Assembly (NCBI RefSeq): GCF_019744875.1
Contig: NZ_JAIETU010000019.1
Location: forward strand, 1-64,000
Direction of reading: 5' to 3'
From: Hyphomicrobium sp.
Lineage (GTDB): Bacteria > Pseudomonadota > Alphaproteobacteria > Rhizobiales > Hyphomicrobiaceae
DNA: 64,000 bases
Both the position numbers and the translations under genes were made by a program. Positions within the stretch are counted from its first letter, which is position 1. Each line of letters begins with the position of its first letter. The notes under the pieces were generated by a model that worked only from the letters and a program-made list of their open reading frames with translations, was not told where the DNA came from and did no database searches. Below are positions 1-64,000 of this stretch, one piece after another.

Positions 1-1
1 G

Positions 2-625
2 TACCGTGCAGTCTGGAGCGGTCAGTTCGAGTACTACGAACGGGCCAAAGCACGACTTTTGATTGTTGTGCCGTTGACGCTCGTGATCATCCTTTTGCTG
101 CTCTACCTCAATTTTCAGCGCGTGACCGAGACGCTGATCGTCATGCTCTCGCTGCCGTTCGCTCTTGTGGGCGGCCTTTGGCTGATGTGGTGGCTGAACT
201 TCAATTTGAGTGTTGCGGTGGCGGTTGGCTTCATTGCGCTGGCCGGAGTCGCGGCCGAGACCGGCGTGATTATGCTGATTTATTTGGACCACGCCTGGCA
301 GCATAAACGCGACGCAGCAGCCTCGTCGGGTCGAGCGTTGACGCGCGCGGACCTCTACGAGGCCATCATGGAAGGCGCTGTCGAGCGCGTGCGGCCCAAG
401 ATGATGACCGTGATCGCCATCATGGCCGGTCTGCTGCCGATCCTCTGGAGCCACGGAACCGGCTCCGAGGTCATGCAACGCATCGCCGTGCCGATGATCG
501 GCGGCATGGTGTCCTCGACCGTGCTCACTCTGTTGGTCATTCCGGCGATTTACGCCCTGGTCAAGGGCTACCGGCTGCCCAAGGCAACCGCTTCAGAGGT
601 CGTCCAGGCGGAGGGCGTGGCATGA
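2..625 (+). CDS. HME-RND efflux pump, C-terminal part (CusA/CzcA-like)
   Basis: Partial gene: the reading frame is open from base 2, so only the last 207 residues are present. The product is the C-terminal end of a heavy-metal RND permease, the inner-membrane proton-driven pump of a tripartite efflux complex. The visible part begins with the family segment WSGQFEYYERAKARL, followed by hydrophobic helices (VVPLTLVIILLLLYL, LSLPFALVGGLW, VGFIALAGVAAETGVIM) and the late segment RVRPKMMTVIAIMAGLLPI. The metal (copper, silver, zinc or cadmium) cannot be decided because the periplasmic and central membrane residues lie upstream of the window. A TolC-like gene follows 144 bases downstream on the same strand, which fits an efflux operon. 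Confidence 0.93.
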   Translation, partial: YRAVWSGQFEYYERAKARLLIVVPLTLVIILLLLYLNFQRVTETLIVMLSLPFALVGGLWLMWWLNFNLSVAVAVGFIALAGVAAETGVIMLIYLDHAWQHKRDAAASSGRALTRADLYEAIMEGAVERVRPKMMTVIAIMAGLLPILWSHGTGSEVMQRIAVPMIGGMVSSTVLTLLVIPAIYALVKGYRLPKATASEVVQAEGVA

Positions 626-769
626 CAACCCGTGGGGAAAGGCCAGACCACCGGCAACGTCGAACCCGCTTGGCCTATGATGGGCCCGTGATTCGCCGTG
701 CGGGCGTCGACGCCATGGGAAGGATGCGCTCTAGTCGTATAGGGGAACCAGCGAAAAGGGGAACTGCGC

Positions 770-1966
770 ATGCGTAGCGCAATGCTTCTGTTGACCTTGA
801 CCCTTGCCGTTGGGGCCGCTACCGGAGCGCACGCCTCAGAGCTGTCGGCGGCCTTCGAAGCGGCCTGCCTGCGCGTTCCAGAGATCCCGGTGCTCATCGC
901 TCGCAGAGCCGAGGTGGATGCCCGCGCACGCGCTGCCGGTGCCCTGCTGCCGGGCGGCCCCTGGGTTACGGTCATGCATCGCACCGACGCGCTGACCCAC
1001 GACCGCGGCACGCGCGAGTACGAAGCGGAATTCGGCATCCCGATCTGGCTGCGCGGCGAGCGGGGCGCGAGTCTCGCGGCGGCCTTGACCGAGGCTGAGC
1101 GGCTGGAGGCCGAGATCAGAGCGCGGCGGCTGGAGGTCGCCAAGCGCGTGCGTGAAGCCTACTGGATGGTTGCGGAAGCCCGCGAGAGAGTCGCCGTCGC
1201 GGAACGGAGACGGTCGACGGCCGCAACACTTGCCCGAAGCCTGCGCGAGCAGGCCGGGGCCGGACAGGTCGAGCTCATGGAGACCAAGCTGGCCGATGCG
1301 GACCTGCGCGATGCCGAGGTCTCCCTTGCCGGACTCCGCAGTGAGCTCAATCAGGCGCGGATCGCATTCGGCGTACTGACTGGCTTCGAGGCGCCTGTTG
1401 GCTTTGGGGAAAGGGGTTCGGATGCCGCTACTCCCGCCAATCACCCACGTATCGTACTCAGGCGTGCCGCCACCGAGAATGCCCTGGCAGACGAGCAGCT
1501 CACCTGGACCGTGGATCGCGAGCGTCCCGAACTGAGTGCCTTTGCCAACAACAACACCGACACCTCGGCCGAGCCGAACGTCACGTCGCTGGGTGTCCGC
1601 TTCAAGATTCCCTTTTCCTATGACGCAGTAAATGAACCCAAGCGGGCTGCGGCCGCTGCCGAGGTCATCGCAGCCCAGGAGGAACTCGCGCTTGCCGAAC
1701 GGGAGGTTGGCGGCGATGTCGCTCAGGCCCGCGCCAAGCTCGATGGGGCCCGGCAGCAGCTCACGGGCATCGAGGCCCGCCGCGCCGATCTCGCGGCGGT
1801 GTTGAAGCTGACCGAGGAAGCGCAGCGGAGCGGTCAAACGACATTCAACGATGTCATCCGGGCACGTCTTCAGCTCTACGAGTCCGATTTGGCGCGCGCT
1901 TCCGCGCGCGTGGCCGTCGAGCGGAGCCGTTCCGATGTCAACCAGGCTCTGGGACTGGAGCCCTGA
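770..1966 (+). CDS. TolC-family outer-membrane efflux protein
   Basis: 398 residues with a signal peptide ending near ASA-type residues (THAS after the hydrophobic stretch LLLTLTLAVGAATG). The rest is two long Ala/Glu/Arg-rich coiled-coil halves with TolC-like heptads, for example the segments rich in EAERLEAEIRARRLEVAKR and LAEREVGGDVAQARAKL, ending in RSDVNQALGLEP. This is the normal layout of the outer-membrane channel of RND systems, though somewhat short for the family. An AAGGGG ribosome site precedes the ATG. Its position behind the RND permease suggests it is that pump's outer-membrane partner. Long antisense frames over it are codon-bias shadows. Confidence 0.88.
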   Translation: MRSAMLLLTLTLAVGAATGAHASELSAAFEAACLRVPEIPVLIARRAEVDARARAAGALLPGGPWVTVMHRTDALTHDRGTREYEAEFGIPIWLRGERGASLAAALTEAERLEAEIRARRLEVAKRVREAYWMVAEARERVAVAERRRSTAATLARSLREQAGAGQVELMETKLADADLRDAEVSLAGLRSELNQARIAFGVLTGFEAPVGFGERGSDAATPANHPRIVLRRAATENALADEQLTWTVDRERPELSAFANNNTDTSAEPNVTSLGVRFKIPFSYDAVNEPKRAAAAAEVIAAQEELALAEREVGGDVAQARAKLDGARQQLTGIEARRADLAAVLKLTEEAQRSGQTTFNDVIRARLQLYESDLARASARVAVERSRSDVNQALGLEP

Positions 1967-1992
1967 GCGCTTAGAGTATGGAGTATGGCACC

Positions 1993-2430
1993 ATGATCAA
2001 ACCAACGCTTGTCGTCGCCTTCCTGGCCCTATTTGCAACCGCTTCGATTGCACAGGACAACATTCCAGCAACGCTCTTCAAAAATGCGGGGTGCAAGTGC
2101 TGCGACCACTATGCCGACTATCTCAAGGCCAACGGCTTTAGCGTGACGGTGATTGAGCTTCCGAACATGTCCGCGATCAAGCGGAAATACAGTGTGCGCG
2201 AGGACCTCGAAGGTTGCCATAGCACAATCATCGGCGACTATGTGGTCGAAGGCCATGTGCCCGTCGGGTCGATCAAGCGTTTGCTGTCCGAGAAGCCGGC
2301 CATCAAGGGCATTTCATTGCCCGGCATGCCCGAGGGCTCGCCGGGCATGAGCGGGGAAAAGGCCGCTCCATTCGAAATTCTCTCCATTACCGGCGATGAC
2401 AAGCCCGCACCGGTTTACGCCACGGAGTGA
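1993..2430 (+). CDS. DUF411 metal-binding protein, copy 1
   Basis: 145 residues from the ATG at 1993; an in-frame ATG at 1978 is less likely because the signal peptide (MIKPTLVVAFLALFATASIAQ) starts at 1993. The mature part has the DUF411 hallmarks: a thioredoxin-like start with GCKCCDHYADYLKANG, then a single Cys in EGCHSTIIGDYVVEGHVP and the segment LPGMPEGSPGM. DUF411 proteins are exported and often sit in copper or silver resistance clusters, but their reaction is not established. It follows the TolC-like gene by 26 bases and is probably in the same transcript. A second member lies at 5882. Confidence 0.9.
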   Translation: MIKPTLVVAFLALFATASIAQDNIPATLFKNAGCKCCDHYADYLKANGFSVTVIELPNMSAIKRKYSVREDLEGCHSTIIGDYVVEGHVPVGSIKRLLSEKPAIKGISLPGMPEGSPGMSGEKAAPFEILSITGDDKPAPVYATE

Positions 2431-2436
2431 CCTGCC

Positions 2437-2553
2437 ATGATGCATGAAGGCATGGGTGGCATGATGTGGGGCATGGGGATCGGCCATGTGCTGATCCTTG
2501 TGATCGCCCTTCTCGCCATTGCGGCGCTGATCAAATACGTCTTTTTCCGATGA
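2437..2553 (+). CDS. 38-residue Met/His-rich membrane peptide
   Basis: Short open frame beginning six bases after the DUF411 stop, coding for a Met/Gly/His-rich head (MMHEGMGGMMWGMGIGHV) and one transmembrane helix (LILVIALLAIAALIKYVFF). Peptides of this form recur in metal-resistance clusters. The methionines and histidines could bind copper, but that is inference. Its close spacing to the DUF411 gene and the sharp division into metal-ligand-rich and hydrophobic halves make chance unlikely. Confidence 0.7.
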   Translation: MMHEGMGGMMWGMGIGHVLILVIALLAIAALIKYVFFR

Positions 2554-2699
2554 GCCAGGCCTCGGAGAAGTGTCCTCAAGAAGGTGCAGGCTCGTGGTTC
2601 AGGTCGCCTCTGGGTCAAACGCTGCCAATGACGGGAGGTGGATGACGACCGGATCGCCCTCAACAGCGTAGGAGGATCAGCGCCTTGGCAACGAACCGG

Positions 2700-3119
2700 T
2701 CAACGGTGACTTGCGTCGATCGGGGCAAGCGCTTCGATGATCCGGCAATTCGCAATGGTGCCACAGCCGCACTGTCGGATAATGCTGTCGAGCTCGCTTC
2801 GCAGCGCCATGAGGTCGGCGAGCTTGCTATCGACGTCAGCGAGGTGCTGGCGCGCGATGGCATCGATCGCCTTGCAGGAACGCTTCTTTTTCTCCGAAAG
2901 GCTCAGGAGCGCCCTTATCTGATCAATGCCGAACCCCAGGTCTCGGGCTCGGCGTATGAAACTCAACCGACCAAGCTCAGTGTCGCCGTAGGCGCGATAG
3001 TTGCCGGCAGTGCGCGCCGGCGGCGCAAGCAGGCCGATCCGCTCGTAGTAACGGATGGTTTCGACCTTGGTGCTGGTCGCCTTCGACAGATCCCCTATCG
3101 TCAGGATTCCTGAGTTCAT
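2700..3119 (-). CDS. MerR-family metal-responsive regulator (ZntR/PbrR-like)
   Basis: 139 residues. The N-terminus has the MerR winged-helix pattern (LTIGDLSKATSTKVETIRYYERIGLL, then GNYRAYG), followed by the dimerisation helix and a C-terminal metal loop. Visible metal ligands are Cys82 at the start of the long helix and Cys117, Cys119 and Cys125 in the loop QCGCGTIANC, close to the ZntR/CadR/PbrR pattern rather than the two-cysteine CueR pattern. It is divergent from the P-type ATPase gene, with a typical MerR promoter between them, so it most likely activates that operon on Zn(II), Cd(II) or Pb(II). Which metal cannot be told from sequence alone. Confidence 0.9.
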   Translation of the reverse strand: MNSGILTIGDLSKATSTKVETIRYYERIGLLAPPARTAGNYRAYGDTELGRLSFIRRARDLGFGIDQIRALLSLSEKKKRSCKAIDAIARQHLADVDSKLADLMALRSELDSIIRQCGCGTIANCRIIEALAPIDASHR

Positions 3120-3124
3120 GCCGC

Positions 3125-3155
3125 TTGACCCTGTAGTTGCTACAGGGTGCAGTAT
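3125..3155 (+). promoter_or_regulatory. MerR-type promoter and operator of the ATPase operon
   Basis: A -35 TTGACC (3125-3130) and a -10-like CAGTAT (3150-3155) are separated by 19 bases, the overlong spacer typical of MerR-activated promoters. Between them lies a perfect inverted repeat, ACCCTGTAG (3128-3136) and CTACAGGGT (3140-3148), with a three-base centre. This is the expected binding site of the regulator encoded divergently at 2700-3119. Confidence 0.9.
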
Positions 3156-3186
3156 GGGTGGTGAACGAAAGGAAGTCTAGGAGAGC

Positions 3187-5361
3187 ATGACCGCTATCGA
3201 ACAACCTAATGCCAAGGGGCCGACCCTCAATATGCGCGTCGAAGGCATGGATTGCGGGGCTTGCGCGCTCAAGATCGAGAACGCCCTGATGCGCCTGCCA
3301 GGCGTCAGTGACATCAACGTCAACTACGGGACCGGGATGCTGATCCTGAACCACGATGCAGACCGGACCTCGCGCCAGATCATAGAGTACAAGATTCGCG
3401 ATCTAGGCTACACGCCGCGGCCAGCGGCAGCCGAGGACGCCACCCCAACTCGCTTTGGCGAACAAGAAGACCGGCCCTGGTGGGAAACCCGAAAGGGCCG
3501 GCTCGTGCTCGTCACCGCGGGCTTGCTGGCGGTCGCGTTTGGCGTGGCTTGGGTGGCGCCTTCCCTTTCGTTTTACGCCTACCTCGTAGCAGCCATCGCT
3601 GGCCTGGTGCCGATTGCCCGCAGAGCGCATGCCGGTGCCATGTCCGGGACACCATTCAGCATTGAAACGCTGATGAGCGTGGCGGCGGCTGGGGCGATTG
3701 TTATCGGCGCGGCCGAAGAAGCAGCGGTTGTGATCTTCCTCTTCGCCGTCGGTGAGCTCCTTGAGAACGTCGCTGCGGGCCGCGCTCGTGCCGGTATCAA
3801 GGCGCTGATCGGGCTGGTGCCACGCGTCGCCCAAATCGAGCAGGGCGGCGAAGTGCGTGAAGTGCCGGCTGAGCAGTTGCGCGTCGGCGATGTCGCAGTG
3901 GTGCGGCCGGGAGACCGTGTCCCATCGGACGGCGAGATCCTCGAGGGCCTGTCAGAGCTCGACGAAGCGCCTGTCACTGGCGAGTCGGTGCCCGTCAGCA
4001 AAACCGTCGGTGCCTCCGTCTATGCCGGCAGCATCAACGGCAACGGTACACTCAGGATATCCATCACCAAGACTGCGGCCGACAACACCATCGCCCGCAT
4101 CATCCATATGGTCGAGGATGCTCAAGCATCCAAAGCCCCCACGGCTCGCTTCATCGACAAGTTCGCTGTTTATTACACGCCCGCGTCGATGGCCGCCGCC
4201 GCATTGATCATCATGGTGCCGCCGCTGCTCTTTGGAGCGGATTGGGGAACGTGGATCTATCGCGGCCTCGCTACTCTGTTGATCGCGTGTCCCTGCGCGC
4301 TCGTCATTTCGACGCCTGCCGCCATCGCGTCCGGCCTCGCGGCGGGGGCTCGTCGCGGCTTGCTGGTGAAGGGTGGGGCTGCGCTCGAAACTTTGGGCAA
4401 GATCACGGCAGTTGCATTCGACAAGACCGGCACACTTACCGTCGGCAAGCCACAAGTGACGGACGTTGTCGCCATAGAGAGCGACGAGGACGAAGTGCTA
4501 GCGAGTGCCGCTGCGGTCGAGCAGGGTTCCAGCCATCCGCTCGGGCTTGCGATCATCGCGGCAGCGCGGGCGCGCGGGCTTTCCATCCCGCAAACCTTCG
4601 GCGGCGCCTCGGCCGTGCCGGGCAAGGCGGTTGTTGCACGCCTGCGCGATGGGTTTGTATCGGTCGGCTCGCCGCGCCATGCAGCCGAGTTCAACCTCCT
4701 GCCGGACGCGTTCAAAGATCAGGTGCAGCGGTTGGAGGGCGACGGCAAAACCGTCGTCATCGTGGCCATGAAGGACCGCGCGCTTGGACTGATCGCTCTG
4801 CGCGATGAGCCGCGACCCGACGCGGCGGCTGGTATCGGCCAACTCAGGGCACTCTGCCTTCACACCATCATGCTGACCGGGGACAACCGGCGGGCCGGTC
4901 AGGCTGTTGCCAGCGCGCTTGGCATCGATGTGCGCGCCGAACTCCTGCCCGACGCCAAACTGGACGCTATCGCCGAACTCAAAGCCCATGGTCCGGTGGC
5001 CATGGTCGGCGATGGCATCAACGACGCACCGGCGCTTGCGGCATCTTCTGTCGGCATCGCTATGGGCGGGGGGACGGATGTGGCGCTCGAAACCGCCGAC
5101 GCTGCCCTGCTTAGCAACCGCGTTAGCGGCGTAGCCGAGCTCGTCGGCCTTGCGCGAACGACCCTATCAAACATCTGGCAAAACATTTTCATCGCACTTG
5201 GACTGAAGGCAGTGTTTCTGGTTACGACGTTGCTCGGAATCAGCTCGCTGTGGATGGCTATTCTCGCGGACACGGGAGCCACTGTGTTGGTGACCGCAAA
5301 CGCCTTGCGGCTGCTCCGCTTCCGGCCAGCAACAGCGGCATCTCCCGGAGAAAGCGCATGA
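3187..5361 (+). CDS. P1B-type Zn/Cd/Pb-exporting ATPase
   Basis: 724 residues. It begins with a heavy-metal-associated domain whose GMDCGACALKIE motif places the ligands at Cys23 and Cys26. Membrane helices follow, then the dephosphorylation motif TGES, the metal-site motif Cys368-Pro-Cys370 followed by ALVISTP, the phosphorylated Asp412 in DKTGT, and GDGINDAP near residue 608. CPC followed by ALVIST is typical of the P1B-2 group that exports Zn(II), Cd(II) and Pb(II), rather than the copper group, which has [10 protein letters not shown]. It acts in the inner membrane and pumps metal from cytosol to periplasm. A MerR promoter lies upstream, and the stop overlaps the start of lspA by ATGA. 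Confidence 0.94.
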   Translation: MTAIEQPNAKGPTLNMRVEGMDCGACALKIENALMRLPGVSDINVNYGTGMLILNHDADRTSRQIIEYKIRDLGYTPRPAAAEDATPTRFGEQEDRPWWETRKGRLVLVTAGLLAVAFGVAWVAPSLSFYAYLVAAIAGLVPIARRAHAGAMSGTPFSIETLMSVAAAGAIVIGAAEEAAVVIFLFAVGELLENVAAGRARAGIKALIGLVPRVAQIEQGGEVREVPAEQLRVGDVAVVRPGDRVPSDGEILEGLSELDEAPVTGESVPVSKTVGASVYAGSINGNGTLRISITKTAADNTIARIIHMVEDAQASKAPTARFIDKFAVYYTPASMAAAALIIMVPPLLFGADWGTWIYRGLATLLIACPCALVISTPAAIASGLAAGARRGLLVKGGAALETLGKITAVAFDKTGTLTVGKPQVTDVVAIESDEDEVLASAAAVEQGSSHPLGLAIIAAARARGLSIPQTFGGASAVPGKAVVARLRDGFVSVGSPRHAAEFNLLPDAFKDQVQRLEGDGKTVVIVAMKDRALGLIALRDEPRPDAAAGIGQLRALCLHTIMLTGDNRRAGQAVASALGIDVRAELLPDAKLDAIAELKAHGPVAMVGDGINDAPALAASSVGIAMGGGTDVALETADAALLSNRVSGVAELVGLARTTLSNIWQNIFIALGLKAVFLVTTLLGISSLWMAILADTGATVLVTANALRLLRFRPATAASPGESA

Positions 5362-5885
5362 ACGGTCCCACGCTCACGCCGTTGGCGACGCATCGCGCTG
5401 CGAGATTAAGCGGGTTGGTGGCAATCCTCGGCGCTTTTCTGCTGGATCAAGCGACAAAACTGTCGGCACTGGCGGCACTCGGGCGCGGCGACGTTTTCGC
5501 CGTGCTCCCGATCTTCAATCTGCGCCTCAGCTTCAACCAGGGCATTTCCTTCAGCCTATTTACCGAGACGTTCACGGATCGGCCGTTCATGTTGGCCGGC
5601 ATCACCCTTGCCTTGACGGCGCTGCTCGGGATTATCTTGATGCGATCGGCGACGCGTTTGGAAGCCGTGGCGCTCGGCGTGATCATCGGAGGAGCCCTTG
5701 GCAACGTCTTTGACCGTTTGCGCATCGGCGCTGTCGTCGACTTTCTGGACTTCCATGTCTGGGGTTTCCATTGGCCGGCGTTCAACTTTGCGGATTCTGC
5801 AATCGTGATCGGCGCAATGGCACTCGTAGCAACAACCTTCATCGGGAACCGCCCAGACCCCGCCTCTGAGGAGACATCACCATGA
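5358..5885 (+). CDS. lspA: Lipoprotein signal peptidase (LspA), island copy
   Basis: 175 residues. The ATG at 5358 overlaps the ATPase stop; a longer upstream frame exists but would lie inside the ATPase gene. Signal peptidase II landmarks are visible: LLDQATKL near the N-terminus, NLRLSFNQGISFSLF, the catalytic-Asp region GNVFDRLRIGAVVDFLDFH and the later FNFADSAIVIGA. Four membrane helices fit the family. An lspA gene next to a lead/zinc/cadmium ATPase recalls the pbr lead-resistance operons, where a signal peptidase-like protein has been linked to lead handling. Here it is translationally coupled to both neighbours. A truncated relative is at 46861. Confidence 0.93.
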   Translation: MNGPTLTPLATHRAARLSGLVAILGAFLLDQATKLSALAALGRGDVFAVLPIFNLRLSFNQGISFSLFTETFTDRPFMLAGITLALTALLGIILMRSATRLEAVALGVIIGGALGNVFDRLRIGAVVDFLDFHVWGFHWPAFNFADSAIVIGAMALVATTFIGNRPDPASEETSP

Positions 5886-6355
5886 TGGCGCGTACTGTGT
5901 ATTCGCTTCGCCCCGTTTGGCTGGCTGTGTTGACCATCATGTTGCTTCCGGTAACGGCTTTTTCGGCGTCCCTGGAGATGATGACGACCGGGGGCTGTGC
6001 TTGCTGTCATGCGTGGGCTCGCCACCTGCGGGAGGCCGGCCAAGAGGTCGTCGTCAAAGATCTTGCCATGGGGCAACTCATGAAAATGAAGCTCGATGCA
6101 GGCATTCCCGCAGCGCTTGCCGCCTGCCACACAGCAAGGGTCGAAGGATATCTGATCGAAGGGCACGTGCCCGAGCGGGAGATTCGCAGGCTGCTCGACG
6201 AACGTCCTGAGGCGCTCGGTCTCGTCGTGCCGGGAATGCCGGTCGGGTCGCCGGGCATGGAGTCAGGGAGCAAGCGCGAGCCTTACGAGGTTCTTCTATT
6301 GAAGAAGGATGGCAGCACGGAAGTCTTCGCCCGCTACGACGCGCAATCCGAGTGA
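5882..6355 (+). CDS. DUF411 metal-binding protein, copy 2
   Basis: 157 residues, starting at an ATG that overlaps the lspA stop (ATGA). A signal peptide (VWLAVLTIMLLPVTAFS) precedes the thioredoxin-like motif GGCACCHAWARHLREAG. The conserved AACHTARVEGYLIEGHVP and VPGMPVGSPGMESG segments follow, matching copy 1 at 1993 in layout. It is the last gene of the MerR-controlled ATPase-lspA-DUF411 unit. The CxCC motif and exported location suggest periplasmic metal binding, but no reaction is established for the family. Confidence 0.9.
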   Translation: MMARTVYSLRPVWLAVLTIMLLPVTAFSASLEMMTTGGCACCHAWARHLREAGQEVVVKDLAMGQLMKMKLDAGIPAALAACHTARVEGYLIEGHVPEREIRRLLDERPEALGLVVPGMPVGSPGMESGSKREPYEVLLLKKDGSTEVFARYDAQSE

Positions 6356-6516
6356 CCGGAGGATTGCGTTTCAGTTGCAATGACCGACAACTGATCGCAG
6401 CGATGGAAGCCTGAGGTTATGAAAAACCACGTCTGAAAGATCACTGGGTTTCTGCGGCTTTAAGCCGATGTGATAATGTAATTTATGTAAACAGATTGTA
6501 TTATGGAAAATAATAT

Positions 6517-6663
6517 TTAATTTGAGGAGGGGTTTTTTGCGTCTTGCGCCGCAAGTGTCGCCATCGCGGGCATCAGGTGTTCTACCATCGAAAGGCGCGC
6601 TTCCATGGCGGTAAGCCGATTTTCGAGTTGGGTAATATACGCAAATGCTAATTCAGATGACAT
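6517..6663 (-). CDS. Small coiled-coil protein, 48 residues
   Basis: Open frame on the minus strand with a heptad-like core (ELAFAYITQLENRLTAMEAR) resembling short SlyX-type coiled coils. No strong ribosome site is seen before the ATG and the flanks are A+T-rich, so reality is uncertain. It lies alone in the 440-base gap between the metal operon and the CcdA-like gene. No function can be given. Confidence 0.4.
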   Translation of the reverse strand: MSSELAFAYITQLENRLTAMEARLSMVEHLMPAMATLAAQDAKNPSSN

Positions 6664-6801
6664 TGTCGTTTTATTCTATTGTTCGGGGCAATGGACTGCA
6701 AGTGAAATATCAGCACGCAGATAATCGAGGGGTTTCTGCGGCCTTTGACTGATGAAGTCGGCATAATAGATATGTATACGGAATAATGTTATATTGTCTT
6801 T

Positions 6802-7059
6802 ATGAGAACTATCGATGAAGCCATTATCGAGTCGGTGAAAAAGCGTCCCGTCAGTTTTACAGTCAGAACCGATCTGATGAAGGAGGCGCGGGCCTTGCGC
6901 TTGAACACGTCGCGTGCCGCTGAAGCGGGCATCGAAGCAGCGGTCAAGAAAGCGAAAGAGGATGCCTGGCTCTCAGAGAACAAGGCGGCCATCGAAGCGT
7001 ACAACGAGCGCATTGCTCGATCGGGCACGTTGCTCAAACCGATTTGGCTTTCAGAATGA
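6802..7059 (+). CDS. CcdA-like antitoxin
   Basis: 85 residues with the CcdA-family pattern: an N-terminal segment that contacts DNA (KKRPVSFTVRTDLMKEARAL) and the C-terminal tail region with WLSENKAAIEAYNERIARSG. CcdA proteins neutralise the gyrase poison CcdB, encoded directly downstream in normal pairs. Here the next frame does not look like CcdB, so this appears to be an orphan or part of a decayed pair. The start is preceded by A+T-rich sequence that may hold its promoter. Confidence 0.8.
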   Translation: MRTIDEAIIESVKKRPVSFTVRTDLMKEARALRLNTSRAAEAGIEAAVKKAKEDAWLSENKAAIEAYNERIARSGTLLKPIWLSE

Positions 7060-7244
7060 CGGACCGGTGTACGGAGAACGGCCGTCCATCTTCTTGGCCG
7101 ACGTCACGGGATCCGGTTGATGCAACTGTTCGCGGCAGGATCGTCACCAGGGCCGAGGATCTGGACGATGCGATGCTTGAAGCGATTGCGTCTGCCGAAG
7201 TGCCTCAGCCTCACAAGAACGGACGACGCAGGGCGCAACGATAG
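7056..7244 (+). CDS. Unknown 62-residue protein coupled to the CcdA-like gene
   Basis: Its ATG overlaps the antitoxin stop (ATGA), the position normally held by ccdB. The sequence is hydrophilic and ends in a basic tail (KNGRRRAQR) after an acidic helix (AEDLDDAMLEAIASAE). It shows no CcdB features. It may be an unrelated replacement or a remnant. A terminator-like hairpin follows at 7257. Confidence 0.5.
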   Translation: MTDRCTENGRPSSWPTSRDPVDATVRGRIVTRAEDLDDAMLEAIASAEVPQPHKNGRRRAQR

Positions 7245-7256
7245 AGGGAGTCTGGG

Positions 7257-7282
7257 AAATTGAGGCGCGACGTCTCAATTTT
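7257..7282 (+). terminator. Hairpin terminator after the CcdA-like unit
   Basis: AAATTGAG (7257-7264) pairs with CTCAATTT (7274-7281) around a nine-base loop, ending in T residues. It lies just after the stop at 7244. Confidence 0.55.
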
Positions 7283-7413
7283 GCGAGTTTCGGCCACTTG
7301 GAGGTTTGGTGTTAGTCGTCGGGGTAATCCCCGAGTGCGGCCCCGTGGTATTTGACGGTCAATCAGAGATAGATCGCCGGGCGATACGGTTGATCGGGGA
7401 CCATTGGAAACCG

Positions 7414-7767
7414 CTATCGACGCGCAGGTGATGGCCTTGGCGTTTTTTCCGGAGTCAGTTCGGCGAGCGTCTTTAGCGATATCGCCGGCCTGTCTGGAAA
7501 CTTGACCATCAACGTGAGATCTCCGCCAAGCGCTTCGACGTACTCGCGCAGTGTCGAGAGCAGCAGATCGGAACGCTTCTCGATGTTGGATACGCTCTCC
7601 TGTTTGACACCAAGAAGGTCCGCCAGCTTTTGCTGGGTGAGTTCGCGAGCCTTTCGGATATCGCTCAACGTCAGTTCTTCCGCGATCAATTCGCGCGCCC
7701 GTGCATTGATTGCCTTGCGGCGGTCAGGCGAGACGCGGTTCATGGCTTTCTTCAACGATACGGTCAT
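7414..7767 (-). CDS. XRE-family antitoxin (HigA-like)
   Basis: 117 residues with a clear Cro/CI helix-turn-helix: LTLSDIRKARELTQQKLADLLGVKQESVSNIEK, then an oligomerisation helix and a tail rich in Lys and Pro. The start overlaps the end of the upstream toxin gene by four bases. The toxin-first order is the higBA arrangement. The protein should bind both the toxin and its own promoter. Confidence 0.9.
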   Translation of the reverse strand: MTVSLKKAMNRVSPDRRKAINARARELIAEELTLSDIRKARELTQQKLADLLGVKQESVSNIEKRSDLLLSTLREYVEALGGDLTLMVKFPDRPAISLKTLAELTPEKTPRPSPARR

Positions 7768-8135
7768 CTCTTGCCTCCCGGGCGCTTGTTGAGCGCTGCT
7801 AGGTGTTGGTCGAAGCGATCGTCGGCTTTGGCGATCAGCTTCTTATAAAATCTGTCTTCGCTGCCTCCCGACTTGTCGCCTGCTACGAGCAGAATAGCTT
7901 CGCGGCGAGGGTCAAAGGCAAAGGCCACGCGCCAAACTCCGTCAGCGGCCTTGAATCTAAGTTCCTTCATGTTGGCGTGCTTCGAGTCATCCAGCGTGTC
8001 GCAATGGGGTCGCTTCAAGGATGGTCCGAACCGCTCGAGCAATTGGGCAACCGCCAGCAGCTCGTCCTGGACCGCGTCCGGCAGCTCTAGGAATTCGCGA
8101 TCGAAGTCATCGTGAAAGGAGACGGACCATGCCAT
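7764..8135 (-). CDS. RelE/HigB-like toxin
   Basis: 123 residues from the ATG at 8135. A longer frame begins at a TTG at 8171, but that TTG is part of the -35 box, so the shorter form is preferred. The sequence fits the HigB/RelE-like phage Gp49 group: FHDDFDREFLELPDAVQDELL, then HCDTLDDSKHANMKELRF and VWRVAFAFDPRREAILL. Such toxins cleave mRNA on the ribosome. It is the first gene of the toxin-antitoxin pair. No ribosome site precedes the ATG, which fits leaderless translation. Confidence 0.88.
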   Translation of the reverse strand: MAWSVSFHDDFDREFLELPDAVQDELLAVAQLLERFGPSLKRPHCDTLDDSKHANMKELRFKAADGVWRVAFAFDPRREAILLVAGDKSGGSEDRFYKKLIAKADDRFDQHLAALNKRPGGKR

Positions 8136-8141
8136 TGCTTC

Positions 8142-8171
8142 AGTATCGCATAGATTTGGATATAATGTCAA
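8142..8171 (-). promoter_or_regulatory. Promoter of the toxin-antitoxin pair
   Basis: On the minus strand TTGACA (8171-8166) and GATACT (8147-8142) are 18 bases apart. The expected transcription start falls at about 8135, the A of the toxin ATG, which implies a leaderless mRNA. Confidence 0.65.
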
Positions 8172-8240
8172 AGCTATATAGCGTTGAACCTATATATGGC
8201 AATGTAGACCCGATCGGATAGTGGACGAGGCGCGACAAGT

Positions 8241-8255
8241 GTTCCCTTTTTGTTC
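8241..8255 (+). promoter_or_regulatory. Alphaproteobacterial SOS (LexA) box
   Basis: GTTC (8241-8244), seven bases, GTTC (8252-8255): an exact match to the GTTC-N7-GTTC operator of alphaproteobacterial LexA. It lies 45 bases before the start of the 8301 gene and so should control 8301 and the SRAP gene. This is also a useful sign of the host group. Confidence 0.8.
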
Positions 8256-8300
8256 TCGCCGTGGTACGAGGCTGAAAATCAGCGAAAAAGGGTAGCAGCC

Positions 8301-8480
8301 ATGACGCAGTTCAACCTCGTTCACGCCGCGCTGTTCGATGAGCTCATTGAGCGGCAAGGTGTGCACGGTGTCGACATCGCGCGCCTGACCCAGGCCGTGC
8401 TGACCGCAACAGAGATCATCGAGGCCAACGCGCCGCACGGCCCTTACCTGCGCTGCGCGAATGGCGGTTGCGATGAGTAA
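8301..8480 (+). CDS. Small protein of the SOS-box unit, unknown
   Basis: 59 residues from the ATG at 8301 (an upstream frame to 8250 lies within the regulatory region). The sequence is helical (LVHAALFDELIERQG, LTQAVLTATEIIEANAP) with two cysteines near the end (RCANGGC). It ends five bases before the SRAP frame, so the two are probably co-transcribed under the LexA box. No family is recognised. Confidence 0.6.
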   Translation: MTQFNLVHAALFDELIERQGVHGVDIARLTQAVLTATEIIEANAPHGPYLRCANGGCDE

Positions 8481-8485
8481 TACCG

Positions 8486-9634
8486 ATGGGCCGGCGGAAT
8501 GACGATCGGCTGGGTATACCGTTAGGTGAGGTGCGCCGGCTGCGCGCGGAGCAGCGCGCGCGGCTGGAGGCAAGCCGGCGCAATGATGCAGCATATTGGG
8601 CGCCGACCTTGCACAATATTGGGGAGACCCGAAGGAGCTACTACTGGGTCTACGTTTACTGCGGGCGATGTCAGCGTTGCGCTATTTTTCCGTTGGTGCC
8701 GCTTATCGTGCGATGGGGGCCGGACGCGTCGCTCGATCGCCTGCGCAGTGCGGCGCGTTGCATGACGTGCGGTCACAAGGGCGCAACGTTGAGCTTCAGC
8801 AACAGCGCGCGTCCGGATGCGCCGTGGCAGCCAATGTATGAACGCAGCCGATGGACCGGGAACGAGGTCCCTGCTCCGACCCACGTGCTCGCCGACAAAG
8901 CGAGCGGTTTTCGCGGTGAGATCGACTGGCATCCTGACCTCGGAGCACTTAACTTCGACGCCATGTGCAACGCCTACTCCATGACGCGATCGCGCGATGA
9001 GATTCGCAGACTGTTTCGCGTGCCGGATAACCGTACCGCGCAAATCACGCCACGTGCCGAGATCTGGCCGGGATACGAAGCGCCCGTTGTCCGTCTGGCC
9101 CCCGACGGCGAGCGCGAGATCGTCAACATTTCGTTCGGGTTTCCGCTGATCCGAAAGGGTTTCGCACCGAAGCGTGTCAGCAACGTACGTGATGACACGG
9201 CACGTGAGAAATGGTTCTGGCGTGAAAGCTATGAGCGGCGACGCTGCCTTGTGCCGGCGACGAGCTACCTCGATCCCGACAACAACAAGCCTGTGGCGTG
9301 GCATTGGTTTGCGCTCGAGCCCGCAGAGGACCGGCCATTGTTTGGCTGTCCCGGTGTTTGGAAGCGCTACATTGGTCAGGTGAAAAAGGGAGAGCCAGAC
9401 GTCGACATCGAAGTGTTCTCGTTCATGACCACGCTGCCCAATCCGCTGACTGCTTCGATCAATCACGAGCGCATGCCCGTGATCTTCACCGAGGAGCACG
9501 AGTTCGAGACTTGGCTGACGGGCACGTCTGACGAGGCGCACGCATTGGTGCGGACGTTTGAAGCTGAACGTATGCGGATTGTACAAAGCGGAAAGAAGGG
9601 GCCGGATCTGCTAGGGGCGACCGTGTTGCCTTGA
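8486..9634 (+). CDS. SRAP (YedK/HMCES-like) protein with N-terminal Cys-rich extension
   Basis: 382 residues as one open frame. Residues 1-159 hold two CxxC-type pairs (CGRCQRC near 59-65 and CMTCGHKG near 92-99), suggesting a zinc ribbon. From Met160 (base 8963) the SRAP domain begins with MCNAYSM, and contains ITPRAEIWPG, VSNVRDDT, RRCLVPATSYLD and INHERMPVIF. SRAP proteins shield abasic sites in single-stranded DNA by forming a thiazolidine with Cys2 once Met1 is removed. That chemistry requires translation to begin at 8963 or the extension to be cut off; I see no good ribosome site at 8963. The position of the usual catalytic Glu appears to be Asp (SYLD). SOS control is consistent with the family. 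Confidence 0.85.
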   Translation: MGRRNDDRLGIPLGEVRRLRAEQRARLEASRRNDAAYWAPTLHNIGETRRSYYWVYVYCGRCQRCAIFPLVPLIVRWGPDASLDRLRSAARCMTCGHKGATLSFSNSARPDAPWQPMYERSRWTGNEVPAPTHVLADKASGFRGEIDWHPDLGALNFDAMCNAYSMTRSRDEIRRLFRVPDNRTAQITPRAEIWPGYEAPVVRLAPDGEREIVNISFGFPLIRKGFAPKRVSNVRDDTAREKWFWRESYERRRCLVPATSYLDPDNNKPVAWHWFALEPAEDRPLFGCPGVWKRYIGQVKKGEPDVDIEVFSFMTTLPNPLTASINHERMPVIFTEEHEFETWLTGTSDEAHALVRTFEAERMRIVQSGKKGPDLLGATVLP

Positions 9635-9673
9635 TCAGGTGGCCGGCATTGTACGCCGCGGAAGCGAACAAAA

Positions 9674-9701
9674 AACGCGGCTCCGGGGGTGGAGCCGCGT
9701 T
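9674..9701 (-). terminator. Rho-independent terminator, minus strand
   Basis: An 11-bp perfect stem, AACGCGGCTCC (9674-9684) with GGAGCCGCGTT (9691-9701), six-base loop. On the minus strand it runs into a T tract. It ends the repeat-protein gene at 9725 and separates it from the convergent SRAP gene. Confidence 0.85.
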
Positions 9702-9724
9702 CATTTCTCAGGGGAGAGAAAGGT

Positions 9725-10216
9725 CTAGGCTGCAGGCGCTTTCGGGCCGGCGGCCTTCTTGCCGTCCTGCTTGCCCTCCGGCTTCGCGTTGGACTCGATT
9801 GCCTTCTCGCGGCGGGTGATGACCTGGTCGGCAGTGGCCGTGGATAGCAGCGTGCCGGCACTGGTTTCGACGCGCGAGCGGAAGGTGTGGCTCAAGGTGT
9901 AGTCCTTGCCTTTGACCTTCTCGGCGTCTTCCTTGGTGAACGGCTCGGCCAGCTTGATGTTGACGGCGGGCACGTAGGTCTCATTGCCGATATTGACGAG
10001 GGCAACCCCCTGCCCGCGCAGATCGTCAAGGGATTCGGCGGTGAGTTTCGTCGACTTGTCGGCGAACTCGATCTGCAGCTGGAATTTCGCCGCGTCCTCA
10101 ATCTGGTCGTAGCGCTCGGTGATGCGAGCGCGGTCATCATCTGTCACCGGGCGGATACGGCGGATGTTTGAAACGGGCACGACAGTCGCGCCGTTGATCT
10201 TCAATGTTTTGCTCAT
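9725..10216 (-). CDS. 68-residue-repeat protein, short paralogue
   Basis: 163 residues from the ATG at 10216, behind a GGAGA ribosome site. It shares a repeat with the protein at 36089: blocks ending in VPVSNI (Asn17-Ile18) and YVPAVNI (Asn86-Ile87), 69 residues apart, each followed by a charged helix with DDDRARI-type residues. The C-terminus (FRSRVETSAGTLLS, then ATADQVITRREKA) matches that of the larger paralogue (WRSSIGLINGRILS, ATAEQIKQRREAA). There is no signal peptide or membrane segment; the tail is Lys/Ala-rich. The family is not recognised. The upstream region is A+T-rich and holds TGTAAACAA, as does that of the paralogue. Confidence 0.85.
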   Translation of the reverse strand: MSKTLKINGATVVPVSNIRRIRPVTDDDRARITERYDQIEDAAKFQLQIEFADKSTKLTAESLDDLRGQGVALVNIGNETYVPAVNIKLAEPFTKEDAEKVKGKDYTLSHTFRSRVETSAGTLLSTATADQVITRREKAIESNAKPEGKQDGKKAAGPKAPAA

Positions 10217-10420
10217 GTAATTCTCCAGTAATATTTGTTTACAACTTGGCATTGTGTTGGCAATGTTGCATGGACACTATGCTCAAGGGTGGTATACGTC
10301 AAGATTAAATGAGATATTACATGGTGTTATATTGTTATGGGCGGTCGTTTATTGAACAACCACAGTTTGCAACGTCGGCCTTCCCTCCCCTTTTCCGGGC
10401 CAAAGCGCGGAGGTCCCTAG

Positions 10421-10735
10421 ATGCGTATCGACATCCGCGGCAATTTCCGGCTCGAGGACCTGGTCGTTGTGGCGCAGCATCTCACCGCCCAACTGGAAGC
10501 GCTGGGGGTTGCAGCCGTCGAGGATGTCTCAATCGAGCTGACGCCGCTCGCGCCGACGAACCGAAGACTCCTGGTTCGCGACGACGCCGGTAAAGCGGAG
10601 CACCTGGAGCTGGAAATCACCGATCTGATGCGTCCGTGCCTGGGTACCGGCACGCTGCGTGTGGTCGAGACCCCTGCTCCTAGGCGCGGATCCAAAAATG
10701 CTCCTCGGCGCAAGTATGGACGCGCGCGTGGTTAG
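10421..10735 (+). CDS. Unknown 104-residue protein
   Basis: An alpha/beta-looking sequence (MRIDIRGNFRLEDLVVVAQHL, VEDVSIELTPLAP, LELEITDLMRP) with a basic tail (RRGSKNAPRRKYGRARG) that could bind nucleic acid. AGGTCCC before the start is a modest ribosome site. It is divergent from the repeat-protein gene across about 200 A+T-rich bases. No function is assigned. Confidence 0.65.
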   Translation: MRIDIRGNFRLEDLVVVAQHLTAQLEALGVAAVEDVSIELTPLAPTNRRLLVRDDAGKAEHLELEITDLMRPCLGTGTLRVVETPAPRRGSKNAPRRKYGRARG

Positions 10736-10979
10736 CGGTCACGGCTCCGCGTCAGGGATCGCAACCCGCACGGGCGGAAACCCGTGTCCCCTGCCCTCGC
10801 GGGGTTCCGGGGCGCGGCGCTACACTCCGCGGTCTAGAGCCCGGCCGGCGGCGCGCCGCCGGGACGCCACGCATCTTAGCGAACGCATATCGATACAATG
10901 ACGGATGCTTGAACCGCGGCTTGCAATGCGTAGGTGTCAGAATGAATCCAGACCTGGAAACCGGATGAACAGTATCGGT
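10736..10979. other. G+C-rich intergenic stretch
   Basis: No gene seen. The first 130 bases are very G+C-rich with short inverted runs (CGGGCGGAAACCCG, and GGCGGCGCGCCGCC near 10850), the rest less so. It may hold a terminator for the 10421 gene, but no T tract is evident. Confidence 0.4.
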
Positions 10980-11429
10980 TTACAGAGCGGCCAGTAGCGC
11001 CTGATAGGCGTCCGGCAGCCCGTGATGCCTAGCCCCGCTGCGAATGAGGTCGAGATATTCCCGGGTCGGGGGCGGCGGGTTTGCCGTAGCGACGGCGATG
11101 TAGGTTTCGACATCGGTCGGCACTCCGTCCATTTCGACCGAGATTGGCATGCGATTGTAACCGTTGCTCTCGGCAGGGCGATCAGAGCGAAAGCCCTCTT
11201 CTCGATCGAGCGAGGCAAGGTCTTCCTTGTTGAGACGATGCACGACACCCCAAACGTCATGACCGATGGCCTGGATGACGGAGGACACCCCGCACCCTCT
11301 ATTTTTCGATAGACGAGGAAAGCAAAGTTGATAGCCGCGTAAAGCTGCGATTCCGACAAACGCGGCGTTCGGGCAGCGCTTCTTCAATTGTGCATCGTCC
11401 ATATTAGAGCCGTATGCGAACACGAGCAT
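10980..11429 (-). CDS. Gamma-glutamylcyclotransferase-like (AIG2/GGCT fold) protein
   Basis: 149 residues from the ATG at 11429, which has a strong ribosome site (GGAGGAGGG); the longer frame to 11492 would overlap the upstream gene. MLVFAYGSNM is the family's substrate-loop signature, and LDREEGFRSDR carries the expected catalytic acidic residue. Such enzymes cyclise gamma-glutamyl amines or peptides to 5-oxoproline. The exact substrate is unknown. It follows the ParA/partner pair on the same strand, an unusual neighbour for a metabolic enzyme. Confidence 0.83.
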   Translation of the reverse strand: MLVFAYGSNMDDAQLKKRCPNAAFVGIAALRGYQLCFPRLSKNRGCGVSSVIQAIGHDVWGVVHRLNKEDLASLDREEGFRSDRPAESNGYNRMPISVEMDGVPTDVETYIAVATANPPPPTREYLDLIRSGARHHGLPDAYQALLAAL

Positions 11430-11454
11430 GCCCCCTCCTCCGGGTTTAGACCGT

Positions 11455-11859
11455 TCACGTTTTTCTGCGCCGTCCGTCCTCGATGAGATCATCGGGCTTG
11501 ATAGCGATGCCGAACTGATCGAGCGCCTTGAGAAGAATGTGGTTGATCGTGACCTCGTCGCGGACGGCGCGGGATTTTAGCTCACGCATGGCGTAGTCGG
11601 GGACGGCAACCTTGGTCGAATGCAAGCGTGGCCGTGGGGCAACGACCGGTGCTACCGTCGTCGCGAGCTGGTTCTCTCGAGTTGGCGGAAGTTCGGGTTC
11701 TGGCAATGACAGGTCACTCTCCTGCCCTGCGGGTGAAGCAGCTGGGCGAGTCATGGCAGGCCTCAGTGAAGACACACCCTTGCGGGCGGCGACGGCCTCG
11801 ATGGCCTCGTCGTCGATCTCGTGTGCGATGGAGACAAAGGGTTTGCGCGGCTGGTTCAT
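11455..11859 (-). CDS. Probable ParA partner, DNA-binding protein
   Basis: 134 residues, three bases downstream of the ParA gene. The N-terminal half is Pro/Ala-rich and looks disordered; the C-terminal half (KVAVPDYAMRELKSRAVRDEVTINHILLKALDQFGI) resembles a ribbon-helix-helix domain. ParA genes of this short type usually have a small downstream partner that binds the centromere, and this gene fits that place. The role is inferred from position and fold guess. Confidence 0.75.
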   Translation of the reverse strand: MNQPRKPFVSIAHEIDDEAIEAVAARKGVSSLRPAMTRPAASPAGQESDLSLPEPELPPTRENQLATTVAPVVAPRPRLHSTKVAVPDYAMRELKSRAVRDEVTINHILLKALDQFGIAIKPDDLIEDGRRRKT

Positions 11860-11862
11860 CGC

Positions 11863-12546
11863 TTACTCCGCTGCCTGGAGTGGATGGCGGTCGGCGGGGG
11901 CTGCGTCCGGGTAGACGATTTCCTCGATCTCGTCGAGGAGCGCGGCGATCTCCACGCCGGCCCCCTTCCCCGTGTCGTGTTGGGTTGGCGGTTCCCCGTT
12001 CAGGAACATCTCGCGGTAGGCTGTTCGCTCGACGAGGACCGTCTTGAACATCGGCAATCCTTTGCGTGCCAGCTCTGAATAGGCGAAGTCGCTGACGCGG
12101 TTTCGCAGCGGAAACATCTTGGTGAGCAGCAACCGGTAAGGGATTTTTCGGCCGGCGGTTTCCTCGAGGTCGCGGACGTCGCCGGCGATGACGAGTGCTT
12201 CGCGGATGTCAGGCTCCGAGGCCTGCGCCGGGATGATGACAAGATCTGCGCGGCTGATGGCCTTGAACATGGTCATTTCACGCACACCCGCGAGATCGAT
12301 CAGCACGTGATCGTAGTCTCCTGAAGTGAGGCGGGATTTGAGCACGGTCGGAAAATCATCGGGCGCCGGGGCTTCGACGGTAAGGCCCGGGATGGAGAAT
12401 TTGCGGCTCCATCGGTGCAGTGTGCGGTTCTGGTCGAGGTCGAGGATGAGGACGCGGGAGTTTTCGAGGGCGAGAGCTGCGCCGCAAGCGGCGCATGTGG
12501 TGGATTTTCCGACACCTCCTTTGGAAGACGCAAAAACGAGAATCAT
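11863..12546 (-). CDS. parA: ParA-family partition ATPase
   Basis: 227 residues. It begins with the deviant Walker A motif KGGVGKSTT at residues 9-17, followed by LILDLDQNRTLHRW (Walker A' region) and HVLIDLAG (Walker B). It lacks an N-terminal helix-turn-helix, so it belongs to the short type Ib-like ParAs. It should drive segregation of the replicon with the partner at 11455 and a centromere, for which the TGGGAA clusters just upstream are candidates. Confidence 0.9.
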   Translation of the reverse strand: MILVFASSKGGVGKSTTCAACGAALALENSRVLILDLDQNRTLHRWSRKFSIPGLTVEAPAPDDFPTVLKSRLTSGDYDHVLIDLAGVREMTMFKAISRADLVIIPAQASEPDIREALVIAGDVRDLEETAGRKIPYRLLLTKMFPLRNRVSDFAYSELARKGLPMFKTVLVERTAYREMFLNGEPPTQHDTGKGAGVEIAALLDEIEEIVYPDAAPADRHPLQAAE

Positions 12547-12589
12547 GACGTGTGGGCCTCCGTGCCCGTACCTCCGAGGTTGATGATCA

Positions 12590-12895
12590 GCAGATGGACA
12601 AGTGGCAACATGGGAAAGTGGGAACGATTGAACTTGGGAACGCGGGCAATTGGACTCATGGCCAGATGGCTATCATCAGCATACAGAAGATTCGCGGGAT
12701 ATCCAAGACGATTGCGAGGCTCCTGAGCCTTTTGCTCGGCGGACGCGCGGCATGTTGCCATAACTGATTGCAAGCAGGGGAAAGGGGCCAGGATTGAATG
12801 TTCTCTTCTTCCCACCTGCGAACTTTCCCACCTGCCCACTTGGGAAGACGGCTTCTTGCCCATGAGCGAACCTTCCCAAGTGTCCATCTTGGCCC
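12590..12895. repeat. TGGGAA repeat clusters, centromere candidate
   Basis: Two clusters flank about 140 bases upstream of parA. The left one has TGGGAA at 12611, 12619 and 12635. The right one has TTCCCA at 12809, 12825 and 12873 and TGGGAA at 12841. Both start with the same word GATGGACA (left at about 12593, right on the opposite strand at about 12888), so they form a large imperfect inverted pair. A position between parA and the next gene fits a parS-like site. No gene is seen here. Confidence 0.6.
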
Positions 12896-13010
12896 GCCAT
12901 TGATTGCTGCGGCAGAGCGCGACGCGAATTTTTCGTTCACAACTCGTGCATTCGTTTGATAGGCGACGGAGCCGGTGCGAGGGTCGGCAATTGGTGACGC
13001 GGAGGAGCAC

Positions 13011-13736
13011 ATGTGCCGGCAAGCGATTTGGCATAAGGCGACGATCGTTCTAGCGAGCCTGCTGGCGGGCACGAACGTGCGGGGTGCCGAGCTCGGCGGT
13101 GTGAAGCTGGAAGCACCTGCATTTTCCGCCGTGATGCTGCACAACGACGGCTGCCGCCGTTCCGACCGGTTGAGTCAGACTGACGCGAAATCGGTGCACG
13201 GGGTCTACGAACAGATTGCCCTGTCGCTGGTATGGATCGAGCTGTCGCGCGTATCAGAGCGGTTTGGCGTGAAGGGTTTCATGCTGGCCGCGGACATTCT
13301 CGAGGAAACGTTTCTTTGCGAGGACCGGCGATTCTACATCATCGCGTCGGAGAGGGCAGGGGAGCAAAGAGTCATGGGTGTGACGCTCCTCTATTGCTCG
13401 GGCGATGAAGGGGCCGGGGTTGATGTGCTTTACGACAAACTAGGCATCGAGAAGCCTACGGGCGTGCAAGGAACGGGCGTTCCGGAGGCTTCGCTGTTCG
13501 GGTCTGAAACGAAGGGCTTCCAGAAAGCGATAGACCCGTTCTCACCTGCCGTTGCGGAAAACATCGCGGTGACGGCGTTCAAGCAACCCGGTGGCTGCAG
13601 GGGGGCTGGGCTCACCGGCGCTTTCATGTACGGGCTGTCGTTTATCTCCAAGCCGCTCTACGCGGAAGCGGCGGCCAGATACAAGGCGCAGCAGGCAAAA
13701 GAACTTCAGGCGATCAAGCCGCCGCCCCGACTTTAG
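13011..13736 (+). CDS. Unknown exported protein
   Basis: 241 residues from the ATG at 13011, which follows GGAGGAG. The start has a signal peptide (ATIVLASLLAGTNVRGAE). The mature protein has five cysteines and no recognised domain. It lies between the partition and replication genes on the opposite strand. An export role is inferred from the signal peptide only. Confidence 0.7.
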   Translation: MCRQAIWHKATIVLASLLAGTNVRGAELGGVKLEAPAFSAVMLHNDGCRRSDRLSQTDAKSVHGVYEQIALSLVWIELSRVSERFGVKGFMLAADILEETFLCEDRRFYIIASERAGEQRVMGVTLLYCSGDEGAGVDVLYDKLGIEKPTGVQGTGVPEASLFGSETKGFQKAIDPFSPAVAENIAVTAFKQPGGCRGAGLTGAFMYGLSFISKPLYAEAAARYKAQQAKELQAIKPPPRL

Positions 13737-14323
13737 CGCCGGGGCCTAGCTGACCCCTCTGGGTTGGGCAGCTCAGCTTCGTTACGTTCGGACGGATCCC
13801 AAACAAAATGTCCGGCGGTAGCCGGGCAAGAATGAGGGTCGGCCTATTTTCCCAGCAGCCGCCTGCAGAGAGCCGTTCGTGGATTGGCATCCCGGATTAG
13901 GGCAGGGGGCGATCGCCTGCTGTGTGGCCCTGGAATCGCGGCCGGGCAGGGTTTCAGTCGTGACCTAGGGGTTGGGCGGGCCCGGAAGGTTACCCAAAGC
14001 ACCAGCTCGCCAAGCAATCTTGACGGACGTTCCGCTTGGAATGGCGGTGATGGCTGACTTCCGGTGGAGCCGTATCCCAAAAATTTAGAGACGGGCCTTG
14101 GCCCGTCCGTTGTCAGGTGCGGCGCAGTGAGGGCAAAGCCCGAACGGAGGGTGAGGGGAACCCTAAGCATGGCCGCGTATGCGGCCATTCCTTCTTGCTG
14201 AGCGAAGCGAGGCCTATAACTTCAAAATTTGCGACGAAGAAAGAAGAATAAATGGAAGGAAAGGATATCGGGGTGCCGGGTTCCGAGTCGTCCGCGGAAT
14301 TCTGCGGGTTTGCGGGGATCGTG
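13737..14323. other. Non-coding region beside the iterons
   Basis: No credible gene. A perfect hairpin GACGGGCC/GGCCCGTC is at 14090-14107 without a T tract. An A+T-rich patch at about 14212-14262 could be the unwinding element of the neighbouring origin. Open frames here and through the iterons are repeats read as protein. Confidence 0.5.
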
Positions 14324-14845
14324 TTGCACGCTGTACCTCCTATAGCGGGGGGCGTGCACGCTCCGCCTTCCGTGTCGGAGAAGCTTGAGGGGCGGAACCG
14401 AGGTCGTTGCACCCTCCACCTTCCATGATCTCCACGCGGATCCGGGCCATTGCATGCCCCGCCTTCCATGATTTGGGTCGAAACCGTAAGTGCGGAGGGG
14501 GCTCGGAATCGATCTGCACGCTCTACCTTCCATGGTCTGCACGTTCCGCCTCCTGTGATCTGCACGCTCCGCCTTCCGAAACGGCAATTGTCGCACGTGT
14601 GACAGGGGAACGGATCCCGAGGGAGTCTATTGCACGTTCTACCTTCTATGATCAGGGGGGATATCGGCGGAATCCTGCATAAAAAGGTGTTCGCTGGAGA
14701 GGGGCGTGGGGTCGCGACTCGGATTCCGAGTGCATCAGTATGTCGGAATTGCACGCTCTGCCTTCTGTGATGGGAGTGAGAATTGGCGGTTTTCCGCGGT
14801 TCGTCTGCGAGACGGCGTTTATTGCACGCTCTACCTTCCATGATC
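14324..14845 (+). repeat. Ten 24-bp iterons, replication origin candidate
   Basis: Copies start at 14324, 14354, 14407, 14450, 14514, 14537, 14560, 14630, 14749 and 14822. The consensus begins TTGCACG, has CTCTACC or CTCCGCC in the middle and ends TTCCATGATC. All have the same direction. The central three are in tandem at 23-base spacing, about two helical turns. The last copy ends two bases from the rep gene's 3' end. Direct repeats of this size next to a Rep gene mark an iteron-controlled oriV. Confidence 0.9.
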
Positions 14846-14846
14846 G

Positions 14847-16016
14847 TCACGCGCGGGTGCGCGGAGAGCGGAAGGTCTGCGAGACTTTCTTCCATCCTGT
14901 GCCGGGATCGGGTCTGGGGTCTATCATCCCCGCCTTGGTGAGGATGTCGCGGGACTGTCCGGCGCGAGCATTGGCCGCCTTGATGTCTGAGACGAAGTCG
15001 GAGTTCGGGATCAGGGTATAGAGGCAGTCTTGAACGGCTTTACCTTCCGTGCGGCGTTCCTCTGTGAAGGCGTAGAGGACGTGTGCTTTGATCAGGTCTT
15101 CGATCGCTGACTTGACCGCGGACATGTTGGCGCTGCGGCGCGAATGATTGAGCATGCCGCTGTCGCGCTCGATCGTCGAGAACAGGATCTGATACGGATT
15201 GTTGAGGTGAGCGTTCGTGTACTCGTGGCTGAGCCGCTTGTGCAGCCACCGGGCAAGCTGGCTGTCGAGGCTCATGAGCACGCCGTAATTGAACTGCCGG
15301 TAGGTGAGCGTGTTGATGCTGGCGCTGAGAAGCCCCGGCAGGCGGACCATCCACATGGCCTTGCGGTCTTCCTTCCACTGGTCGCGGGTTACGCGTGTGA
15401 GGTCGTTGATGATTGGGTTGGTATAGACGGTCTGCTTTGAGCCGCGCCCTTCAATAGTGACGTCGAGGACGGTGCGGGAAAGAATTTCGAGAGAGCGTTT
15501 GATCTCCTCGATGGATCGCGTCCGGCCGCGATTGGCGAGTTCGGCGCGGATCATGTTCAGTGAAAAGCGCACCCAGCTTTCGCCGCGGGCAGGGTCATGG
15601 AATCCGAAATTCTGGTCGGCGAAGATTTTTCGTAAGACTTCCTCGACCAGTTCCTCGTCGGTAGATGGGTAGCAATCGATGCGCTCGCCATCGATGATGA
15701 CGCTCGCAGGCTGCAGCTGGACGGTGCAGGTGAAGGTCGGATTGTCGCCCTTGGGCGAGGGTCGATGGTGGAAGGTGCGCTGGTAGACCGGCAGGCGGCC
15801 GGAGGCATCGCGCAAGGCCGACTGAGCGCGGGCCGAGCAGGAATACTTTGGGATGGAGTCCCACAGATCGATGGTGTTGGAAAGGTTCTCGGGCTTTCCG
15901 AAAAACTTGGCGAAGAGGTCGTACTGCACGCTCCGGGAGACGGTCGCGAGCGTGGAGGCCGATTTTTCATCGGACGTGGATTGAAGCTCGTTTCGATCGG
16001 GTGTCGTGAAAGTCAC
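14847..16016 (-). CDS. Plasmid replication initiator (RepA-type)
   Basis: 389 residues, starting at a GTG. The sequence fits plasmid initiators with paired winged helices: a start region with SVQYDLFAKFFG, then SIEEIKRSLEILSRT and YRQFNYGVLMSLDSQLARWL, ending near TLIPNSDFVSDIKAAN. Such proteins bind iterons and open the origin. The iteron array begins directly at its 3' end. The ribosome site is weak. The exact Rep family cannot be fixed by eye. Confidence 0.82.
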   Translation of the reverse strand: MTFTTPDRNELQSTSDEKSASTLATVSRSVQYDLFAKFFGKPENLSNTIDLWDSIPKYSCSARAQSALRDASGRLPVYQRTFHHRPSPKGDNPTFTCTVQLQPASVIIDGERIDCYPSTDEELVEEVLRKIFADQNFGFHDPARGESWVRFSLNMIRAELANRGRTRSIEEIKRSLEILSRTVLDVTIEGRGSKQTVYTNPIINDLTRVTRDQWKEDRKAMWMVRLPGLLSASINTLTYRQFNYGVLMSLDSQLARWLHKRLSHEYTNAHLNNPYQILFSTIERDSGMLNHSRRSANMSAVKSAIEDLIKAHVLYAFTEERRTEGKAVQDCLYTLIPNSDFVSDIKAANARAGQSRDILTKAGMIDPRPDPGTGWKKVSQTFRSPRTRA

Positions 16017-16344
16017 GAAAATTATTCTGCTGGCATACGCAACTCAGTCAATACGCGGCAAATAGTTATCCCGAAGAGTTGTCGGACGGTTCGCTGGCAT
16101 CCTGGGGCGGCGCAGGCATCCCGAAAGGGTCAGGGGTCTCGTCTTTACTCGCGCAACCGCACCTTGATACCGGGCAATCTGGCGCTATGTTCTATGTTTG
16201 TTCGTTGGTATGCCGACTCCATTGTATTGGGCTTTGACGCCGCAGAGCCGGCGCGAGCGATCCTGTTTTGGGGGGCATCAGCGGAATGGAAAGGGCGGGC
16301 TGGGCCGTGGACCCAGGGAAGACGTGTGTGCGTAAGGAGCTCAT
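16017..16344. other. Rep upstream region
   Basis: No gene seen in 328 bases. It should contain the rep promoter on the minus strand and that of the 16345 gene on the plus strand. I could not pick convincing -35/-10 pairs. Confidence 0.35.
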
Positions 16345-16614
16345 ATGACATTGAGCAGACCCCTGAAGAGCGATGCCGACTTTAAGCGGGTCGAGGAGCC
16401 GGAAGCCAGGAGCGAGACATATCTGACGACGAGTGAAGCGGCAGCTGTTGTCCGACTGGCGTCACGCACCCTGGAGCGGCTTCGGTTGGAAGGGAAGGGA
16501 CCCAAGTACCTGAAGGCTGGTTCGGGGAGGCGGTCGCGCGTTCTGTACCGTCGCGTCGATCTGATTGATTGGATCGAAAAGAGAGGTGAGTATCTGTCGA
16601 CGTCGGAATACTAG
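16345..16614 (+). CDS. Small MerR-like/excisionase-type DNA-binding protein
   Basis: 89 residues with the helix-turn-helix-17 pattern common to AlpA and excisionase-like proteins: YLTTSEAAAVVRLASRTLERLRLEGKGPKYLKAG, then the wing and RVDLIDWIEKRG. An AGGAGC ribosome site precedes the ATG. Such proteins regulate replication, transfer or excision genes in plasmids and islands. Here it is divergent from rep and on the same element as the integrase. Confidence 0.85.
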   Translation: MTLSRPLKSDADFKRVEEPEARSETYLTTSEAAAVVRLASRTLERLRLEGKGPKYLKAGSGRRSRVLYRRVDLIDWIEKRGEYLSTSEY

Positions 16615-16634
16615 CCGGCTCGGTCGTGAGAAAA

Positions 16635-16665
16635 AGCGGGGGCGTGATCTGTCACGAACCCCGCT
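16635..16665 (-). terminator. Hairpin with flanking A/T tract
   Basis: AGCGGGG (16635-16641) and CCCCGCT (16659-16665) enclose an inner CGTGA/TCACG stem. AAAAA lies on the left, so it would act best on the minus strand, though it also ends the 16345 gene. Confidence 0.5.
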
Positions 16666-16705
16666 ATCGTCCGAGTGACACGCGAACGAGGGATCGGTTG
16701 CCCGG

Positions 16706-17476
16706 ATGTTTGACGATCGTTCTAGAGCAAGGCATTTGCTTAAGGGCTTTGACTTTGACTCTCAGTTGGCGGCGGTGAAGGTGCTGCTCAAGGATCTTCG
16801 CAAAGTCGACGAAGCGCATACGCAGAGGGTGAAAGAACTCAGCGCACTCGCTGATGCGGAAACAGGCGACGAGCATGGTTTCCCGTGTGCCGATGCCTAT
16901 GTCGACCTGTGCCACGAGGGGATCTACATGGCGGCGACGCACAGCATGGCCGCAGTAAGCATGCTCGCACCGCTGACCGAGGGTCTGTTTGTCGGCCTCT
17001 TTCGAGGGCTGGGAATTCGCGCAGAGAAAAAGGGCATGCCTGTCGGCATGGACGCCCGCAGGCGGGCGACGCCGGAACAGCTCTGGGACCCGCACTTTGT
17101 TTTCAAGCCCGGAAGCAAAGGCGAAAAGAGTATCGTCCGGGGGATCGAGCAGGTGGCTGTGTGCAGCGGCCTGGTTGAGCATTTGCCCAAAGACTACCTC
17201 ATCAAACTTGATGCGCTCTTTGCGTATCGCAACAAGATGCTGCATTGCGGGTTCGAGTGGCCGGAGGATGAGCGAGCCGCTTTCGCCAAGCGGCTCCCAG
17301 ACTGGCCGGTAGATTGGTTTCAGCTGGCGAGTATCAACGACAAGCCGTGGACCTTCTACATGAGCTGGAGCTTCATCGATTGCTGCATTGCGTTCGTCGA
17401 TGACATTCAGCTCGGCGCGGGCGCGTTCATTCGCAACGCGGACGGTACTCTCGGCGAAATTCTGCGCCGGCATTAA
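16706..17476 (+). CDS. Unknown protein with HEPN-like RNxxxH motif
   Basis: 256 mostly helical residues. LDALFAYRNKMLHCGFEW contains Arg175-Asn-x3-His180, the pattern of HEPN-type ribonucleases and of minimal nucleotidyltransferase partners. The surroundings (long helices before it) also fit a HEPN fold. HEPN proteins often act in toxin or phage-defence systems, which would suit this accessory region, but no partner gene is obvious. Assignment rests on a short motif. Confidence 0.65.
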   Translation: MFDDRSRARHLLKGFDFDSQLAAVKVLLKDLRKVDEAHTQRVKELSALADAETGDEHGFPCADAYVDLCHEGIYMAATHSMAAVSMLAPLTEGLFVGLFRGLGIRAEKKGMPVGMDARRRATPEQLWDPHFVFKPGSKGEKSIVRGIEQVAVCSGLVEHLPKDYLIKLDALFAYRNKMLHCGFEWPEDERAAFAKRLPDWPVDWFQLASINDKPWTFYMSWSFIDCCIAFVDDIQLGAGAFIRNADGTLGEILRRH

Positions 17477-17561
17477 TCTAATCGACTGCGAACCGGGCGT
17501 CATGACCACAGAACGAGTTATGTCGCCCGGTCCTGAGGGGAACTGCAAAATAGCGCGTTCG

Positions 17562-18212
17562 TTAGGCAACCTTCGCTGCAGGCGTTTCCTTGATCGGCTT
17601 CATCAAGAATTTGAAGTAGTCGTCCGCGATATCTCTTGCGACCTCAGGGAGCAGGCGCTCGATGGAGCCGACCATCGCGGAGCCCTGGTATATAGGCCTT
17701 CCGGGACCAGGATAGGATCGCGCCTGGAAACAAGCGAACATCGCTCGCGAGAGATCCGCATCGCGGCTGTCGTCGTGTCTGGAATCTTGCGAGATGCAGT
17801 CCCAGTGCAGTTCCGCGTATTTTGTGCGCATCTCGATCCGAATGTTCGGGATGTCACGACGTTTGCATTCGCGGAACCAGCGTTCGTTTGAGGCTCTGTC
17901 GCCACTTTTAAACTCGACCCAGGGGAGCAGCGGAACCGCTGTCGATCTGGGAATTCGTGAAAGCGCGCTCTCGTCAACGGCAAGGTAGCCAAGCTGCGCG
18001 AGCCGGCTCGAAAATCTATCTTGCACAAGCGATGCAATGGATGGGAACGCCACCACTTGCTTTGAGACGGCGAGCATTGACGCGTATGTGCGGAAATTTA
18101 GTGCAGCCGCGAATGCCTCGAGCCGATGAGAGGTTCGAACATCTGGCCATGCTTGGCGCACTTCAGCCTTGGCGAACTCGATGTTGTCGTCTGTGACAAG
18201 AAAAATCGGCAT
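17562..18212 (-). CDS. Unknown 216-residue protein
   Basis: Begins MPIFLVTDDNIEFAKAEVRQ and contains HRLEAFAAALNFRTYASML, a pattern seen in small accessory proteins that start with a helical bundle. No membrane segment or known catalytic motif is seen. It overlaps nothing and is convergent with the HEPN-like gene. No function is assigned. Confidence 0.65.
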   Translation of the reverse strand: MPIFLVTDDNIEFAKAEVRQAWPDVRTSHRLEAFAAALNFRTYASMLAVSKQVVAFPSIASLVQDRFSSRLAQLGYLAVDESALSRIPRSTAVPLLPWVEFKSGDRASNERWFRECKRRDIPNIRIEMRTKYAELHWDCISQDSRHDDSRDADLSRAMFACFQARSYPGPGRPIYQGSAMVGSIERLLPEVARDIADDYFKFLMKPIKETPAAKVA

Positions 18213-18466
18213 GCGATCGCTCCTGATTCTGGATCATCAGCCGCCGATTACATGATGATCCGAAGGAACGGATCACACCGATATGAAACGTGCTCCGTTA
18301 GACAGGGCGGCTAGTCAGGTGGAGCAACCAATCAGAATGCTATGCGATTCGGTTGGGCCGTCGCTATTGGCTTCGAGCAAGCAAGGGGTCCCGGCGGAAG
18401 GTGGTCGCCGGACCCGTCTGATGGTCTTTGGGCGCTCTCACTGCTATGCTGTGCCAGGGGGCTGAC

Positions 18467-19402
18467 ATGGGTTTCTTGGATTGGCTAAGCAGGAGAGAGA
18501 AGCCGCGTACCGGACCGTACGCGGAAGCTAGTTTCTTCCATATTCCGGACAGGGATTACTTTGGCTGGTACGCGACGTCACCGGACGGCGGGTTCACCCT
18601 GACCTGGCGCGATGCCAATGATGAGGGCACTCATGGCGGCGCGCGAGCATCCGGCATGGGGCGCTACTTTTTGCTGGCAGGCGACGCGATCATTGCCGAG
18701 GGGCAAATCGAGCGTCCGAATGACGGCAAGGTCGCGAGCGACGGCACATTCATCCTGAACGATTGGAGGTTCAACTCAGAGCTCGGAGGCGCCTTTTGCG
18801 CGTTTCGCGCTGACGGCAGCCCGATCGTATCGCAACGCTTCACCGCAAATCTGCTCAACAACGGCTTGTCGGCGAACGGTCGCCTTGCCGTCTGCCAAAC
18901 CTGTAATTCACACACTGACGATGCATCCGTCCTTGCTGTGTTCGACCTTACGCAGGGGCGCGAGATCGTGCGGTGGAAACCCGAGTCCGGATGGGCCGAG
19001 TCTTACGCATTTGCAGATGATGGACAGTCGATACGACTTTGCTATCCAGGCGGAGCGTCGCTCGCCTATAGCCTCGATGGTAGGTTCTTGGATCGGGACC
19101 TTTGGATTGAACGCAGTCTTGGCCGGGGCGACCTTGCCGTTATCCAGCAGCTAATCGACAGCGAGGACAAGAAGCCCTCCGCCGAACTGGCGCGCAGACT
19201 TGTGGCGGGGATCGACGTTGCGCTCAAAGCAACCAGCGACGATCACATTTGCGCCTGGGCCTACAAGCTTCGCGGAATTTCTCTTGAGGCCGAAAAGAAC
19301 TGGCCAGAAGCCTTGCGCTCCTATGATCTGGCGCTCGGATTGGATCCGAAGATTGGCGTCAAGCGCCGTGCCGATGCGCTGCGAAAGGCATCGAACAAGT
19401 AA
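18467..19402 (+). CDS. Unknown protein with C-terminal TPR-like helices
   Basis: 311 residues from the ATG at 18467. The first two thirds are beta-rich with several short repeats of the kind SPDGGFTLTWRD, SDGTFILNDW and ADDGQSIRLCY, like a small beta-propeller. The end (WAYKLRGISLEAEKNWPEALRSYDLALGLDP) is a TPR-type helical pair. Likely a protein-binding scaffold; no enzyme motif is visible. The 250 bases upstream hold no gene. Confidence 0.65.
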   Translation: MGFLDWLSRREKPRTGPYAEASFFHIPDRDYFGWYATSPDGGFTLTWRDANDEGTHGGARASGMGRYFLLAGDAIIAEGQIERPNDGKVASDGTFILNDWRFNSELGGAFCAFRADGSPIVSQRFTANLLNNGLSANGRLAVCQTCNSHTDDASVLAVFDLTQGREIVRWKPESGWAESYAFADDGQSIRLCYPGGASLAYSLDGRFLDRDLWIERSLGRGDLAVIQQLIDSEDKKPSAELARRLVAGIDVALKATSDDHICAWAYKLRGISLEAEKNWPEALRSYDLALGLDPKIGVKRRADALRKASNK

Positions 19403-19431
19403 AAACAGGGCTCGCGAATAGGTCAAAGGGG

Positions 19432-20229
19432 CTAGGGCAGGCGACGCAGGTACGAACGCGCCGTCACCAGCACCACATGCAATCGGAAAGCACTGTCGTC
19501 CTCGTCCGAAAGTCCCGCGTGTGCGCCTTGCGGATGCAGTCGCTTGTAGAGCCCATGTGTAAAGTCCTTGCCGTCGGTGCGCCATTCGTTGCGAGCAACG
19601 GACAGGAAGTCCTTCTGTCCGAGAAGGGTGAGACAGGCTTCGAAACCGATGGATTCCGCCGCACCGTAGAAGCCACGTCCGATATGGAGCAGTAAGCTTT
19701 CGAAAAAGGCGCGCAGCTGGGCATTGGCGGAGGCCCAGTTGCCTTGCCGGTGAGCGTCGATGGCTTGGTCGAGGTGCCCCAAGGGCTCGGTGAAATTGAG
19801 ATCCTTCAATCGCCGGTGCACCTCATCCTCGACGGCAGGCAAATCCAAGTCCAGCGGCACCATTGGTAGCAAGGTAACAGCGCTCGTATTGGCATCGACA
19901 TTCAGGCTGTAGCCATCCAACGCGAGGGCTCGCCGGAACACCGCGTCGGCATCGGATGGATAATGAGGATTGTATTGTTTGACCGCTTCCTCGACGAGCA
20001 CGGCCGACCGCGTTTTGTTTCCGTCGGCAGTCGGCAGAAGCGCCGCGGGCTCCTCGAGCACAAATTCTCCAACGGTTCTAGCTTTGATGGAGAGGTTGGG
20101 CGCCGACGCCGTGGGTATCTGCTTTTCGAGGCCGAACTTCAGAGCCAGAAGCGCAAATGCACCGTGACCGACGCGAGTGATGAGCTCGGTGGCAGCAATG
20201 ATGGTGGGTCGGCTAAAGGTAGCGGGCAT
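19432..20229 (-). CDS. Unknown 265-residue helical protein
   Basis: Start chosen at 20229 (MPATFSRPTIIAA); the frame extends to 20304 but adds a low-complexity head. The C-terminal half (RQGNWASANAQLRAFFESLLLHIGRG, then WRTDGKDFTHGLYKRLHPQGAH) looks like the helical domain common near abortive-infection and HEPN-like proteins, without a clear catalytic motif. It precedes the integrase on the same strand. Confidence 0.65.
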   Translation of the reverse strand: MPATFSRPTIIAATELITRVGHGAFALLALKFGLEKQIPTASAPNLSIKARTVGEFVLEEPAALLPTADGNKTRSAVLVEEAVKQYNPHYPSDADAVFRRALALDGYSLNVDANTSAVTLLPMVPLDLDLPAVEDEVHRRLKDLNFTEPLGHLDQAIDAHRQGNWASANAQLRAFFESLLLHIGRGFYGAAESIGFEACLTLLGQKDFLSVARNEWRTDGKDFTHGLYKRLHPQGAHAGLSDEDDSAFRLHVVLVTARSYLRRLP

Positions 20230-20419
20230 GGGGCTCCACAGCGGTTTTGGTGGGCTTGAGACCTCTGCGCGCCGTCCGTCAAAGAGTCTGAAGGACGAGA
20301 GCACCGAATTTCTTGAACGCGTGCCGATATTGCTCGCCCCAACCCGGTGATCACAAGCAGATAGGCGGAGCGGATCTGGTCAGTCCACGGCAATCAAGTA
20401 CCTCGGCAATGCGATCAAG

Positions 20420-21652
20420 CTATCCTAGTGCCTCGGCCTTGGCGGTCGGCTTGAACCGGAGCGGTCTTTTTTTCAGACGTGATTTGAGGCCGGGGGACGG
20501 GGATTGCTCTTGCATCGACAGAGCGATCAGATCGCCGGTGGCGTTGACGAGTTCGACGGCGCGGCTGTCGGAGACGTGGGCATAGATGGCAGTTGTTTCT
20601 TCGTCGGAATGACCGAGAAGTTTGCCCAGTACTCGCGTGGTACCACCGGCGTCGATAGCCTTGTTGCCGAACGAGTGGCGTAGGTCGTGCAATCTGAGAC
20701 CGGGCAGCTGCGCCAGAGTCCGAATGCGGTTCCAAGGTTTTGCGATGTTGACGAGGCTCCTGCCCGTGATGTGTCCGACAAACACGAAGGGATTACCTTT
20801 AACCTTTGGCAATCGAGCGAGCACGGCGAGGGCGTACCTATTTAGAAGAATGGATTTCGGCCCCGTCTTGCTGTCGGGGAGATTGAGGAGCATGCGCTGT
20901 TCGTCGACATAGGTCCATTTGAGCGAGAGCACTTCATTGCGCCGCGCACCTGAGAAGATGATCAGCCAGATGGCGGCGATGACATAGACACTCTCGGATT
21001 TGTCGCGCTCAAGGTGCCTGAGTGCGTCGCCCAGGCGTTTTGCTTCGTCCGGCGAGAGATATCGGTTTCGGTCGATTTCTTTGTAGCGTGCGATCCCTTT
21101 ACAGGGGTTTGAATCCTTGTCGCGCCATCCGCGCTCCATGGACCAAGTCATCAGTTTGGAGAGAGCTGTCAGGACGTTGTTGGCGTTGCGGGGGGTGGCG
21201 CCCATTTTTTCATGCATCGTCCTGACATCGGCCTGCGTCAGTGCATTGACGGTCTTTCGTTTGAAGCGCGGCGCCACGTGGAGTGTGAGCATCCGCTCGT
21301 ATTCTTCCTTGGTTCGAGGCTTGAGCCTCAAGCCGTATATCTCGATAAATTCTTTGACGGCGTCCTTCAGGAGGGGCGACGGGACGTCGGGTTGTTCGGG
21401 TTTGGGCTCGATGCCCTTGCGTGCGGCGAAGGCATAGTCTCTGGCGAGGTCGCGCGCCTTTTCTACGGTCAAGGTGCCTTGCTTGCCGAGGGTCAGGTAG
21501 CGCTGACGGCCTTTCACTCTCGTCTTGAGAAGGAAGGAGACGCTGCCATTGGCATTTCTGCGGGCATGGAAGCCCGGAACGTCCTTGTCCCAGATGATCT
21601 CTCCGGCCGTCAGCCGGCCAACACGATTGAGCGTGATCGGTGCATCTGACAT
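20420..21652 (-). CDS. int: Tyrosine integrase
   Basis: 410 residues. The N-terminal DUF4102-like arm-binding domain (FHARRNANGSVSFLLKTRV, KGRQRYLTLGKQG) is followed by the SAM-like core-binding domain and the catalytic domain with Arg in SGARRNEVLSL, HDLRHSFGNKA, LGHSDEETT and the nucleophile Tyr in AIYAHVS. All catalytic residues are present, so it should be active. Its start is 140 bases from a tRNA-Pro 3' remnant, the usual target type for this family. Confidence 0.95.
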   Translation of the reverse strand: MSDAPITLNRVGRLTAGEIIWDKDVPGFHARRNANGSVSFLLKTRVKGRQRYLTLGKQGTLTVEKARDLARDYAFAARKGIEPKPEQPDVPSPLLKDAVKEFIEIYGLRLKPRTKEEYERMLTLHVAPRFKRKTVNALTQADVRTMHEKMGATPRNANNVLTALSKLMTWSMERGWRDKDSNPCKGIARYKEIDRNRYLSPDEAKRLGDALRHLERDKSESVYVIAAIWLIIFSGARRNEVLSLKWTYVDEQRMLLNLPDSKTGPKSILLNRYALAVLARLPKVKGNPFVFVGHITGRSLVNIAKPWNRIRTLAQLPGLRLHDLRHSFGNKAIDAGGTTRVLGKLLGHSDEETTAIYAHVSDSRAVELVNATGDLIALSMQEQSPSPGLKSRLKKRPLRFKPTAKAEALG

Positions 21653-21674
21653 CGATAAAACCCCCGAAATCCGC

Positions 21675-21693
21675 TATACCACCCTTATACCAC
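21675..21693 (+). repeat. TATACCAC direct repeats at the integrase start
   Basis: TATACCAC occurs at 21675-21682 and 21686-21693, 11 bases apart, one helical turn. Such short repeats between int and att are typical arm or excisionase sites. Confidence 0.5.
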
Positions 21694-21795
21694 GGTGGAG
21701 TGAAGGCGAGGGTAGTACGGCGTGTCAACGGCACGTAACAAGCCATATTTAGCGGGGTTTTAGGGGGTGCAGAGTAGGGGAGGGTAGCGGGAATG

Positions 21796-21845
21796 CCAGT
21801 CTGGGGGACTGGGGGTCGGAGGTTCAAATCCTCTCGCTCCGACCA
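21796..21845 (+). other. tRNA-Pro(GGG) 3' remnant, probable attachment site
   Basis: The anticodon arm CCAGT-CTGGGGG-ACTGG (anticodon GGG), a T arm with loop TTCAAAT and the acceptor 3' strand CGCTCCG followed by ACCA are intact. No matching 5' acceptor strand (CGGAGCG) is found upstream, so this is not a full tRNA. A 3' half duplicated at the island end is the expected product of integration into a tRNA gene. Its direction places the integrated element to the left, with int inside. Confidence 0.78.
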
Positions 21846-21946
21846 ATATTTTCAAAGGCTTAATACGAAGCCTTCATCCTCAAAAATTGACGTGGGACGC
21901 ACATGGGACGCAAATCTCATGCGTTTCCTTGAGCGCACTTGGTTCG

Positions 21947-23083
21947 CTATGAGCGGCCCGCTGCTTGGTCCGGCATCTCTTCCGGCGAGGCCAGGCGATA
22001 GCTTGTGCTGCGGCCGCCGCCTGGATTCTGAACAAGAATGCCGCGCTCTACCAGTTCGCGAATATCGCGCAGTGCTGTGTCGGACGACGACTTGGTGATC
22101 TTGGCGTACTTGGATGTCGTCAGGTTGCCCTGGAAGCCGTCGAGAAGCCTGTTGATGATTGTTCGCTGGCGGTCGTTGATCGGCTTGCGGTTGATGGCCT
22201 CCCACGTCCTGGCTTTGATTGTCACCGCCGTCAGGGTGCCATCGGCGCGCGTGAGCGCGCGATCAAGACATGCCAGGAACCAGCTCAGCCAGGTTGTGAC
22301 ATCGAGCGTGCCGCGCTGCTGCGCTTCGAGCTGCTCGTAGTACTCCCTGCGCTCAGCCTCGATCTGAGAAGACATACTGTAGAAGCGGTTCCTGGTGCGG
22401 TCAGCTCTGGCGAGGGCCATGTCCGCGATGGCGCGCGCTATGCGGCCATTGCCATCCTCGAAAGGGTGAATGGTCACGAACCACAGATGAGCGAGGCCAG
22501 CCTTGAGAACAGGGTCCAGATCGCCTCCGGCATTGAACCACTCGACGAAGCGCGTCATCTCACCGTCGAGCCGATCGGCAGACGGCGCCTCGAAATGAAC
22601 GCGCTCGCGGCCAAAGGGGCCGGAGACAACCTGCATCGGTCCCGCTTCGATGGGACGCCACGCGCCGACGGCAATACGGTGCAGTCCGCTGCGGCCTGTT
22701 GGAAACAGGGCTGCATGCCAGCCGAACAAGCGTTCGGCAGTGAGGCGGCCCTCATAGTTCTGCGTGGCGTCGAGCATCATCTCGACAATGCCATCCACGT
22801 CTCGGCCGACCGGAATGTAGCCGCCGACATCCATACCAAGTCTGCGCGCAATCGATGAGCGCACTTCGTCGGCGTTGAGATCTTCCCCCTCGATGGCCGA
22901 GGATTTCACGACATCGGCCGTCAGTGTCCGGAGCGTGGCTTCGGCCTGCAGTTCAAAGCCCAAAGCCTCCATCCTACCCAGCAGGCGTCCCTGCCGGTGG
23001 CGCACTTCCGCCAGCGGCTTTTCAAGGGTCTGAGCCTCCCATGCGAAGGTCGGCCAGTCAGGTCTCTCGTGAATATAAGGCAT
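21947..23083 (-). CDS. Fic-family AMPylase-type protein with winged helix
   Basis: 378 residues from the ATG at 23083; an upstream extension to 23146 would read through the operators. The Fic core motif HPFEDGNGR is at 206-214, complete for nucleotidyl transfer. An inhibitory SSAIEGE at 61-67 before the core makes it a class II Fic that can hold itself inactive. The C-terminus (RQRTIINRLLDGFQ, TSSKYA-type winged helix) probably binds DNA. Fic proteins AMPylate Ser/Thr/Tyr of targets. It is divergent from the QatC-like operon, with palindromes between. Confidence 0.92.
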   Translation of the reverse strand: MPYIHERPDWPTFAWEAQTLEKPLAEVRHRQGRLLGRMEALGFELQAEATLRTLTADVVKSSAIEGEDLNADEVRSSIARRLGMDVGGYIPVGRDVDGIVEMMLDATQNYEGRLTAERLFGWHAALFPTGRSGLHRIAVGAWRPIEAGPMQVVSGPFGRERVHFEAPSADRLDGEMTRFVEWFNAGGDLDPVLKAGLAHLWFVTIHPFEDGNGRIARAIADMALARADRTRNRFYSMSSQIEAERREYYEQLEAQQRGTLDVTTWLSWFLACLDRALTRADGTLTAVTIKARTWEAINRKPINDRQRTIINRLLDGFQGNLTTSKYAKITKSSSDTALRDIRELVERGILVQNPGGGRSTSYRLASPEEMPDQAAGRS

Positions 23084-23179
23084 AATCACCGCATCTCCTG
23101 CGGCGATTATGCCAGTTAATCGCCGCAGAGGCAAGTATCGCCGCAATTAATGCGGCGAATGAGCTGTCCAATCACCGCA
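23083..23179. promoter_or_regulatory. Palindromic operator array between fic and the QatC-like operon
   Basis: Half-site TAATCRCCGCA recurs. TGCGGCGATTA (23099-23109) and TAATCGCCGCA (23117-23127) form a perfect 11-bp inverted pair around seven bases. TCGCCGCA (23138-23145) and TGCGGCGA (23151-23158) form a second palindrome around ATTAA. Variant halves with ATCACCGCA occur at 23085-23093 and 23171-23179. The winged helix of the Fic protein is the obvious candidate binder. Confidence 0.75.
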
Positions 23180-23240
23180 CAGGCCCGGATTTGACATTGG
23201 CAGACTATTTTGTAAGAATAGCTGACATGGAGATTCGATC

Positions 23241-23837
23241 ATGAGCGATGGACCGTTCAAAAGCCCTCTGCCGCAAGACTGCTGGCGACCCGTCCTGGAG
23301 CGGGCCGAGAACGAGGGATTCACGATCGAGCAGCTCCAAGAAGCCATCCCCCTCGCTCTGGCTGCAGAGTGCCGAGATTTGCCCGACGGGTTTCTTGACC
23401 GCGCCAAGCGCACCCTTGAAAGCGCCCGGCAGCCTTCGCTTGGTCTGCCGGATGAGACCAATGCGGTCGATGCCCTGGCGGATGCAGCCGAAGGCAATCC
23501 TCTGGCTCAGATACTGGCCCGCTGGGTTGAAGACGCTCTGGCCTCCAGCATCACCAGCGACGATGCCACGCTCGATGTGCTGACGGCGGCGCTCCGCCAG
23601 TGCTGGAGCGAGCGGGCGCGTTCCATGGAGGAGCATGCCCAGCGGGAAGCAACCGATCGGCATATTGCCCCGCGTGTGCGCGAGCGGCTCAACCACTCAG
23701 CGCCTTCGGATGAGCAGCTGAGGAAAGTCGCCAAAGGAATTCTTCGCGTGGAAGGGGAATCTGTCCCGCGGTCCGCTCCCAAGCATACCGAGATCGAGGA
23801 TGGCCCAGCCATCGAGAGTGGCGCCGATGAAACGTAA
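23241..23837 (+). CDS. Unknown protein, first gene of the QatC-like operon
   Basis: 198 residues, charged and helical, without a known domain. It starts MSDGPFKSPLPQDC and has long amphipathic helices (LQEAIPLALAAECRDLPDGF, TLDVLTAALRQCWSERARS). The end is acidic and looks disordered. Its stop overlaps the next start by 11 bases. In Qat and related antiphage operons a poorly conserved protein next to the QueC-like enzyme is its partner or substrate; this is only a parallel of position. Confidence 0.75.
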   Translation: MSDGPFKSPLPQDCWRPVLERAENEGFTIEQLQEAIPLALAAECRDLPDGFLDRAKRTLESARQPSLGLPDETNAVDALADAAEGNPLAQILARWVEDALASSITSDDATLDVLTAALRQCWSERARSMEEHAQREATDRHIAPRVRERLNHSAPSDEQLRKVAKGILRVEGESVPRSAPKHTEIEDGPAIESGADET

Positions 23838-25185
23838 CGGAGCCCCGCCCGTGAGAGCGATCGAAGTAGTTCCGCGCGGCGTTGCGAGCAGCGCCGGCTA
23901 TGGAGCCTGTGAAATCGGCACGCACATCAAGCTCGATCCCGAGCAGCTGGTTTCCTATCGGCTCGCGAAGTGGGAGCCAGTGATCGAGGATGCCCTCGTC
24001 GTCTGCGCGGCGATTGAATACTGCGACCGGCGTCAGAGCAGACCACAAAAGGCTTGGGGGCGCGAGTTTCCACTGCGTGTGCATGTCCACGAACCCGCGC
24101 GCTGGTCAGCACCGCAGGTTCAAAGCGCACTGGCGGCAGCTCTGCGCTGTCTGACCGGGGACGTATGGCGGCTTGAGTTCGTCCAGAGGCAGAAAGATCC
24201 AGAAGACATCATCCAAACGAACTTTGAGATTCCTGAGCCCAACTCGCTCATGATCCCGTTCAGCAATGGCATGGATTCCTGGGCTCTGTGGCAGCTCGTC
24301 AAAGAACAAAATCCTGTTCTGGTTCGGCTTGGAGGTGGGTCGAATAAGAGCCGTCGGCGCAGGGGAAAGCGTGAGGCGTTCGAGCGCATTCCCTTTCGAG
24401 TGCCAGATCAGGATTTCAAGGAGCGGTCAGGGCGGTCGCGAGGGTTCAAGTTTGCGATGGTCAGCGGCCTCGCTGCATATTTGTCCGGATCGACGAAAGT
24501 GATCGTCCCTGAAAGCGGGCAGGGTGCGCTGGGTCCTGTGCTCGTGACCCACCGTTACGGCGACTATCGCTCGCATCCCGTTTTCCTCAACAAGATGGAG
24601 AAGCTCTTTCGTGCGCTTCTCAACTATGAGCTTCGCTACGAGTTTCCGCGCCTGTGGTCGACGAAGGGGCAGACGCTGGCTGCGGCAGTAGCGAAGACCA
24701 AAGATGAGGGGTGGAGGAAGACGCGGTCCTGCTGGCAGAAGCCCCGGCAAATCCGTGTGGGAAAGAACCAGCCGCTGCGACAGTGCGGGTTTTGTGCCGC
24801 CTGCATCCTGCGCCGGATGAGCGTGCATGCCGCCGGTCTTGAAGAACCTGCGAACACGTACGCTTTTGAAAACGTGTCGGCAGCCACGCTCTCGGCGGGC
24901 ATGGCCGAAGGGTTCCCGGTCGATAGCTTGCATGGGAATCAGCATGCCTATGCCGTGGCAGGTGCCATGCATTTCGATCATCTGGCCGCACTCCGTCGGT
25001 CGGAGGATTCGGCCGTTCTGTCATTGCAGGCACGTGAGTTGGCGAGAGCGTTGGGTGAGGATGAAGTGAGCGTGAAGCAGAAGCTTGACGGACTATTGGC
25101 GCAACACGAAGCGGAGTGGGACGCGTTTCTCAAGTCGCTCGCACCCGGATCATTCATCCGGCAGCGGAGCGCGGGGGTGTCATGA
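23827..25185 (+). CDS. QueC/QatC-like PP-loop protein
   Basis: 452 residues from the ATG at 23827, inside the end of the previous gene. The N-terminal 140 residues (EYCDRRQSRPQ, ARWSAPQVQSALAAALRCLTGDVWRLEF) resemble the extra domain of QatC-type proteins. The PP-loop follows as SNGMDS at 146-151, in place of the canonical SGGxDS, so the first Gly is Asn. Cys302, Cys320, Cys323 and Cys326 match the zinc site of QueC, which makes 7-cyano-7-deazaguanine. QueC-like proteins also serve in antiphage operons. No queuosine genes are nearby, so a defence or protein-modifying role is more likely. Confidence 0.8.
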   Translation: MKRNGAPPVRAIEVVPRGVASSAGYGACEIGTHIKLDPEQLVSYRLAKWEPVIEDALVVCAAIEYCDRRQSRPQKAWGREFPLRVHVHEPARWSAPQVQSALAAALRCLTGDVWRLEFVQRQKDPEDIIQTNFEIPEPNSLMIPFSNGMDSWALWQLVKEQNPVLVRLGGGSNKSRRRRGKREAFERIPFRVPDQDFKERSGRSRGFKFAMVSGLAAYLSGSTKVIVPESGQGALGPVLVTHRYGDYRSHPVFLNKMEKLFRALLNYELRYEFPRLWSTKGQTLAAAVAKTKDEGWRKTRSCWQKPRQIRVGKNQPLRQCGFCAACILRRMSVHAAGLEEPANTYAFENVSAATLSAGMAEGFPVDSLHGNQHAYAVAGAMHFDHLAALRRSEDSAVLSLQARELARALGEDEVSVKQKLDGLLAQHEAEWDAFLKSLAPGSFIRQRSAGVS

Positions 25186-26363
25186 CCTCAGCCCTCGACC
25201 AGTTCAAACCAACGGAAGTCGGCGAGCGGTTGCGGATTGCGCGTGACAACGCGAAGCTTACTCAGGCTCAGGCGGCAGAAGCGATTGGCGTTGCCCGCAC
25301 AACCCTCGTGGCGATTGAAGCAGGACAGCGGCGCATAAAGCTCGACGAACTGCGAGAATTGGCGCGGGTCTACGACACGACCGTCAATGCGCTGCTGCGT
25401 GTGGAAGCCGTCCATGCTGATTTGATGCCGCGCTTTAGAAAGCTCACCACCACCATTCCGGCGGGCGTCGATGACGCGGCGCAGTTACTCAATCATCTAG
25501 CCCGCGCCGAGGTCGAGCTTGAGAATCTGCTGGGTATTAGGCGGGCACGCAACTACCCCGCCGAGCGGGCGATCCTGCCGGGCGATGTAAAACTGCAGGC
25601 CGAGCAGGATGCGTTGGAACTCCGCCAGCAGCTGGGCCTGGGTATCGGGCCTATTCAAGACATCGTCGCCTTGCTGGAGCTGCAACTCGGCGTTCGCGTT
25701 TTCGTGCGCCGGTTACCGGATCGCATCTCCGGGCTCTTTGCTTTCGATGAGGCGACGGGTGCCTGCATACTGCTGAATGGTAACCATCCGCGCGGACGCA
25801 GAGCTCTGACCGCAGCCCATGAGCTTGGCCATTTGGTGACCCGTCAACCCGCCGAGGTGCTCGACGAGGAGCAGATCGAAGAAAGCAGGGAGGAGCGGTA
25901 TGCCCATGCTTTCGCGCGAAGCTTTATGATGCCCGCGCGCGCCGTGATGGCTCATTTCAAAGAACTGACGGCAGGCGCGAAGAATTTGAGCAGACGACAC
26001 GTCATCGAGCTGGCGCATCTTTTCGGCGTTTCGCGAGAGGCACTCGTCCGGCGATTGCAGGAGCTGCGGCTGGTTCCAGCAGGAGCCTGGGACTGGTTCG
26101 AAAAGAACGGCGGCATCTCCAATGAGCAAGAGCGAGAAGTCCTGGGTGACCGGGTCGTCAACGACCGCCTGCGCGAGGAAACGAGGTTGCCAACCACGGT
26201 CCGGCTTAGTCTCCTCGCCGGCGCGGCTTCGAGGCAGGGACTTCTGAGCGAAGGGCAGCTGGCAAGCCTTCTGCATCTTGATCGGGTGGAGTTGCGCCGC
26301 ATGATTCAGGCCGACGAAGCAGAGGGGAGCAATGGCGATGACGCCCCCGAGCTCCTGGCCTGA
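25182..26363 (+). CDS. XRE regulator fused to ImmA/IrrE-type metallopeptidase
   Basis: 393 residues, starting at an ATG that overlaps the previous stop (ATGA). Residues 10-66 are a Cro/CI helix-turn-helix (LRIARDNAKLTQAQAAEAIGV). The peptidase motif HELGH (His213, Glu214, His217) follows, with a distal EERYAHAFARSFMMP that supplies the third ligand region. ImmA-type peptidases cleave repressors, and fused forms often act as antitoxin or regulator. Here it is followed by a PIN nuclease overlapping by 32 bases, so the pair may form a toxin-antitoxin unit inside the operon. Confidence 0.88.
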   Translation: MTSALDQFKPTEVGERLRIARDNAKLTQAQAAEAIGVARTTLVAIEAGQRRIKLDELRELARVYDTTVNALLRVEAVHADLMPRFRKLTTTIPAGVDDAAQLLNHLARAEVELENLLGIRRARNYPAERAILPGDVKLQAEQDALELRQQLGLGIGPIQDIVALLELQLGVRVFVRRLPDRISGLFAFDEATGACILLNGNHPRGRRALTAAHELGHLVTRQPAEVLDEEQIEESREERYAHAFARSFMMPARAVMAHFKELTAGAKNLSRRHVIELAHLFGVSREALVRRLQELRLVPAGAWDWFEKNGGISNEQEREVLGDRVVNDRLREETRLPTTVRLSLLAGAASRQGLLSEGQLASLLHLDRVELRRMIQADEAEGSNGDDAPELLA

Positions 26364-26946
26364 GTTAGAAATCCCGATCGTGCTTGATGCAAGTGCGGTC
26401 ATCAATCTCAACGGCTCCGGCGCGGCACTTGCGATCCTTTCTGCGATCGGCCGTGATTTTGTCGTGCCTCAAGACGTCCACGATGAGCTGAGACGTGGCG
26501 CGTCGAGCGTGCGCCGTGATTTCGAAGTGCTGGACGATCTGATCGCTCGGAAAATCATACTGCGTCAGGACATCAGTGCTGCCGGAGCCGACTTGTTTGA
26601 ATCTCTGACGGTCGGGCCGTCGGCGATGACGCTGGACGACGGCGAAGCGGCGACCATCGCTCTGGCGTTCGAGTTGGGCGGCGCGGCGGTCATCGATGAG
26701 AGCAAAGGCAGGCGTTTGGCTCTCCAGTTCGCATCTGGCGTGCCACTGCTGGCGAGCGTGGAGTTTTTCAGCCATCCGGTCGTCGAGAACGCGCTGGGTC
26801 GCAATCTGGCCGATGCCGTATTCAACGCCCTGCAACAAGCCAGGATGCAGGTTCTCCCATCCCATCACGATTGGATAGTGCAGCTGCTGGGCCCAGAGCG
26901 CGCGCCGCTCTGCCTCAGCCTGCCTCGATCTGTACGTCAGCCATAA
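26332..26946 (+). CDS. PIN-domain nuclease
   Basis: 204 residues. Start at the ATG at 26332, inside the end of the peptidase gene. Acidic residues typical of PIN ribonucleases are visible: Asp19 in VLDASAVINL, Glu52 in VHDELRR, Asp102-Asp103 in LDDGEAATIALA and Asp122 in VIDESKGRRLA. Resembles the DUF3368-like PIN group. It is the last gene of the four-gene overlapping operon and the likely toxic effector, with the XRE-ImmA protein as control. Confidence 0.83.
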   Translation: MAMTPPSSWPELEIPIVLDASAVINLNGSGAALAILSAIGRDFVVPQDVHDELRRGASSVRRDFEVLDDLIARKIILRQDISAAGADLFESLTVGPSAMTLDDGEAATIALAFELGGAAVIDESKGRRLALQFASGVPLLASVEFFSHPVVENALGRNLADAVFNALQQARMQVLPSHHDWIVQLLGPERAPLCLSLPRSVRQP

Positions 26947-27039
26947 ATTTCACAGCCCTTAGAAGCACTCGCCAGCCGGCGGTCTTGCCGTGTGCGTGAT
27001 CCGCTGTTTTGCGTCGTTTCCTCCTATTCAAGACACCCA

Positions 27040-27122
27040 ACCATCGGAGCCTTCCCTCGGGGCATGGTGGCGGCGGGAGCCCGAAAGGCTCCGATGGTCG
27101 GGGCCTCCTTTGAAAACGGAGG
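27040..27122 (+). promoter_or_regulatory. Structured 5' leader with ribosome-site hairpin
   Basis: A 19-pair stem: ACCATCGGAGCCTT (27040-27053) with AAGGCTCCGATGGT (27085-27098), and inside it TCGGG (27057-27061) with CCCGA (27080-27084). Then CCTCC (27104-27108) can pair with the ribosome site GGAGG (27118-27122) of the 27131 gene. No T tract, so not a terminator. The layout suggests translation control. Confidence 0.6.
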
Positions 27123-27130
27123 AAACAACC

Positions 27131-27307
27131 ATGCTCATCATCTCACGCAACAAAGCGGCGTCCTGCACCGACAGCGAGCTGCACTCTTTCCTGAGAGTGC
27201 TGTTCAACGATCTGGCCAATGACGCATGCGATGAAAGCAGTCAGCGCTGCTGCCACGCCTCGATCGAGGCGGTGCGCGCAGAGCAGGCACAACCGCGGCG
27301 GGGCTAA
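27131..27307 (+). CDS. Unknown 58-residue protein
   Basis: Start at 27131 behind GGAGGAAACAACC. The sequence begins MLIISRNKAASCTDSELHSF and has four cysteines. Short proteins of this kind are common next to mobilisation genes; no function is known. It is preceded by a long structured leader and followed by a palindromic hairpin. Confidence 0.6.
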   Translation: MLIISRNKAASCTDSELHSFLRVLFNDLANDACDESSQRCCHASIEAVRAEQAQPRRG

Positions 27308-27318
27308 TAGCCCCGCCG
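27296..27318. terminator. Bidirectional hairpin between convergent genes
   Basis: CGGCGGGGCTA (27296-27306) and TAGCCCCGCCG (27308-27318) form a perfect palindrome between the 27131 gene and the relaxase stop. No T tract. Confidence 0.55.
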
Positions 27319-27319
27319 T

Positions 27320-28729
27320 CTAGTCGCGCTCCCGCCCCCGGTCGCGGCCTCGTGTATTACTCTGCTCGGCGGTCTTTTCCCGCTCAGCCCTTGCCATGGC
27401 CTTGAGCTTTTCGAAATAGCTCTCCGCACTTGCTGCCTGTTTGAACGTCTCTCGATGTTCGTGCGAAGCGCGCAACTGCGCATAGGCCTCAGCGCGTTCC
27501 TGCCGGAGCGCCGACCATTGCGCGCGCAGTTTGGCGCGGTCGGCGCTGTGGCCAAGAACAAGCGAAGAGCGTTCGGCGATGAATAACTTTGCCGCCGAAT
27601 GAAGCCGCAGGCGGTGCTCGGCATGAATCGGCAGGACTTCGCGGCGGATGGCCTGGCGCTGGCGATTCTGCATCGCCGCCCGGCGCATTGCGTGCTCTTC
27701 CTGCAAAATCTGCTTTCGCGCCTCTGCCGAGAACATGCTGTTCCAGATCAGGCTGGCTCCCTGGATGCGATCGCCTTCCAGTATGCTCCGCCAGTGGCCG
27801 ATCGTCCGAAGAACCGAACGGGCGCGGCCCAGCAGGGACCGCTCGTCCTGCGCCAGACGCGCCAAGTCCTCCTGCTCGCGGCGGCGGTTGTCACGCCAGA
27901 GCGGCCTGAACTCCTGCACGATCAGCTCTCGCGCCCGGACGCGCGCCTTGGCAAAAGACTGTGCGATCTCGCGGCGTTGCACGCGAAATCCATCTTCCAG
28001 CGCCTGCCATTCGCGGCGGTGACGATTGATGGTGGATCGCATCGACCGGCCGACAACGACCATGCGGGCGCGGAGCTTCTCGCGGATCTGCTGTGTCTTG
28101 TCCGGATTGTCGTTGGCGGCTTCGCGCGCGAGACGCTCGGCCTTCATGATCTGCCACGGGATGCCCTTCGCGGCGCGCGTGAACTCACCGCGCTCGCGGG
28201 CCTCGTTGTTGAGGACGCGATCCTCGCAATAGATTTTTCCGCGCTCCTCCTCATAGCGCTGTGCCCATTTGGAGAGTTTTAGCTTCTCCTTTGAGCTGGA
28301 CAGCATGCGTCCGTCCCGCGGCGAGACGCGGTTGATGAGCAGGTGGATATGCGGATGGGCCGAGTCGCTATGGGCAATGATAAGGGCCTGCCTGTCGGAA
28401 GCGCCGATGGCCTTGAGCGCGCCTTCGGCAGCGGCCAGCATCTGCTCGCGGTCGAGGTGCTCTGCTTCTTCGGGATGCCAGGACAGGACGAGATGCAGGA
28501 CGCTCTGGGCGCTCTTGCGGCCTGTCGCCTTGATGCCCGCATTCTCCTTCAGCCGCTCGGCGTCCATCGCGGTCGCGGCCATCACGCGCCAGGCGGTTTG
28601 CGGGCTGGACGAGGCGAGATTGCGGACTTCCGTCCATGCCACGCGGGCGCGCGTATCCGCACCGATATCCTGAAGCAGATAGCCGGCTGCGCCTTTGAAC
28701 GAACTGCCGCGGATAAGCTTAGGAACCAT
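27320..28729 (-). CDS. MOBP-type relaxase
   Basis: 469 residues. The histidine triad of relaxases is visible in HSDSAHPHIHLLI (His120, Asp122, His125, His127, His129), and Tyr17 in GAAGYLLQD is a possible nicking tyrosine. The C-terminal half is long, charged coiled coil. The enzyme nicks oriT and stays bound to the strand to lead transfer. Its start overlaps the mobC end by 11 bases. The secretion apparatus is not in the window, so it may rely on a helper. Confidence 0.9.
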   Translation of the reverse strand: MVPKLIRGSSFKGAAGYLLQDIGADTRARVAWTEVRNLASSSPQTAWRVMAATAMDAERLKENAGIKATGRKSAQSVLHLVLSWHPEEAEHLDREQMLAAAEGALKAIGASDRQALIIAHSDSAHPHIHLLINRVSPRDGRMLSSSKEKLKLSKWAQRYEEERGKIYCEDRVLNNEARERGEFTRAAKGIPWQIMKAERLAREAANDNPDKTQQIREKLRARMVVVGRSMRSTINRHRREWQALEDGFRVQRREIAQSFAKARVRARELIVQEFRPLWRDNRRREQEDLARLAQDERSLLGRARSVLRTIGHWRSILEGDRIQGASLIWNSMFSAEARKQILQEEHAMRRAAMQNRQRQAIRREVLPIHAEHRLRLHSAAKLFIAERSSLVLGHSADRAKLRAQWSALRQERAEAYAQLRASHEHRETFKQAASAESYFEKLKAMARAEREKTAEQSNTRGRDRGRERD

Positions 28730-29075
28730 AGCGCGCCGCGACCTCGTCGAGCAGAGTGGTGAGGCGGCCGGCGATGGCTTTCCAGAATGGCGGAAGGTCC
28801 CGGCCGCGATGCACGGCGCGGGCGAGCTGGTTCACGTTATTGCCGATGGCATTGAGCTCGCTGATGAGAGCGGCGTCGGCGCGGGCGCGTGCGGGCTTGA
28901 CCGCGAGCCCGATGGCCGCGCGGCGCATATATTCCGCTTCGGTCAGGCCGGCGGCCGCAGCTTGCACGCGAATGTATTCCGCCTCCGCAAGGGTGAGGCG
29001 GATATTCATCTGCGAGCAGCGGCGTTCGTTCGGCTGCTTGACCGGTCGGCCTGTCTTTTGAGCGGGGCCACGCAT
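28719..29075 (-). CDS. mobC: MobC-like mobilisation protein
   Basis: 118 residues from the ATG at 29075, behind GGAAGGAG; a frame to 29477 exists but runs through the hairpins. RLTLAEAEYIRVQAAAAGL suggests a ribbon-helix-helix and LNAIGNNVNQLARAVHRG is the MobC signature. It would help the relaxase melt oriT. Coupled to the relaxase gene. Confidence 0.9.
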   Translation of the reverse strand: MRGPAQKTGRPVKQPNERRCSQMNIRLTLAEAEYIRVQAAAAGLTEAEYMRRAAIGLAVKPARARADAALISELNAIGNNVNQLARAVHRGRDLPPFWKAIAGRLTTLLDEVAARYGS

Positions 29076-29119
29076 TTCTCTCCTTCCTTTCACTGCCCAC
29101 AACACACGTCCTCGCAAAG

Positions 29120-29466
29120 CAGAGCGGGTCCAGGGCACGCCCTGGCCGCAGTGGAGCGGCGGTCCGCTCCTCGCAGAGTGCAGAGACGGCGAAGACTGTC
29201 TCTGCCCTGGGTTGTCAGGGGCAGGGACGCTCCTGACTCGGCACCGGGGCCGAGACGCCGGTGCTGGGTTGAGGGGCAGGCACACGCCCCTTATCGCGGG
29301 TCCAGGGGGTGCGATCACCCCATGGGCCGAGAGGGTTGAGGGAGACGGGCAACGTCTCCTCACCAGATGAGCCGGAGGATGGGAGCAGTCAGGAACGGAA
29401 AGCGCAGCTTTCATCCTGAATTGCGACCCCGAAGGCGGAGTTTTTGCATAGCAAAAACACATCTGG
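29120..29466. other. oriT candidate: run of ten hairpins with MOBP-like nic
   Basis: Successive inverted repeats: 29130-29145, 29153-29170, 29180-29205, 29214-29237, 29241-29264, 29272-29291, 29306-29321, 29337-29362, 29389-29419 and 29440-29458; CCAGATG (29363-29369) and CATCTGG (29460-29466) enclose the last two. The ninth has GAAAGC-GCA-GCTTTC followed by ATCCTG (29413-29418), the MOBP nic core. It lies directly upstream of mobC-relaxase. No gene is seen in 29076-29623; the rest is A+T-rich. Confidence 0.65.
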
Positions 29467-29623
29467 CTCCTCGTCAACGAGGGTAATTTGCCATAATGCG
29501 TTTATTGATCTCAAGGATTATGAAAAGAGAATTGAATCAGATCGCCGCAACACTGCAGCTTATATGATCAAATCGGAATCGCAATTTATAACAACATACA
29601 TGCTGATGTATGCGATTGCTGAA

Positions 29624-30796
29624 TTATTCTTCGTCTGAGGGTGAACGGCTGGGCAGGTTCGTTGAGGGTGAGTCGTCAAGCGCTCTCACAAGAATTGCGC
29701 GGTCGTAGCGAGCGCGGTCTGACACGCGGCCCCAACTATGGGCACAGTGGGGAGCCAGCTTTAGTGGCTGAGCAGCTAGCTCCTTGTCGATGCCTGCAAT
29801 CTCATAACCATGATGGAAACGCGCGAGCCACGGCCTAAAATGCGGAAGCATGCTGGCGTTGGAGTTAAACGGCATCGGGAAGTTTGTGGAAAGGGCATAG
29901 TGGTTTTGCTCCGGCAAATTAAAGAAGCGGCAGGTGGTAGTAACAATATCGGGAAAGTCGAGGCACCTGAAAGCGTCATCCTCGAAATAGGGTATCGTTC
30001 GCCTGACCAGGGTGATAGCCGCGTCGGGCCAACCGAATATCCGGTTGCCTGCAGAGGTCACCATCAGGTAGCCCGATAAAATATGGAAGAAACCATCGCG
30101 GCCAATATCAAGACAATCAAGCAGGTCTTCACCCATGTAGTTCTTGGCGAGTTCGGCTTTGGAAGGACGGGCCGCAAATACATCGACCGGCCCAAAGCCA
30201 TCGCTCACTTTTCCAATCTGGATGAAGAGCAGCCACGGGTAGATAATCATCTCCTCGATATGCCGGACCTCCCGTTGTCCGGGGACTTCACAGAAGAGCT
30301 GGCCGTAGACAGTGTGGCTGAGGAGAGTGTGGAGCGCCTGCTTCTGTTCGCCGGTGTAGACGCTGGATCTAAGCGCGCGGATCATCGCATCCCGCAGATA
30401 GCCCTCCTGCTGTTCAAGCAGCACATGGCGGATATCGTCAGGAAGGGTCGTTTGGTCGAGCGAGCGGATGAATTGATCGACATACTGAAACTTCCGGTCT
30501 CCGAGGATGCTCCGGTAGCCGAGCCAGTGCTTGAGATCGTCTTTGGTTAGGACCTTGCAGTCGCGGCCAGCAATGGCAATACGCAGTTTCTCCATGCCGA
30601 AGCCGGTGTGCTGCTTGTAGAGCAGCAGGATCTGGCGCGCCGTCTCCTTCATTGCGTCGGGAAATACGAGGCTCGACCGGTCGTGCAAGGCGGGCCGGGC
30701 GGCTCGTTCGGCTGACGGTACAGAAGCTGATTTGCGGCCGAGGGGAACAGTCTTCCCCGTGAACTTCCCCGGAGTGTTCCCTTCATTGTCTCTCAT
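29624..30796 (-). CDS. Unknown 390-residue protein
   Basis: Start chosen at 30796 (MRDNEGNTPGKF), since the frame to 31102 runs antisense to another gene. It has a helical N-terminal domain (QILLLYKQHTGFGMEKLRIAI, KVLTKDDLKHWLGYRS) and a larger second part with many aromatic residues (MIIYPWLLFIQIGKV, FHHGYEIAGIDKEL). No signal peptide or catalytic motif. Divergent from the 30843 gene, with a short shared promoter region. Confidence 0.7.
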   Translation of the reverse strand: MRDNEGNTPGKFTGKTVPLGRKSASVPSAERAARPALHDRSSLVFPDAMKETARQILLLYKQHTGFGMEKLRIAIAGRDCKVLTKDDLKHWLGYRSILGDRKFQYVDQFIRSLDQTTLPDDIRHVLLEQQEGYLRDAMIRALRSSVYTGEQKQALHTLLSHTVYGQLFCEVPGQREVRHIEEMIIYPWLLFIQIGKVSDGFGPVDVFAARPSKAELAKNYMGEDLLDCLDIGRDGFFHILSGYLMVTSAGNRIFGWPDAAITLVRRTIPYFEDDAFRCLDFPDIVTTTCRFFNLPEQNHYALSTNFPMPFNSNASMLPHFRPWLARFHHGYEIAGIDKELAAQPLKLAPHCAHSWGRVSDRARYDRAILVRALDDSPSTNLPSRSPSDEE

Positions 30797-30842
30797 GTCC
30801 GACCGTCCGCTTGTGGGCTTTCGGCGATGTGAAGGCACGAAC

Positions 30843-31211
30843 ATGAAGACTTCAACACAAAAGAGAAGCCTGGGGGGCGGCCTGCGGAGCTGGATGCCCG
30901 ACTCCCTGTGCAATGACGCGGAATGCGTTGGCGCATTCACGGCTCTGTGCGTGGGCAAGGGCGCGCAGCTCCTACAGGCGCAAGCACGCCGCGGGATCGC
31001 CGTCGAGCGGATCGGCGAAGTCCCGTTCTCAGCCATCATTCCCAACACGCTTAGCAAGCAAGATATCGAGCGCATCGCTTTGCGCGTCGGGGCCGATGCC
31101 ATGCACGCCTATGCGCTCCGCCGGGTACTGGCGGAAGGCGGCGATTCCGAACTTCCAGAAATCAACCGACTGGTGCGGCACGTGATGTCTGCCGCCGCAG
31201 CCGACCAATAA
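30843..31211 (+). CDS. Unknown 122-residue protein
   Basis: Start at 30843 behind GAAGG. Basic head (MKTSTQKRSLGGGLRSWM), then a helical body ending NRLVRHVMSAAAADQ. First gene of a run that ends with the coupling protein at 33187, 24 bases before the membrane protein gene, so a mobilisation-associated role is inferred. Confidence 0.65.
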   Translation: MKTSTQKRSLGGGLRSWMPDSLCNDAECVGAFTALCVGKGAQLLQAQARRGIAVERIGEVPFSAIIPNTLSKQDIERIALRVGADAMHAYALRRVLAEGGDSELPEINRLVRHVMSAAAADQ

Positions 31212-31235
31212 CGAGCCGAGAGGAGGCGAGTTTCC

Positions 31236-32540
31236 ATGTCCATTTTTAGCAATCGCGGTCAGCCGAAGGCTCCCACACTCAAGTGGAAGATCGGCATGCA
31301 CCCCGATGATGATCCCGAGCACCAAATGATGGAGCGCGAGCGGCTGTGGGAATCCGCGGGCGCTCAGGCGGCGTTGAAGGTCACGCTCGTTTTGCTCACC
31401 TTCATCAGCGGCTACATGTGCTTCGAGGGCGTGCTCGCGGAACGCGAGCGCGACATGGGCCTGAGCTTCGAAGCCGTGACGCATGCCGTACTGGTAGCCG
31501 CGGCCGTTACGGTCACGCTGTTCGTCGGCTGGCATATCATCCTGGGTCTGACACCCCGCATGCGCCGCTGGTACCTCCGGCTTGCAGCGTATGTGTTCGC
31601 AATCATCTTCACGGCATGGGCGCTTGCCGTTTCGACCTGGTACAACTTCGTCGGCCTATCGGGTCACGCCTCGCTCATCCTGTATATGAGCGAGGCCGTC
31701 GACAACATGGCTGAGACGGTCGACACGGTTACTGCACAGGCCTCCCGGGCTCGTGCCGTTATTCCGGCACTGCAGTCCGTAGCGGCCAGCACGTGCGCCT
31801 CTTATGAAGCGGAAATCACGCAAGGCCTCGGCACGGGCAGCAAGGGCGTGGGCAAGTACAGCCAGGCGCTGCTCGCAGCGTGCACGGCAACGCGCACATC
31901 GGCAGAAAGTCTCGACGCGAAGTCATCGGAGATCGAGCAGCAGGCCGCGGGCCTGGGCACCGCGCTGCAGACGCTGTCGAGCGCCGTCAACGAACGCGTG
32001 GTTCCGGTGCTCGATCGCGAAGCGGCGTTCCGCAAGGGTCAGGCGGATGTTGAGACGCTGCTGCGCAGCGTGCGCAACGCGCGCCTGCGTGAAACGGCAG
32101 AAGCAGCGCTGGCTGCGCTCAAGTCCAGCGTGCCGAACATGCCCGATGACGGAGGCACCTTCGGCGCGAAGCAGCGTGCGCTGCTGGATGCGCTGCGCGA
32201 GCAGGTTTCCGGGGCAATCACAGCGCTCGAAGCGGTGCTTGCCGCAATGCCGGACGACAACGCGGGCTCATCTCGTCGCGCCGAGCGCGTCACGCTGACG
32301 GACGTGTCGCTCCGCTACATCCTGCGCTCGATCCCTAATCTGGCGCTGGCTGTCGGCATCGATCTCTTTCCGCTCATCATGATGGCCTTCCTCGAACTGG
32401 CGGCGGCCGGCAAGCGCCGCCGCCAGCAGAAGTCGAGATTCAACGGCTTCCTCGATCTCGATCCGACGATCCCGGACGCGCTGCTCAGCAAGTCCGGATC
32501 GGGCTCGACGAAAGACAGCCGTGGAAAGGATCGCGGCTGA
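31236..32540 (+). CDS. Membrane protein with long periplasmic or cytoplasmic helical domain
   Basis: 434 residues. Three membrane helices near the N-terminus (VTLVLLTFISGYMCF, VLVAAAVTVTLFVGWHIIL, LAAYVFAIIFTAWALAV), a 200-residue Ala-rich coiled coil, and one helix near the end (NLALAVGIDLFPLIMMAFLEL). AGGAGGCG precedes the start. Together with its neighbours it may form an envelope complex around the coupling protein. No family is recognised. Confidence 0.75.
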   Translation: MSIFSNRGQPKAPTLKWKIGMHPDDDPEHQMMERERLWESAGAQAALKVTLVLLTFISGYMCFEGVLAERERDMGLSFEAVTHAVLVAAAVTVTLFVGWHIILGLTPRMRRWYLRLAAYVFAIIFTAWALAVSTWYNFVGLSGHASLILYMSEAVDNMAETVDTVTAQASRARAVIPALQSVAASTCASYEAEITQGLGTGSKGVGKYSQALLAACTATRTSAESLDAKSSEIEQQAAGLGTALQTLSSAVNERVVPVLDREAAFRKGQADVETLLRSVRNARLRETAEAALAALKSSVPNMPDDGGTFGAKQRALLDALREQVSGAITALEAVLAAMPDDNAGSSRRAERVTLTDVSLRYILRSIPNLALAVGIDLFPLIMMAFLELAAAGKRRRQQKSRFNGFLDLDPTIPDALLSKSGSGSTKDSRGKDRG

Positions 32541-32605
32541 CGCTCACGCAAAATGGGCGGGTCGCCGGCCCGCTCAATCCCCACAGCTCTTAAAGGGTCA
32601 AAACC

Positions 32606-33187
32606 ATGAAGATCATCAGCAAGTATGTCGGCCGTGCGCTGCTTCTCAGCGTCCTCACCATTGTGACAATGGCGGCGGGCTCACTCATCGCCTACGCCAT
32701 CGCTCACAAGTTCATTCCGCCGAATGATCCGTTTTGGACCGATGCCCGCTGTGCGCTGGGCCTTCCAACCCAGCAAGATGTCAAGTGCATCCAGGTCGAG
32801 ATCGACGCCGCGGTGCAGCGTGGCAAAGAGATCGAGGCCAAGCTGAATGCCGATATCAGGGCGCAAACCATCGCGAAGGAAGCCGCCGAACGTGCTGCGG
32901 CGGGGAACGACATGGTGTTCGAGAGCGGCGACGCTCACAACGGCAAGACCCTTGTAGTCGGCGCTCTCTACTCCGACAGCGCGGCGCGTTCCGGTCTGCT
33001 TGTGGCCTATTGCTGGGCTATCGAAGACCAGGGCGGTCTTGACCCGCGCGTACCGCTCGCCCGGCGTGAAGCGGATGGAAGAATAGTGCCGCTGCCTGTT
33101 GATGCGGCTGGAATGGCGCGCTTCCAGTGGAGCGCTGCCGATTTGGAGACCGCCCGCAACCTTTGCCCGTGGTCGAAGGTCTCGTAA
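32606..33187 (+). CDS. Membrane-anchored protein, unknown
   Basis: 193 residues with one N-terminal membrane segment (LLLSVLTIVTMAAGSLIAYAIA), then a soluble domain with four cysteines and a coiled-coil stretch (DAAVQRGKEIEAKLNADIRA). The stop shares a base with the start of the coupling protein (TAATG), which points to translational coupling and a joint function. Confidence 0.72.
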   Translation: MKIISKYVGRALLLSVLTIVTMAAGSLIAYAIAHKFIPPNDPFWTDARCALGLPTQQDVKCIQVEIDAAVQRGKEIEAKLNADIRAQTIAKEAAERAAAGNDMVFESGDAHNGKTLVVGALYSDSAARSGLLVAYCWAIEDQGGLDPRVPLARREADGRIVPLPVDAAGMARFQWSAADLETARNLCPWSKVS

Positions 33188-35106
33188 TGGCCGAGGAGCG
33201 CAATCAGCCAAGGCCGCTGATGAAGCCCGCGCTTGTTCTGTGCGGACTTCTGTACCTGGCCTACGGAACGCAAACGCTCGATGGCCTGCCGGCTGACTGG
33301 CAGGCCATCGCACGACCAGTCGTCTGGGCGATGATTGTCTTGTCGGCCGGAGCTGTAATGCTTGGACTCCTGAGCACGCTACCCGAGCTGCTGCGCAGGA
33401 TCAAAATGGCGACCCCGACAATCGTGCATGGATCGGCGCGCTGGGGGGACCAGATCGATGCGCTCAAGGCAGGCCTTTACAATAGAGGGTGGCTCTTCAT
33501 CGGCCTGCACGAGGGCCGGGTAGCCACCTTTGAAAACGAAACGCATACGCTGATCGTAGCCCCAACGGGTGCAGGCAAGACAGTGAAGTTCGCCATGCAG
33601 CAGCTGCTGATGGTTGAGCATTCCATGTTTGTGACTGACATGAAAAAGGAGTTGTCAGAACAAACGAAGCGGTACCGCGCCAAGCGGTTCAAACATCGCA
33701 TTGTCATTCTCGATGGCACGAGCCCTGACGCCTACAATGTCTGCCAAATCGTGCTCGACGATCTGGCGCTCTCCCCACAGGATGCAGTGGCTGATGCGCG
33801 TGCCATCGCATTCCAGATCCACAAGGACCCGCCAACCAAAGATAAAAACCAGCACTTTCGCGACGGCACCAGGAGTCTGATTGTGATTTGCATTCTGGGC
33901 TTGGCGGTCCGCTCACCAACGGAATGCACGCTTGTCACAGTCCAGCGACTCGTGACTGACAGACGGCAGCTCATAGTATTTCTCAAAGACATCAGAAACG
34001 AGCAGGCTCTGAACGGCGACATTGCGGCGATGGCCGAAAGCCTGCTGGCTAACCACGAGGACAGCTCGGGAGAGTTCCAGTCCTTTGTCAACGGTGCTGC
34101 GCTTGCGCTTGCGCCCTTCGCGGCATCAGGCCGACTGGCAAAGATGAGCCAGTCCTGCACGTTCCGATTCTCTGATCTCAAGCGTCAAAGAATGACGGTC
34201 TATCTCTGCTGCGACATGACCCGCATGAAAGCCTATGCGGAGTGGGTCGCGCTTATGAACTGGGCGGCGATGCTGGAGCTTCAGCGCTGCAACAATGCGG
34301 TGCCAGTGGTGGCGCTGCTCGACGAGGCTGCAAATTTTGCCGTCGAGAATCTGCCGGGACTTCTTACGGTCCTTCGCGCCTACGGTGTGCGGGTCGTCAT
34401 CATTGTGCAGGAGTTAGCAGATCTGGCTCGAGTCTATGAAAGAACGGGGCAGAGCGTAATCGAATCCCAGACGAAGGTAAAAATCTTCTTCGGCTCGATT
34501 TCTGCTGATACGGCCGCACGGCTCGTGCCGATGCTCGGTAGTCATACAACGCAGGCATCGAGCTTCGGCATGGGCAACACGAGCGGCGTGTCGGAAAATG
34601 CGAGCGCGGTTGCGCGCCCGCTGATGACTCAAAGTGAACTGCAACTTCTGCCAGATGGCCAGCAAATCGTTCTGGTCGGTGGGCATCCGCCCTTCCTGTG
34701 CCGCACGGTCGGCTGGCACGAAACATGGCCGGAGCGCCGGTATGTTGATGCCAATCCGCTGCACGGGGCCAAGCGCTTTCGCGCCCGGTTGAAACTGATC
34801 CGGTCGCCGTGGCCAATCGTGCTTGGCGAGGCGCGCGAAAGCCTGCTTCCGAAACCGCCGAGTGTCAGCTGGAGCGTAGCCAAGGTTTACCTCATGCGCG
34901 CACTGGTTCCGACAGCGCGGCTGATGATTGCTGGTGTTCTGCTGTACGGGTTGTTTTCCCAAGGCTCGCCGCATCTGCGAGTCTCGTACAAGGCTTACGG
35001 CACGTACGACGCGCCGGTCTATGTCTCGTGTAATTATCTGGGCTGGTACAGCCATCATCGGATGGGACCGGATTGCCCGCTCATCCTCTGGCGAGCACAT
35101 GATTGA
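33187..35106 (+). CDS. Type IV coupling protein (VirD4/TraG-like)
   Basis: 639 residues. Two N-terminal membrane helices, Walker A APTGAGKT at about 125-132 and Walker B VVALLDEAANF at about 380 identify a VirD4/TraG ATPase, which brings the relaxase-DNA complex to the secretion channel. Unusually there is another hydrophobic segment near the C-terminus (PTARLMIAGVLLYGLF). Start at 33187 coupled to the previous gene. With the relaxase and no VirB genes this makes the element mobilisable by the evidence here. Confidence 0.92.
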   Translation: MAEERNQPRPLMKPALVLCGLLYLAYGTQTLDGLPADWQAIARPVVWAMIVLSAGAVMLGLLSTLPELLRRIKMATPTIVHGSARWGDQIDALKAGLYNRGWLFIGLHEGRVATFENETHTLIVAPTGAGKTVKFAMQQLLMVEHSMFVTDMKKELSEQTKRYRAKRFKHRIVILDGTSPDAYNVCQIVLDDLALSPQDAVADARAIAFQIHKDPPTKDKNQHFRDGTRSLIVICILGLAVRSPTECTLVTVQRLVTDRRQLIVFLKDIRNEQALNGDIAAMAESLLANHEDSSGEFQSFVNGAALALAPFAASGRLAKMSQSCTFRFSDLKRQRMTVYLCCDMTRMKAYAEWVALMNWAAMLELQRCNNAVPVVALLDEAANFAVENLPGLLTVLRAYGVRVVIIVQELADLARVYERTGQSVIESQTKVKIFFGSISADTAARLVPMLGSHTTQASSFGMGNTSGVSENASAVARPLMTQSELQLLPDGQQIVLVGGHPPFLCRTVGWHETWPERRYVDANPLHGAKRFRARLKLIRSPWPIVLGEARESLLPKPPSVSWSVAKVYLMRALVPTARLMIAGVLLYGLFSQGSPHLRVSYKAYGTYDAPVYVSCNYLGWYSHHRMGPDCPLILWRAHD

Positions 35107-35126
35107 TACGCTGCCGACAAGGCGGG

Positions 35127-35150
35127 GGCCCGCGCTTTGCAGCGCGGGCC
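35127..35150. terminator. Hairpin between coupling-protein and DUF736 genes
   Basis: A perfect 10-bp stem, GGCCCGCGCT (35127-35136) with AGCGCGGGCC (35141-35150), loop TTGC. Lies between convergent genes. Confidence 0.6.
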
Positions 35151-35170
35151 TGTCCTGTTGGCGGGATGGT

Positions 35171-35431
35171 CTAGGCGGGAGGGGCTGCCTCGTCCGGCGC
35201 AGCGTCATCTTTGCTGCCGACGGGGTTGAGGAACAGCACACCTTGTCGTTGGGTGAGCTCGATCGGGATGATGTCGAAGCGGATGATCGGAGCCTTACCG
35301 TCCTTGCGGGGCCAGACGCTGCCGATCTCGCGGGCGGAGCCGAGACGGTCGTTGCCCTTGTCGTCCTTGCCGATGAAGCCGGCGAAGCTGACGCGGTAGA
35401 GGGGTTTGGATTTGGGTTGTGAGTTGCTCAT
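35171..35431 (-). CDS. DUF736 protein
   Basis: 86 residues from the ATG at 35431, behind AAAGGA. YRVSFAGFIGKDDKGNDRLGS followed by WPRKDGKAPIIRFDIIPIEL is the DUF736 pattern found on conjugative plasmids of alphaproteobacteria. Function unknown. Its leader shares a structured element with that of the ParB-like gene at 39809. Confidence 0.88.
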   Translation of the reverse strand: MSNSQPKSKPLYRVSFAGFIGKDDKGNDRLGSAREIGSVWPRKDGKAPIIRFDIIPIELTQRQGVLFLNPVGSKDDAAPDEAAPPA

Positions 35432-35600
35432 GATGGTCATCCTTTCGTTTTGTCTTTTATCGGGCTGGATCATCCAGCCATGCGCGAACCAGATCGCGGC
35501 GCTGAAAGCCGGATCGTCATGCCCTACACGGTCCTGCGCAGCAGGAGTGGTGCGGGCCGGGCATTGACGAAGGGCGCACGCCCGTGCCGGCGGCGTCCGC
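35432..35600 (-). promoter_or_regulatory. Structured leader of the DUF736 gene
   Basis: Plus-strand view: TCATGCCC (35517-35524) pairs with GGGCATTGA (35559-35567); inside is a hairpin TCCTGC (35532-35537) with GCAGGA (35541-35546). GTCATCCTTTCG near the start and the outer stem recur before parB. The remaining part of the gap (35601-36037) is A+T-rich toward the right, without a gene. Confidence 0.55.
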
Positions 35601-36037
35601 GATAAGCGCGTGGCTCTAAGGCTGGATATCCCTGCGCCGACGAAAGGGCTGAACGGGATGCGCTTGAATGCGCGCTACCAATCCTGCTTCCACTCGGATT
35701 ATCGCTCCGCATCGGCTTCACGCCAACGATACGAAGCGGCCAGAACGTGCTGCCAGCGTTTCTGAAGTGAACTTTCCCCGCCATAGGGTAGGCGATCAAA
35801 CGTCCGCCCAATCCATCCGACAGCTCTCGACTGGCATGTGTGCGTCCATGCAATCGTATGCAGCAATGCAGCGCGCCGAAAAAAAGTTTTGCCCTTTGCG
35901 CCAGCCCGCGAACCGACGCGGAAACGCTCACTCACCGCGGGCTATCGTTAGACAAGCGCAATTGTTATTTACGCCAGAAAACCGAATTGAAATTTGGAAA
36001 TGCAAATTTTATTTGAACGGCAATTTCTACTTATGGT

Positions 36038-36062
36038 AATTGTATATCAATTATGTAAACAA
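36038..36062 (+). promoter_or_regulatory. AATTG-CAATT palindrome and TGTAAACAA
   Basis: AATTG (36038-36042), five bases, CAATT (36048-36052), then ATG and TGTAAACAA (36054-36062), 26 bases before the repeat-protein start. The palindrome with its ATG recurs at 37323-37338 before the candidate RNA; TGTAAACAA recurs before the short paralogue (10235-10243, minus strand). Confidence 0.5.
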
Positions 36063-36088
36063 CCCATACTTGTAAAGGAGTACTTAAA

Positions 36089-37147
36089 ATGACTAGACAC
36101 GTAAAAGTAAAAACGACCAGCGGCGAAGCCAAAGAAATTCCTCTTGGGGTGATCCGCTACTTGAAGATCGTCGATGGCGAAAGCCGCGACGGTCCTCAGA
36201 AAGCGAAGATCGTAATGGCGGGGGACTCATCCCCTGTCATGACCGAGCAATCGGTCGCCGATCTTCGCAGCGGCGAGTTTCCCCTCGTATATGTTGGCGG
36301 GGGCGTCTACGTCCCGCGTGCACATATCCGGCAGGTTGAGCCGCTCAGCGAACGCGACCGCCAAGGACTGGCGGATGCCAGAAAGATCGATGCCTCTAAG
36401 TTCAAGACGCGCATCGTTCTCGCAGGCGATCTAACATCCGTCTGGGGGACAAAAAGCATCGAGCAGCTCAATGAGCGCAGAATGCGGTTCGTACCCGTCG
36501 GCAACGGGGCGCATGTCCACCGCGACAATATCCGCAAGATCGTGGAGCTGGATGATCGCGCCCGCGCGCGGATAGCGGAGAAGCTCCGCATCGATGCGTC
36601 TGCGTTCCGGGCGCAGGTCGCATTAGAGGGCGATGACAGGCCCAAGCTGAGCCGCCTCTCGATTATCGAGATGAAGGCCAAGGGCCTCGATCTCGTGCCG
36701 ATCCAGCCGGGCGAGTATGCCGTGCGCGGCAACGTCAAATATTTCCGCTCCTTCTTAGAGGAGGAGCAGGAAGATCTGGCGCGGAAGTATCCGGAAGCCG
36801 ATGCGGCGCGCTTCGCCACCAAAATCGTGATGGCGAGCGAGGATGCGATGCTCTCGACCACCAAGCCGGAAAGCTTGCAGGCAGCCTTCGCGGCGGTGAA
36901 TGTCGGCTATGACCGGTATGTGCCGGCGGCCAACATCGTGCCGGATCGCGTCACCGCGTTCTCGAAGGACGAAAAGAAGGGGCTGAAGGATGCTGGCTAT
37001 GCGATGGAACGCAACTGGCGTTCCAGCATCGGCCTCATCAACGGCCGCATCTTGAGCCCCGCCACGGCGGAGCAGATCAAGCAGAGGCGCGAGGCGGCGC
37101 TGGCGAAAGCCGAAGCCCCGAGCAGCCCGCAGATCGCGGCAGAGTAG
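36089..37147 (+). CDS. 68-residue-repeat protein, four-repeat paralogue
   Basis: 352 residues behind AAAGGAG. Four tandem units end in YVPRAHI (Ile80), HVHRDNI (Ile148), YAVRGNV (Val216) and YVPAANI (Ile283), with 67-68-residue spacing. Each unit has a charged helix (SERDRQGLADARKIDASKF, DDRARARIAEKLRIDASAF), then a beta segment such as TRIVLAGD and the ending LVPxGxxxYVP. The C-terminus matches the short paralogue at 9725. No signal peptide or known domain; the regular period suggests a solenoid or a multi-site binding scaffold. It lies inside the plasmid-type region with the mobilisation genes. Confidence 0.88.
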   Translation: MTRHVKVKTTSGEAKEIPLGVIRYLKIVDGESRDGPQKAKIVMAGDSSPVMTEQSVADLRSGEFPLVYVGGGVYVPRAHIRQVEPLSERDRQGLADARKIDASKFKTRIVLAGDLTSVWGTKSIEQLNERRMRFVPVGNGAHVHRDNIRKIVELDDRARARIAEKLRIDASAFRAQVALEGDDRPKLSRLSIIEMKAKGLDLVPIQPGEYAVRGNVKYFRSFLEEEQEDLARKYPEADAARFATKIVMASEDAMLSTTKPESLQAAFAAVNVGYDRYVPAANIVPDRVTAFSKDEKKGLKDAGYAMERNWRSSIGLINGRILSPATAEQIKQRREAALAKAEAPSSPQIAAE

Positions 37148-37156
37148 GGGCGGAAC

Positions 37157-37291
37157 ATGGCCCTCAACGATGCCTTCCGCGTGGCGCACGCGCCGGGCCG
37201 GAGGTTTGACAAGCAGTTCAAAAACTCCGGCCCGCAGCCGACCCTAAAAAGTCGCCGCCGCAAGCGACGTTTCCCGCGCCCGAAAATCTGA
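37157..37291 (+). CDS. Small basic protein of 44 residues
   Basis: ATG nine bases after the repeat-protein stop; the body is strongly basic (LKSRRRKRRFPRPKI). The frame ends inside the loop of the terminator, so the transcript covers it. It may be real or an accident of the terminator stem. Confidence 0.35.
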   Translation: MALNDAFRVAHAPGRRFDKQFKNSGPQPTLKSRRRKRRFPRPKI

Positions 37292-37309
37292 TCGGGCGCG
37301 GGATTTTTT
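37273..37309 (+). terminator. Strong rho-independent terminator
   Basis: CCCGCGCCCGA (37273-37283) with TCGGGCGCGGG (37292-37302), eight-base loop, T6 at 37304-37309. Ends the repeat-protein transcript and insulates the following RNA unit. Confidence 0.92.
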
Positions 37310-37360
37310 CATCCGGATTGATAATTGTTTCAATTATGACGAAAAAAATATAGAATAGAA

Positions 37361-37638
37361 GAAGTTGGAGTTTTCCAGCCGGGGTGTGAGAACCCTTTAT
37401 GTAATGCGGTTGGCATCAGCCGTTACTTGGTGCGTCTTCCTCACAAAATGGCGAAGCGCGCCATGGATGTCGCTTCTCGGGAATTGGACCGGGAGGCGGC
37501 AGTGCATGTTCAGGCTTGCCGCCTGCACGGTCTCGTACCGACAGGTGTGGCTAAAGACTGCCGCACCGTTGTCATTACATAGCGGTTCTCAACTCCCGGT
37601 CACCAGAAGGCAGCCCCTTCCGGTGGCCGTTTCGTTTT
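37361..37638 (+). ncRNA. Candidate structured RNA, about 278 nt
   Basis: Promoter-like TTGTTT (37325-37330), 18 bases, TATAGA (37349-37354). A closing stem pairs CCGGG (37379-37383), TGAGAACC (37387-37394) and TATGTAATG (37398-37406) with CATTACATA (37573-37581), GGTTCTCA (37584-37591) and CCCGG (37595-37599). Inside: GAAGCG/CGCTTC (37453-37458/37471-37476); GGCGGCA/TGCCGCC (37495-37501/37517-37523), whose loop GTGCA can pair with TGCAC (37524-37528) as a pseudoknot; and GACA-GGTGTGGC with GCCGCACC-gt-TGTC (37540-37573), which needs a G-U pair. A terminator-like hairpin CGGTCACC/GGTGGCCG with a broken T tract ends at 37638. No open frame of value. No known RNA class is recognised. Confidence 0.62.
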
Positions 37639-37663
37639 GAACAGACATTTCGAGGGGGAGTTT

Positions 37664-37939
37664 ATGCGTAGATTTATTGCATCCGTCGCCGCTCTGGCGG
37701 CCATCGTATTTCCAGCGTTCGCGCAAGAGGCCGCACAGCAGGAAGCCACGCGGCTCAAGATCGATCAAGAGGCTAAGGCCTTCATCTTCATCATCGACAA
37801 TGAGGCTGTGGCTCTCCTTGACAAGGCCGGTCTCCATGTCGTGAACGGCATAGAGTACGGCAGCACCCTGACCGATACCGGTCCCGACCACATCAAGATG
37901 CGGATCGCTGCCGCGCGAACGGAGGCCGAAGATGAATAG
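37664..37939 (+). CDS. Small exported protein, unknown
   Basis: 91 residues behind GAGGGGGAG. Signal peptide (FIASVAALAAIVFPAFA), then a short helical and beta domain (AKAFIFIIDNEAVALLDKAGLHV). It overlaps the tail-fibre-like gene by eight bases, so the two are coupled and both exported. Confidence 0.72.
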   Translation: MRRFIASVAALAAIVFPAFAQEAAQQEATRLKIDQEAKAFIFIIDNEAVALLDKAGLHVVNGIEYGSTLTDTGPDHIKMRIAAARTEAEDE

Positions 37940-39332
37940 GCTTCTCCTCGCGCTGTTCATTCTGATGACAACAGCCGCGCCAAGCTGGGCGCAGCTTGCG
38001 GGGACGGACACCAAGCCGGGTGATCCCTGCACCGCCGCCGAAGAAGGCTATGTGCGCCGGAACGCCAGCGTTGCCCGGGATTCGAGTGAGATCACCCTCA
38101 TGTGCGATGGCTCTGCATGGCAATCGGCGACGGGCTCGGGCACAAGCGGCATCACGGCGCTGACAGGCGATGTTACAGCCTCCGGGGCGGGATCGGTTGT
38201 TGCGACGATTGCCACGAACGCCATCGGCTCAGCCGAGATAACGGATGGCAGCGTAGCGAACGCCGACCTTGCAGGCTCCATCGCACTGTCCAAACTCTCG
38301 ATCACAGGCACGGCCAGCAGTTCTGTCTTCCTGCGCGGGGACGGCACCTGGGCCGCGCCTTCGCTCAGTGAAACCGATCCGCAGGTGGGGACGACCACCG
38401 CCAGCAATTTTTGTAAGGCAAATGTCGGCGGCACGGCGATTGACTGCGCAACCGCCGCGATTGCTTCGGCGGATATCAGTGATGGCACCGTGGCGCTGGC
38501 CGATCTAGCGGCGAACTCGGTCAACGCGTCAAAGATCGTTGATGCCACCATTGCCCTTGCCGACCTCTCCGCCACAGGCACGGCCTCAGCCACGACCTTT
38601 CTGCGCGGCGATAACACCTGGGCGGCGCCTGCGGGCGGCGGCGGAGCTGGGGATTATCAGATACTCACAGCGAGCGGTACGTGGACGAAGCCGGCTGGAG
38701 TCGATCCGAACCAGGCGATTGTTGTCGAGCTGTGGGGCGGTGGCGGTGGTGGACACAGTAATTCAAGTGCCGGCGGTGGCGGAGGCGGGGGCGCATACCG
38801 CAAGCTTGAGCTTCGCGCCGGCAATGTCCCCGCCAGCGTGGCGGTTACCGTGGGTGCAGGAGGTACGGGAGGCGCTATTCCGACCGTGGGTGGCACCAGT
38901 AGTTTTGGAAGCTTCCCCCCTGCATATGGAGGCGGTAAGGGACATTACAGTAGCATAGCCGGCGGTAGTGCAGGAGGAGGAGGCAACGGAGGGAGCATCG
39001 TCGGAGCCGGTACGACCGATCCCGATGCGGACGACGGCTCAAGCGCCGCAGTTTATGGCGGTGGTGCAGGTGGCGTAACCTCATCGATCTCGTCCGCGAC
39101 CCACGATTGCTCATCGTCTGTCTTTGGAGGCGGAGGCGGCGAACGCGGCAGCAAGAACGCATGTTCAAGCGAGTATGGCGGAGGCGGCGGCTCGAAAGCC
39201 GGTGCTGCAGGAACGTCGCAATACGGTGGCAACGGCGGCACCGCGAACGTGGCAGGCACTGCCCCCGGCGGAGGCGGCGGACACAATGCCGCCGGCGCCC
39301 GTGGCGAAGTGCGCGTGTGGGTTATTCCATAG
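37932..39332 (+). CDS. Exported Gly-rich protein with tail-fibre-like repeats
   Basis: 466 residues. A signal peptide (LLLALFILMTTAAPSWA) is followed by a two-copy motif GTASSSVFLRGDGTWAAPS and GTASATTFLRGDNTWAAPA, a pattern known in phage tail fibres. The C-terminal 220 residues are a glycine-rich domain starting ASGTWTKPAGVDPN, with many GGGGG runs and a final GEVRVWVIP, again like fibre tips. An exported fibre-like protein on a mobile element may serve as an adhesin or envelope decoration; this is inference. Confidence 0.78.
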   Translation: MNRLLLALFILMTTAAPSWAQLAGTDTKPGDPCTAAEEGYVRRNASVARDSSEITLMCDGSAWQSATGSGTSGITALTGDVTASGAGSVVATIATNAIGSAEITDGSVANADLAGSIALSKLSITGTASSSVFLRGDGTWAAPSLSETDPQVGTTTASNFCKANVGGTAIDCATAAIASADISDGTVALADLAANSVNASKIVDATIALADLSATGTASATTFLRGDNTWAAPAGGGGAGDYQILTASGTWTKPAGVDPNQAIVVELWGGGGGGHSNSSAGGGGGGGAYRKLELRAGNVPASVAVTVGAGGTGGAIPTVGGTSSFGSFPPAYGGGKGHYSSIAGGSAGGGGNGGSIVGAGTTDPDADDGSSAAVYGGGAGGVTSSISSATHDCSSSVFGGGGGERGSKNACSSEYGGGGGSKAGAAGTSQYGGNGGTANVAGTAPGGGGGHNAAGARGEVRVWVIP

Positions 39333-39444
39333 GGGTGCGATGGTGGTGGTGAGCTTGAAGGCGGGCTTGTGTTTGTGGGGCTTCCGGGCGCTCACGTGCT
39401 ACCGCCAGCGGACTAAAAAACGTGTCCGGGGACAGAATAACTAT

Positions 39445-39888
39445 CTATCGTGTCCCCAGCGGGTTCTTAAGCAGATAGCGGCGGTAATCCTCATATAAGC
39501 GCAGCTCTGGATGCGCGTGCGGTCTTGCGCCGGGGATGAACTCTGCCATCTTCTGGAGGGGCTCTCCAGGCCGTAGGGCGGTGAAGGCATCGGCGATATG
39601 CGCCAGAAGTCGCGCGTCAACCTCCACACCCCTCAGATCAAGCGCGCAGAAGATGCGCACGGCTTTTTCCAGCAGGAAATGCTGTTCATCGTCACCCGAG
39701 CGAAGGCCCGGCGCGTGGCGTTTGATGTAGCGGCTGAAGCGCCGCGTGCGCTCGATGCCACGTAGAAAACTCGACTGCGCCGCCCGAAGGCGCAGCCGAG
39801 GAAGCAGCCTAGTCGGCTGTAGGTTTGACCCGCATGGATACAGGCAGCCAGCCAGTACCGGCCAACAAGCGCTCTGCGTTCGCAGCAA
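39445..39888 (-). CDS. Unknown protein after the ParB-like gene
   Basis: The convincing part is the C-terminal 100 residues (RRFSRYIKRHAPGLRSGDDE, LLEKAVRIFCALDLRGVEV). The start is unclear: only a TTG at 39888, inside the end of the ParB-like gene, is in frame. Probably co-transcribed with it. No function known. Confidence 0.5.
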   Translation of the reverse strand: MLRTQSACWPVLAGCLYPCGSNLQPTRLLPRLRLRAAQSSFLRGIERTRRFSRYIKRHAPGLRSGDDEQHFLLEKAVRIFCALDLRGVEVDARLLAHIADAFTALRPGEPLQKMAEFIPGARPHAHPELRLYEDYRRYLLKNPLGTR

Positions 39889-41620
39889 GCTCAGATTTCT
39901 TTAGCTTCTCAAATGCAGGTGCATGCGAACCTTTAGCTTCGTCAATTGCCTCAAGGATCTGCGAACGGTTCACCCGGCTGAAGTAGTTATCCGCCGTGGG
40001 CGTGAACCAGTCCGTCATATCGAGCGACAGAGCATTCGCCATGTCGTCAGCATATAAGAGGCGCGGCGCATTGCATCTGTCAGCCTTGCGCTGCACAGCA
40101 TCAACGCTCGCGCCGACCAGCACAGCCAACACATTGAGCAACGCCTCCTGCGATTGAGTACGGCACCAGTGCCAGAGCTCGTCCGGATCACCCGGAAGCT
40201 GCTCGCGGAGCGCTGTGACCGCTGTGTGAAGGCCAGCGAGTCCCTTGCAGGTTTCCGCCGTGACGGACTTCGGCAGGGCCGCGCCACCGATTGAGAGCTT
40301 GAGGCAGCTATCATCGCGGTTGTTACGGTAGAATGCCCGCAGGATAAGTGCATGCACGACTGCCGCCAGCGCCACCTCTGCATTCGAGCAGAGCGCCGCT
40401 GAAAGAGCTGCGCTCTTGTGAGCAGTGAGGCTTTCGATGAGACCGGAGGAAAATTCTGGCTTTGGTGCGCCTGGTACGTCCGCTATGCCTTTGCGCAACT
40501 GGGCTGCAAGCTTTGCATCCTCGTTACGGACAAGCCCACGAACCACATGCACATCGCCGTTGTGCAAGAGGCTGACGACGGCTCCCGCCACTGCCAGCTT
40601 ACCTGCTGACCATACGTGAGCACGCGCCTCGATCGCACCCATGCGGGATTCGATCTCATTCAAGCGATCGCAGTCCTCGTCATCGCTATCGACAAGGCTG
40701 TCGTATTCGGCGGCAAGGCTATCGAGTTCGGCTTGTTCTTCGTCGGTGAGATCGGCGCATTCCGGATACAGGCGGTGCTGCATTGAGAAGGAGGAATAGT
40801 CGACATCTGATATGACCTCGACCCATTTCCAGCCCTCGGCTGCGACTTCCTTCGCGGTGCCTGCAAGCTTTTCGCTTACAAGGCGCTCCAGAAGCTCGGC
40901 ATCCTGTGCAAAGGCGGTATCATCGTCGCTGAACAGGTCACGGCGTATCACGCCGCCAGCGGCCTGATAGGCTTCGACGCCGATGAATTGCATGCGCTTG
41001 TCGGATGTCGGAACCTCGTTTTCGGTCAAGGCACGCCGGATCGTCTGCGGATTGAGACGCCAGCCGGATAGTTCCGCCAGAACGCGTTCCTGCGCCTCGT
41101 GGTCGTCGACCAATGCGAAGGCCTGCGCATCCCCAAGGTCGATTTCGCCGTTGCGATAGGACGCAAGGACAACCGGGCTTAAACGGCCAAGCTTCATGCG
41201 CTTCGTGACGATGGCATCGCTGATCCCAAACCGAGCCGCTACGTCGGTGATGGTTGCGCCGTCGTCTATGAGCTTACGGAAGGCTTCGAACTGGTCAGCC
41301 GGATGCATGGGTGCACGTACGACGTTTTCGGCAAGGCTTAGCTCGGAGGCTTCGACGGCATGCGTCGCAAGCGTACAGCTTACAACGTGGTTCTTCGCTA
41401 GCTTGCCAGCCTTTGCGAGGGATTTAAGCGCATGAAAACGCCGTTGCCCCGCGACGATTTCATAGCCGCGCTCCGCTTTGCGAACAAGCAATGGCTGTAG
41501 CAGGCCGTGAGAGGCGATAGAGGCTGCAAGCTCGGCGATGCCGTCTCGCGCGCCGGTCTTCCGGACGTTGCCACTCCATAGCGTGAGTTTGCTGAGCGGG
41601 ATGGTGAGTGTGTCTGACAT
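39809..41620 (-). CDS. parB: ParB/RepB-family protein, large plasmid type
   Basis: 603 residues. The N-terminal ParB nuclease-like domain is clear: IPLSKLTLWSGNVRK, VAGQRRFHALKSLAK and AENVVRAPMHPADQFEAF, followed by the helix-turn-helix TITDVAARFGISDAIVTKRM. The long C-terminal part (an acidic patch DSLVDSDDEDCDRLNEIE and several helical stretches) is typical of large plasmid ParB-like proteins of alphaproteobacteria, not of chromosomal ParB. No ParA gene is adjacent; the parA at 11863 is 28 kb away. Its leader is structured. Confidence 0.9.
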   Translation of the reverse strand: MSDTLTIPLSKLTLWSGNVRKTGARDGIAELAASIASHGLLQPLLVRKAERGYEIVAGQRRFHALKSLAKAGKLAKNHVVSCTLATHAVEASELSLAENVVRAPMHPADQFEAFRKLIDDGATITDVAARFGISDAIVTKRMKLGRLSPVVLASYRNGEIDLGDAQAFALVDDHEAQERVLAELSGWRLNPQTIRRALTENEVPTSDKRMQFIGVEAYQAAGGVIRRDLFSDDDTAFAQDAELLERLVSEKLAGTAKEVAAEGWKWVEVISDVDYSSFSMQHRLYPECADLTDEEQAELDSLAAEYDSLVDSDDEDCDRLNEIESRMGAIEARAHVWSAGKLAVAGAVVSLLHNGDVHVVRGLVRNEDAKLAAQLRKGIADVPGAPKPEFSSGLIESLTAHKSAALSAALCSNAEVALAAVVHALILRAFYRNNRDDSCLKLSIGGAALPKSVTAETCKGLAGLHTAVTALREQLPGDPDELWHWCRTQSQEALLNVLAVLVGASVDAVQRKADRCNAPRLLYADDMANALSLDMTDWFTPTADNYFSRVNRSQILEAIDEAKGSHAPAFEKLKKSELAANAERLLAGTGWLPVSMRVKPTAD

Positions 41621-41770
41621 GAGGGTCTCCTTTCGTTGGTTTCTCTTTCAAGACGCCAACAAAGGGAGCCGGGGGCTTCAGCCGCAGCGGTCATGCCCAA
41701 CACGGGAGCGAGGCCCCTGGGCCGCGCGAATGGAGCGGGCGGGGCATTGACGGCCAGGCGCGCCCGGCCA
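41621..41770 (-). promoter_or_regulatory. Structured leader of the ParB-like gene
   Basis: TCATGCCC (41691-41698) pairs with GGGCATTGA (41742-41750), enclosing GGCC/GGCC (41712-41723 region). The outer stem is the same as in the DUF736 leader while the inner hairpin differs in sequence. The gap to 41944 holds no gene; its right end is A+T-rich and probably carries the promoter of the 41945 gene. Confidence 0.55.
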
Positions 41771-41944
41771 GACTGGCGTGATGATTGAAAGAGAACCCGC
41801 GAAAGGAGAGCAGGGGAGATGCACGGCCTTCCTGCGAGGCGCGGTCTGGAAAGGCGCAATGCCGAAAGCCGGATGTGAATTTTGACAGAAAACATCCGTA
41901 TACGATACAATATAGTCATAATAGCGAAGGGTGTGGCTTAGGAA

Positions 41945-42715
41945 TTGGGATACGATACGGGTGAACTGAAAGCCGCTTGGGAGACAGAGGCGGCAGCCAA
42001 GCGTGAGGAAGATCGGCGCGACTATGAGCGCGAGCTGGCCGGGATCGACATCGGCCGCGCCGCGCGGTTCCACACAGCAGAGTATGTCGAGCAGCGCCGC
42101 CAAGGCCGATCCGGCGCATCCCAAGATCAAAAATCAGCGCAGCGCGACTACGCCTCCCGCCTCCAGATGCTGCTGGCCACCAATGCGGCTTACGCAAACC
42201 TCTACAACGGCACGATGGACGCCTTAGGCGATGCGGAATCCGCTACCGATCGCGCCATTGCCAAGGCACAGGAGGCCCTGACCGAGGCACAGGTGCAGCT
42301 TGAGCAGACACTCGGTCGAGCCGCCAAGCTGCCGGATGGCACGCGCGTCTTCCGCGACGAGCGCGGCCAGGTCTGGACGGAACACGGCACCCAGGTCAGC
42401 GAGACGGACGCCGCCGGTATCGAATGGCGGGGCGATGAGCCTGCTTACAAGCAGTTTTTAGAAGAGAGTGAGTCTGTCAGAGACAGACTCACTCGCCTTG
42501 AAGCGCTTCAAGGCTTTCGCGTCGATACGCTGGGCCGCTTCCGCGACCGGATGGATGACCCCGACAATCCGCCGACTGCCAAAGAGATGCAGCAATACAG
42601 ACGGGAGATGGAGGAGAAGATGCCCGAAGCGGTTAGGGAAGAACTGCATCGGACGACGGCTTCCATAGCCCCTACGATGAGCGCTGACATCGCGGCCCCG
42701 GTTCGGGCGCTCTGA
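41945..42715 (+). CDS. Unknown coiled-coil protein
   Basis: 256 residues, read from a TTG at 41945 because no ATG is well placed; the start is uncertain. The sequence is rich in Glu, Arg, Gln and Ala (EAAAKREEDRRDYERELAGI, AIAKAQEALTEAQVQLEQTL), without Cys or a signal peptide. A perfect 13-bp palindrome inside the gene is listed separately. Convergent with the 42719 gene. Confidence 0.65.
   Translation: MGYDTGELKAAWETEAAAKREEDRRDYERELAGIDIGRAARFHTAEYVEQRRQGRSGASQDQKSAQRDYASRLQMLLATNAAYANLYNGTMDALGDAESATDRAIAKAQEALTEAQVQLEQTLGRAAKLPDGTRVFRDERGQVWTEHGTQVSETDAAGIEWRGDEPAYKQFLEESESVRDRLTRLEALQGFRVDTLGRFRDRMDDPDNPPTAKEMQQYRREMEEKMPEAVREELHRTTASIAPTMSADIAAPVRAL
42466..42494. repeat. Perfect palindrome inside the 41945 gene
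   Basis: GAGTGAGTCTGTC (42466-42478) and GACAGACTCACTC (42482-42494) with AGA between. It encodes ESESVRDRLT without breaking the frame. Confidence 0.8.
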
Positions 42716-42718
42716 GCC

Positions 42719-43057
42719 TTAATTCACATACTTGAACGCGCCACACTCCTTCTGCAAGACCGCAAGAATCAGTCCCGTTGGATGATCGTCCGGGTACTTT
42801 CGCATGGCATCCAGAACAGGCTGATAGCCACTGGCGCGATGCTTGGATACCCAATCGCCAAGGCACTTGGCCTGTGTCGACGAATTGAGCGCAGCGATGC
42901 TTGCGGCTGCGACAGCAGACGTAGAAATGTAGTTTGCTTGGGCCTCAGCCGTGTAGGTCAAGAACCTGGAGCTCTTGAAGTCCTCCGCCGCCGCGTCCGC
43001 AGCGAGGGCGCATACGATGGTACTCAGGCTTGCAATCGTGAGGGTCTTTCTGCTCAT
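42719..43057 (-). CDS. Small exported protein, unknown
   Basis: 112 residues with a signal peptide (TLTIASLSTIVCALAADAAA). The mature part has two cysteines (KCLGDWV, KECGAF) that may form a disulphide, and a helix GLILAVLQ. No family recognised. Confidence 0.68.
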   Translation of the reverse strand: MSRKTLTIASLSTIVCALAADAAAEDFKSSRFLTYTAEAQANYISTSAVAAASIAALNSSTQAKCLGDWVSKHRASGYQPVLDAMRKYPDDHPTGLILAVLQKECGAFKYVN

Positions 43058-43144
43058 CTAAAACGATCGTTATTGTAGAGGAGGGAAAACTAGCACGAGA
43101 ATGGTAGGACGACACTTTGGAACTGGCGGAACTCCGCCGATCTT

Positions 43145-43202
43145 GGGCGCTAGCACTAGCGCCCCTAGCACCTCGTCAAAAGGGATCGATTTTGACGAGG
43201 TG
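43145..43202. promoter_or_regulatory. Resolvase site candidate
   Basis: Two perfect inverted repeats before the resolvase: GGGCGCTAG-CA-CTAGCGCCC (43145-43164), and CACCTCGTCAAAA (43169-43181) with TTTTGACGAGGTG (43190-43202). They fit res subsites or an autoregulatory operator. Confidence 0.7.
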
Positions 43203-43207
43203 ACGTC

Positions 43208-43819
43208 ATGACGAGATTCTTTCTCCCAAGCATAGAGGTGACCGGGCGCAGGATAGGCTACGCGCGGGTTTCCACCGCCGACCAGAAGCTCCGCATGCAG
43301 CTAGACGCGCTGAAGGCCGCGCAGTGCGAGCGCATCTTTAAGGACCACGGCGTTTCCGGCGGCAAGGCCAGCCGCCCCGGCCTCGACAAGGCGCTTAATA
43401 CGTTAAGGCGCGGTGATGCCCTAGTCGTCCTCAAGCTCGACAGACTTGGCCGCTCAGTTCAACACCTCTCCGACCTGCTCGCGCGCTTTGGAAATGATGG
43501 CATTCACTTCTGCTCTCTGGCCGAAGGCATCAACACCACCACACCGGGCGGCAAGCTCGTCTTTCATCTCTTCGCCGCCTTCGCGGAATTTAACCGCGAC
43601 ATGATCCGGGAAAACACGGTCCTCGGACTAGCAGCCGCCAAACAGCGCGGCGAAAAAGTCGGCAGGCCGCGACTCCTTGATATCGAAGCCATCCTTGAAG
43701 GCCACCGCTGCGTGACGCAGTTCGGTATCCCCATTGGGCAAGTGGCCGAACGCCTAGAAGTTTGCCACGCAACGCTGACGCGCGGGTTTAAACGCGAGGG
43801 CCTGACTGTCTGTCATTAA
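43208..43819 (+). CDS. Serine recombinase (resolvase/invertase)
   Basis: 203 residues. RIGYARVSTADQKLRMQLDAL contains the nucleophile Ser, VVLKLDRLGRSVQHL and MIRENTVLGLAAAKQRGEKVGRP the other catalytic and hinge regions, and the end is a helix-turn-helix (IPIGQVAERLEVCHATLTRGF). Small resolvase of the Tn3/Hin group. No transposase is next to it, so it may act as a plasmid dimer resolver. Confidence 0.93.
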   Translation: MTRFFLPSIEVTGRRIGYARVSTADQKLRMQLDALKAAQCERIFKDHGVSGGKASRPGLDKALNTLRRGDALVVLKLDRLGRSVQHLSDLLARFGNDGIHFCSLAEGINTTTPGGKLVFHLFAAFAEFNRDMIRENTVLGLAAAKQRGEKVGRPRLLDIEAILEGHRCVTQFGIPIGQVAERLEVCHATLTRGFKREGLTVCH

Positions 43820-43986
43820 ATCTATCGCTAGGCGGAGTAACATCTTGCAAACCCGGCAGAGCTTTGTCCCAACCGGGCAAAACCCAACGCACTACATCGA
43901 AAAAATTTCAAGCGGTGATCGGCTATGCTTTGCAAGATGCTACGCTCTGCAGATGACCGTTTCCCGCCGCGCCGACCGCGGGTCTG

Positions 43987-44595
43987 CTAGTCAGCGGGCC
44001 TTCGTGGCAATGGGACAGTGTGGAGCGCAGCGTGCTGCGATCCTGACTCGGGATAGACCCATATGTCTGCAGGTAGCGGGAGCAAAGGACGCCAAACGAG
44101 GTTCGTGCCTGTGCCGCAGAGCACATGGAGATGCGCGGGCCCGATATCGCTCAGAATTGCAACTGATCCGCGGCGCTGGATGACCTGCAGGAAGATCTCC
44201 TCTGTTGTGAGGTCCGGTTCATCGGTCTCGATGAGGTCGGGGAGAGGCCAGGTGCCGGCGTAAGACCAATCGAGCGTCAATTCGGCCGGCACAGCCGCAG
44301 GGAGAATGGCGAGCAGGGAGAACGGGCCTTGCTTGGTGCTCTTGGCGAGGAAAGATCCAAGGGGATGCACGCAGACCCATTTGCGCTCCGAATATCCAAA
44401 CGCCGCAATGAGCTCGTCATGCGGGCCGGAGCCGGGGTTTCGAGCTTCAAGCGCGGACAGTGCGATTTTCGCGACACTCGTGTGCTCTGTCTCATGGACG
44501 AACAAGGCGTAGCGCGAACAAAGCCGATCGCGGAGGCCGTGCCTGCTGCCCCATATTTCTTGCTGAAGCGGTGTTGGGACTAGTGGGCGGTTCAT
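43987..44595 (-). CDS. Unknown 202-residue protein
   Basis: Start at 44595 behind GGAAG. Several segments look like a compact alpha/beta enzyme or regulator (LCSRYALFVHETEHTSVAKIAL, PLGSFLAKSTKQGPFSLLA, LTLDWSYAGTWPLPD), but no motif is recognised. It stands alone; the 160 bases before the resolvase stop side hold no gene. Confidence 0.68.
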   Translation of the reverse strand: MNRPLVPTPLQQEIWGSRHGLRDRLCSRYALFVHETEHTSVAKIALSALEARNPGSGPHDELIAAFGYSERKWVCVHPLGSFLAKSTKQGPFSLLAILPAAVPAELTLDWSYAGTWPLPDLIETDEPDLTTEEIFLQVIQRRGSVAILSDIGPAHLHVLCGTGTNLVWRPLLPLPADIWVYPESGSQHAALHTVPLPRRPAD

Positions 44596-44997
44596 GAGCC
44601 GTCTTCCGATGTGCGGGTAGGTGGGACGGGCCCATATGCCAGTAACGCACTCGAGGCCGCAATCATATTGCGCGCAGATAACGAGTGACACTCACTACTA
44701 TTCAAAATCAAACATTCAAAATCTGCCAAGCCTTGCAATTCGATTAAGTCAGCATTGCGATAATATCTTGCGAAAGCAGGATAATTATTTTGACATTTCA
44801 ATGAAATATTCTGCATACTGTTTATATCGCGTTTTATGTTAAATGCTATAACTAGAAACAGAAAGAAAAGGAATGAGCGTCAAGCGTATATTTGGGTTTG
44901 ATACAAATGTTTCCAGGCTTGCCCTGATGATCGCGCAATCAGCCTATGGGGCCTTTGCAAATAGCGGGAGGAAGACGGGGCGCAGCATATCGGCCTC
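44596..44997. other. A+T-rich gap
   Basis: 402 bases of low G+C; TTGACA and TTTATA-like words at about 44790-44830 could form a promoter for the right-hand gene. A short frame from 44873 (MSVKRIFGFDTNVSRLAL) runs in another phase into the next gene and could be its displaced start. Confidence 0.4.
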
Positions 44998-45867
44998 ATG
45001 GCCGGGAGCGCGGCAGAGGAGGCGCGGAAGGCTCTGCTTTACCGGCGTCAAACGCAACAGGGCTTGACGGAGGTCTGGGAGGCACCGAGCGGGTTCCGGG
45101 AACACCGGGTCGATGGCGTGACCGAGCGTTTCGACTTTGACGGGCGCATCATTCCGATCGGCGAAGCTCTGATCGAGCAGCTTCCGGGGCACGTTATCAA
45201 GACGCGCTCACGCGGCATTCTTTATATGCCGGACCTGGAGAAGAATGGAGCGCCCCCGGCACGCATCGGATGGTATGGCCTGTTGCCGGGCGCGCTGCCG
45301 AAGCCGCCCGTGCATGTGCCGCAGGCGCAGAGCGCTGCAAGCTCCGAAGAGGCGCCACAGCGCGAGAGCTTCTATCGACCTTTGCCTGATGTCTGGCGTT
45401 CGCAAGCACCCTCGGAGCTGCAAGAGAGCTTTTACCGGACCTTGCCGGAGAGGGCGACAGGGCCTCTTGCAGAGACGCCCAATCGGTACAGCACGGATCA
45501 CCTCTATGTTCCGGAGCCTGGCGTGAGCGATCGCCGGATTCGCGGCGATGACAGTGAGCGGCAGCGGGAGCGGGAATGGATGCCCGAAGAACCCACCGGC
45601 GCTGGTGCCGGATGCGATCCCGAGGCTTATGAGAACGCGCGCGCAGCGGGCATCAAGAGCCTGGACGATACGGGCGGAGAGGTAGCTTTGATCCGCGTAA
45701 TCGCCGATCCGCGCGGGCAACTTGAGCAGTTCGTGATGCCGGATGGGATTCGGGAATGGCACCTCAACGGTAAGCTGATTTACGCGGACGATTGGGGCCG
45801 TGGTGCGGGGCAGGACTATTACGAGGAAGCCCGCGCGCGCGGGCTCAGTGTCGATCTTGAGCCCTAG
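44998..45867 (+). CDS. Unknown 289-residue protein
   Basis: Contains a short repeated unit (ESFYRPLPDVWRSQAP and ESFYRTLPERATG) and a C-terminal alpha/beta piece (RVIADPRGQLEQFVMPDGI, EWHLNGKLIYADDWG). The ATG lacks a well-placed ribosome site; the better start context at 44873 is out of frame, so the gene may be frameshifted. No function known. Confidence 0.6.
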   Translation: MAGSAAEEARKALLYRRQTQQGLTEVWEAPSGFREHRVDGVTERFDFDGRIIPIGEALIEQLPGHVIKTRSRGILYMPDLEKNGAPPARIGWYGLLPGALPKPPVHVPQAQSAASSEEAPQRESFYRPLPDVWRSQAPSELQESFYRTLPERATGPLAETPNRYSTDHLYVPEPGVSDRRIRGDDSERQREREWMPEEPTGAGAGCDPEAYENARAAGIKSLDDTGGEVALIRVIADPRGQLEQFVMPDGIREWHLNGKLIYADDWGRGAGQDYYEEARARGLSVDLEP

Positions 45868-46759
45868 ATCTACCGGGCTGGCGCTGTTTGGATAGGTGTG
45901 AATGGCGCGCCATTGTGCCAATTGCGCGCTGCCGACGGTCCGTTGTTTAGGCCTAGCGCGCCTAAGGCAACACCGCCTGTCATCGCTGCGAAACGCGGCC
46001 CGGCACCGATCATCCCCTGCCGCCAATGCCCCGGCCTCCCCTTCGCCCTTTCTTTTCCGGCCCGGCCTTGGGCGCAGAGACCTTCGAAAAGCAAAGCGAA
46101 CTTGCGGTGGCCCCGAGCATCGAAGGATCCGGGAGCAATCCTCTAGGCACCGTGTTTGGCGGCCTGGAACGCACCCGTGATTGCGGCGATGACGGCTTGG
46201 CTGGAGGTTCCCGCAGGGGGAACGATGCGATCGGCCTCGATGAGGAATCCAGCCTTACGGAGTCCGGCAAGCGTTCTGGCGCTTATGGCGTGGTTGTCCT
46301 GAGCGGCCAAAGCCAGATGCGGATATCCGGTGATGGGCAAGCGTTTTGACAGCATGTGGTGGTGGTAAAATGCTTCGGTGCCACTCGCAAATGTGGAAGT
46401 TTATGATTCACGCCCGGTGCTAAGAGACCCTCCTTGCGGCAACGATCGTCACCCGCATGGGCGGAGACGCGGCTCAAGCGGCTCCGATAGAGCGTGACCC
46501 TGCCTGTAAAGGGAGGGGGACGCCCCCGCACCGCGATTGAATGACTCTCAAAGATGTCGGCTGTTCGAAATGGGGGAGAAATTCCGACCGATGGCCTTGA
46601 GCGTGACAAGCCGGTTCTTGCCACCAGACGGGATATCAACAGAAGGAGAGAAGGCGGAGGACAGGGGCAGGTTTGCCCGGGCGCGCGCAATGTTTCCGGG
46701 ATAAAGTAAGCACACGGCGTATCTCGGAGAGTGAAGGCGTTGCGTAGAGGGAGATTGCA
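45868..46759. other. Low-information stretch
   Basis: About 890 bases with only the weak 46143 frame. An inverted TTAGGC/GCCTAA pair lies near 45950. Base composition is uneven, and the region leads into an IS scrap, so it is probably rearranged DNA. Confidence 0.4.
46143..46355 (-). CDS. Possible small protein or fragment, 70 residues
   Basis: MLSKRLPITGYPHLALAA through AAITGAFQAAKHGA looks protein-like, but no ribosome site is seen and the surroundings are degraded. It may be the end of a lost gene. Confidence 0.35.
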   Translation of the reverse strand: MLSKRLPITGYPHLALAAQDNHAISARTLAGLRKAGFLIEADRIVPPAGTSSQAVIAAITGAFQAAKHGA

Positions 46760-46858
46760 ATGAGAAGCCGCAGCAGAACGTTCGTCGAGAGTTTCAACGG
46801 GCGGTTTCGCGACGAGCTGTTGAACGAGACGCTGTTCTCCACGCTGCGCGACGACTAC
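46760..46858 (+). mobile_element. IS3-family transposase fragment
   Basis: The frame SRTFVESFNGRFRDELLNE, then TLFSTLRD, matches the late integrase core of IS3-family OrfB proteins. It breaks off after about 30 residues and runs directly into lspA-like sequence. Only a scrap remains. Confidence 0.75.
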
Positions 46859-46860
46859 AC

Positions 46861-47130
46861 ATGGTCACGCCACGCACGACGCGTCGCGCAACGCGATTAT
46901 GCGGGTTGGCAGCGATCTTCGTCGCGTTTGCGCTGGATCAGGCTACAAAGCTTTGGGCGCTGGCAGCACTTGGGCGTGGCGACGTTTACGCGGTGCCCCC
47001 AATCTTCAATCTGCGCCTCAGCTTCCACCAGGGCATTTCCTTCAGCCTGTTTACCGAGACGTTCACGGAGCGGCCGCTCATGCTGGCCGGCATTACCTTG
47101 GCCATGACGGCGCTGCTCGGGGTTCAGTTG
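46861..47130 (+). pseudogene. Truncated second lspA
   Basis: The first 90 residues parallel the intact LspA at 5358: FALDQATKLWALAALGRGDV, FNLRLSFHQGISFSLFTE and RPLMLAGITLAMTALLG. Similarity stops at about 47130, before both catalytic aspartates, and the frame then reads through the antisense of the 47137 gene. It is joined to IS3-family sequence at its 5' end. Inactive. Confidence 0.85.
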
Positions 47131-47136
47131 CTCCGA

Positions 47137-47325
47137 TCACCTGTGCCCATGCATCTTTACTGGCTTGGCGGCAACTTTGCCAGCAGGCGGCTTCGCGTGG
47201 TCATGAGGAACGGCATACGGCGTGCTCTTGGGAGGGTAACGCCAGATCGTATTGGCCTGGGCGCCGCCAACGAGTGTTGCGGAACTGATAGCAGCGGCTG
47301 CGAAGGCGAGAATAATCCGGTTCAT
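47137..47325 (-). CDS. Small exported His-rich protein
   Basis: 62 residues from 47325 behind AGGAG. Signal peptide (ILAFAAAAISSATLVGGAQA), then a Pro/Lys/His-rich tail (PHDHAKPPAGKVAAKPVKMHGHR). It is the last gene of the leftward copper set and may bind metal; this is inferred from the histidines. Confidence 0.68.
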   Translation of the reverse strand: MNRIILAFAAAAISSATLVGGAQANTIWRYPPKSTPYAVPHDHAKPPAGKVAAKPVKMHGHR

Positions 47326-47512
47326 GTTTTTCTCCTGTGCAATGGAGTTAGATTTCTTAAGACGCTCGGCAGCGAGATCGGTCTCGTTTGCGATGTCCAT
47401 GCACAGAAGTTAGGTGAAGGGTGCTACCGCGAGATTGCGCGAATGTTTCTTTTGATTGCAGGGACGGTGAAAATTTTGAACTCGCGGAACCGGCAGGGTC
47501 GGTCTTGAGGGC

Positions 47513-48850
47513 TTAGGAGCGCTCCACTTTCGCCAAAACCACCCTCACCAAGAGGCCGCCTTGGGGACGGTTATTAAGCTCTAGTGTACCGCCGTGGCTT
47601 TCGATGACGCTTTGCGCAATCGTAAGACCGAGCCCTGTTCCGCCGGTATCGCGGCTGCGTGAGGCTTCGATGCGATAGAAGGGCGCGAGAACTTTCTTCA
47701 GTTCATCCTCGGGAATGCCCGGCCCCTCATCCTCAATCTCCAAAGTGACGTTCTGCGACGTGGCCAGCACGCGAACAGTTGCGTTTTGACCGTACTTCAA
47801 GGCGTTTCCGATCAAATTTGCGAATGCACGCTTAAGCGCAAGGCGGCGGCCGGTAAAGATTGCCTTGTCTTGCCGTTCGAGTGTCACCGCCTGACCCTGA
47901 TCAGCAAAGTCATCGCAGATGGTCCGGACAATGGCGCCAAGATCGAGCCGTTGGCGCTCTTCGCCGGTATGATCGCTGCGCAGGAATTCCAAGGACGAGC
48001 CGATCATCTGCAGCATGTCATCGAAATCGGTTTCGATGGCGCGGCGCACGTCTTCGTCGGCAACATCCTCCAACCGCAAGCGCAACCGGGCTAGTGGTGA
48101 CTTTAGGTCGTGGGAAATCGCTGCAAGCATGAGGGTGCGCTCGTCAACGAGTTTTTTGACGCGCAGTTGCATTTCATTGAATGCAGCCGCCAACTCGCGC
48201 ACTTCTTTCGGGCCGTCGACTGGGATCGGCTGTGGTTCGCTTGCGACGTAGACACGTTTGGCCTCTTCGGCGCATTTACGGATTGGTTGTGTCACGCTCC
48301 GGGCCATGCCGAGGGCAATACCCAAGACTCCAAGCGCCATCAGAGCCGTTGATACAATGATCGCCCCCGTGGAATTATGCGAACCGCCAAGCACTGCGAT
48401 GTTGGTGTTGACCCACCCGCCATCTGGCAATCGCATCGAAACAAGGGTCAAGTGCGGATCGGTGCGGGTGCCTGTTCCTTGCGCTGGCGTCCCGACGATG
48501 AGGCCGCCGTCCCGATGGGTTTCTGTGCGTTTTTCGATCTCAGACTGCAAAGCGCGGGCTGAACCGGTCATAACCGGAGGGGCAACAGCCAACGGGACCG
48601 TGCTGTAGTGAACCTCCAACGCGCCCCCGGAAAGTGTATGGGCGGTTTCCTCTCTTTTTTCAGCGGGAAGCCAGCTTAGCGTCGATTTGATTGAGACGAG
48701 CCGCTCTGCCGTTCGCGCGGCGTTCGTCAATCCCACTTCCGAATCAAGACCTAGTTGGTAGGCCCATATGCTGGCCAAATGCAGTGCTATGAGCCCAAGC
48801 AAAAGAACCGCGATCGTGCGCCCGGCAATGGTGTCAGGTACCAGTCTCAT
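47513..48850 (-). CDS. Sensor histidine kinase
   Basis: 445 residues. Two membrane helices (about 12-30 and 162-182) enclose a periplasmic sensor domain; a HAMP segment leads to ISHDLKSPLARLRL with His247, the NLIGNALKYG N box and the EDEGPGIPEDEL and GGTGLGLTIAQS G boxes. It is 22 bases downstream of its response regulator. The neighbours suggest copper as the signal. Confidence 0.93.
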   Translation of the reverse strand: MRLVPDTIAGRTIAVLLLGLIALHLASIWAYQLGLDSEVGLTNAARTAERLVSIKSTLSWLPAEKREETAHTLSGGALEVHYSTVPLAVAPPVMTGSARALQSEIEKRTETHRDGGLIVGTPAQGTGTRTDPHLTLVSMRLPDGGWVNTNIAVLGGSHNSTGAIIVSTALMALGVLGIALGMARSVTQPIRKCAEEAKRVYVASEPQPIPVDGPKEVRELAAAFNEMQLRVKKLVDERTLMLAAISHDLKSPLARLRLRLEDVADEDVRRAIETDFDDMLQMIGSSLEFLRSDHTGEERQRLDLGAIVRTICDDFADQGQAVTLERQDKAIFTGRRLALKRAFANLIGNALKYGQNATVRVLATSQNVTLEIEDEGPGIPEDELKKVLAPFYRIEASRSRDTGGTGLGLTIAQSVIESHGGTLELNNRPQGGLLVRVVLAKVERS

Positions 48851-48872
48851 GCGACCTCCGCCCGCAGGCGTA

Positions 48873-49652
48873 TCAGACGCGCTTTACTGTCGGCACGAAC
48901 ATGTAGCCTGCGCCGCGTACCGTCTTGATCATTCCGCCTTCATCCGCACTTTCAAGCTTGCGCCGCAAACGGCTGATTTGAACGTCTATGCTGCGATCAA
49001 AACCCGTTGCGACCCTGTTGCGCGAAAGGTCGAGCAACTGTTCCCGCGTCAGAACACGCTGCGGGCTTTCGACAAAGGCTAGCAGCATATCGTACTCGCC
49101 CGTGCTGAGATCAATCACGATCCCTTCGGGGTTCAGCAGTTGTCGTTTGCGCGTATCCAAAACCCACCCCTCAAACGCGTAGGCGCCAGCGCTCAGCGGC
49201 TGAACGATGTGCGGGGACACAGAAGCTCGGCGGAGAAGGGCACGGACTCGCGCGAGCAATTCTCGTGTGCTGAAAGGTTTGGCGAGATAATCGTCAGCGC
49301 CAAGCTCCAGTCCAACAATCCTATCGGTTTCATCCCCCTTTGCTGTCAGCATCATTATGGGGGTCGAGGATGTTTTGCGCAGTTCCCGGCAGAGGTCGAG
49401 GCCTGAAGGCCCAGGCAACATTACATCGAGGATGATAAGGTCAAATACCACGAGCTTGAGGGTATCATTCATCTCACGCCCATCGCGGACGCCCGTCACG
49501 CGATAGCCTTGGGCGCGGAGAAACTTGGCGACGAGCTGGCGAAGTTGTCCGTCGTCATCGACAATCAGAACATGGGCATCCGTGATCGAGGCCGGCGGCG
49601 CACTGGCATCGCGCTCATCGCGCTCTGAGGCTGGAAGATCTGAGGGAGACAT
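48873..49652 (-). CDS. OmpR-family response regulator
   Basis: 259 residues, with a 25-residue head before the receiver domain. The phosphorylated residue is Asp76 in LIILDVMLPG, with KPFSTRELLARV after the conserved Lys. The C-terminal winged helix (LTREQLLDLSRNR, RSIDVQISRLRRKLE) is typical of OmpR. Probably activates the adjoining copper genes, where cop-box-like sites are seen. Confidence 0.93.
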   Translation of the reverse strand: MSPSDLPASERDERDASAPPASITDAHVLIVDDDGQLRQLVAKFLRAQGYRVTGVRDGREMNDTLKLVVFDLIILDVMLPGPSGLDLCRELRKTSSTPIMMLTAKGDETDRIVGLELGADDYLAKPFSTRELLARVRALLRRASVSPHIVQPLSAGAYAFEGWVLDTRKRQLLNPEGIVIDLSTGEYDMLLAFVESPQRVLTREQLLDLSRNRVATGFDRSIDVQISRLRRKLESADEGGMIKTVRGAGYMFVPTVKRV

Positions 49653-49750
49653 GCGTGTTTCCGCCGGGGCAACATCTTTATTCTGCAGATCATATTATAA
49701 CAGCCCAGGCCGGTTGTGCGTCTCTCGGTCGACCTGGGCTGCGCAATCAA

Positions 49751-50113
49751 TCATTTGCCTTTTTCGAGGCTCATTACGGTCAGCTGACCGTTGACCTTAT
49801 CCGCCGTGAACTTCACGGCGTCACCTGCCTTTGCAGCCTTTAAGAGCGCAGTATCCGATGCTTTGAAAACCATGGTCATCGGATCCATCTGCAAGTTTGG
49901 AATGGCCTGATGATCGATCGTGATCTTGCCGGCGGCCTCATCAACCTTCGTCACGGTGCCGCTGACCTGCGGCAGGGACGCGGCCGGCTTTTCTGCAGCA
50001 GTCGTATCCGCCGCCTGATGCATCGCGGGGTCATGAGTATCACCTGCGCTCGCCACGCCCGGAGGTCCGGCGAGAAGCAAAGTAGCAACGGCCAGTGCGT
50101 ATCCGATTTTCAT
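49751..50113 (-). CDS. CusF-like periplasmic copper-binding protein
   Basis: 120 residues. Signal peptide (ALAVATLLLAGPPGVASA), then the CusF-type OB fold with GTVTKVDEAAGKITIDHQAI and MDPMTMVFKASD. The His and two Met ligands are in place, while the usual Trp near the site is Met here (NLQMDPMTM). It delivers or buffers Cu(I)/Ag(I) in the periplasm. Confidence 0.88.
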   Translation of the reverse strand: MKIGYALAVATLLLAGPPGVASAGDTHDPAMHQAADTTAAEKPAASLPQVSGTVTKVDEAAGKITIDHQAIPNLQMDPMTMVFKASDTALLKAAKAGDAVKFTADKVNGQLTVMSLEKGK

Positions 50114-50161
50114 GTCTTGAACTCCTTCGTTTGAATTAATCGTGTTGCGTTCGATATTGAT

Positions 50162-50668
50162 TTATTTGTCCGATACGACGACAACGCCCTTCATGCCGGC
50201 TTCGGAGTGGCCGGGAATAAGGCAGGCGAACTCGAAGGTTCCGGCCTTGGAGAATTTCCACACGATCTCTGCCGAGCCGCCGGGTTTCAAGCGGCGTCCG
50301 TTGGGATCGTCATGCTCCATCTCCGGGTTTTTCTGCATAGCGATGCGGTGCTTCGCATTCTTCTCGACGCTGTCGAGCATGAACTCGTGATCGAGCGCAC
50401 CGCTATTGGTGATCACAAACTTGACCTGCTCACCGGTCTTCACGATCACTTCGTGCGGATCGTAGGCCATGGCGCCATTGCCTTCGGTCATGGCAATAGC
50501 GATGGTCCGCGCCGGCTTAGCAGGATCACCAGGCTCGCCCGCGTCGAAGGCTTTGTGCGTATGCCCGGTCTCTCCCGGCTCTGCCGCGACTATCGTAGCG
50601 GCAAACGGCAGAGCCAGGGTTGCTGCCATTAACAGCAGACACTTCGACTTCTTGATCCGCGTTCTCAT
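50162..50668 (-). CDS. Cupredoxin, plastocyanin-like
   Basis: 168 residues from the ATG at 50668. Signal peptide, then a cupredoxin domain with SGALDHEFML (His ligand) and FACLIPGHSEAGM (Cys, His and Met ligands), a complete type 1 copper site. Similar to CopI-like proteins of copper clusters. A copper-carrying or electron-transfer role in the periplasm is inferred. Confidence 0.88.
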   Translation of the reverse strand: MRTRIKKSKCLLLMAATLALPFAATIVAAEPGETGHTHKAFDAGEPGDPAKPARTIAIAMTEGNGAMAYDPHEVIVKTGEQVKFVITNSGALDHEFMLDSVEKNAKHRIAMQKNPEMEHDDPNGRRLKPGGSAEIVWKFSKAGTFEFACLIPGHSEAGMKGVVVVSDK

Positions 50669-51116
50669 AGAAATATCCCTCAACCAACTGCACCGATCGC
50701 GCCAAATGACGCTAAGGACCGCGCTCTACCGCTTTATGTCTCGATTGTTACAAATTGTTTCTTTGCAGCGTTTATCGCGTCCTTGCGACGACCGGTCTGT
50801 GAGCTCGCAAGGGGGACGGGCGATGCGTAACAGCCGGTTCAGAGGGGAGCATCGGCTGCAACCGGAAGCGAGGCGTTAGACAGCGGACGTGTGCCGCAAG
50901 CACCGCATCAGCGGCCGCACGGACCCGGTACCCCGTCGCTTGAAGGCGCTTAAGGTGATTGCGAACACACGCGAAACGGTAGGGACGAGATCCGCCAATC
51001 AACCTGGGCTCACGTGAGCAGCCTACGTGAGTAGAGATAATCAAGCAGGAGATGGCAGCTGAACAAGAACCGGAGATCAAACCGACACGGCAGCGTTCGC
51101 GGGAGCCTGCAAAAGC
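50669..51116. other. Gap with a cop-box-like site
   Basis: No gene in about 450 bases. TTACAAATTGTTTC lies at 50748-50761, in front of the cupredoxin gene, and resembles the site at 55142. These may be response-regulator targets. Confidence 0.45.
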
Positions 51117-51686
51117 TTAACGTTGTGCCTGAAGTTCGCCTATTATCGCTCGCATCTGAGCAATTTCACTCTTCTGCGCGCTTATAATGCCGTTGCAGAG
51201 TTGTTGCACTTTCGGAACTTGAAGTTCGGCCTCTTCACACATGAGGATGGCGCCAGCATGATGCGGGATCATCGATTTTAAGAGCTGCTGATCGTCGATT
51301 GCGACTTGCTCACGGATTCCCAGCCAGAAACCAAGAAGCGCAATCAGCCCGACAGCAGACAAAGCAATATTCAGCTGGCTGTTAGGGTACATTGACCGCA
51401 TCAGCCATAGCTCGATCAGCAGCATTGGCGCAGTCATCAGGCCAGCCATATAAAATTGGTTTATGTTCGGAACGACGTTCTCGAAAGTGTTGACCATCGC
51501 GTACATCAGCGTGAACATTGCCGCGAAAGAAATCAGAAGCATGAGTGCGAGACGCCAATACGGACTGCCAGTGTGGGCGCCATGGCCCGTCGCGTTGTCG
51601 CCGCTGCCAACCGCCGATCCATGCCGCGCAGTTCCGGTTTTTTGAGGAGGAGTGGTGGGATTGTGGGGCGTGTGTTGATCGCTCAT
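51117..51686 (-). CDS. Membrane-anchored DUF305 protein
   Basis: 189 residues from 51686 behind AGGAG. A His-rich head (GHGAHTGS), three membrane helices (LALMLLISFAAMFTLMYAMV, MAGLMTAPMLLIELWLM, IALSAVGLIALLGFWLG), then the DUF305 part with MIPHHAGAILMCEEA. DUF305 proteins bind copper through such His/Met motifs. Confidence 0.85.
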   Translation of the reverse strand: MSDQHTPHNPTTPPQKTGTARHGSAVGSGDNATGHGAHTGSPYWRLALMLLISFAAMFTLMYAMVNTFENVVPNINQFYMAGLMTAPMLLIELWLMRSMYPNSQLNIALSAVGLIALLGFWLGIREQVAIDDQQLLKSMIPHHAGAILMCEEAELQVPKVQQLCNGIISAQKSEIAQMRAIIGELQAQR

Positions 51687-51725
51687 GCGCGACAGCTCCT
51701 TACTCTCTAGCACTGACAATTGCAC

Positions 51726-53141
51726 TTAGTGACCAGAATGCCCGCCCGGCTTGACAGCCTTCAATTCGATTTCCGAGGCGGGCGCGCCAGGTTCGGTCGT
51801 CGCCGCTGGTTCTGCCGGACCGCGAACGGGATTGGAAAGTTTTGACGGATCGCCCGTCCACTTGAAGGCGACGGTACCTTCCGGATTCTTGTACCAGCCG
51901 GGGTCCTTGTAGTCGTTGCGGTCAAGCCCCTCGCGTACTTTGACGACCGAAAACATGCCGCCCATCTCGACCGGGCCGAATTGAGCGAACCCCGTCATCA
52001 TGGGCAACGTATTGTCCGGAAGCGGCATCTCCATCTCGCCCATGTCCGCCATGCCGGCGCCCCCCATCGGCATATAGCCTTTGACCATCTGGGACATACG
52101 CTTCTTAAGCTCGGATTGATCGACGCCGATGAAATTTCGCAACTCATGCCCCATAGCGTTCATCGTGTGGTGCGCCTTGTGGCAGTGGATCGCCCAGTCG
52201 CCCTCGTAGATCGCGTCGAATTCGTAGGCGCGCATTTGTCCAACGGCGCAATCGATTGTCACCTCAGGCCACCGGGCTTCGGGACGCACCCAGCCGCCGT
52301 CCGTGCAGGTGACCTCGAAATGATAGCCGTGCATGTGGATGGGATGGTTCGTCATCGTGAGATTCCCGAAGCGGACGCGCACGCGATCGCCCTTGCGTAC
52401 GACAAGCGGGTCGATCCCAGGGAATACGCGGCTGTTCCAGCTCCACAGATTGAAGTTCAGCATTTCCGCAACGCGCGGGACATAAGAACCCGGATCGATA
52501 TCATAGGCGTTCAGCAGGAACACAAAATCACGGTCGACACGCATGAACTTCGGGTCTTTGGGATGGACGACAAAGAACCCCATCATGCCCATGGCCATCT
52601 GGACCATCTCATCGGCGTGTGGGTGATACATGAATGTACCGGACTTCGCGATCTGCCATTCGTACACGTATGTCTCGCCCGGCTTGATGTGGGGTTGGCT
52701 CAATCCGCCAACGCCATCCATGCCGCTCGGCAGGATCTGCCCGTGCCAATGAATGGTCGTGTGCTCGGGGAGTTTGTTGGTAACAAAAATCCGCACCTTG
52801 TCGCCCTCCACCACCTCGATCGTCGGGCCGGGGGACTGACCGTTGTAGCCCCACAGGTGCGCTTTCATTCCGGGCGCCATCTCGCGCACGACCGGCTCAG
52901 CGACCAGATGGAATTCTTTCCATTCGCCATTGATCCGCGGTGGGAGTGTCCAGCCGTTCAGCGTTACGACCGGCTGATAGTCCGGTCCGCTCGCTGGAGC
53001 TACCGGAGCCTGAGTGGCCGGCGACCCTTGAAACTGCGCTTCTGGCACGGCAGCATGGGCCGACCGCCCGGTGAGCTTGGCCGCACCCAGCAGCGCAAGC
53101 CCGCCCGTCGCGGCCATCATGTCTCTACGAGATACCGTCAT
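51726..53141 (-). CDS. Multicopper oxidase (CopA-like, Tat-exported)
   Basis: 471 residues. Tat signal SRRDMMAATGG. Copper ligands are visible in TIHWHGQIL, MYHPHADE, HPIHMHGYHF and HCHKAHHTMNAMGH, giving all type 1, 2 and 3 sites. A Met-rich segment (MPMGGAGMADMGEMEMPLP) near the end suits Cu(I) oxidation. It acts in the periplasm and oxidises Cu(I) to Cu(II). Confidence 0.93.
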   Translation of the reverse strand: MTVSRRDMMAATGGLALLGAAKLTGRSAHAAVPEAQFQGSPATQAPVAPASGPDYQPVVTLNGWTLPPRINGEWKEFHLVAEPVVREMAPGMKAHLWGYNGQSPGPTIEVVEGDKVRIFVTNKLPEHTTIHWHGQILPSGMDGVGGLSQPHIKPGETYVYEWQIAKSGTFMYHPHADEMVQMAMGMMGFFVVHPKDPKFMRVDRDFVFLLNAYDIDPGSYVPRVAEMLNFNLWSWNSRVFPGIDPLVVRKGDRVRVRFGNLTMTNHPIHMHGYHFEVTCTDGGWVRPEARWPEVTIDCAVGQMRAYEFDAIYEGDWAIHCHKAHHTMNAMGHELRNFIGVDQSELKKRMSQMVKGYMPMGGAGMADMGEMEMPLPDNTLPMMTGFAQFGPVEMGGMFSVVKVREGLDRNDYKDPGWYKNPEGTVAFKWTGDPSKLSNPVRGPAEPAATTEPGAPASEIELKAVKPGGHSGH

Positions 53142-53164
53142 CTTGAACTCCTTTCGCGATGCCG

Positions 53165-54652
53165 TTATCCGCCCGAACCAGCGGCCACCGCTGTTGGTGC
53201 AACACCGCTCTCGCGTCCTCCGAGCACGGCGGTGTGCAAATCGACTTTGGCCAGCCAGAAATCGCGCCGCGCGGTCGCAGCCTGCACATTCGTGTCGATC
53301 CGGGCCCGGGCGTCCGCGAGCAACTGGAAGACATCGACAAGCATCCCATTGTAATTCAGCAGGGTTTGCTCGGTAATAATCTGGCGAAGCGGCAGGATCT
53401 CCCGCTCGTAGTGACGAACCACATCATACGTCCCGCGATAAGCCTGATAGGCCTGCCTTGCCTCGGACCGCACATTCACTGCTTTTTCGATCAAACGGTT
53501 GACGGCGCCCATATAGGTTTCTTCGGCACGTCGCGTCCGCACTTCGCCGAAGTCGTAGATTGGAATCTGGAAATCGACATCGAAGCCGCGCCAGCGAACT
53601 TTCTCGGTCCGCTGCGTTTCTGTGCGAACCAGCGTCGGGCCCGGTCCGAGCGCGTAGTCGATGTCCGTAACCTTGTTCTTTTCGATACGACGAATGCCCC
53701 GAACCTCCAGCACATCGATGAATCGAGTTGCGCGCGTGAGGCCGAATTCCTTGGCCAGGATAGCGATCTCCATACGTGCGATTTCTAGATCGATGCGGGA
53801 AACCACAGCCTCGGTTTCAATGTCGTCTTCAAATTTCGGTTTCGCGGGAAGGGCGGGCAGTTTATCCGGCAGATTATATTTGAGCTGAACCCCCCACAGA
53901 CCAAGGCTCTGATTGAGCCGCTCCCGTTCCAGACGCTGTGTCAGGCGCGCCTGGGCCAATTGGCCGCCAACCTCAGCCGTGAAAGCGTGCTCGCGTGCTT
54001 GATCCAGCTTTGCCATGCCGCCTGTCTCGCCAAGCTTCTTGGCGAAATCAGACACGGTTTCGGCCGACGTTACAGCCTGTCGCAAGAGGACGACCTGCTC
54101 GTTTGCCGCCACTGCCCGATAGTAGCCGCGGCGCGCATCGGCCGCAATTTTGAGTGTCTCATCGACCGCGCGTTTTTGTGCCTGAAGGAAGCGATCTTCT
54201 GCTATCTCGCGCCGGCGTGGCAGGGTCAGAAGACCCAACACATTCTGCAGGATCTGCGCCTCAATCTCGATCGACGAGGGCTGGATGAGGCGCGACAAAG
54301 TGACGGTTGGCGAGGGCGGCAGGCTCGCCTCAACCATCATCGCTTCCGACACGCCGAGTTCGTTGTAGGCGGCTTGCAGTCCGCGGTTGTTCACAAGCGC
54401 GATTTGTACGGCCGCATCGGGCGTCATCGTGCGCGAGAGAAGCTCGGCCACGCGCGCCTCCGCCGCAGCGGCGTCATGCTCATCGTGAATTTTCGCGGCG
54501 GGTTGACCAATCGCCGCGGTCGAAAGGTCGCTCACAAGGCTCATGCCGCCATCAGGCGAGAACTGCGCGCAGCCTCCCGACACTACGATCGAACTTGAAG
54601 CCAACCCCATCATCAGTCTCTTCCAAACGCCACGATGCCTGCCCCAACCCAT
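53165..54652 (-). CDS. TolC-family outer-membrane lipoprotein
   Basis: 495 residues. A signal with a lipobox-like VVSGGC at about 23-28, then the TolC pattern: MTPDAAVQIALVNNRGLQAAY at the start, long coiled coils, and the second half ending LLNYNGMLVDVFQLLADARAR. Located 23 bases upstream of the oxidase gene, so probably in the same transcript. Confidence 0.88.
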   Translation of the reverse strand: MGWGRHRGVWKRLMMGLASSSIVVSGGCAQFSPDGGMSLVSDLSTAAIGQPAAKIHDEHDAAAAEARVAELLSRTMTPDAAVQIALVNNRGLQAAYNELGVSEAMMVEASLPPSPTVTLSRLIQPSSIEIEAQILQNVLGLLTLPRRREIAEDRFLQAQKRAVDETLKIAADARRGYYRAVAANEQVVLLRQAVTSAETVSDFAKKLGETGGMAKLDQAREHAFTAEVGGQLAQARLTQRLERERLNQSLGLWGVQLKYNLPDKLPALPAKPKFEDDIETEAVVSRIDLEIARMEIAILAKEFGLTRATRFIDVLEVRGIRRIEKNKVTDIDYALGPGPTLVRTETQRTEKVRWRGFDVDFQIPIYDFGEVRTRRAEETYMGAVNRLIEKAVNVRSEARQAYQAYRGTYDVVRHYEREILPLRQIITEQTLLNYNGMLVDVFQLLADARARIDTNVQAATARRDFWLAKVDLHTAVLGGRESGVAPTAVAAGSGG

Positions 54653-54726
54653 GAGCGATCCCCCGGTGGTCCGTAATATCGCGACGCCTTCCCCCGAAGG
54701 CCCACGTCGTCAACGAATCAGCTTCT

Positions 54727-55041
54727 TCAGTGTTGCATGCCTGGCATGGGCTCCATCGCTTCCGGCTGAGCCGGGGCTGGCGAAGGATCGGGCGTCGTTT
54801 TCGGCTGCTGCTGGTCGGGCGGTAGTGCGCCCGGTGGCGCCACCTGGCGATTGATCTGACCCCAAGGCCGCGGTTCAACAGGCCGATAGCTTTTGATACC
54901 CGCCGCAATCGATCGATAGGGTTGGGCCGGAACAGCAACGGGCTCATCAGGCATAGGACCGACCTGCGGCCACGCTGGTTCCCGTTCACCCCAGCCTGTG
55001 AGGCTCAGCAGCGCGAAAAAGGCAATCCACAGTCTGATCAT
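54727..55041 (-). CDS. Small exported Pro-rich protein
   Basis: 104 residues. Short hydrophobic head (LWIAFFALLSLTGWG), then a Pro/Gln-rich body that ends EAMEPMPGMQH with Met/His residues. First gene of the leftward copper set; role unknown. Confidence 0.62.
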   Translation of the reverse strand: MIRLWIAFFALLSLTGWGEREPAWPQVGPMPDEPVAVPAQPYRSIAAGIKSYRPVEPRPWGQINRQVAPPGALPPDQQQPKTTPDPSPAPAQPEAMEPMPGMQH

Positions 55042-55141
55042 GAGGAGGTCCTAGCTCTGCATGCGGTCGCCATGCCGTTAGAAAAAACAAGCTTGGACCG
55101 CACTCTAATCGGCGAAGACGATTCGCGGTGTTTCGCGTTTA

Positions 55142-55155
55142 TTACAAAATATTTC
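55142..55155. promoter_or_regulatory. Cop-box-like motif
   Basis: TTACAAAATATTTC, 11 of 14 identical to the motif at 50748-50761. It lies about 100 bases before the start of the 54727 gene. A candidate site for the response regulator. Confidence 0.4.
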
Positions 55156-55287
55156 AGTGGCACTCAGGCGAATTGCATCGCTGAAGATCGTGATAGGATC
55201 GAGCCCTGACGGCGGCGTTCCAAGCGGCCTTAAGCCAATCACCGGACGCAGCCCCCGCCCGCAGACGGTCATCGTGGATAGCCTTCC

Positions 55288-55950
55288 ATGACCAGTAGAA
55301 CAGCGATCACCATTGTTTTGCTACTCTCCATCAATACCCTGGATACACCGTGTGCTGGAGTGGAAACCGATATGCCAGCCGTCGAACCCTGGCATGGTGA
55401 CTTCGCGGATCGCGATGCTCATTCCGCCTTTCACAACGATCGTGGCTTACGCTTCTATCAAACGGGACGCCTCGACAAAGCCATCGAGGAGTTAAGCACG
55501 GCCATCGAGGTGCAGCCGGCCGCATCGTTACCGTATTACAACCGCGGCAATGTTCATTTCCGGCAGCGGCAATTCGAGCGCGCTGTAGAGGACTACTCTC
55601 AAGCCCTACGCCGCAGCCCGGATCATGTCATGGCGATGGTCAACCGCGGCAGCGCCCTCTCAGCGCTTGGCCGCCTCGATGAGGCGCTCGCTGATTACAA
55701 TGCTGCCTTTGCCCGGGAGCCAGACAACACCTACGTGCTCTTCAATCGCGGCTTCCTTCGCGGAAAGCGGAAAGAATACCGGGAAGCAATCGCAGACTTT
55801 ACGCGCGTGATCGAGCGCGACCCCAACGATGGCGATGCCTATCGCATGAGAGCCGCTGCCTACGCATCCCTCGGGGATATGGCGAAGGCATTGCAGGACC
55901 GAGACACCGCCCTGAGGTTGGGGCCAGTCAAGAAGACCAACGCAAAATAA
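55288..55950 (+). CDS. Exported TPR protein
   Basis: 220 residues. Signal-like head (AITIVLLLSINTLDTPCAG), then about four TPR units: GLRFYQTGRLDKAIEELSTA, GNVHFRQRQFERAVEDYSQA, GSALSALGRLDEALADYNAA and GFLRGKRKEYREAIADFTRV. A periplasmic protein-binding scaffold, role unknown. The preceding 240 bases hold no gene. Confidence 0.82.
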   Translation: MTSRTAITIVLLLSINTLDTPCAGVETDMPAVEPWHGDFADRDAHSAFHNDRGLRFYQTGRLDKAIEELSTAIEVQPAASLPYYNRGNVHFRQRQFERAVEDYSQALRRSPDHVMAMVNRGSALSALGRLDEALADYNAAFAREPDNTYVLFNRGFLRGKRKEYREAIADFTRVIERDPNDGDAYRMRAAAYASLGDMAKALQDRDTALRLGPVKKTNAK

Positions 55951-56338
55951 CCGGCATTGCACTCAAGGTGATCGGGGAGTGCACGAGCGGTCAACCGCCT
56001 AATCGTTGACGAAATTGCTGCCGAAGCGGCGTTTCGCGTTCGATTGCTGCGCCAGCACGCCGAGATGTTCAAAATTATGTGTCTGGCCTCGAGCACCGGC
56101 TGTATCGGCATTTTCGATGGCCAAAGGAACGGAAAGCAAATGTCTGGGCCTCGTGCCCTTGATGAACGACCGGGTCACAACCATCGCACGCGATACCGAC
56201 TCGCCGCCAAGCGGCAGGTCCCCCTTTGATTTGTCCTTTTTTTACCATCGGACACTGTTTGACGGCGGCCTCGGTCTTCCTCAATCATTTTGGAAGGCTC
56301 CCGTGCGACCTTCGGCCAAAAATGTAAAGGCCGAACCC
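55951..56338. other. Gap with no convincing gene
   Basis: The acyltransferase frame is open back to 56006, but that part lacks the family pattern. Minus-strand frames here also lack support. Possibly old transposon or gene remnants. Confidence 0.35.
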
Positions 56339-57466
56339 ATGAACGAGAACCGGCAAGCCGGAAGCCTCATCCCGGAAGACAACAGCTTCGGCGCGGTACG
56401 ACTGGCTGCGGCTCTGGCCGTGGCTGTGAGCCATGCTGTCGAGATCACGGTCGGCCACCTGTCCTGGGACTATGTGCAACAGACCACCGGCTATACGCTT
56501 GGCCAGCACGCGGTGCATGTCTTCTTCATCTTGAGTGGCTTCCTGGTGACGGCAAGTCTCATGCGGACGTCGGACCTGACGCGGTTCGCTGTCGCGCGGG
56601 TGATGCGGATTTTCCCGGGGCTCATCGTGTGCGCGATTTTCACGGTGGCGGTGCTGGGACCGTTGATAACGGTTTGCCCGTTATCAAGCTATTTTGCCGA
56701 CACGGGCATTCTGAAATACCTCGCAGAGACCACCCTGCTAATAACGGGACGGGCGGAACTGCCCGGTGTTTTCACCAGCAATCCGCTAGCCGGCCAGGTC
56801 AATAATTCGGTCTGGACGCTCAAGTATGAGGTGCTTTGCTATGCCGGTCTGGGGCTTGCATTCGCTGCGGGTATGCTGCGAACCGGATTTCGGAGCCAAG
56901 CCTGGCTGTGGCTGGCGATATTTGTGTTCGCCGCGTCTTATTTGCTTCCTGGCCTGATCGAAGCGAAGACCGGGCCCGACGTGATCCGCCGCTTCGGACT
57001 TTGTTTCGCGTTAGGCTCTGCGGCGTTTTTCGCCCGACACTACACGGGAAAGCTTTGGCTCGTGGTCATAAGCTTGGTCGCGCTGCTCGCATTCTGGTCG
57101 ACGCCGCTCATGGTGCCAGTCATGGTCTGGTTTGAGGCCAGCGTGGTGTTCTGGCTCGCGAACCTGCGGTGCCCATCCTTGGCCAGGGTCACACTAAAGC
57201 ATGATTTGTCGTACGGAATTTATCTCTATGGATGGCCGGTGTCCCAGGCGCTGGTGCAGCTTATGCCCAATGCTATGCCGGTCCAGATAGCCGCCCTTAC
57301 GCTCCTCATTCTGGTCCCCCTTGCTGCCGCTTCATGGCATTTGGTCGAGAAGCCGGCCCAGCGTCTTGGGCATAAGCTGGCGCGACCGCGACCGTCTGGC
57401 GCATGGGCGAGGGCGCGCGTGGGGTGGCCGGCACTTCCGACCGCAGCAAACGTAAAGCAAACATAA
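56339..57466 (+). CDS. Acyltransferase-3 family membrane protein
   Basis: 375 residues from the ATG at 56339. The start FGAVRLAAALAVAVSHAVEI and the segment HAVHVFFILSGFLVTASLMRTSDLTRF are the family hallmarks, with the catalytic His in the first helix region. About ten membrane helices. Such enzymes O-acylate sugars of lipopolysaccharide, exopolysaccharide or Nod factors. Its link to the metal genes is unclear. Confidence 0.85.
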   Translation: MNENRQAGSLIPEDNSFGAVRLAAALAVAVSHAVEITVGHLSWDYVQQTTGYTLGQHAVHVFFILSGFLVTASLMRTSDLTRFAVARVMRIFPGLIVCAIFTVAVLGPLITVCPLSSYFADTGILKYLAETTLLITGRAELPGVFTSNPLAGQVNNSVWTLKYEVLCYAGLGLAFAAGMLRTGFRSQAWLWLAIFVFAASYLLPGLIEAKTGPDVIRRFGLCFALGSAAFFARHYTGKLWLVVISLVALLAFWSTPLMVPVMVWFEASVVFWLANLRCPSLARVTLKHDLSYGIYLYGWPVSQALVQLMPNAMPVQIAALTLLILVPLAAASWHLVEKPAQRLGHKLARPRPSGAWARARVGWPALPTAANVKQT

Positions 57467-57514
57467 CACGCGGGGACCGGGAACCGGAATTCACGTGCTC
57501 AAAGACGGACAACT

Positions 57515-59896
57515 TTAGACGCGGCTGTTCCGAAGCCGCAGTGCGTTTGCCACGACGCTGACAGAAGACAGCGCCATGGCTGCTGCGGCAATGATAGGAG
57601 ACAGCAGAATGCCGAATGCCGGATAGAGAACGCCCGCGGCAACCGGAACGCCGGCAGCGTTATAGACGAAGGCGAAGAAAAGGTTCTGGCGGATGTTCGC
57701 CATGGTCGCGGCCGAGAGATGCCGCGCGCGCACGATGCCATTGAGATCGCCCTTGAGGAGGGTCACGCCCGCGCTTTCCATAGCAACATCTGTTCCCGTG
57801 CCCATGGCAATGCCGACATCGGCGGCCGCCAGAGCGGGAGCGTCATTGATGCCATCGCCCGCCATGGCGACTACGCGCCCCTCTCGGCGCAGACGTTCGA
57901 CGATCTTGCCCTTGTCTTCGGGCAGGACTTCCGCTTCCACATCGGCGATACCGAGCTTCTCGGCAACGGCCTTCGCCGTCGTCGCGTTATCCCCTGTCAG
58001 CATGATGACGCGGATGCCGGCATCTTTGAGCGCTGAGACGGCTTCCGGCGTCGTTGCCTTCACGGGATCGGCGATGGCCAGAATGCCAACGGCTTTCCCA
58101 TCGATAGCGACAAAGATGGCTGTGGCACCATCCCTGCGGAGTTCGTCAGCCGCATCGTCAAGCTCTCGCGTTTCGATCTTTGCCTGTTCCATGATGCGGA
58201 CATTGCCGATGACGATGCGTTTGCCATCCACGAGGCCAGTGACCCCCTTGCCGACCGGAGAGTCGAATTCCGAAACAGCGGAGAGTTCCAGTCCTCGCTC
58301 CTTTGCGGATCGGACGATGGCTGCGGCAAGCGGGTGCTCACTGGCAATTTCGAGACTGGCAGCCAGGCGCAGAAGTTGGTTCTCCTCGATGCCGGACGTT
58401 GTGCGAATGGCGACCACGCTCGGCCTGCCTTCTGTTAGCGTGCCGGTCTTGTCGATGACGAGCGTGTCGACTTTCTCCATGCGTTCGATGGCCTCGGCGT
58501 TTTTGATCAGAACGCCCGACTGAGCGCCGCGTCCGACGCCGACCATGATCGACATGGGCGTTGCGAGGCCAAGCGCGCAGGGGCAGGCGATGATGAGCAC
58601 CGAGACGGCGGCGATCAGGCCGTAAGTGAAGCGCGGCTCGGGTCCAAATAGGCCCCAGGCGGCGAACGCCAGCAGCGCAATGGCGATGACGGCCGGGACA
58701 AACCACCCGGAGACTTGATCGGCGAGCTTTTGAATAGGAGCGCGGCTTCGCTGTGCTTGCGCCACCATTTGCACGATCTGAGCGAGCATGGTTTCGCGGC
58801 CAACCTTGTCGGCGCGCATGATGAAAGCGCCTGACTGGTTCATCGTGCCGCCAATGACCTTATCGCCTGCGGTTTTCGTGAGCGGCATGGACTCGCCGGT
58901 CACCATCGACTCATCGATGGCGCTGCGCCCCTCCAAAATTTCACCATCGACCGGCACGCGCTCACCCGGACGCACGCGGAGGTGATCTCCGACCTGAACG
59001 ACATCAAGGCCGACATCGGATTCCGACCCGTCAGCAGCAATGCGGCGCGCAGATTTCGGAGCGAGGTCGAGGAGTGCGCGGATAGCGCCGCTTGTTTGCT
59101 CGCGTGCCTTCAGTTCCAATACCTGTCCGAGGAGCACCAGAACCGTGATGACGGCAGCGGCCTCGAAATAAACTGGTACAGCGCCATCCCCCATCCGCAT
59201 GGAGGCAGGGAACAGGTCAGGAAATGCGGTTGCGATGACGCTATAGACCCAGGCGACGCCGGTTCCCATGGCGATCAGCGTGAACATATTGAGGTTGCGT
59301 GTCTTGAGCGATGCCCAACCGCGCTCGAAGAACGGCCAACCGGCCCACAGCACAACCGGTGTGGCGAGAAACAGCTGTAGCCAGTTGGATGTCGACGAGC
59401 CGATCCATTGATGCAGCCCGGTCAAATGCCCTCCCATTTCGAGCGCGAAAACCGGAAGGGTCAGCGCAAGACCGATCCAGAACCGTCGCGTCATGTCGGC
59501 CAGCTCAGGATTGGGTGCCGTATCCGCGCTGACAGTCTCCGGTTCGAGAGCCATGCCGCAGATCGGGCAGAAGCCCGGACCCGGCTGGCGCACTTCGGGG
59601 TGCATCGGGCATGTATAGATAGCGCCCTCGACAGCAGGCGGCGGGATTTGATCCCCAAGGTACTTGGCCGGGCTGGCTTCGAACTTGGACTTGCAGCCCG
59701 CCGAGCAGAAATAAAACGGATGCCCCTCATGCAATGCGCGGTGCTGCGCCGTGTGAGGATCAACGGTCATGCCGCAGACAGGATCCCGGATGACATTTGG
59801 CGACGACGCGGGCTGCGCGTGGTCTTGATGACCGCCATGATCATGCGAGCAACAGGATGATTTCTGTTGGGAGCGTTTATCAGAAGAACTAGCCAT
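57515..59896 (-). CDS. copA: Copper-exporting P1B ATPase (CopA/SilP-like)
   Basis: 793 residues from 59896, behind GAGG. A His/Cys-rich head, then a YHS domain (DPVCGMTV with Cys41, and CSAGC at 64-68) and a second metal domain (CPMHPEV at 96, CPICGM at 110). The membrane motif [10 protein letters not shown] is the Cu(I)/Ag(I) type; DKTGTLTEG holds the phosphorylated Asp and [10 protein letters not shown] the hinge. It exports Cu(I) or Ag(I) to the periplasm. Divergent from csoR, with CsoR-type operators between. Confidence 0.95.
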
Positions 59897-59916
59897 AACA
59901 ACCTCATTACAATAGA

Positions 59917-59964
59917 ACCCCCGGGGGGTATTCGCTTGACACCTACACCCCATAGGGGTATAAG
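59917..59964. promoter_or_regulatory. CsoR-type operators and csoR promoter
   Basis: ACCCCC-GGGGGGT (59917-59929) and ACCCCATAGGGGTAT (59947-59961) are G/C-tract palindromes of the CsoR/RcnR type. TTGACA (59936-59941), 17 bases and TATAAG (59959-59964) form a good promoter for csoR, with the second operator inside it. The expected transcription start is at the A of the csoR ATG. Confidence 0.8.
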
Positions 59965-59970
59965 TCAAGA

Positions 59971-60246
59971 ATGGAAAGAGAGACGAGCGAGCTGTGTCTC
60001 AAGCGGCTGACAAAGATCGAGGGCCAAGTGCGCGGCATTTCGCGCATGGTTCAAGAGAAGCGTTACTGCATTGACATCATAACGCAGATCTCAGCGGTTC
60101 GTGCTGCCCTGAGGAAGGTCGAGGAGGCCGTTCTCAAGGATCATGTCGGGCATTGCGTCGAACATGCCATCGCAAGCGGAAATGCCACCGAGCAGCGTAA
60201 AAAAGTAGCTGAACTGATGGAGGTCTTGGCCCGTTCGGACAGATAA
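59971..60246 (+). CDS. csoR: CsoR-family copper-sensing repressor
   Basis: 91 residues. [16 protein letters not shown] is the family start; Cys33 ([13 protein letters not shown]), His58 and Cys62 ([10 protein letters not shown]) are the Cu(I) ligands of CsoR. It should repress copA and itself until copper binds. No ribosome site, consistent with a leaderless message. Confidence 0.93.
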
Positions 60247-60314
60247 ACGATTAGAGTGAGTGTACACGCGTATTCTGGTACTTGATTAAGTGACATTAAC
60301 TGAGAGGACGAGGC

Positions 60315-60776
60315 GTGAGCCTAAGGCTGGCAATCAAGGGATTTATCGTGGTGGTGGCCGTTATGTTCGGCACCATGGCGAACGCCTTTGCCCATGGCGG
60401 CCACGCTCACGCGCAGATGTCACCCACCTCAGTAGTGGCCGCAACCCGTGGAGCACCAGTAACGGCGCCAGCTGAGGCTCAGATATCCGCCGCGATTTTA
60501 AAAGTTTCATCCACCAAAACGCATGCACCCGTTGACCTTGATCAGGCGGCAAAGCCGGCGCGATCGCATCCGGACGGGGCGATCTGTGCGACGGGCGCCT
60601 GCTGCTGTCAGGGCGCATCTTCGTGCGGAGCGAGCGGGCATTGCGGTGCCTCCATGCTTCCCGGCCAATCCGATTGGACACACAATCTCGGCAACCACAT
60701 GCGCTATTATTTGGCGCGGTTGGGCCGGGTGTTGCCCGACGTCGTTATCGGTCTCGATCGACCGCCTAAGGTCTGA
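60315..60776 (+). CDS. Exported Cys/His-rich protein
   Basis: 153 residues from a GTG at 60315. Signal peptide (FIVVVAVMFGTMANAFA) directly followed by HGGHAHA, and a Cys cluster (GACCCQGASSCGASGHCGAS) in the middle. Probably binds metal in the periplasm. Family not recognised. Confidence 0.72.
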   Translation: MSLRLAIKGFIVVVAVMFGTMANAFAHGGHAHAQMSPTSVVAATRGAPVTAPAEAQISAAILKVSSTKTHAPVDLDQAAKPARSHPDGAICATGACCCQGASSCGASGHCGASMLPGQSDWTHNLGNHMRYYLARLGRVLPDVVIGLDRPPKV

Positions 60777-60972
60777 TTGCTGCTCTGCTGCGGCAGGGCT
60801 TGTGCGCCGCTTGGTCCGCCGTCTGCGGTCCGGCGCCCCCATTCCTCGATTTAACATTTTGCGGCTCCGTGACCTCGGTCACTGACCGCCAGCCTCTCCG
60901 ATCCGCGCCCGTGGCTTTATAGCCCCGCATGTCGGACGGTGAGCTGAACCGTCAAACGAAAGGAGTTCAGTC

Positions 60973-61272
60973 ATGGGACTCGTCAAAATTTGTGCTGTTG
61001 CGCGGTTGCGAGCGAACCGCGTCGCCATCCTCGCCTCAGGTCTGATGCTGGCGGCCACTCAAGCCTCCGCTCACATCATGCCTTGGCGTGAGGGGGTTTC
61101 GCGGCAAACCGGCTTCGGCACTTGCGCCAAAGGTCCGTGCCTCAAGCGCACGGATTTCAGCAAAAGCGTTCCGCACGTCCACCTCGCCGTAAACGGGCGA
61201 GACAGCGTTGTGCTGTGCACGGGCCTACAGCGAAAGCCGAGCGCGTGCGCGACAAGCGCGCGGCACCCGTAA
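60973..61272 (+). CDS. Small exported protein
   Basis: 99 residues behind AAAGGAG. Signal peptide (VAILASGLMLAATQASA), then a short body with CAKGPC and HVHLA. Followed closely by the DUF305 gene. Role unknown, metal binding possible. Confidence 0.62.
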   Translation: MGLVKICAVARLRANRVAILASGLMLAATQASAHIMPWREGVSRQTGFGTCAKGPCLKRTDFSKSVPHVHLAVNGRDSVVLCTGLQRKPSACATSARHP

Positions 61273-61316
61273 ACGCAAAAATCAAAGTCAAACTTACTCA
61301 CCGAAAGGACATTACG

Positions 61317-61760
61317 ATGAAAACTAGAACACTCCTCCTCGCAGCGGCCCTGCTGTTTGCGCCTGCCGCAGCTAACGCCGAAGACGGCTGCTGCAAGACT
61401 ATGGGCAAAGGCGGCGACATGAACTGTATGCAAAAGATGGCGGATGCCGGTGGCTCACACGACATGCATGGCATGCACGACATGAAAGCCGCAGAAGCCC
61501 CGAAAAGCGAAGCCGCAGCGGCCTTCGCAGCCGTCAACGCGAAGATGCACAAGGACATGAGCATGGAGATGACCGGCGATGCCGATGTCGACTTCATGAA
61601 CGGCATGATCCCGCATCATCAAGGCGCGATCGACATGGCCAATGTGCTTCTGAAGTACGGCAATGACCCCGTTACACAGAAGCTCGCCGAGGACATCATC
61701 AAGGCGCAGGAAAGCGAGATCGCCATGATGAAAGACTGGCTCGCTAAGCGTCAGAAATAA
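61317..61760 (+). CDS. Exported DUF305 protein (CopM-like)
   Basis: 147 residues from 61317 behind GAAAGGA. Signal peptide, Cys/Met-rich segment (GCCKTMGKGGDMNCMQKM), His/Met repeats (HDMHGMHDM) and the DUF305 core with FMNGMIPHHQGAIDMANV. A periplasmic copper-binding protein by family. Confidence 0.9.
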   Translation: MKTRTLLLAAALLFAPAAANAEDGCCKTMGKGGDMNCMQKMADAGGSHDMHGMHDMKAAEAPKSEAAAAFAAVNAKMHKDMSMEMTGDADVDFMNGMIPHHQGAIDMANVLLKYGNDPVTQKLAEDIIKAQESEIAMMKDWLAKRQK

Positions 61761-61789
61761 CAAAGCAAGGCGAGAGCGAGGATTCGGTC

Positions 61790-63538
61790 ATGATGAAAAA
61801 CATAAACACAATCGAACGCGGACGCAGTGCCGTAAAGGCATTGGCCGCGTTACTATTCATCGCAGCCCTATCGCTCGCTCCGACCTTTGCTTTCGCTCAT
61901 GGCGACGAGGATCACGGCGATGAAAAACCCGCTGTGGCTTCATCGTCAGGGCCGCGCATCGATGCGCATTCCAACGATTTCGAGCTGGTCGGCATCCCAA
62001 CTGCGCGGGATGGCGGCAAGCTCATCGTCTATCTGACTGAGTTCTGGTCGAACGAAGGCGTGACCGGGGCTTCGATCGAGATGACGCGCGGCGATGAAAC
62101 GATCACCGCAACGGGCTCCAAGGGCGCCTATGAGTTCAAAGCTCCATGGGTGATCACGCCCGGTCACTACGACCTTACCTTCTCGATCTCAGCGGGTGAC
62201 AAGTCCGACCTCTTGATTGGACGCCTCGATATCCCTTCCCCGCCGCCAGTTGAAGCGTCCCATGACAGCGTGTGGGACCACATCGTCCCGCACGGAACGC
62301 AATTGCCCGACATTCCGCTTTGGATGCTGGCCGGGAGCCTGGGATTTGTAGTGCTCCTCTCCCTGCTGGCGCTCAAAGGCCCGCGTTCCATACGCACTGC
62401 CGTTTTGGTGGTAGCCGCAGCGTCCGGCCTCAGCACTGTCGCTATGGCCGCCGTTGTTCTGACCAATGGTGTGGGGGGCGCTAGTGACGGAGGTGTCACA
62501 GCTCAGGCCGTTCTCGACCTGCCCGAAAGCTCACGGCGAACGGAAGATGGCGCGGTATTCGTGCCGAAGCCCACACAGAGACTGCTTGGCATTGCGACAA
62601 TCAAGACCGCCAAAACGGAAACGATTCAAAAATCAGTTCGCCTGATTGGCCAAGTCATTCCAGACCCCAATCGCAGCGGCGTCGTGCAGTCCTTGCTCGC
62701 CGGCCGGATTGAACCGCCGGAAGGCGGCTTCCCGGTCACAGGTGCCTTAGTGAAAAAGGGGGATGTGCTGGGTTATCTGGTTCCTGCCGTCGCGGTCGTT
62801 GACCAAAGCGACATTACCCAAACGCAAGGCGATCTCGACAAGCAAATTGCGCTCCTGGAAGCCAAGCTCAAGCGGATCGAGCCTTTGAGTGGTCGCGCAG
62901 TGCCCGCCAGCCAGATCGTCGATACGAAGATCGAGCTCGATATCATCCGCAAGCGGCGCGCCGCCATCAATCCGGTTCTGAAGGACCGCGAGGAATTGCG
63001 CGCTCCGGCTGATGGCATTCTCGCTCAAGCGAACGTCACGGCGGGTCAGGTGGTCGAAGCGCAATCCCTGCTGTTTCAAATCGTAGACCCAGCCAATCTC
63101 TGGATCGAAGCCCTGGCGTTTGACGCCGCGACCGCTGCGAGCATCGAGAAATCGGGCAAGGACGCCCTCGCCCAGACGGCAGACGGGCGCAAAGTATCGA
63201 TCTCCTTTGCCGGGCGTTCACCGGCGCTCCGCCAGCAGGCCGTGCCACTACGGTTTAAGCTGAAGGGCGAAGGCGCGCCATTGAGCGTGGGCGAATCCGT
63301 CACGGTTCATGTCGCAATTGACGAGGCCGTATCCGCCGTTGCATTGCCCCGCTCGAGCGTTGTGCGCAGTTCAAACGGACAGTCCGTTGTCTGGGCGCAT
63401 GTGGAGGCGGAGCGATTTGAGGCGCGCGTCGTCAAAACATCGCCGATCGATACCGAGCGCGTTGGCGTCACGGCCGGGCTTGATCCGGGCGCGCGCGTAG
63501 TGAAGCGCGGGGCCGAACTCATCAATCAGGTCCGGTGA
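61790..63538 (+). CDS. RND periplasmic adaptor (CusB/CzcB-like) with extended N-terminus
   Basis: 582 residues. Signal peptide, then HGDEDHGDE and a beta domain up to about 155, and two hydrophobic segments ([40 protein letters not shown]) before the adaptor body. The latter has the lipoyl/hairpin parts ([22 protein letters not shown]) and the barrel ([21 protein letters not shown]). The extended head makes it longer than usual CusB. Coupled to the pump gene 10 bases on. Confidence 0.9.
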
Positions 63539-63548
63539 GGAGGCAAAG

Positions 63549-64000
63549 ATGTTCAATTTTCTCGTCAAGACCAGCCTCAACAACCGCCTGATCGTACTTG
63601 CGGCGGCGGCCTTGCTCGTCGTTTGGGGCACTCTCGCATTGCGCACGCTACCAGTTGATGTGTTCCCGGACCTGAATAAACCGACCGTCACCATCATGAC
63701 CGAGGCGGAAGGGCTGGCGCCGCCGGAAGTCGAGCAGCTCGTCGGCTATCCGATCGAAACGGCCTTGAACGGCATTCCCGGCGTGACGCGCGTGCGATCG
63801 GTGGCAGGAATTGGCCTTTCCATCGTGTACGCTGAGTTCGATTGGGGCACGGATATCTACCGCAACCGCCAGCAAGTGGCCGAACGGCTCGCAAGTATTG
63901 CATCGCAGCTCCCATCCGGCATCGCCCCGCAGATGGGCCCCGTGTCCTCCATCATGGGCGAAATCATGCTGATTGCCGTCACGGGGGGCGATAAGGCTGA
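63549..64000 (+). CDS. HME-RND efflux pump, N-terminal part (CusA/CzcA-like)
   Basis: 150 residues seen before the window ends. GAGGAGG precedes the [23 protein letters not shown] is the first membrane helix; [20 protein letters not shown] and [18 protein letters not shown] are family hallmarks. With the adaptor it forms a second RND system. A pump 3' end also starts the window, but whether they are related cannot be seen. Confidence 0.95.

Follow-up and report, generated by a model that had tools for sequence, protein, structure and literature searches.

The antisense RNA C4 of phage P1 is described as being cut by RNase P out of a longer transcript, and its loops a' and b' as pairing with the target mRNA (PMC5320573). 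The P1 GenBank record marks a1, b1, c4, a2, b2 and icd in this order; the names a' and b' used here were transferred to the sequences by matching. C4-like sRNAs of Acinetobacter baumannii, which we liken to the present RNA by their description, occur in many copies per genome, are apparently processed and carry a variable recognition loop, and their targets are given as proposals in the same source (PMC5320573). A second system, sRNA-Xcc1, is a confirmed 88-nt RNA (PMC2996969) found upstream of symE in Xanthomonas integron cassettes, where a divergent mechanism has been suggested (PMC12444791). C4 and sRNA-Xcc1 are given as separate families (PMC12189769), and the relevant portions of these sources treat sRNA-Xcc1 as a virulence-linked sRNA or a divergent symE regulator, leaving a link to C4 unstated there (PMC2996969, PMC12444791, PMC12189769). 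A further RNA, c4-2, whose name suggests a relative of C4, is listed in PMC11701678. We found no report of the alphaproteobacterial branch described below in the open-licence papers searched.

The stretch of DNA analysed here (the window) comprises 64,000 nt of Hyphomicrobium sp. (GCF_019744875.1, NZ_JAIETU010000019.1, positions 1-64,000, forward strand); the genome measures 4.5 Mb, and the window is part of its contig C9. Because Pfam identifies nearby genes for a VirD4/TraG-type coupling protein, a ParB-like protein and a resolvase, and a VirC1/ParA-like ATPase gene is also present, the neighbourhood looks, by its gene content, like a conjugative island. A Pfam scan of ten proteins of the window showed neither a reverse transcriptase nor an IscB/TnpB nuclease. 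An RNA unit occupies positions 37361-37638 of the plus strand, between two overlapping genes that start at 37664 and 37932 and the strong intrinsic terminator of the upstream transcript (37272-37303, from the terminator scan), which forms the left boundary of the unit and had been correctly placed upstream by the original prediction. Of the promoter-like boxes also announced there, a sigma70-like sequence is indeed present (TTTCAA-17-TAGAAT, 37328-37356), with TTTATT-17-TAGAAT boxes (8/12 matches) in three close relatives, but it is weak: a strict consensus scan found 0 promoters in 36900-38100, and across 66 loci the mean best promoter score of 8.36 compares with 7.62 for shuffled sequence, a weak signal family-wide. 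Similarly, a terminator-like hairpin does form at the 3' end (37597-37629, up to 37638 with its T tail, seen in the fold and the alignment), but the tail is interrupted (TTTCGTTTT) and the hairpin is absent from the list of the terminator scan.

The plus strand of the unit (37361-37640) folds at -137.1 kcal/mol, whereas dinucleotide shuffles average -100.1 (sd 4.9), which gives z -7.5; none of 200 shuffles folds as well, and the minus strand reaches z -5.7. The closing stem and inner stems foreseen for the unit are present in this fold. The transcript would open with a 5' hairpin (37364-37379), also recognizable by eye in divergent homologues, and contains two inner hairpins (37406-37423 and 37429-37462; fold and alignment), the second of which is absent in many divergent homologues. 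A 91-aa TTG open reading frame over the unit (37365-37640) was rejected as a chance frame, being closed in 10 of 11 relatives.

Judged from its sequence and modelled structure, the 3' half of the unit (37487-37605) has the layout of the P1 C4 and sRNA-Xcc1 antisense RNAs: an acceptor-like stem followed by ACCA, inner hairpins, a variable loop and a conserved recognition strand a'. The predicted processed 5' end is at 37487, where the 5' strand of the acceptor-like stem begins (X, 37487-37495), and X is followed by the 5' strand of the inner stem P4 (37496-37502), whose 3' strand is at 37558-37564. The variable loop (b' in C4 naming) spans 37569-37582 and the recognition strand a' (CGGTTCTCAACTCCC) 37583-37597, the latter overlapping the 3' strand of the acceptor-like stem (Y, 37593-37601), which itself overlaps the base of the terminator-like hairpin and precedes the ACCA at 37602-37605. 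The 5' half of the RNA is complementary to the recognition strands, as are the a1/b1 sites annotated in P1: an a1-like strand (37381-37394), which forms the 5' strand of the closing stem, is complementary to a', and a b1-like strand (37398-37409) to the variable loop together with the adjoining hairpin base. The statement that the element belongs to no recognised class is not supported at the level of architecture, though all scores lie below the Rfam cut-offs. The best Rfam resemblance of the window RNA is to sRNA-Xcc1 (RF02221), which aligns to 37487-37609 with 23.2 bits at a gathering score of 53 bits. RF02221 matches at the RNA in 13 of 20 divergent loci at E up to 2 (in 7 at E 0.05 or less), with a best match of 44.1 bits (E 1.6e-4), so that every copy tested stays under the gathering score; a scan of the window's own genome listed the second copy (37.6 bits) and missed the window copy. 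C4 (RF01695, gathering score 45 bits) gave no match at the window RNA and its best relative, L024, scored 26.0 bits (E 0.006). In 15 genomes, RF01695 returned five matches at E 1, the two best being copies of the window-type RNA and the other three lying away from known RNA copies, and one control genome also matched. None of 15 RNA-carrying genomes matched c4-2 (RF02944) at E 1, the control genomes being silent too. At curated cut-offs, Rfam gave no class in the window, nor did it at the RNA of ten other loci, and a known Rfam class was rejected on this ground.

The RNA family shares with C4, in the modelled structure, the closing stem, two inner hairpins and a single-stranded recognition strand, and more closely the succession of acceptor-like stem, inner hairpin, loop hairpin, recognition strand and 3' aCC; the order promoter, a1/b1, antisense RNA, a2 and gene is likewise that of the P1 record. 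It differs from C4 in its scores, in a long 5' part with an additional strand Z, and in a downstream leader matched by the a' arm only. The terminator follows the RNA in the alphaproteobacterial family, whereas in the C4 loci inspected a terminator-like hairpin lies, by eye, between a1/b1 and the RNA. The immunity context of C4 (icd, ant) is absent, the scanned downstream genes encoding exported, defence, other or unknown proteins. We therefore filed the RNA as C4-like in its working but not as a member of RF01695 or RF02221, since the curated scores were missed and, for C4, two-arm targeting and the phage setting are missing as well. The C4 loci used for comparison (L206-L220) include several in which, by eye, the terminator-like hairpin separates a1/b1 from the RNA, and as many as 20 C4 RNAs occur in a single genome (G777). 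The sRNA-Xcc1 loci (L176-L205) come mostly from other classes of Pseudomonadota, L192 being from the window's own order, and a genome may hold as many as 9 of them.

When 199 related genomes, the window's own among them, were searched at the DNA level, 17 had a match at E 0.01; besides the window, 11 long homologues were found at 74-82% identity, the remaining matches being short and weak, and the alignment of these twelve sequences supports 81 pairs, 18 of them changed on both sides. The covariance model R1 matched 14 of 103 family genomes and 25 of 385 class genomes at E 0.001, in both cases including the window's own, with up to four matches per genome. To these the window's own genome contributes a second copy, at G000:C7:132831, and the same-genus genome G005 two copies (98.8 and 97.8 bits); a contig of Hyphomicrobium sp. 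SJ665 likewise carries two copies with these same scores. A pattern scan of genome contigs yielded 64 named loci, 51 of them alphaproteobacterial judging from record titles, and 2 viral contigs, and R1 recovers the RNA in 49 of these 66. The compensatory changes that the original prediction proposed to look for were abundant, the stems being kept in this way across 43 homologues. It had proposed to look in related plasmids; no DNA match was obtained among the plasmids or phages searched, and a plasmid or phage origin by DNA similarity was rejected. The upstream 352-aa protein had no relatives in the viral contigs. By eye, many close relatives of the window RNA have other genes upstream, and a signal-bearing gene lies 3' of the RNA in all 11 close-relative loci shown (by eye, not by similarity count), an arrangement that, as a pattern of gene neighbourhoods, is as expected of a moving cassette.

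A Rhizobiales subgroup (L111, L122, L124, L126-L129, L139, L143, L151, L158, L166 and L171, with L122 and L171 assigned solely by model range) keeps the core and has another 3' end without a clear terminator, mostly Y followed by TTGGGGTC or CTCGGGGTC; L139, L143 and L166 differ. At L090:5538-15130, two RNA copies about 8 kb apart both precede exported-protein genes, and a short gene of the Phage_integrase family lies on the opposite strand after the second RNA/gene set.

The gene directly behind the window RNA (37664-37939, plus strand), the predicted target, encodes a 91-aa protein with an N-terminal hydrophobic, signal-like segment by score and no Pfam or PADLOC match, and the overlapping second gene (37932-39332, plus strand) a 466-aa Gly_rich_2 protein whose signal-like start was judged by eye, which agrees with the two exported-protein genes named in the original prediction. 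In 64 of the 67 loci listed family-wide (L113 was omitted), a lenient rule places the start of an open reading frame, 40 codons long or more, 5-46 nt behind the RNA. A hydrophobic N terminus was scored in 34 of 54 downstream frames after removal of near-duplicates and in 82 of 478 background frames, an enrichment that is only indicative because background frames were called greedily and downstream frames by the lenient rule; the threshold also missed at least one signal-like protein (L098). Scans of 20 downstream genes with Pfam and 10 proteins with PADLOC named ZorA of Zorya II (L170), PDC-S11 (L083), an HNH protein (L072), an outer-membrane barrel (L073), a GGDEF protein (L154) and a Peptidase_S74 spike-like protein (L174), with L102 below the cut-off. 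In L170 (1770-3232), the RNA copy ends 9 nt before the ZorA start, and the antisense RNA may control a defence operon there. On the viral contig IMGVR_UViG_3300048579_000441 (L174:8515-11030), the RNA precedes the spike-like protein, which is 759 aa long, and the second copy in the window's own genome (L070:9831-13106) stands before genes for two proteins, one signal-bearing and 106 aa long, the other of 912 aa and with a Peptidase_S74 chaperone domain.

We evaluated the pairing on an alignment (A5) of 44 sequences built from sequence only, comprising 41 of 56 model matches together with L074, L075 and L078; the near-duplicate L042 and 14 matches that were weaker or antisense were left out. 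In fold A, the putative precursor conformation, the closing stem and its extension are combined with a hairpin between X and strand Z (37469-37480), which pairs with both X and the 5' strand of P4 and so competes with the C4-like fold; 88.6% of its cells are paired, 23 of 36 pairs show two-sided changes, and of 500 shuffles none reached three of the measures used while 6 and 2 reached the other two. In fold B, the C4-like conformation, the X:Y stem is combined with P4 and a small loop hairpin; 92.7% of its cells are paired, 16 of 20 pairs show two-sided changes, no shuffle among 500 is as high on any of the five measures, and pairing falls to 29-52% when the partners are slid by 1-3 columns. 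Where the original prediction had a pseudoknot option, the analysis thus yielded a second fold that excludes the first, and conservation across the aligned sequences supports both. At three positions of helix Z, U-G occurs more often than any other pair, and because of such G-U pairs the RNA is placed on the plus strand; the anticipated selection for RNA pairing is thus borne out, the stems being maintained by compensatory change. When the stretch from X to ACCA is folded alone, X:Y and fold B form in 39 of 44 sequences, and RCCA directly follows the acceptor-like stem in 38 of 44. In the full transcript, fold A (-137.1 kcal/mol) is favoured over fold B (-111.4) by ~26 kcal/mol, and the best fold of 37487-37638, with the terminator attached, is not B. 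Activity would therefore need trimming at both ends or a kinetic route.

Two exclusive conserved folds, a Y strand that overlaps the terminator base and a reading frame so regularly close behind the RNA (the 64 of 67 loci above, lenient rule) could also describe a cis-acting leader, attenuator- or riboswitch-like, in which the choice between A and B sets termination at 37597-37629 or access to the Shine-Dalgarno sequence without any free RNA being made. We regard such a leader as unlikely, though it deserves consideration: the core has the layout of C4 and sRNA-Xcc1, which the sources consulted describe as free RNAs (PMC5320573, PMC2996969), the conserved RCCA after the stem fits RNase P processing, and the scanned downstream genes are too diverse for one metabolite.

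The pairing of the RNA strands with their own flanks was then compared with their pairing with the flanks of other loci (swapped). In 22 alphaproteobacterial clusters, a' pairs with its own leader at -12.38 kcal/mol versus -10.56 with swapped leaders (p 5e-5; p 2e-4 in a repeat analysis), the own leader ranking first in only 4 of the 22. A second set gave p 0.024 for 26 loci and p 0.041 for the 24 that remain without two close relatives; it comprised 26 of the 49 R1-matched loci (of 66), after 8 loci already used, 2 cut loci (L132 and L145) and the 13 of the Rhizobiales subgroup had been left out. With both sets combined (46 loci), 0 of 20000 permutations did as well. Family-wide, the complementarity of a' to the downstream ribosome-binding site is locus-specific. 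An ungapped score gave weaker support (p 0.016, and p 0.26 with the loop added), and the sense-strand control was null (p 0.66). For the variable loop b' against the downstream leader, the result in the 22 alphaproteobacterial clusters was null (p 0.53 and p 0.14), and the loop was rejected as a downstream recognition element in the alphaproteobacterial family. Of the C4 features at the next gene's ribosome-binding site, an a2-like match is thus significant family-wide and a b2-like one is not. The upstream a1/b1 complementarity of C4 is found for both arms, cognate pairing with the own 5' region exceeding swapped pairing at z -9.7 for a' and z -8.4 for b' (22 clusters).

As a positive control, 16 C4 loci including P1 gave p 0.004 for a' and 0 of 20000 for b' on the downstream side; a first crude segment had given p 0.11 downstream and the split into arms was chosen after seeing that result, the arms were delimited by counting from the 3' end, and neither the C4 nor the Xcc1 set was purged of relatives. 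According to our analysis of 30 loci, sRNA-Xcc1 likewise has a1/b1-like sites on the upstream side (0 of 20000 for each arm) and leaders that match on the downstream side, with the difference that its loop arm b' matches the downstream leader (0 of 20000) and its a' gives only p 0.064. Taken together, the C4, sRNA-Xcc1 and alphaproteobacterial results show that the test recovers known C4 targets and place sRNA-Xcc1 in the same scheme, and the arm-wise results indicate that in the alphaproteobacterial branch a' is the only arm used, with the Shine-Dalgarno region as its site.

In the window, AACTCCC of a' is complementary to GGGAGTT at 37656-37662, within the proposed target a2 (GGGGGAGTT, 37654-37662, plus strand, assigned by complementarity) in the Shine-Dalgarno region of the next gene. 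The unit is consequently probably not self-contained in function, contrary to what was first proposed, as a' matches the next gene's Shine-Dalgarno region family-wide, though in the window the own leader has no advantage over foreign leaders: its duplex of -10.9 equals the mean with foreign leaders (-10.9), at rank 10 of 22. Among close relatives of the window RNA, the own leader ranks 1-4 of 22 in 8 of 11 and 14-16 in the other three; like the window, L006, L010 and L012 rank low. This equivalence in the window, the several loci that have no convincing a' match (e.g., L112, L116 and L148) and the CUCC within a', by which any Shine-Dalgarno sequence partly pairs, would suit a stand-alone trans-acting sRNA with unlinked targets, for which the downstream match would be generic anti-Shine-Dalgarno complementarity. 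We consider such an sRNA a rather improbable explanation, as cognate pairs are stronger on average even though the swapped leaders are, by eye, mostly Shine-Dalgarno-like too, and as matches extend further in L024, L026, L027 and L051. That the element is a DNA structure or recombination site instead of an RNA is highly improbable: recombinase genes do lie near some copies, but the plus strand folds better than the minus strand, and the U-G pairs prevailing in helix Z would be mismatches on the other strand.

We consider it fairly likely, if slightly less so in view of the window's own target pair, that the unit is a C4-type processed antisense module repressing the gene at 37664, and the sequence evidence suggests that the RNA probably switches off its exported-protein neighbour. 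As a plausible mechanism, a single transcript would carry first a target copy (a1/b1), then an antisense RNA of ~80-120 nt and lastly the terminator, with the controlled gene behind it. As long as this transcript is uncut, its a1/b1 strands together with strand Z would keep the antisense part inactively folded. Cleavage at the base of the acceptor stem (37487), most likely by RNase P, would free the antisense RNA, which is predicted to fold with a tRNA-like acceptor stem ending in ACCA, and the freed a' would pair with the Shine-Dalgarno region at 37654-37662 and repress translation of the 37664 gene, the presumed target in the window. We infer this path from precursor to antisense RNA to repression by analogy with known C4 biology and from the conserved RCCA; its purpose would be the silent carriage of mobile cargo.

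By its sequence, the window RNA seems distantly related to a phage silencing RNA. What appears to be new is an uncatalogued alphaproteobacterial branch in which the terminator comes behind the RNA and a single arm is aimed at the Shine-Dalgarno region, placed before unrelated cargo that includes genes of antiviral defence. More tentatively, and with rather less confidence than we give the antisense module itself, C4, sRNA-Xcc1 and the alphaproteobacterial RNA might form one large family of portable antisense guards, each with its own decoy target and locus-specific codes, silencing the mobile cargo that has landed behind it (spike-like exported proteins, nucleases, a Zorya gene). A kind of regulatory RNA known for the most part from P1 immunity appears to have a broad branch in Alphaproteobacteria, directly before mobile cargo genes, and the C4-like scheme offers a mechanism for sRNA-Xcc1. 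This provides a testable route by which acquired genes, including a defence operon, could stay silent until needed. If such portable antisense guards do exist, they would amount to a lock on the expression of horizontally acquired genes in general, one that phage infection or transfer might release.
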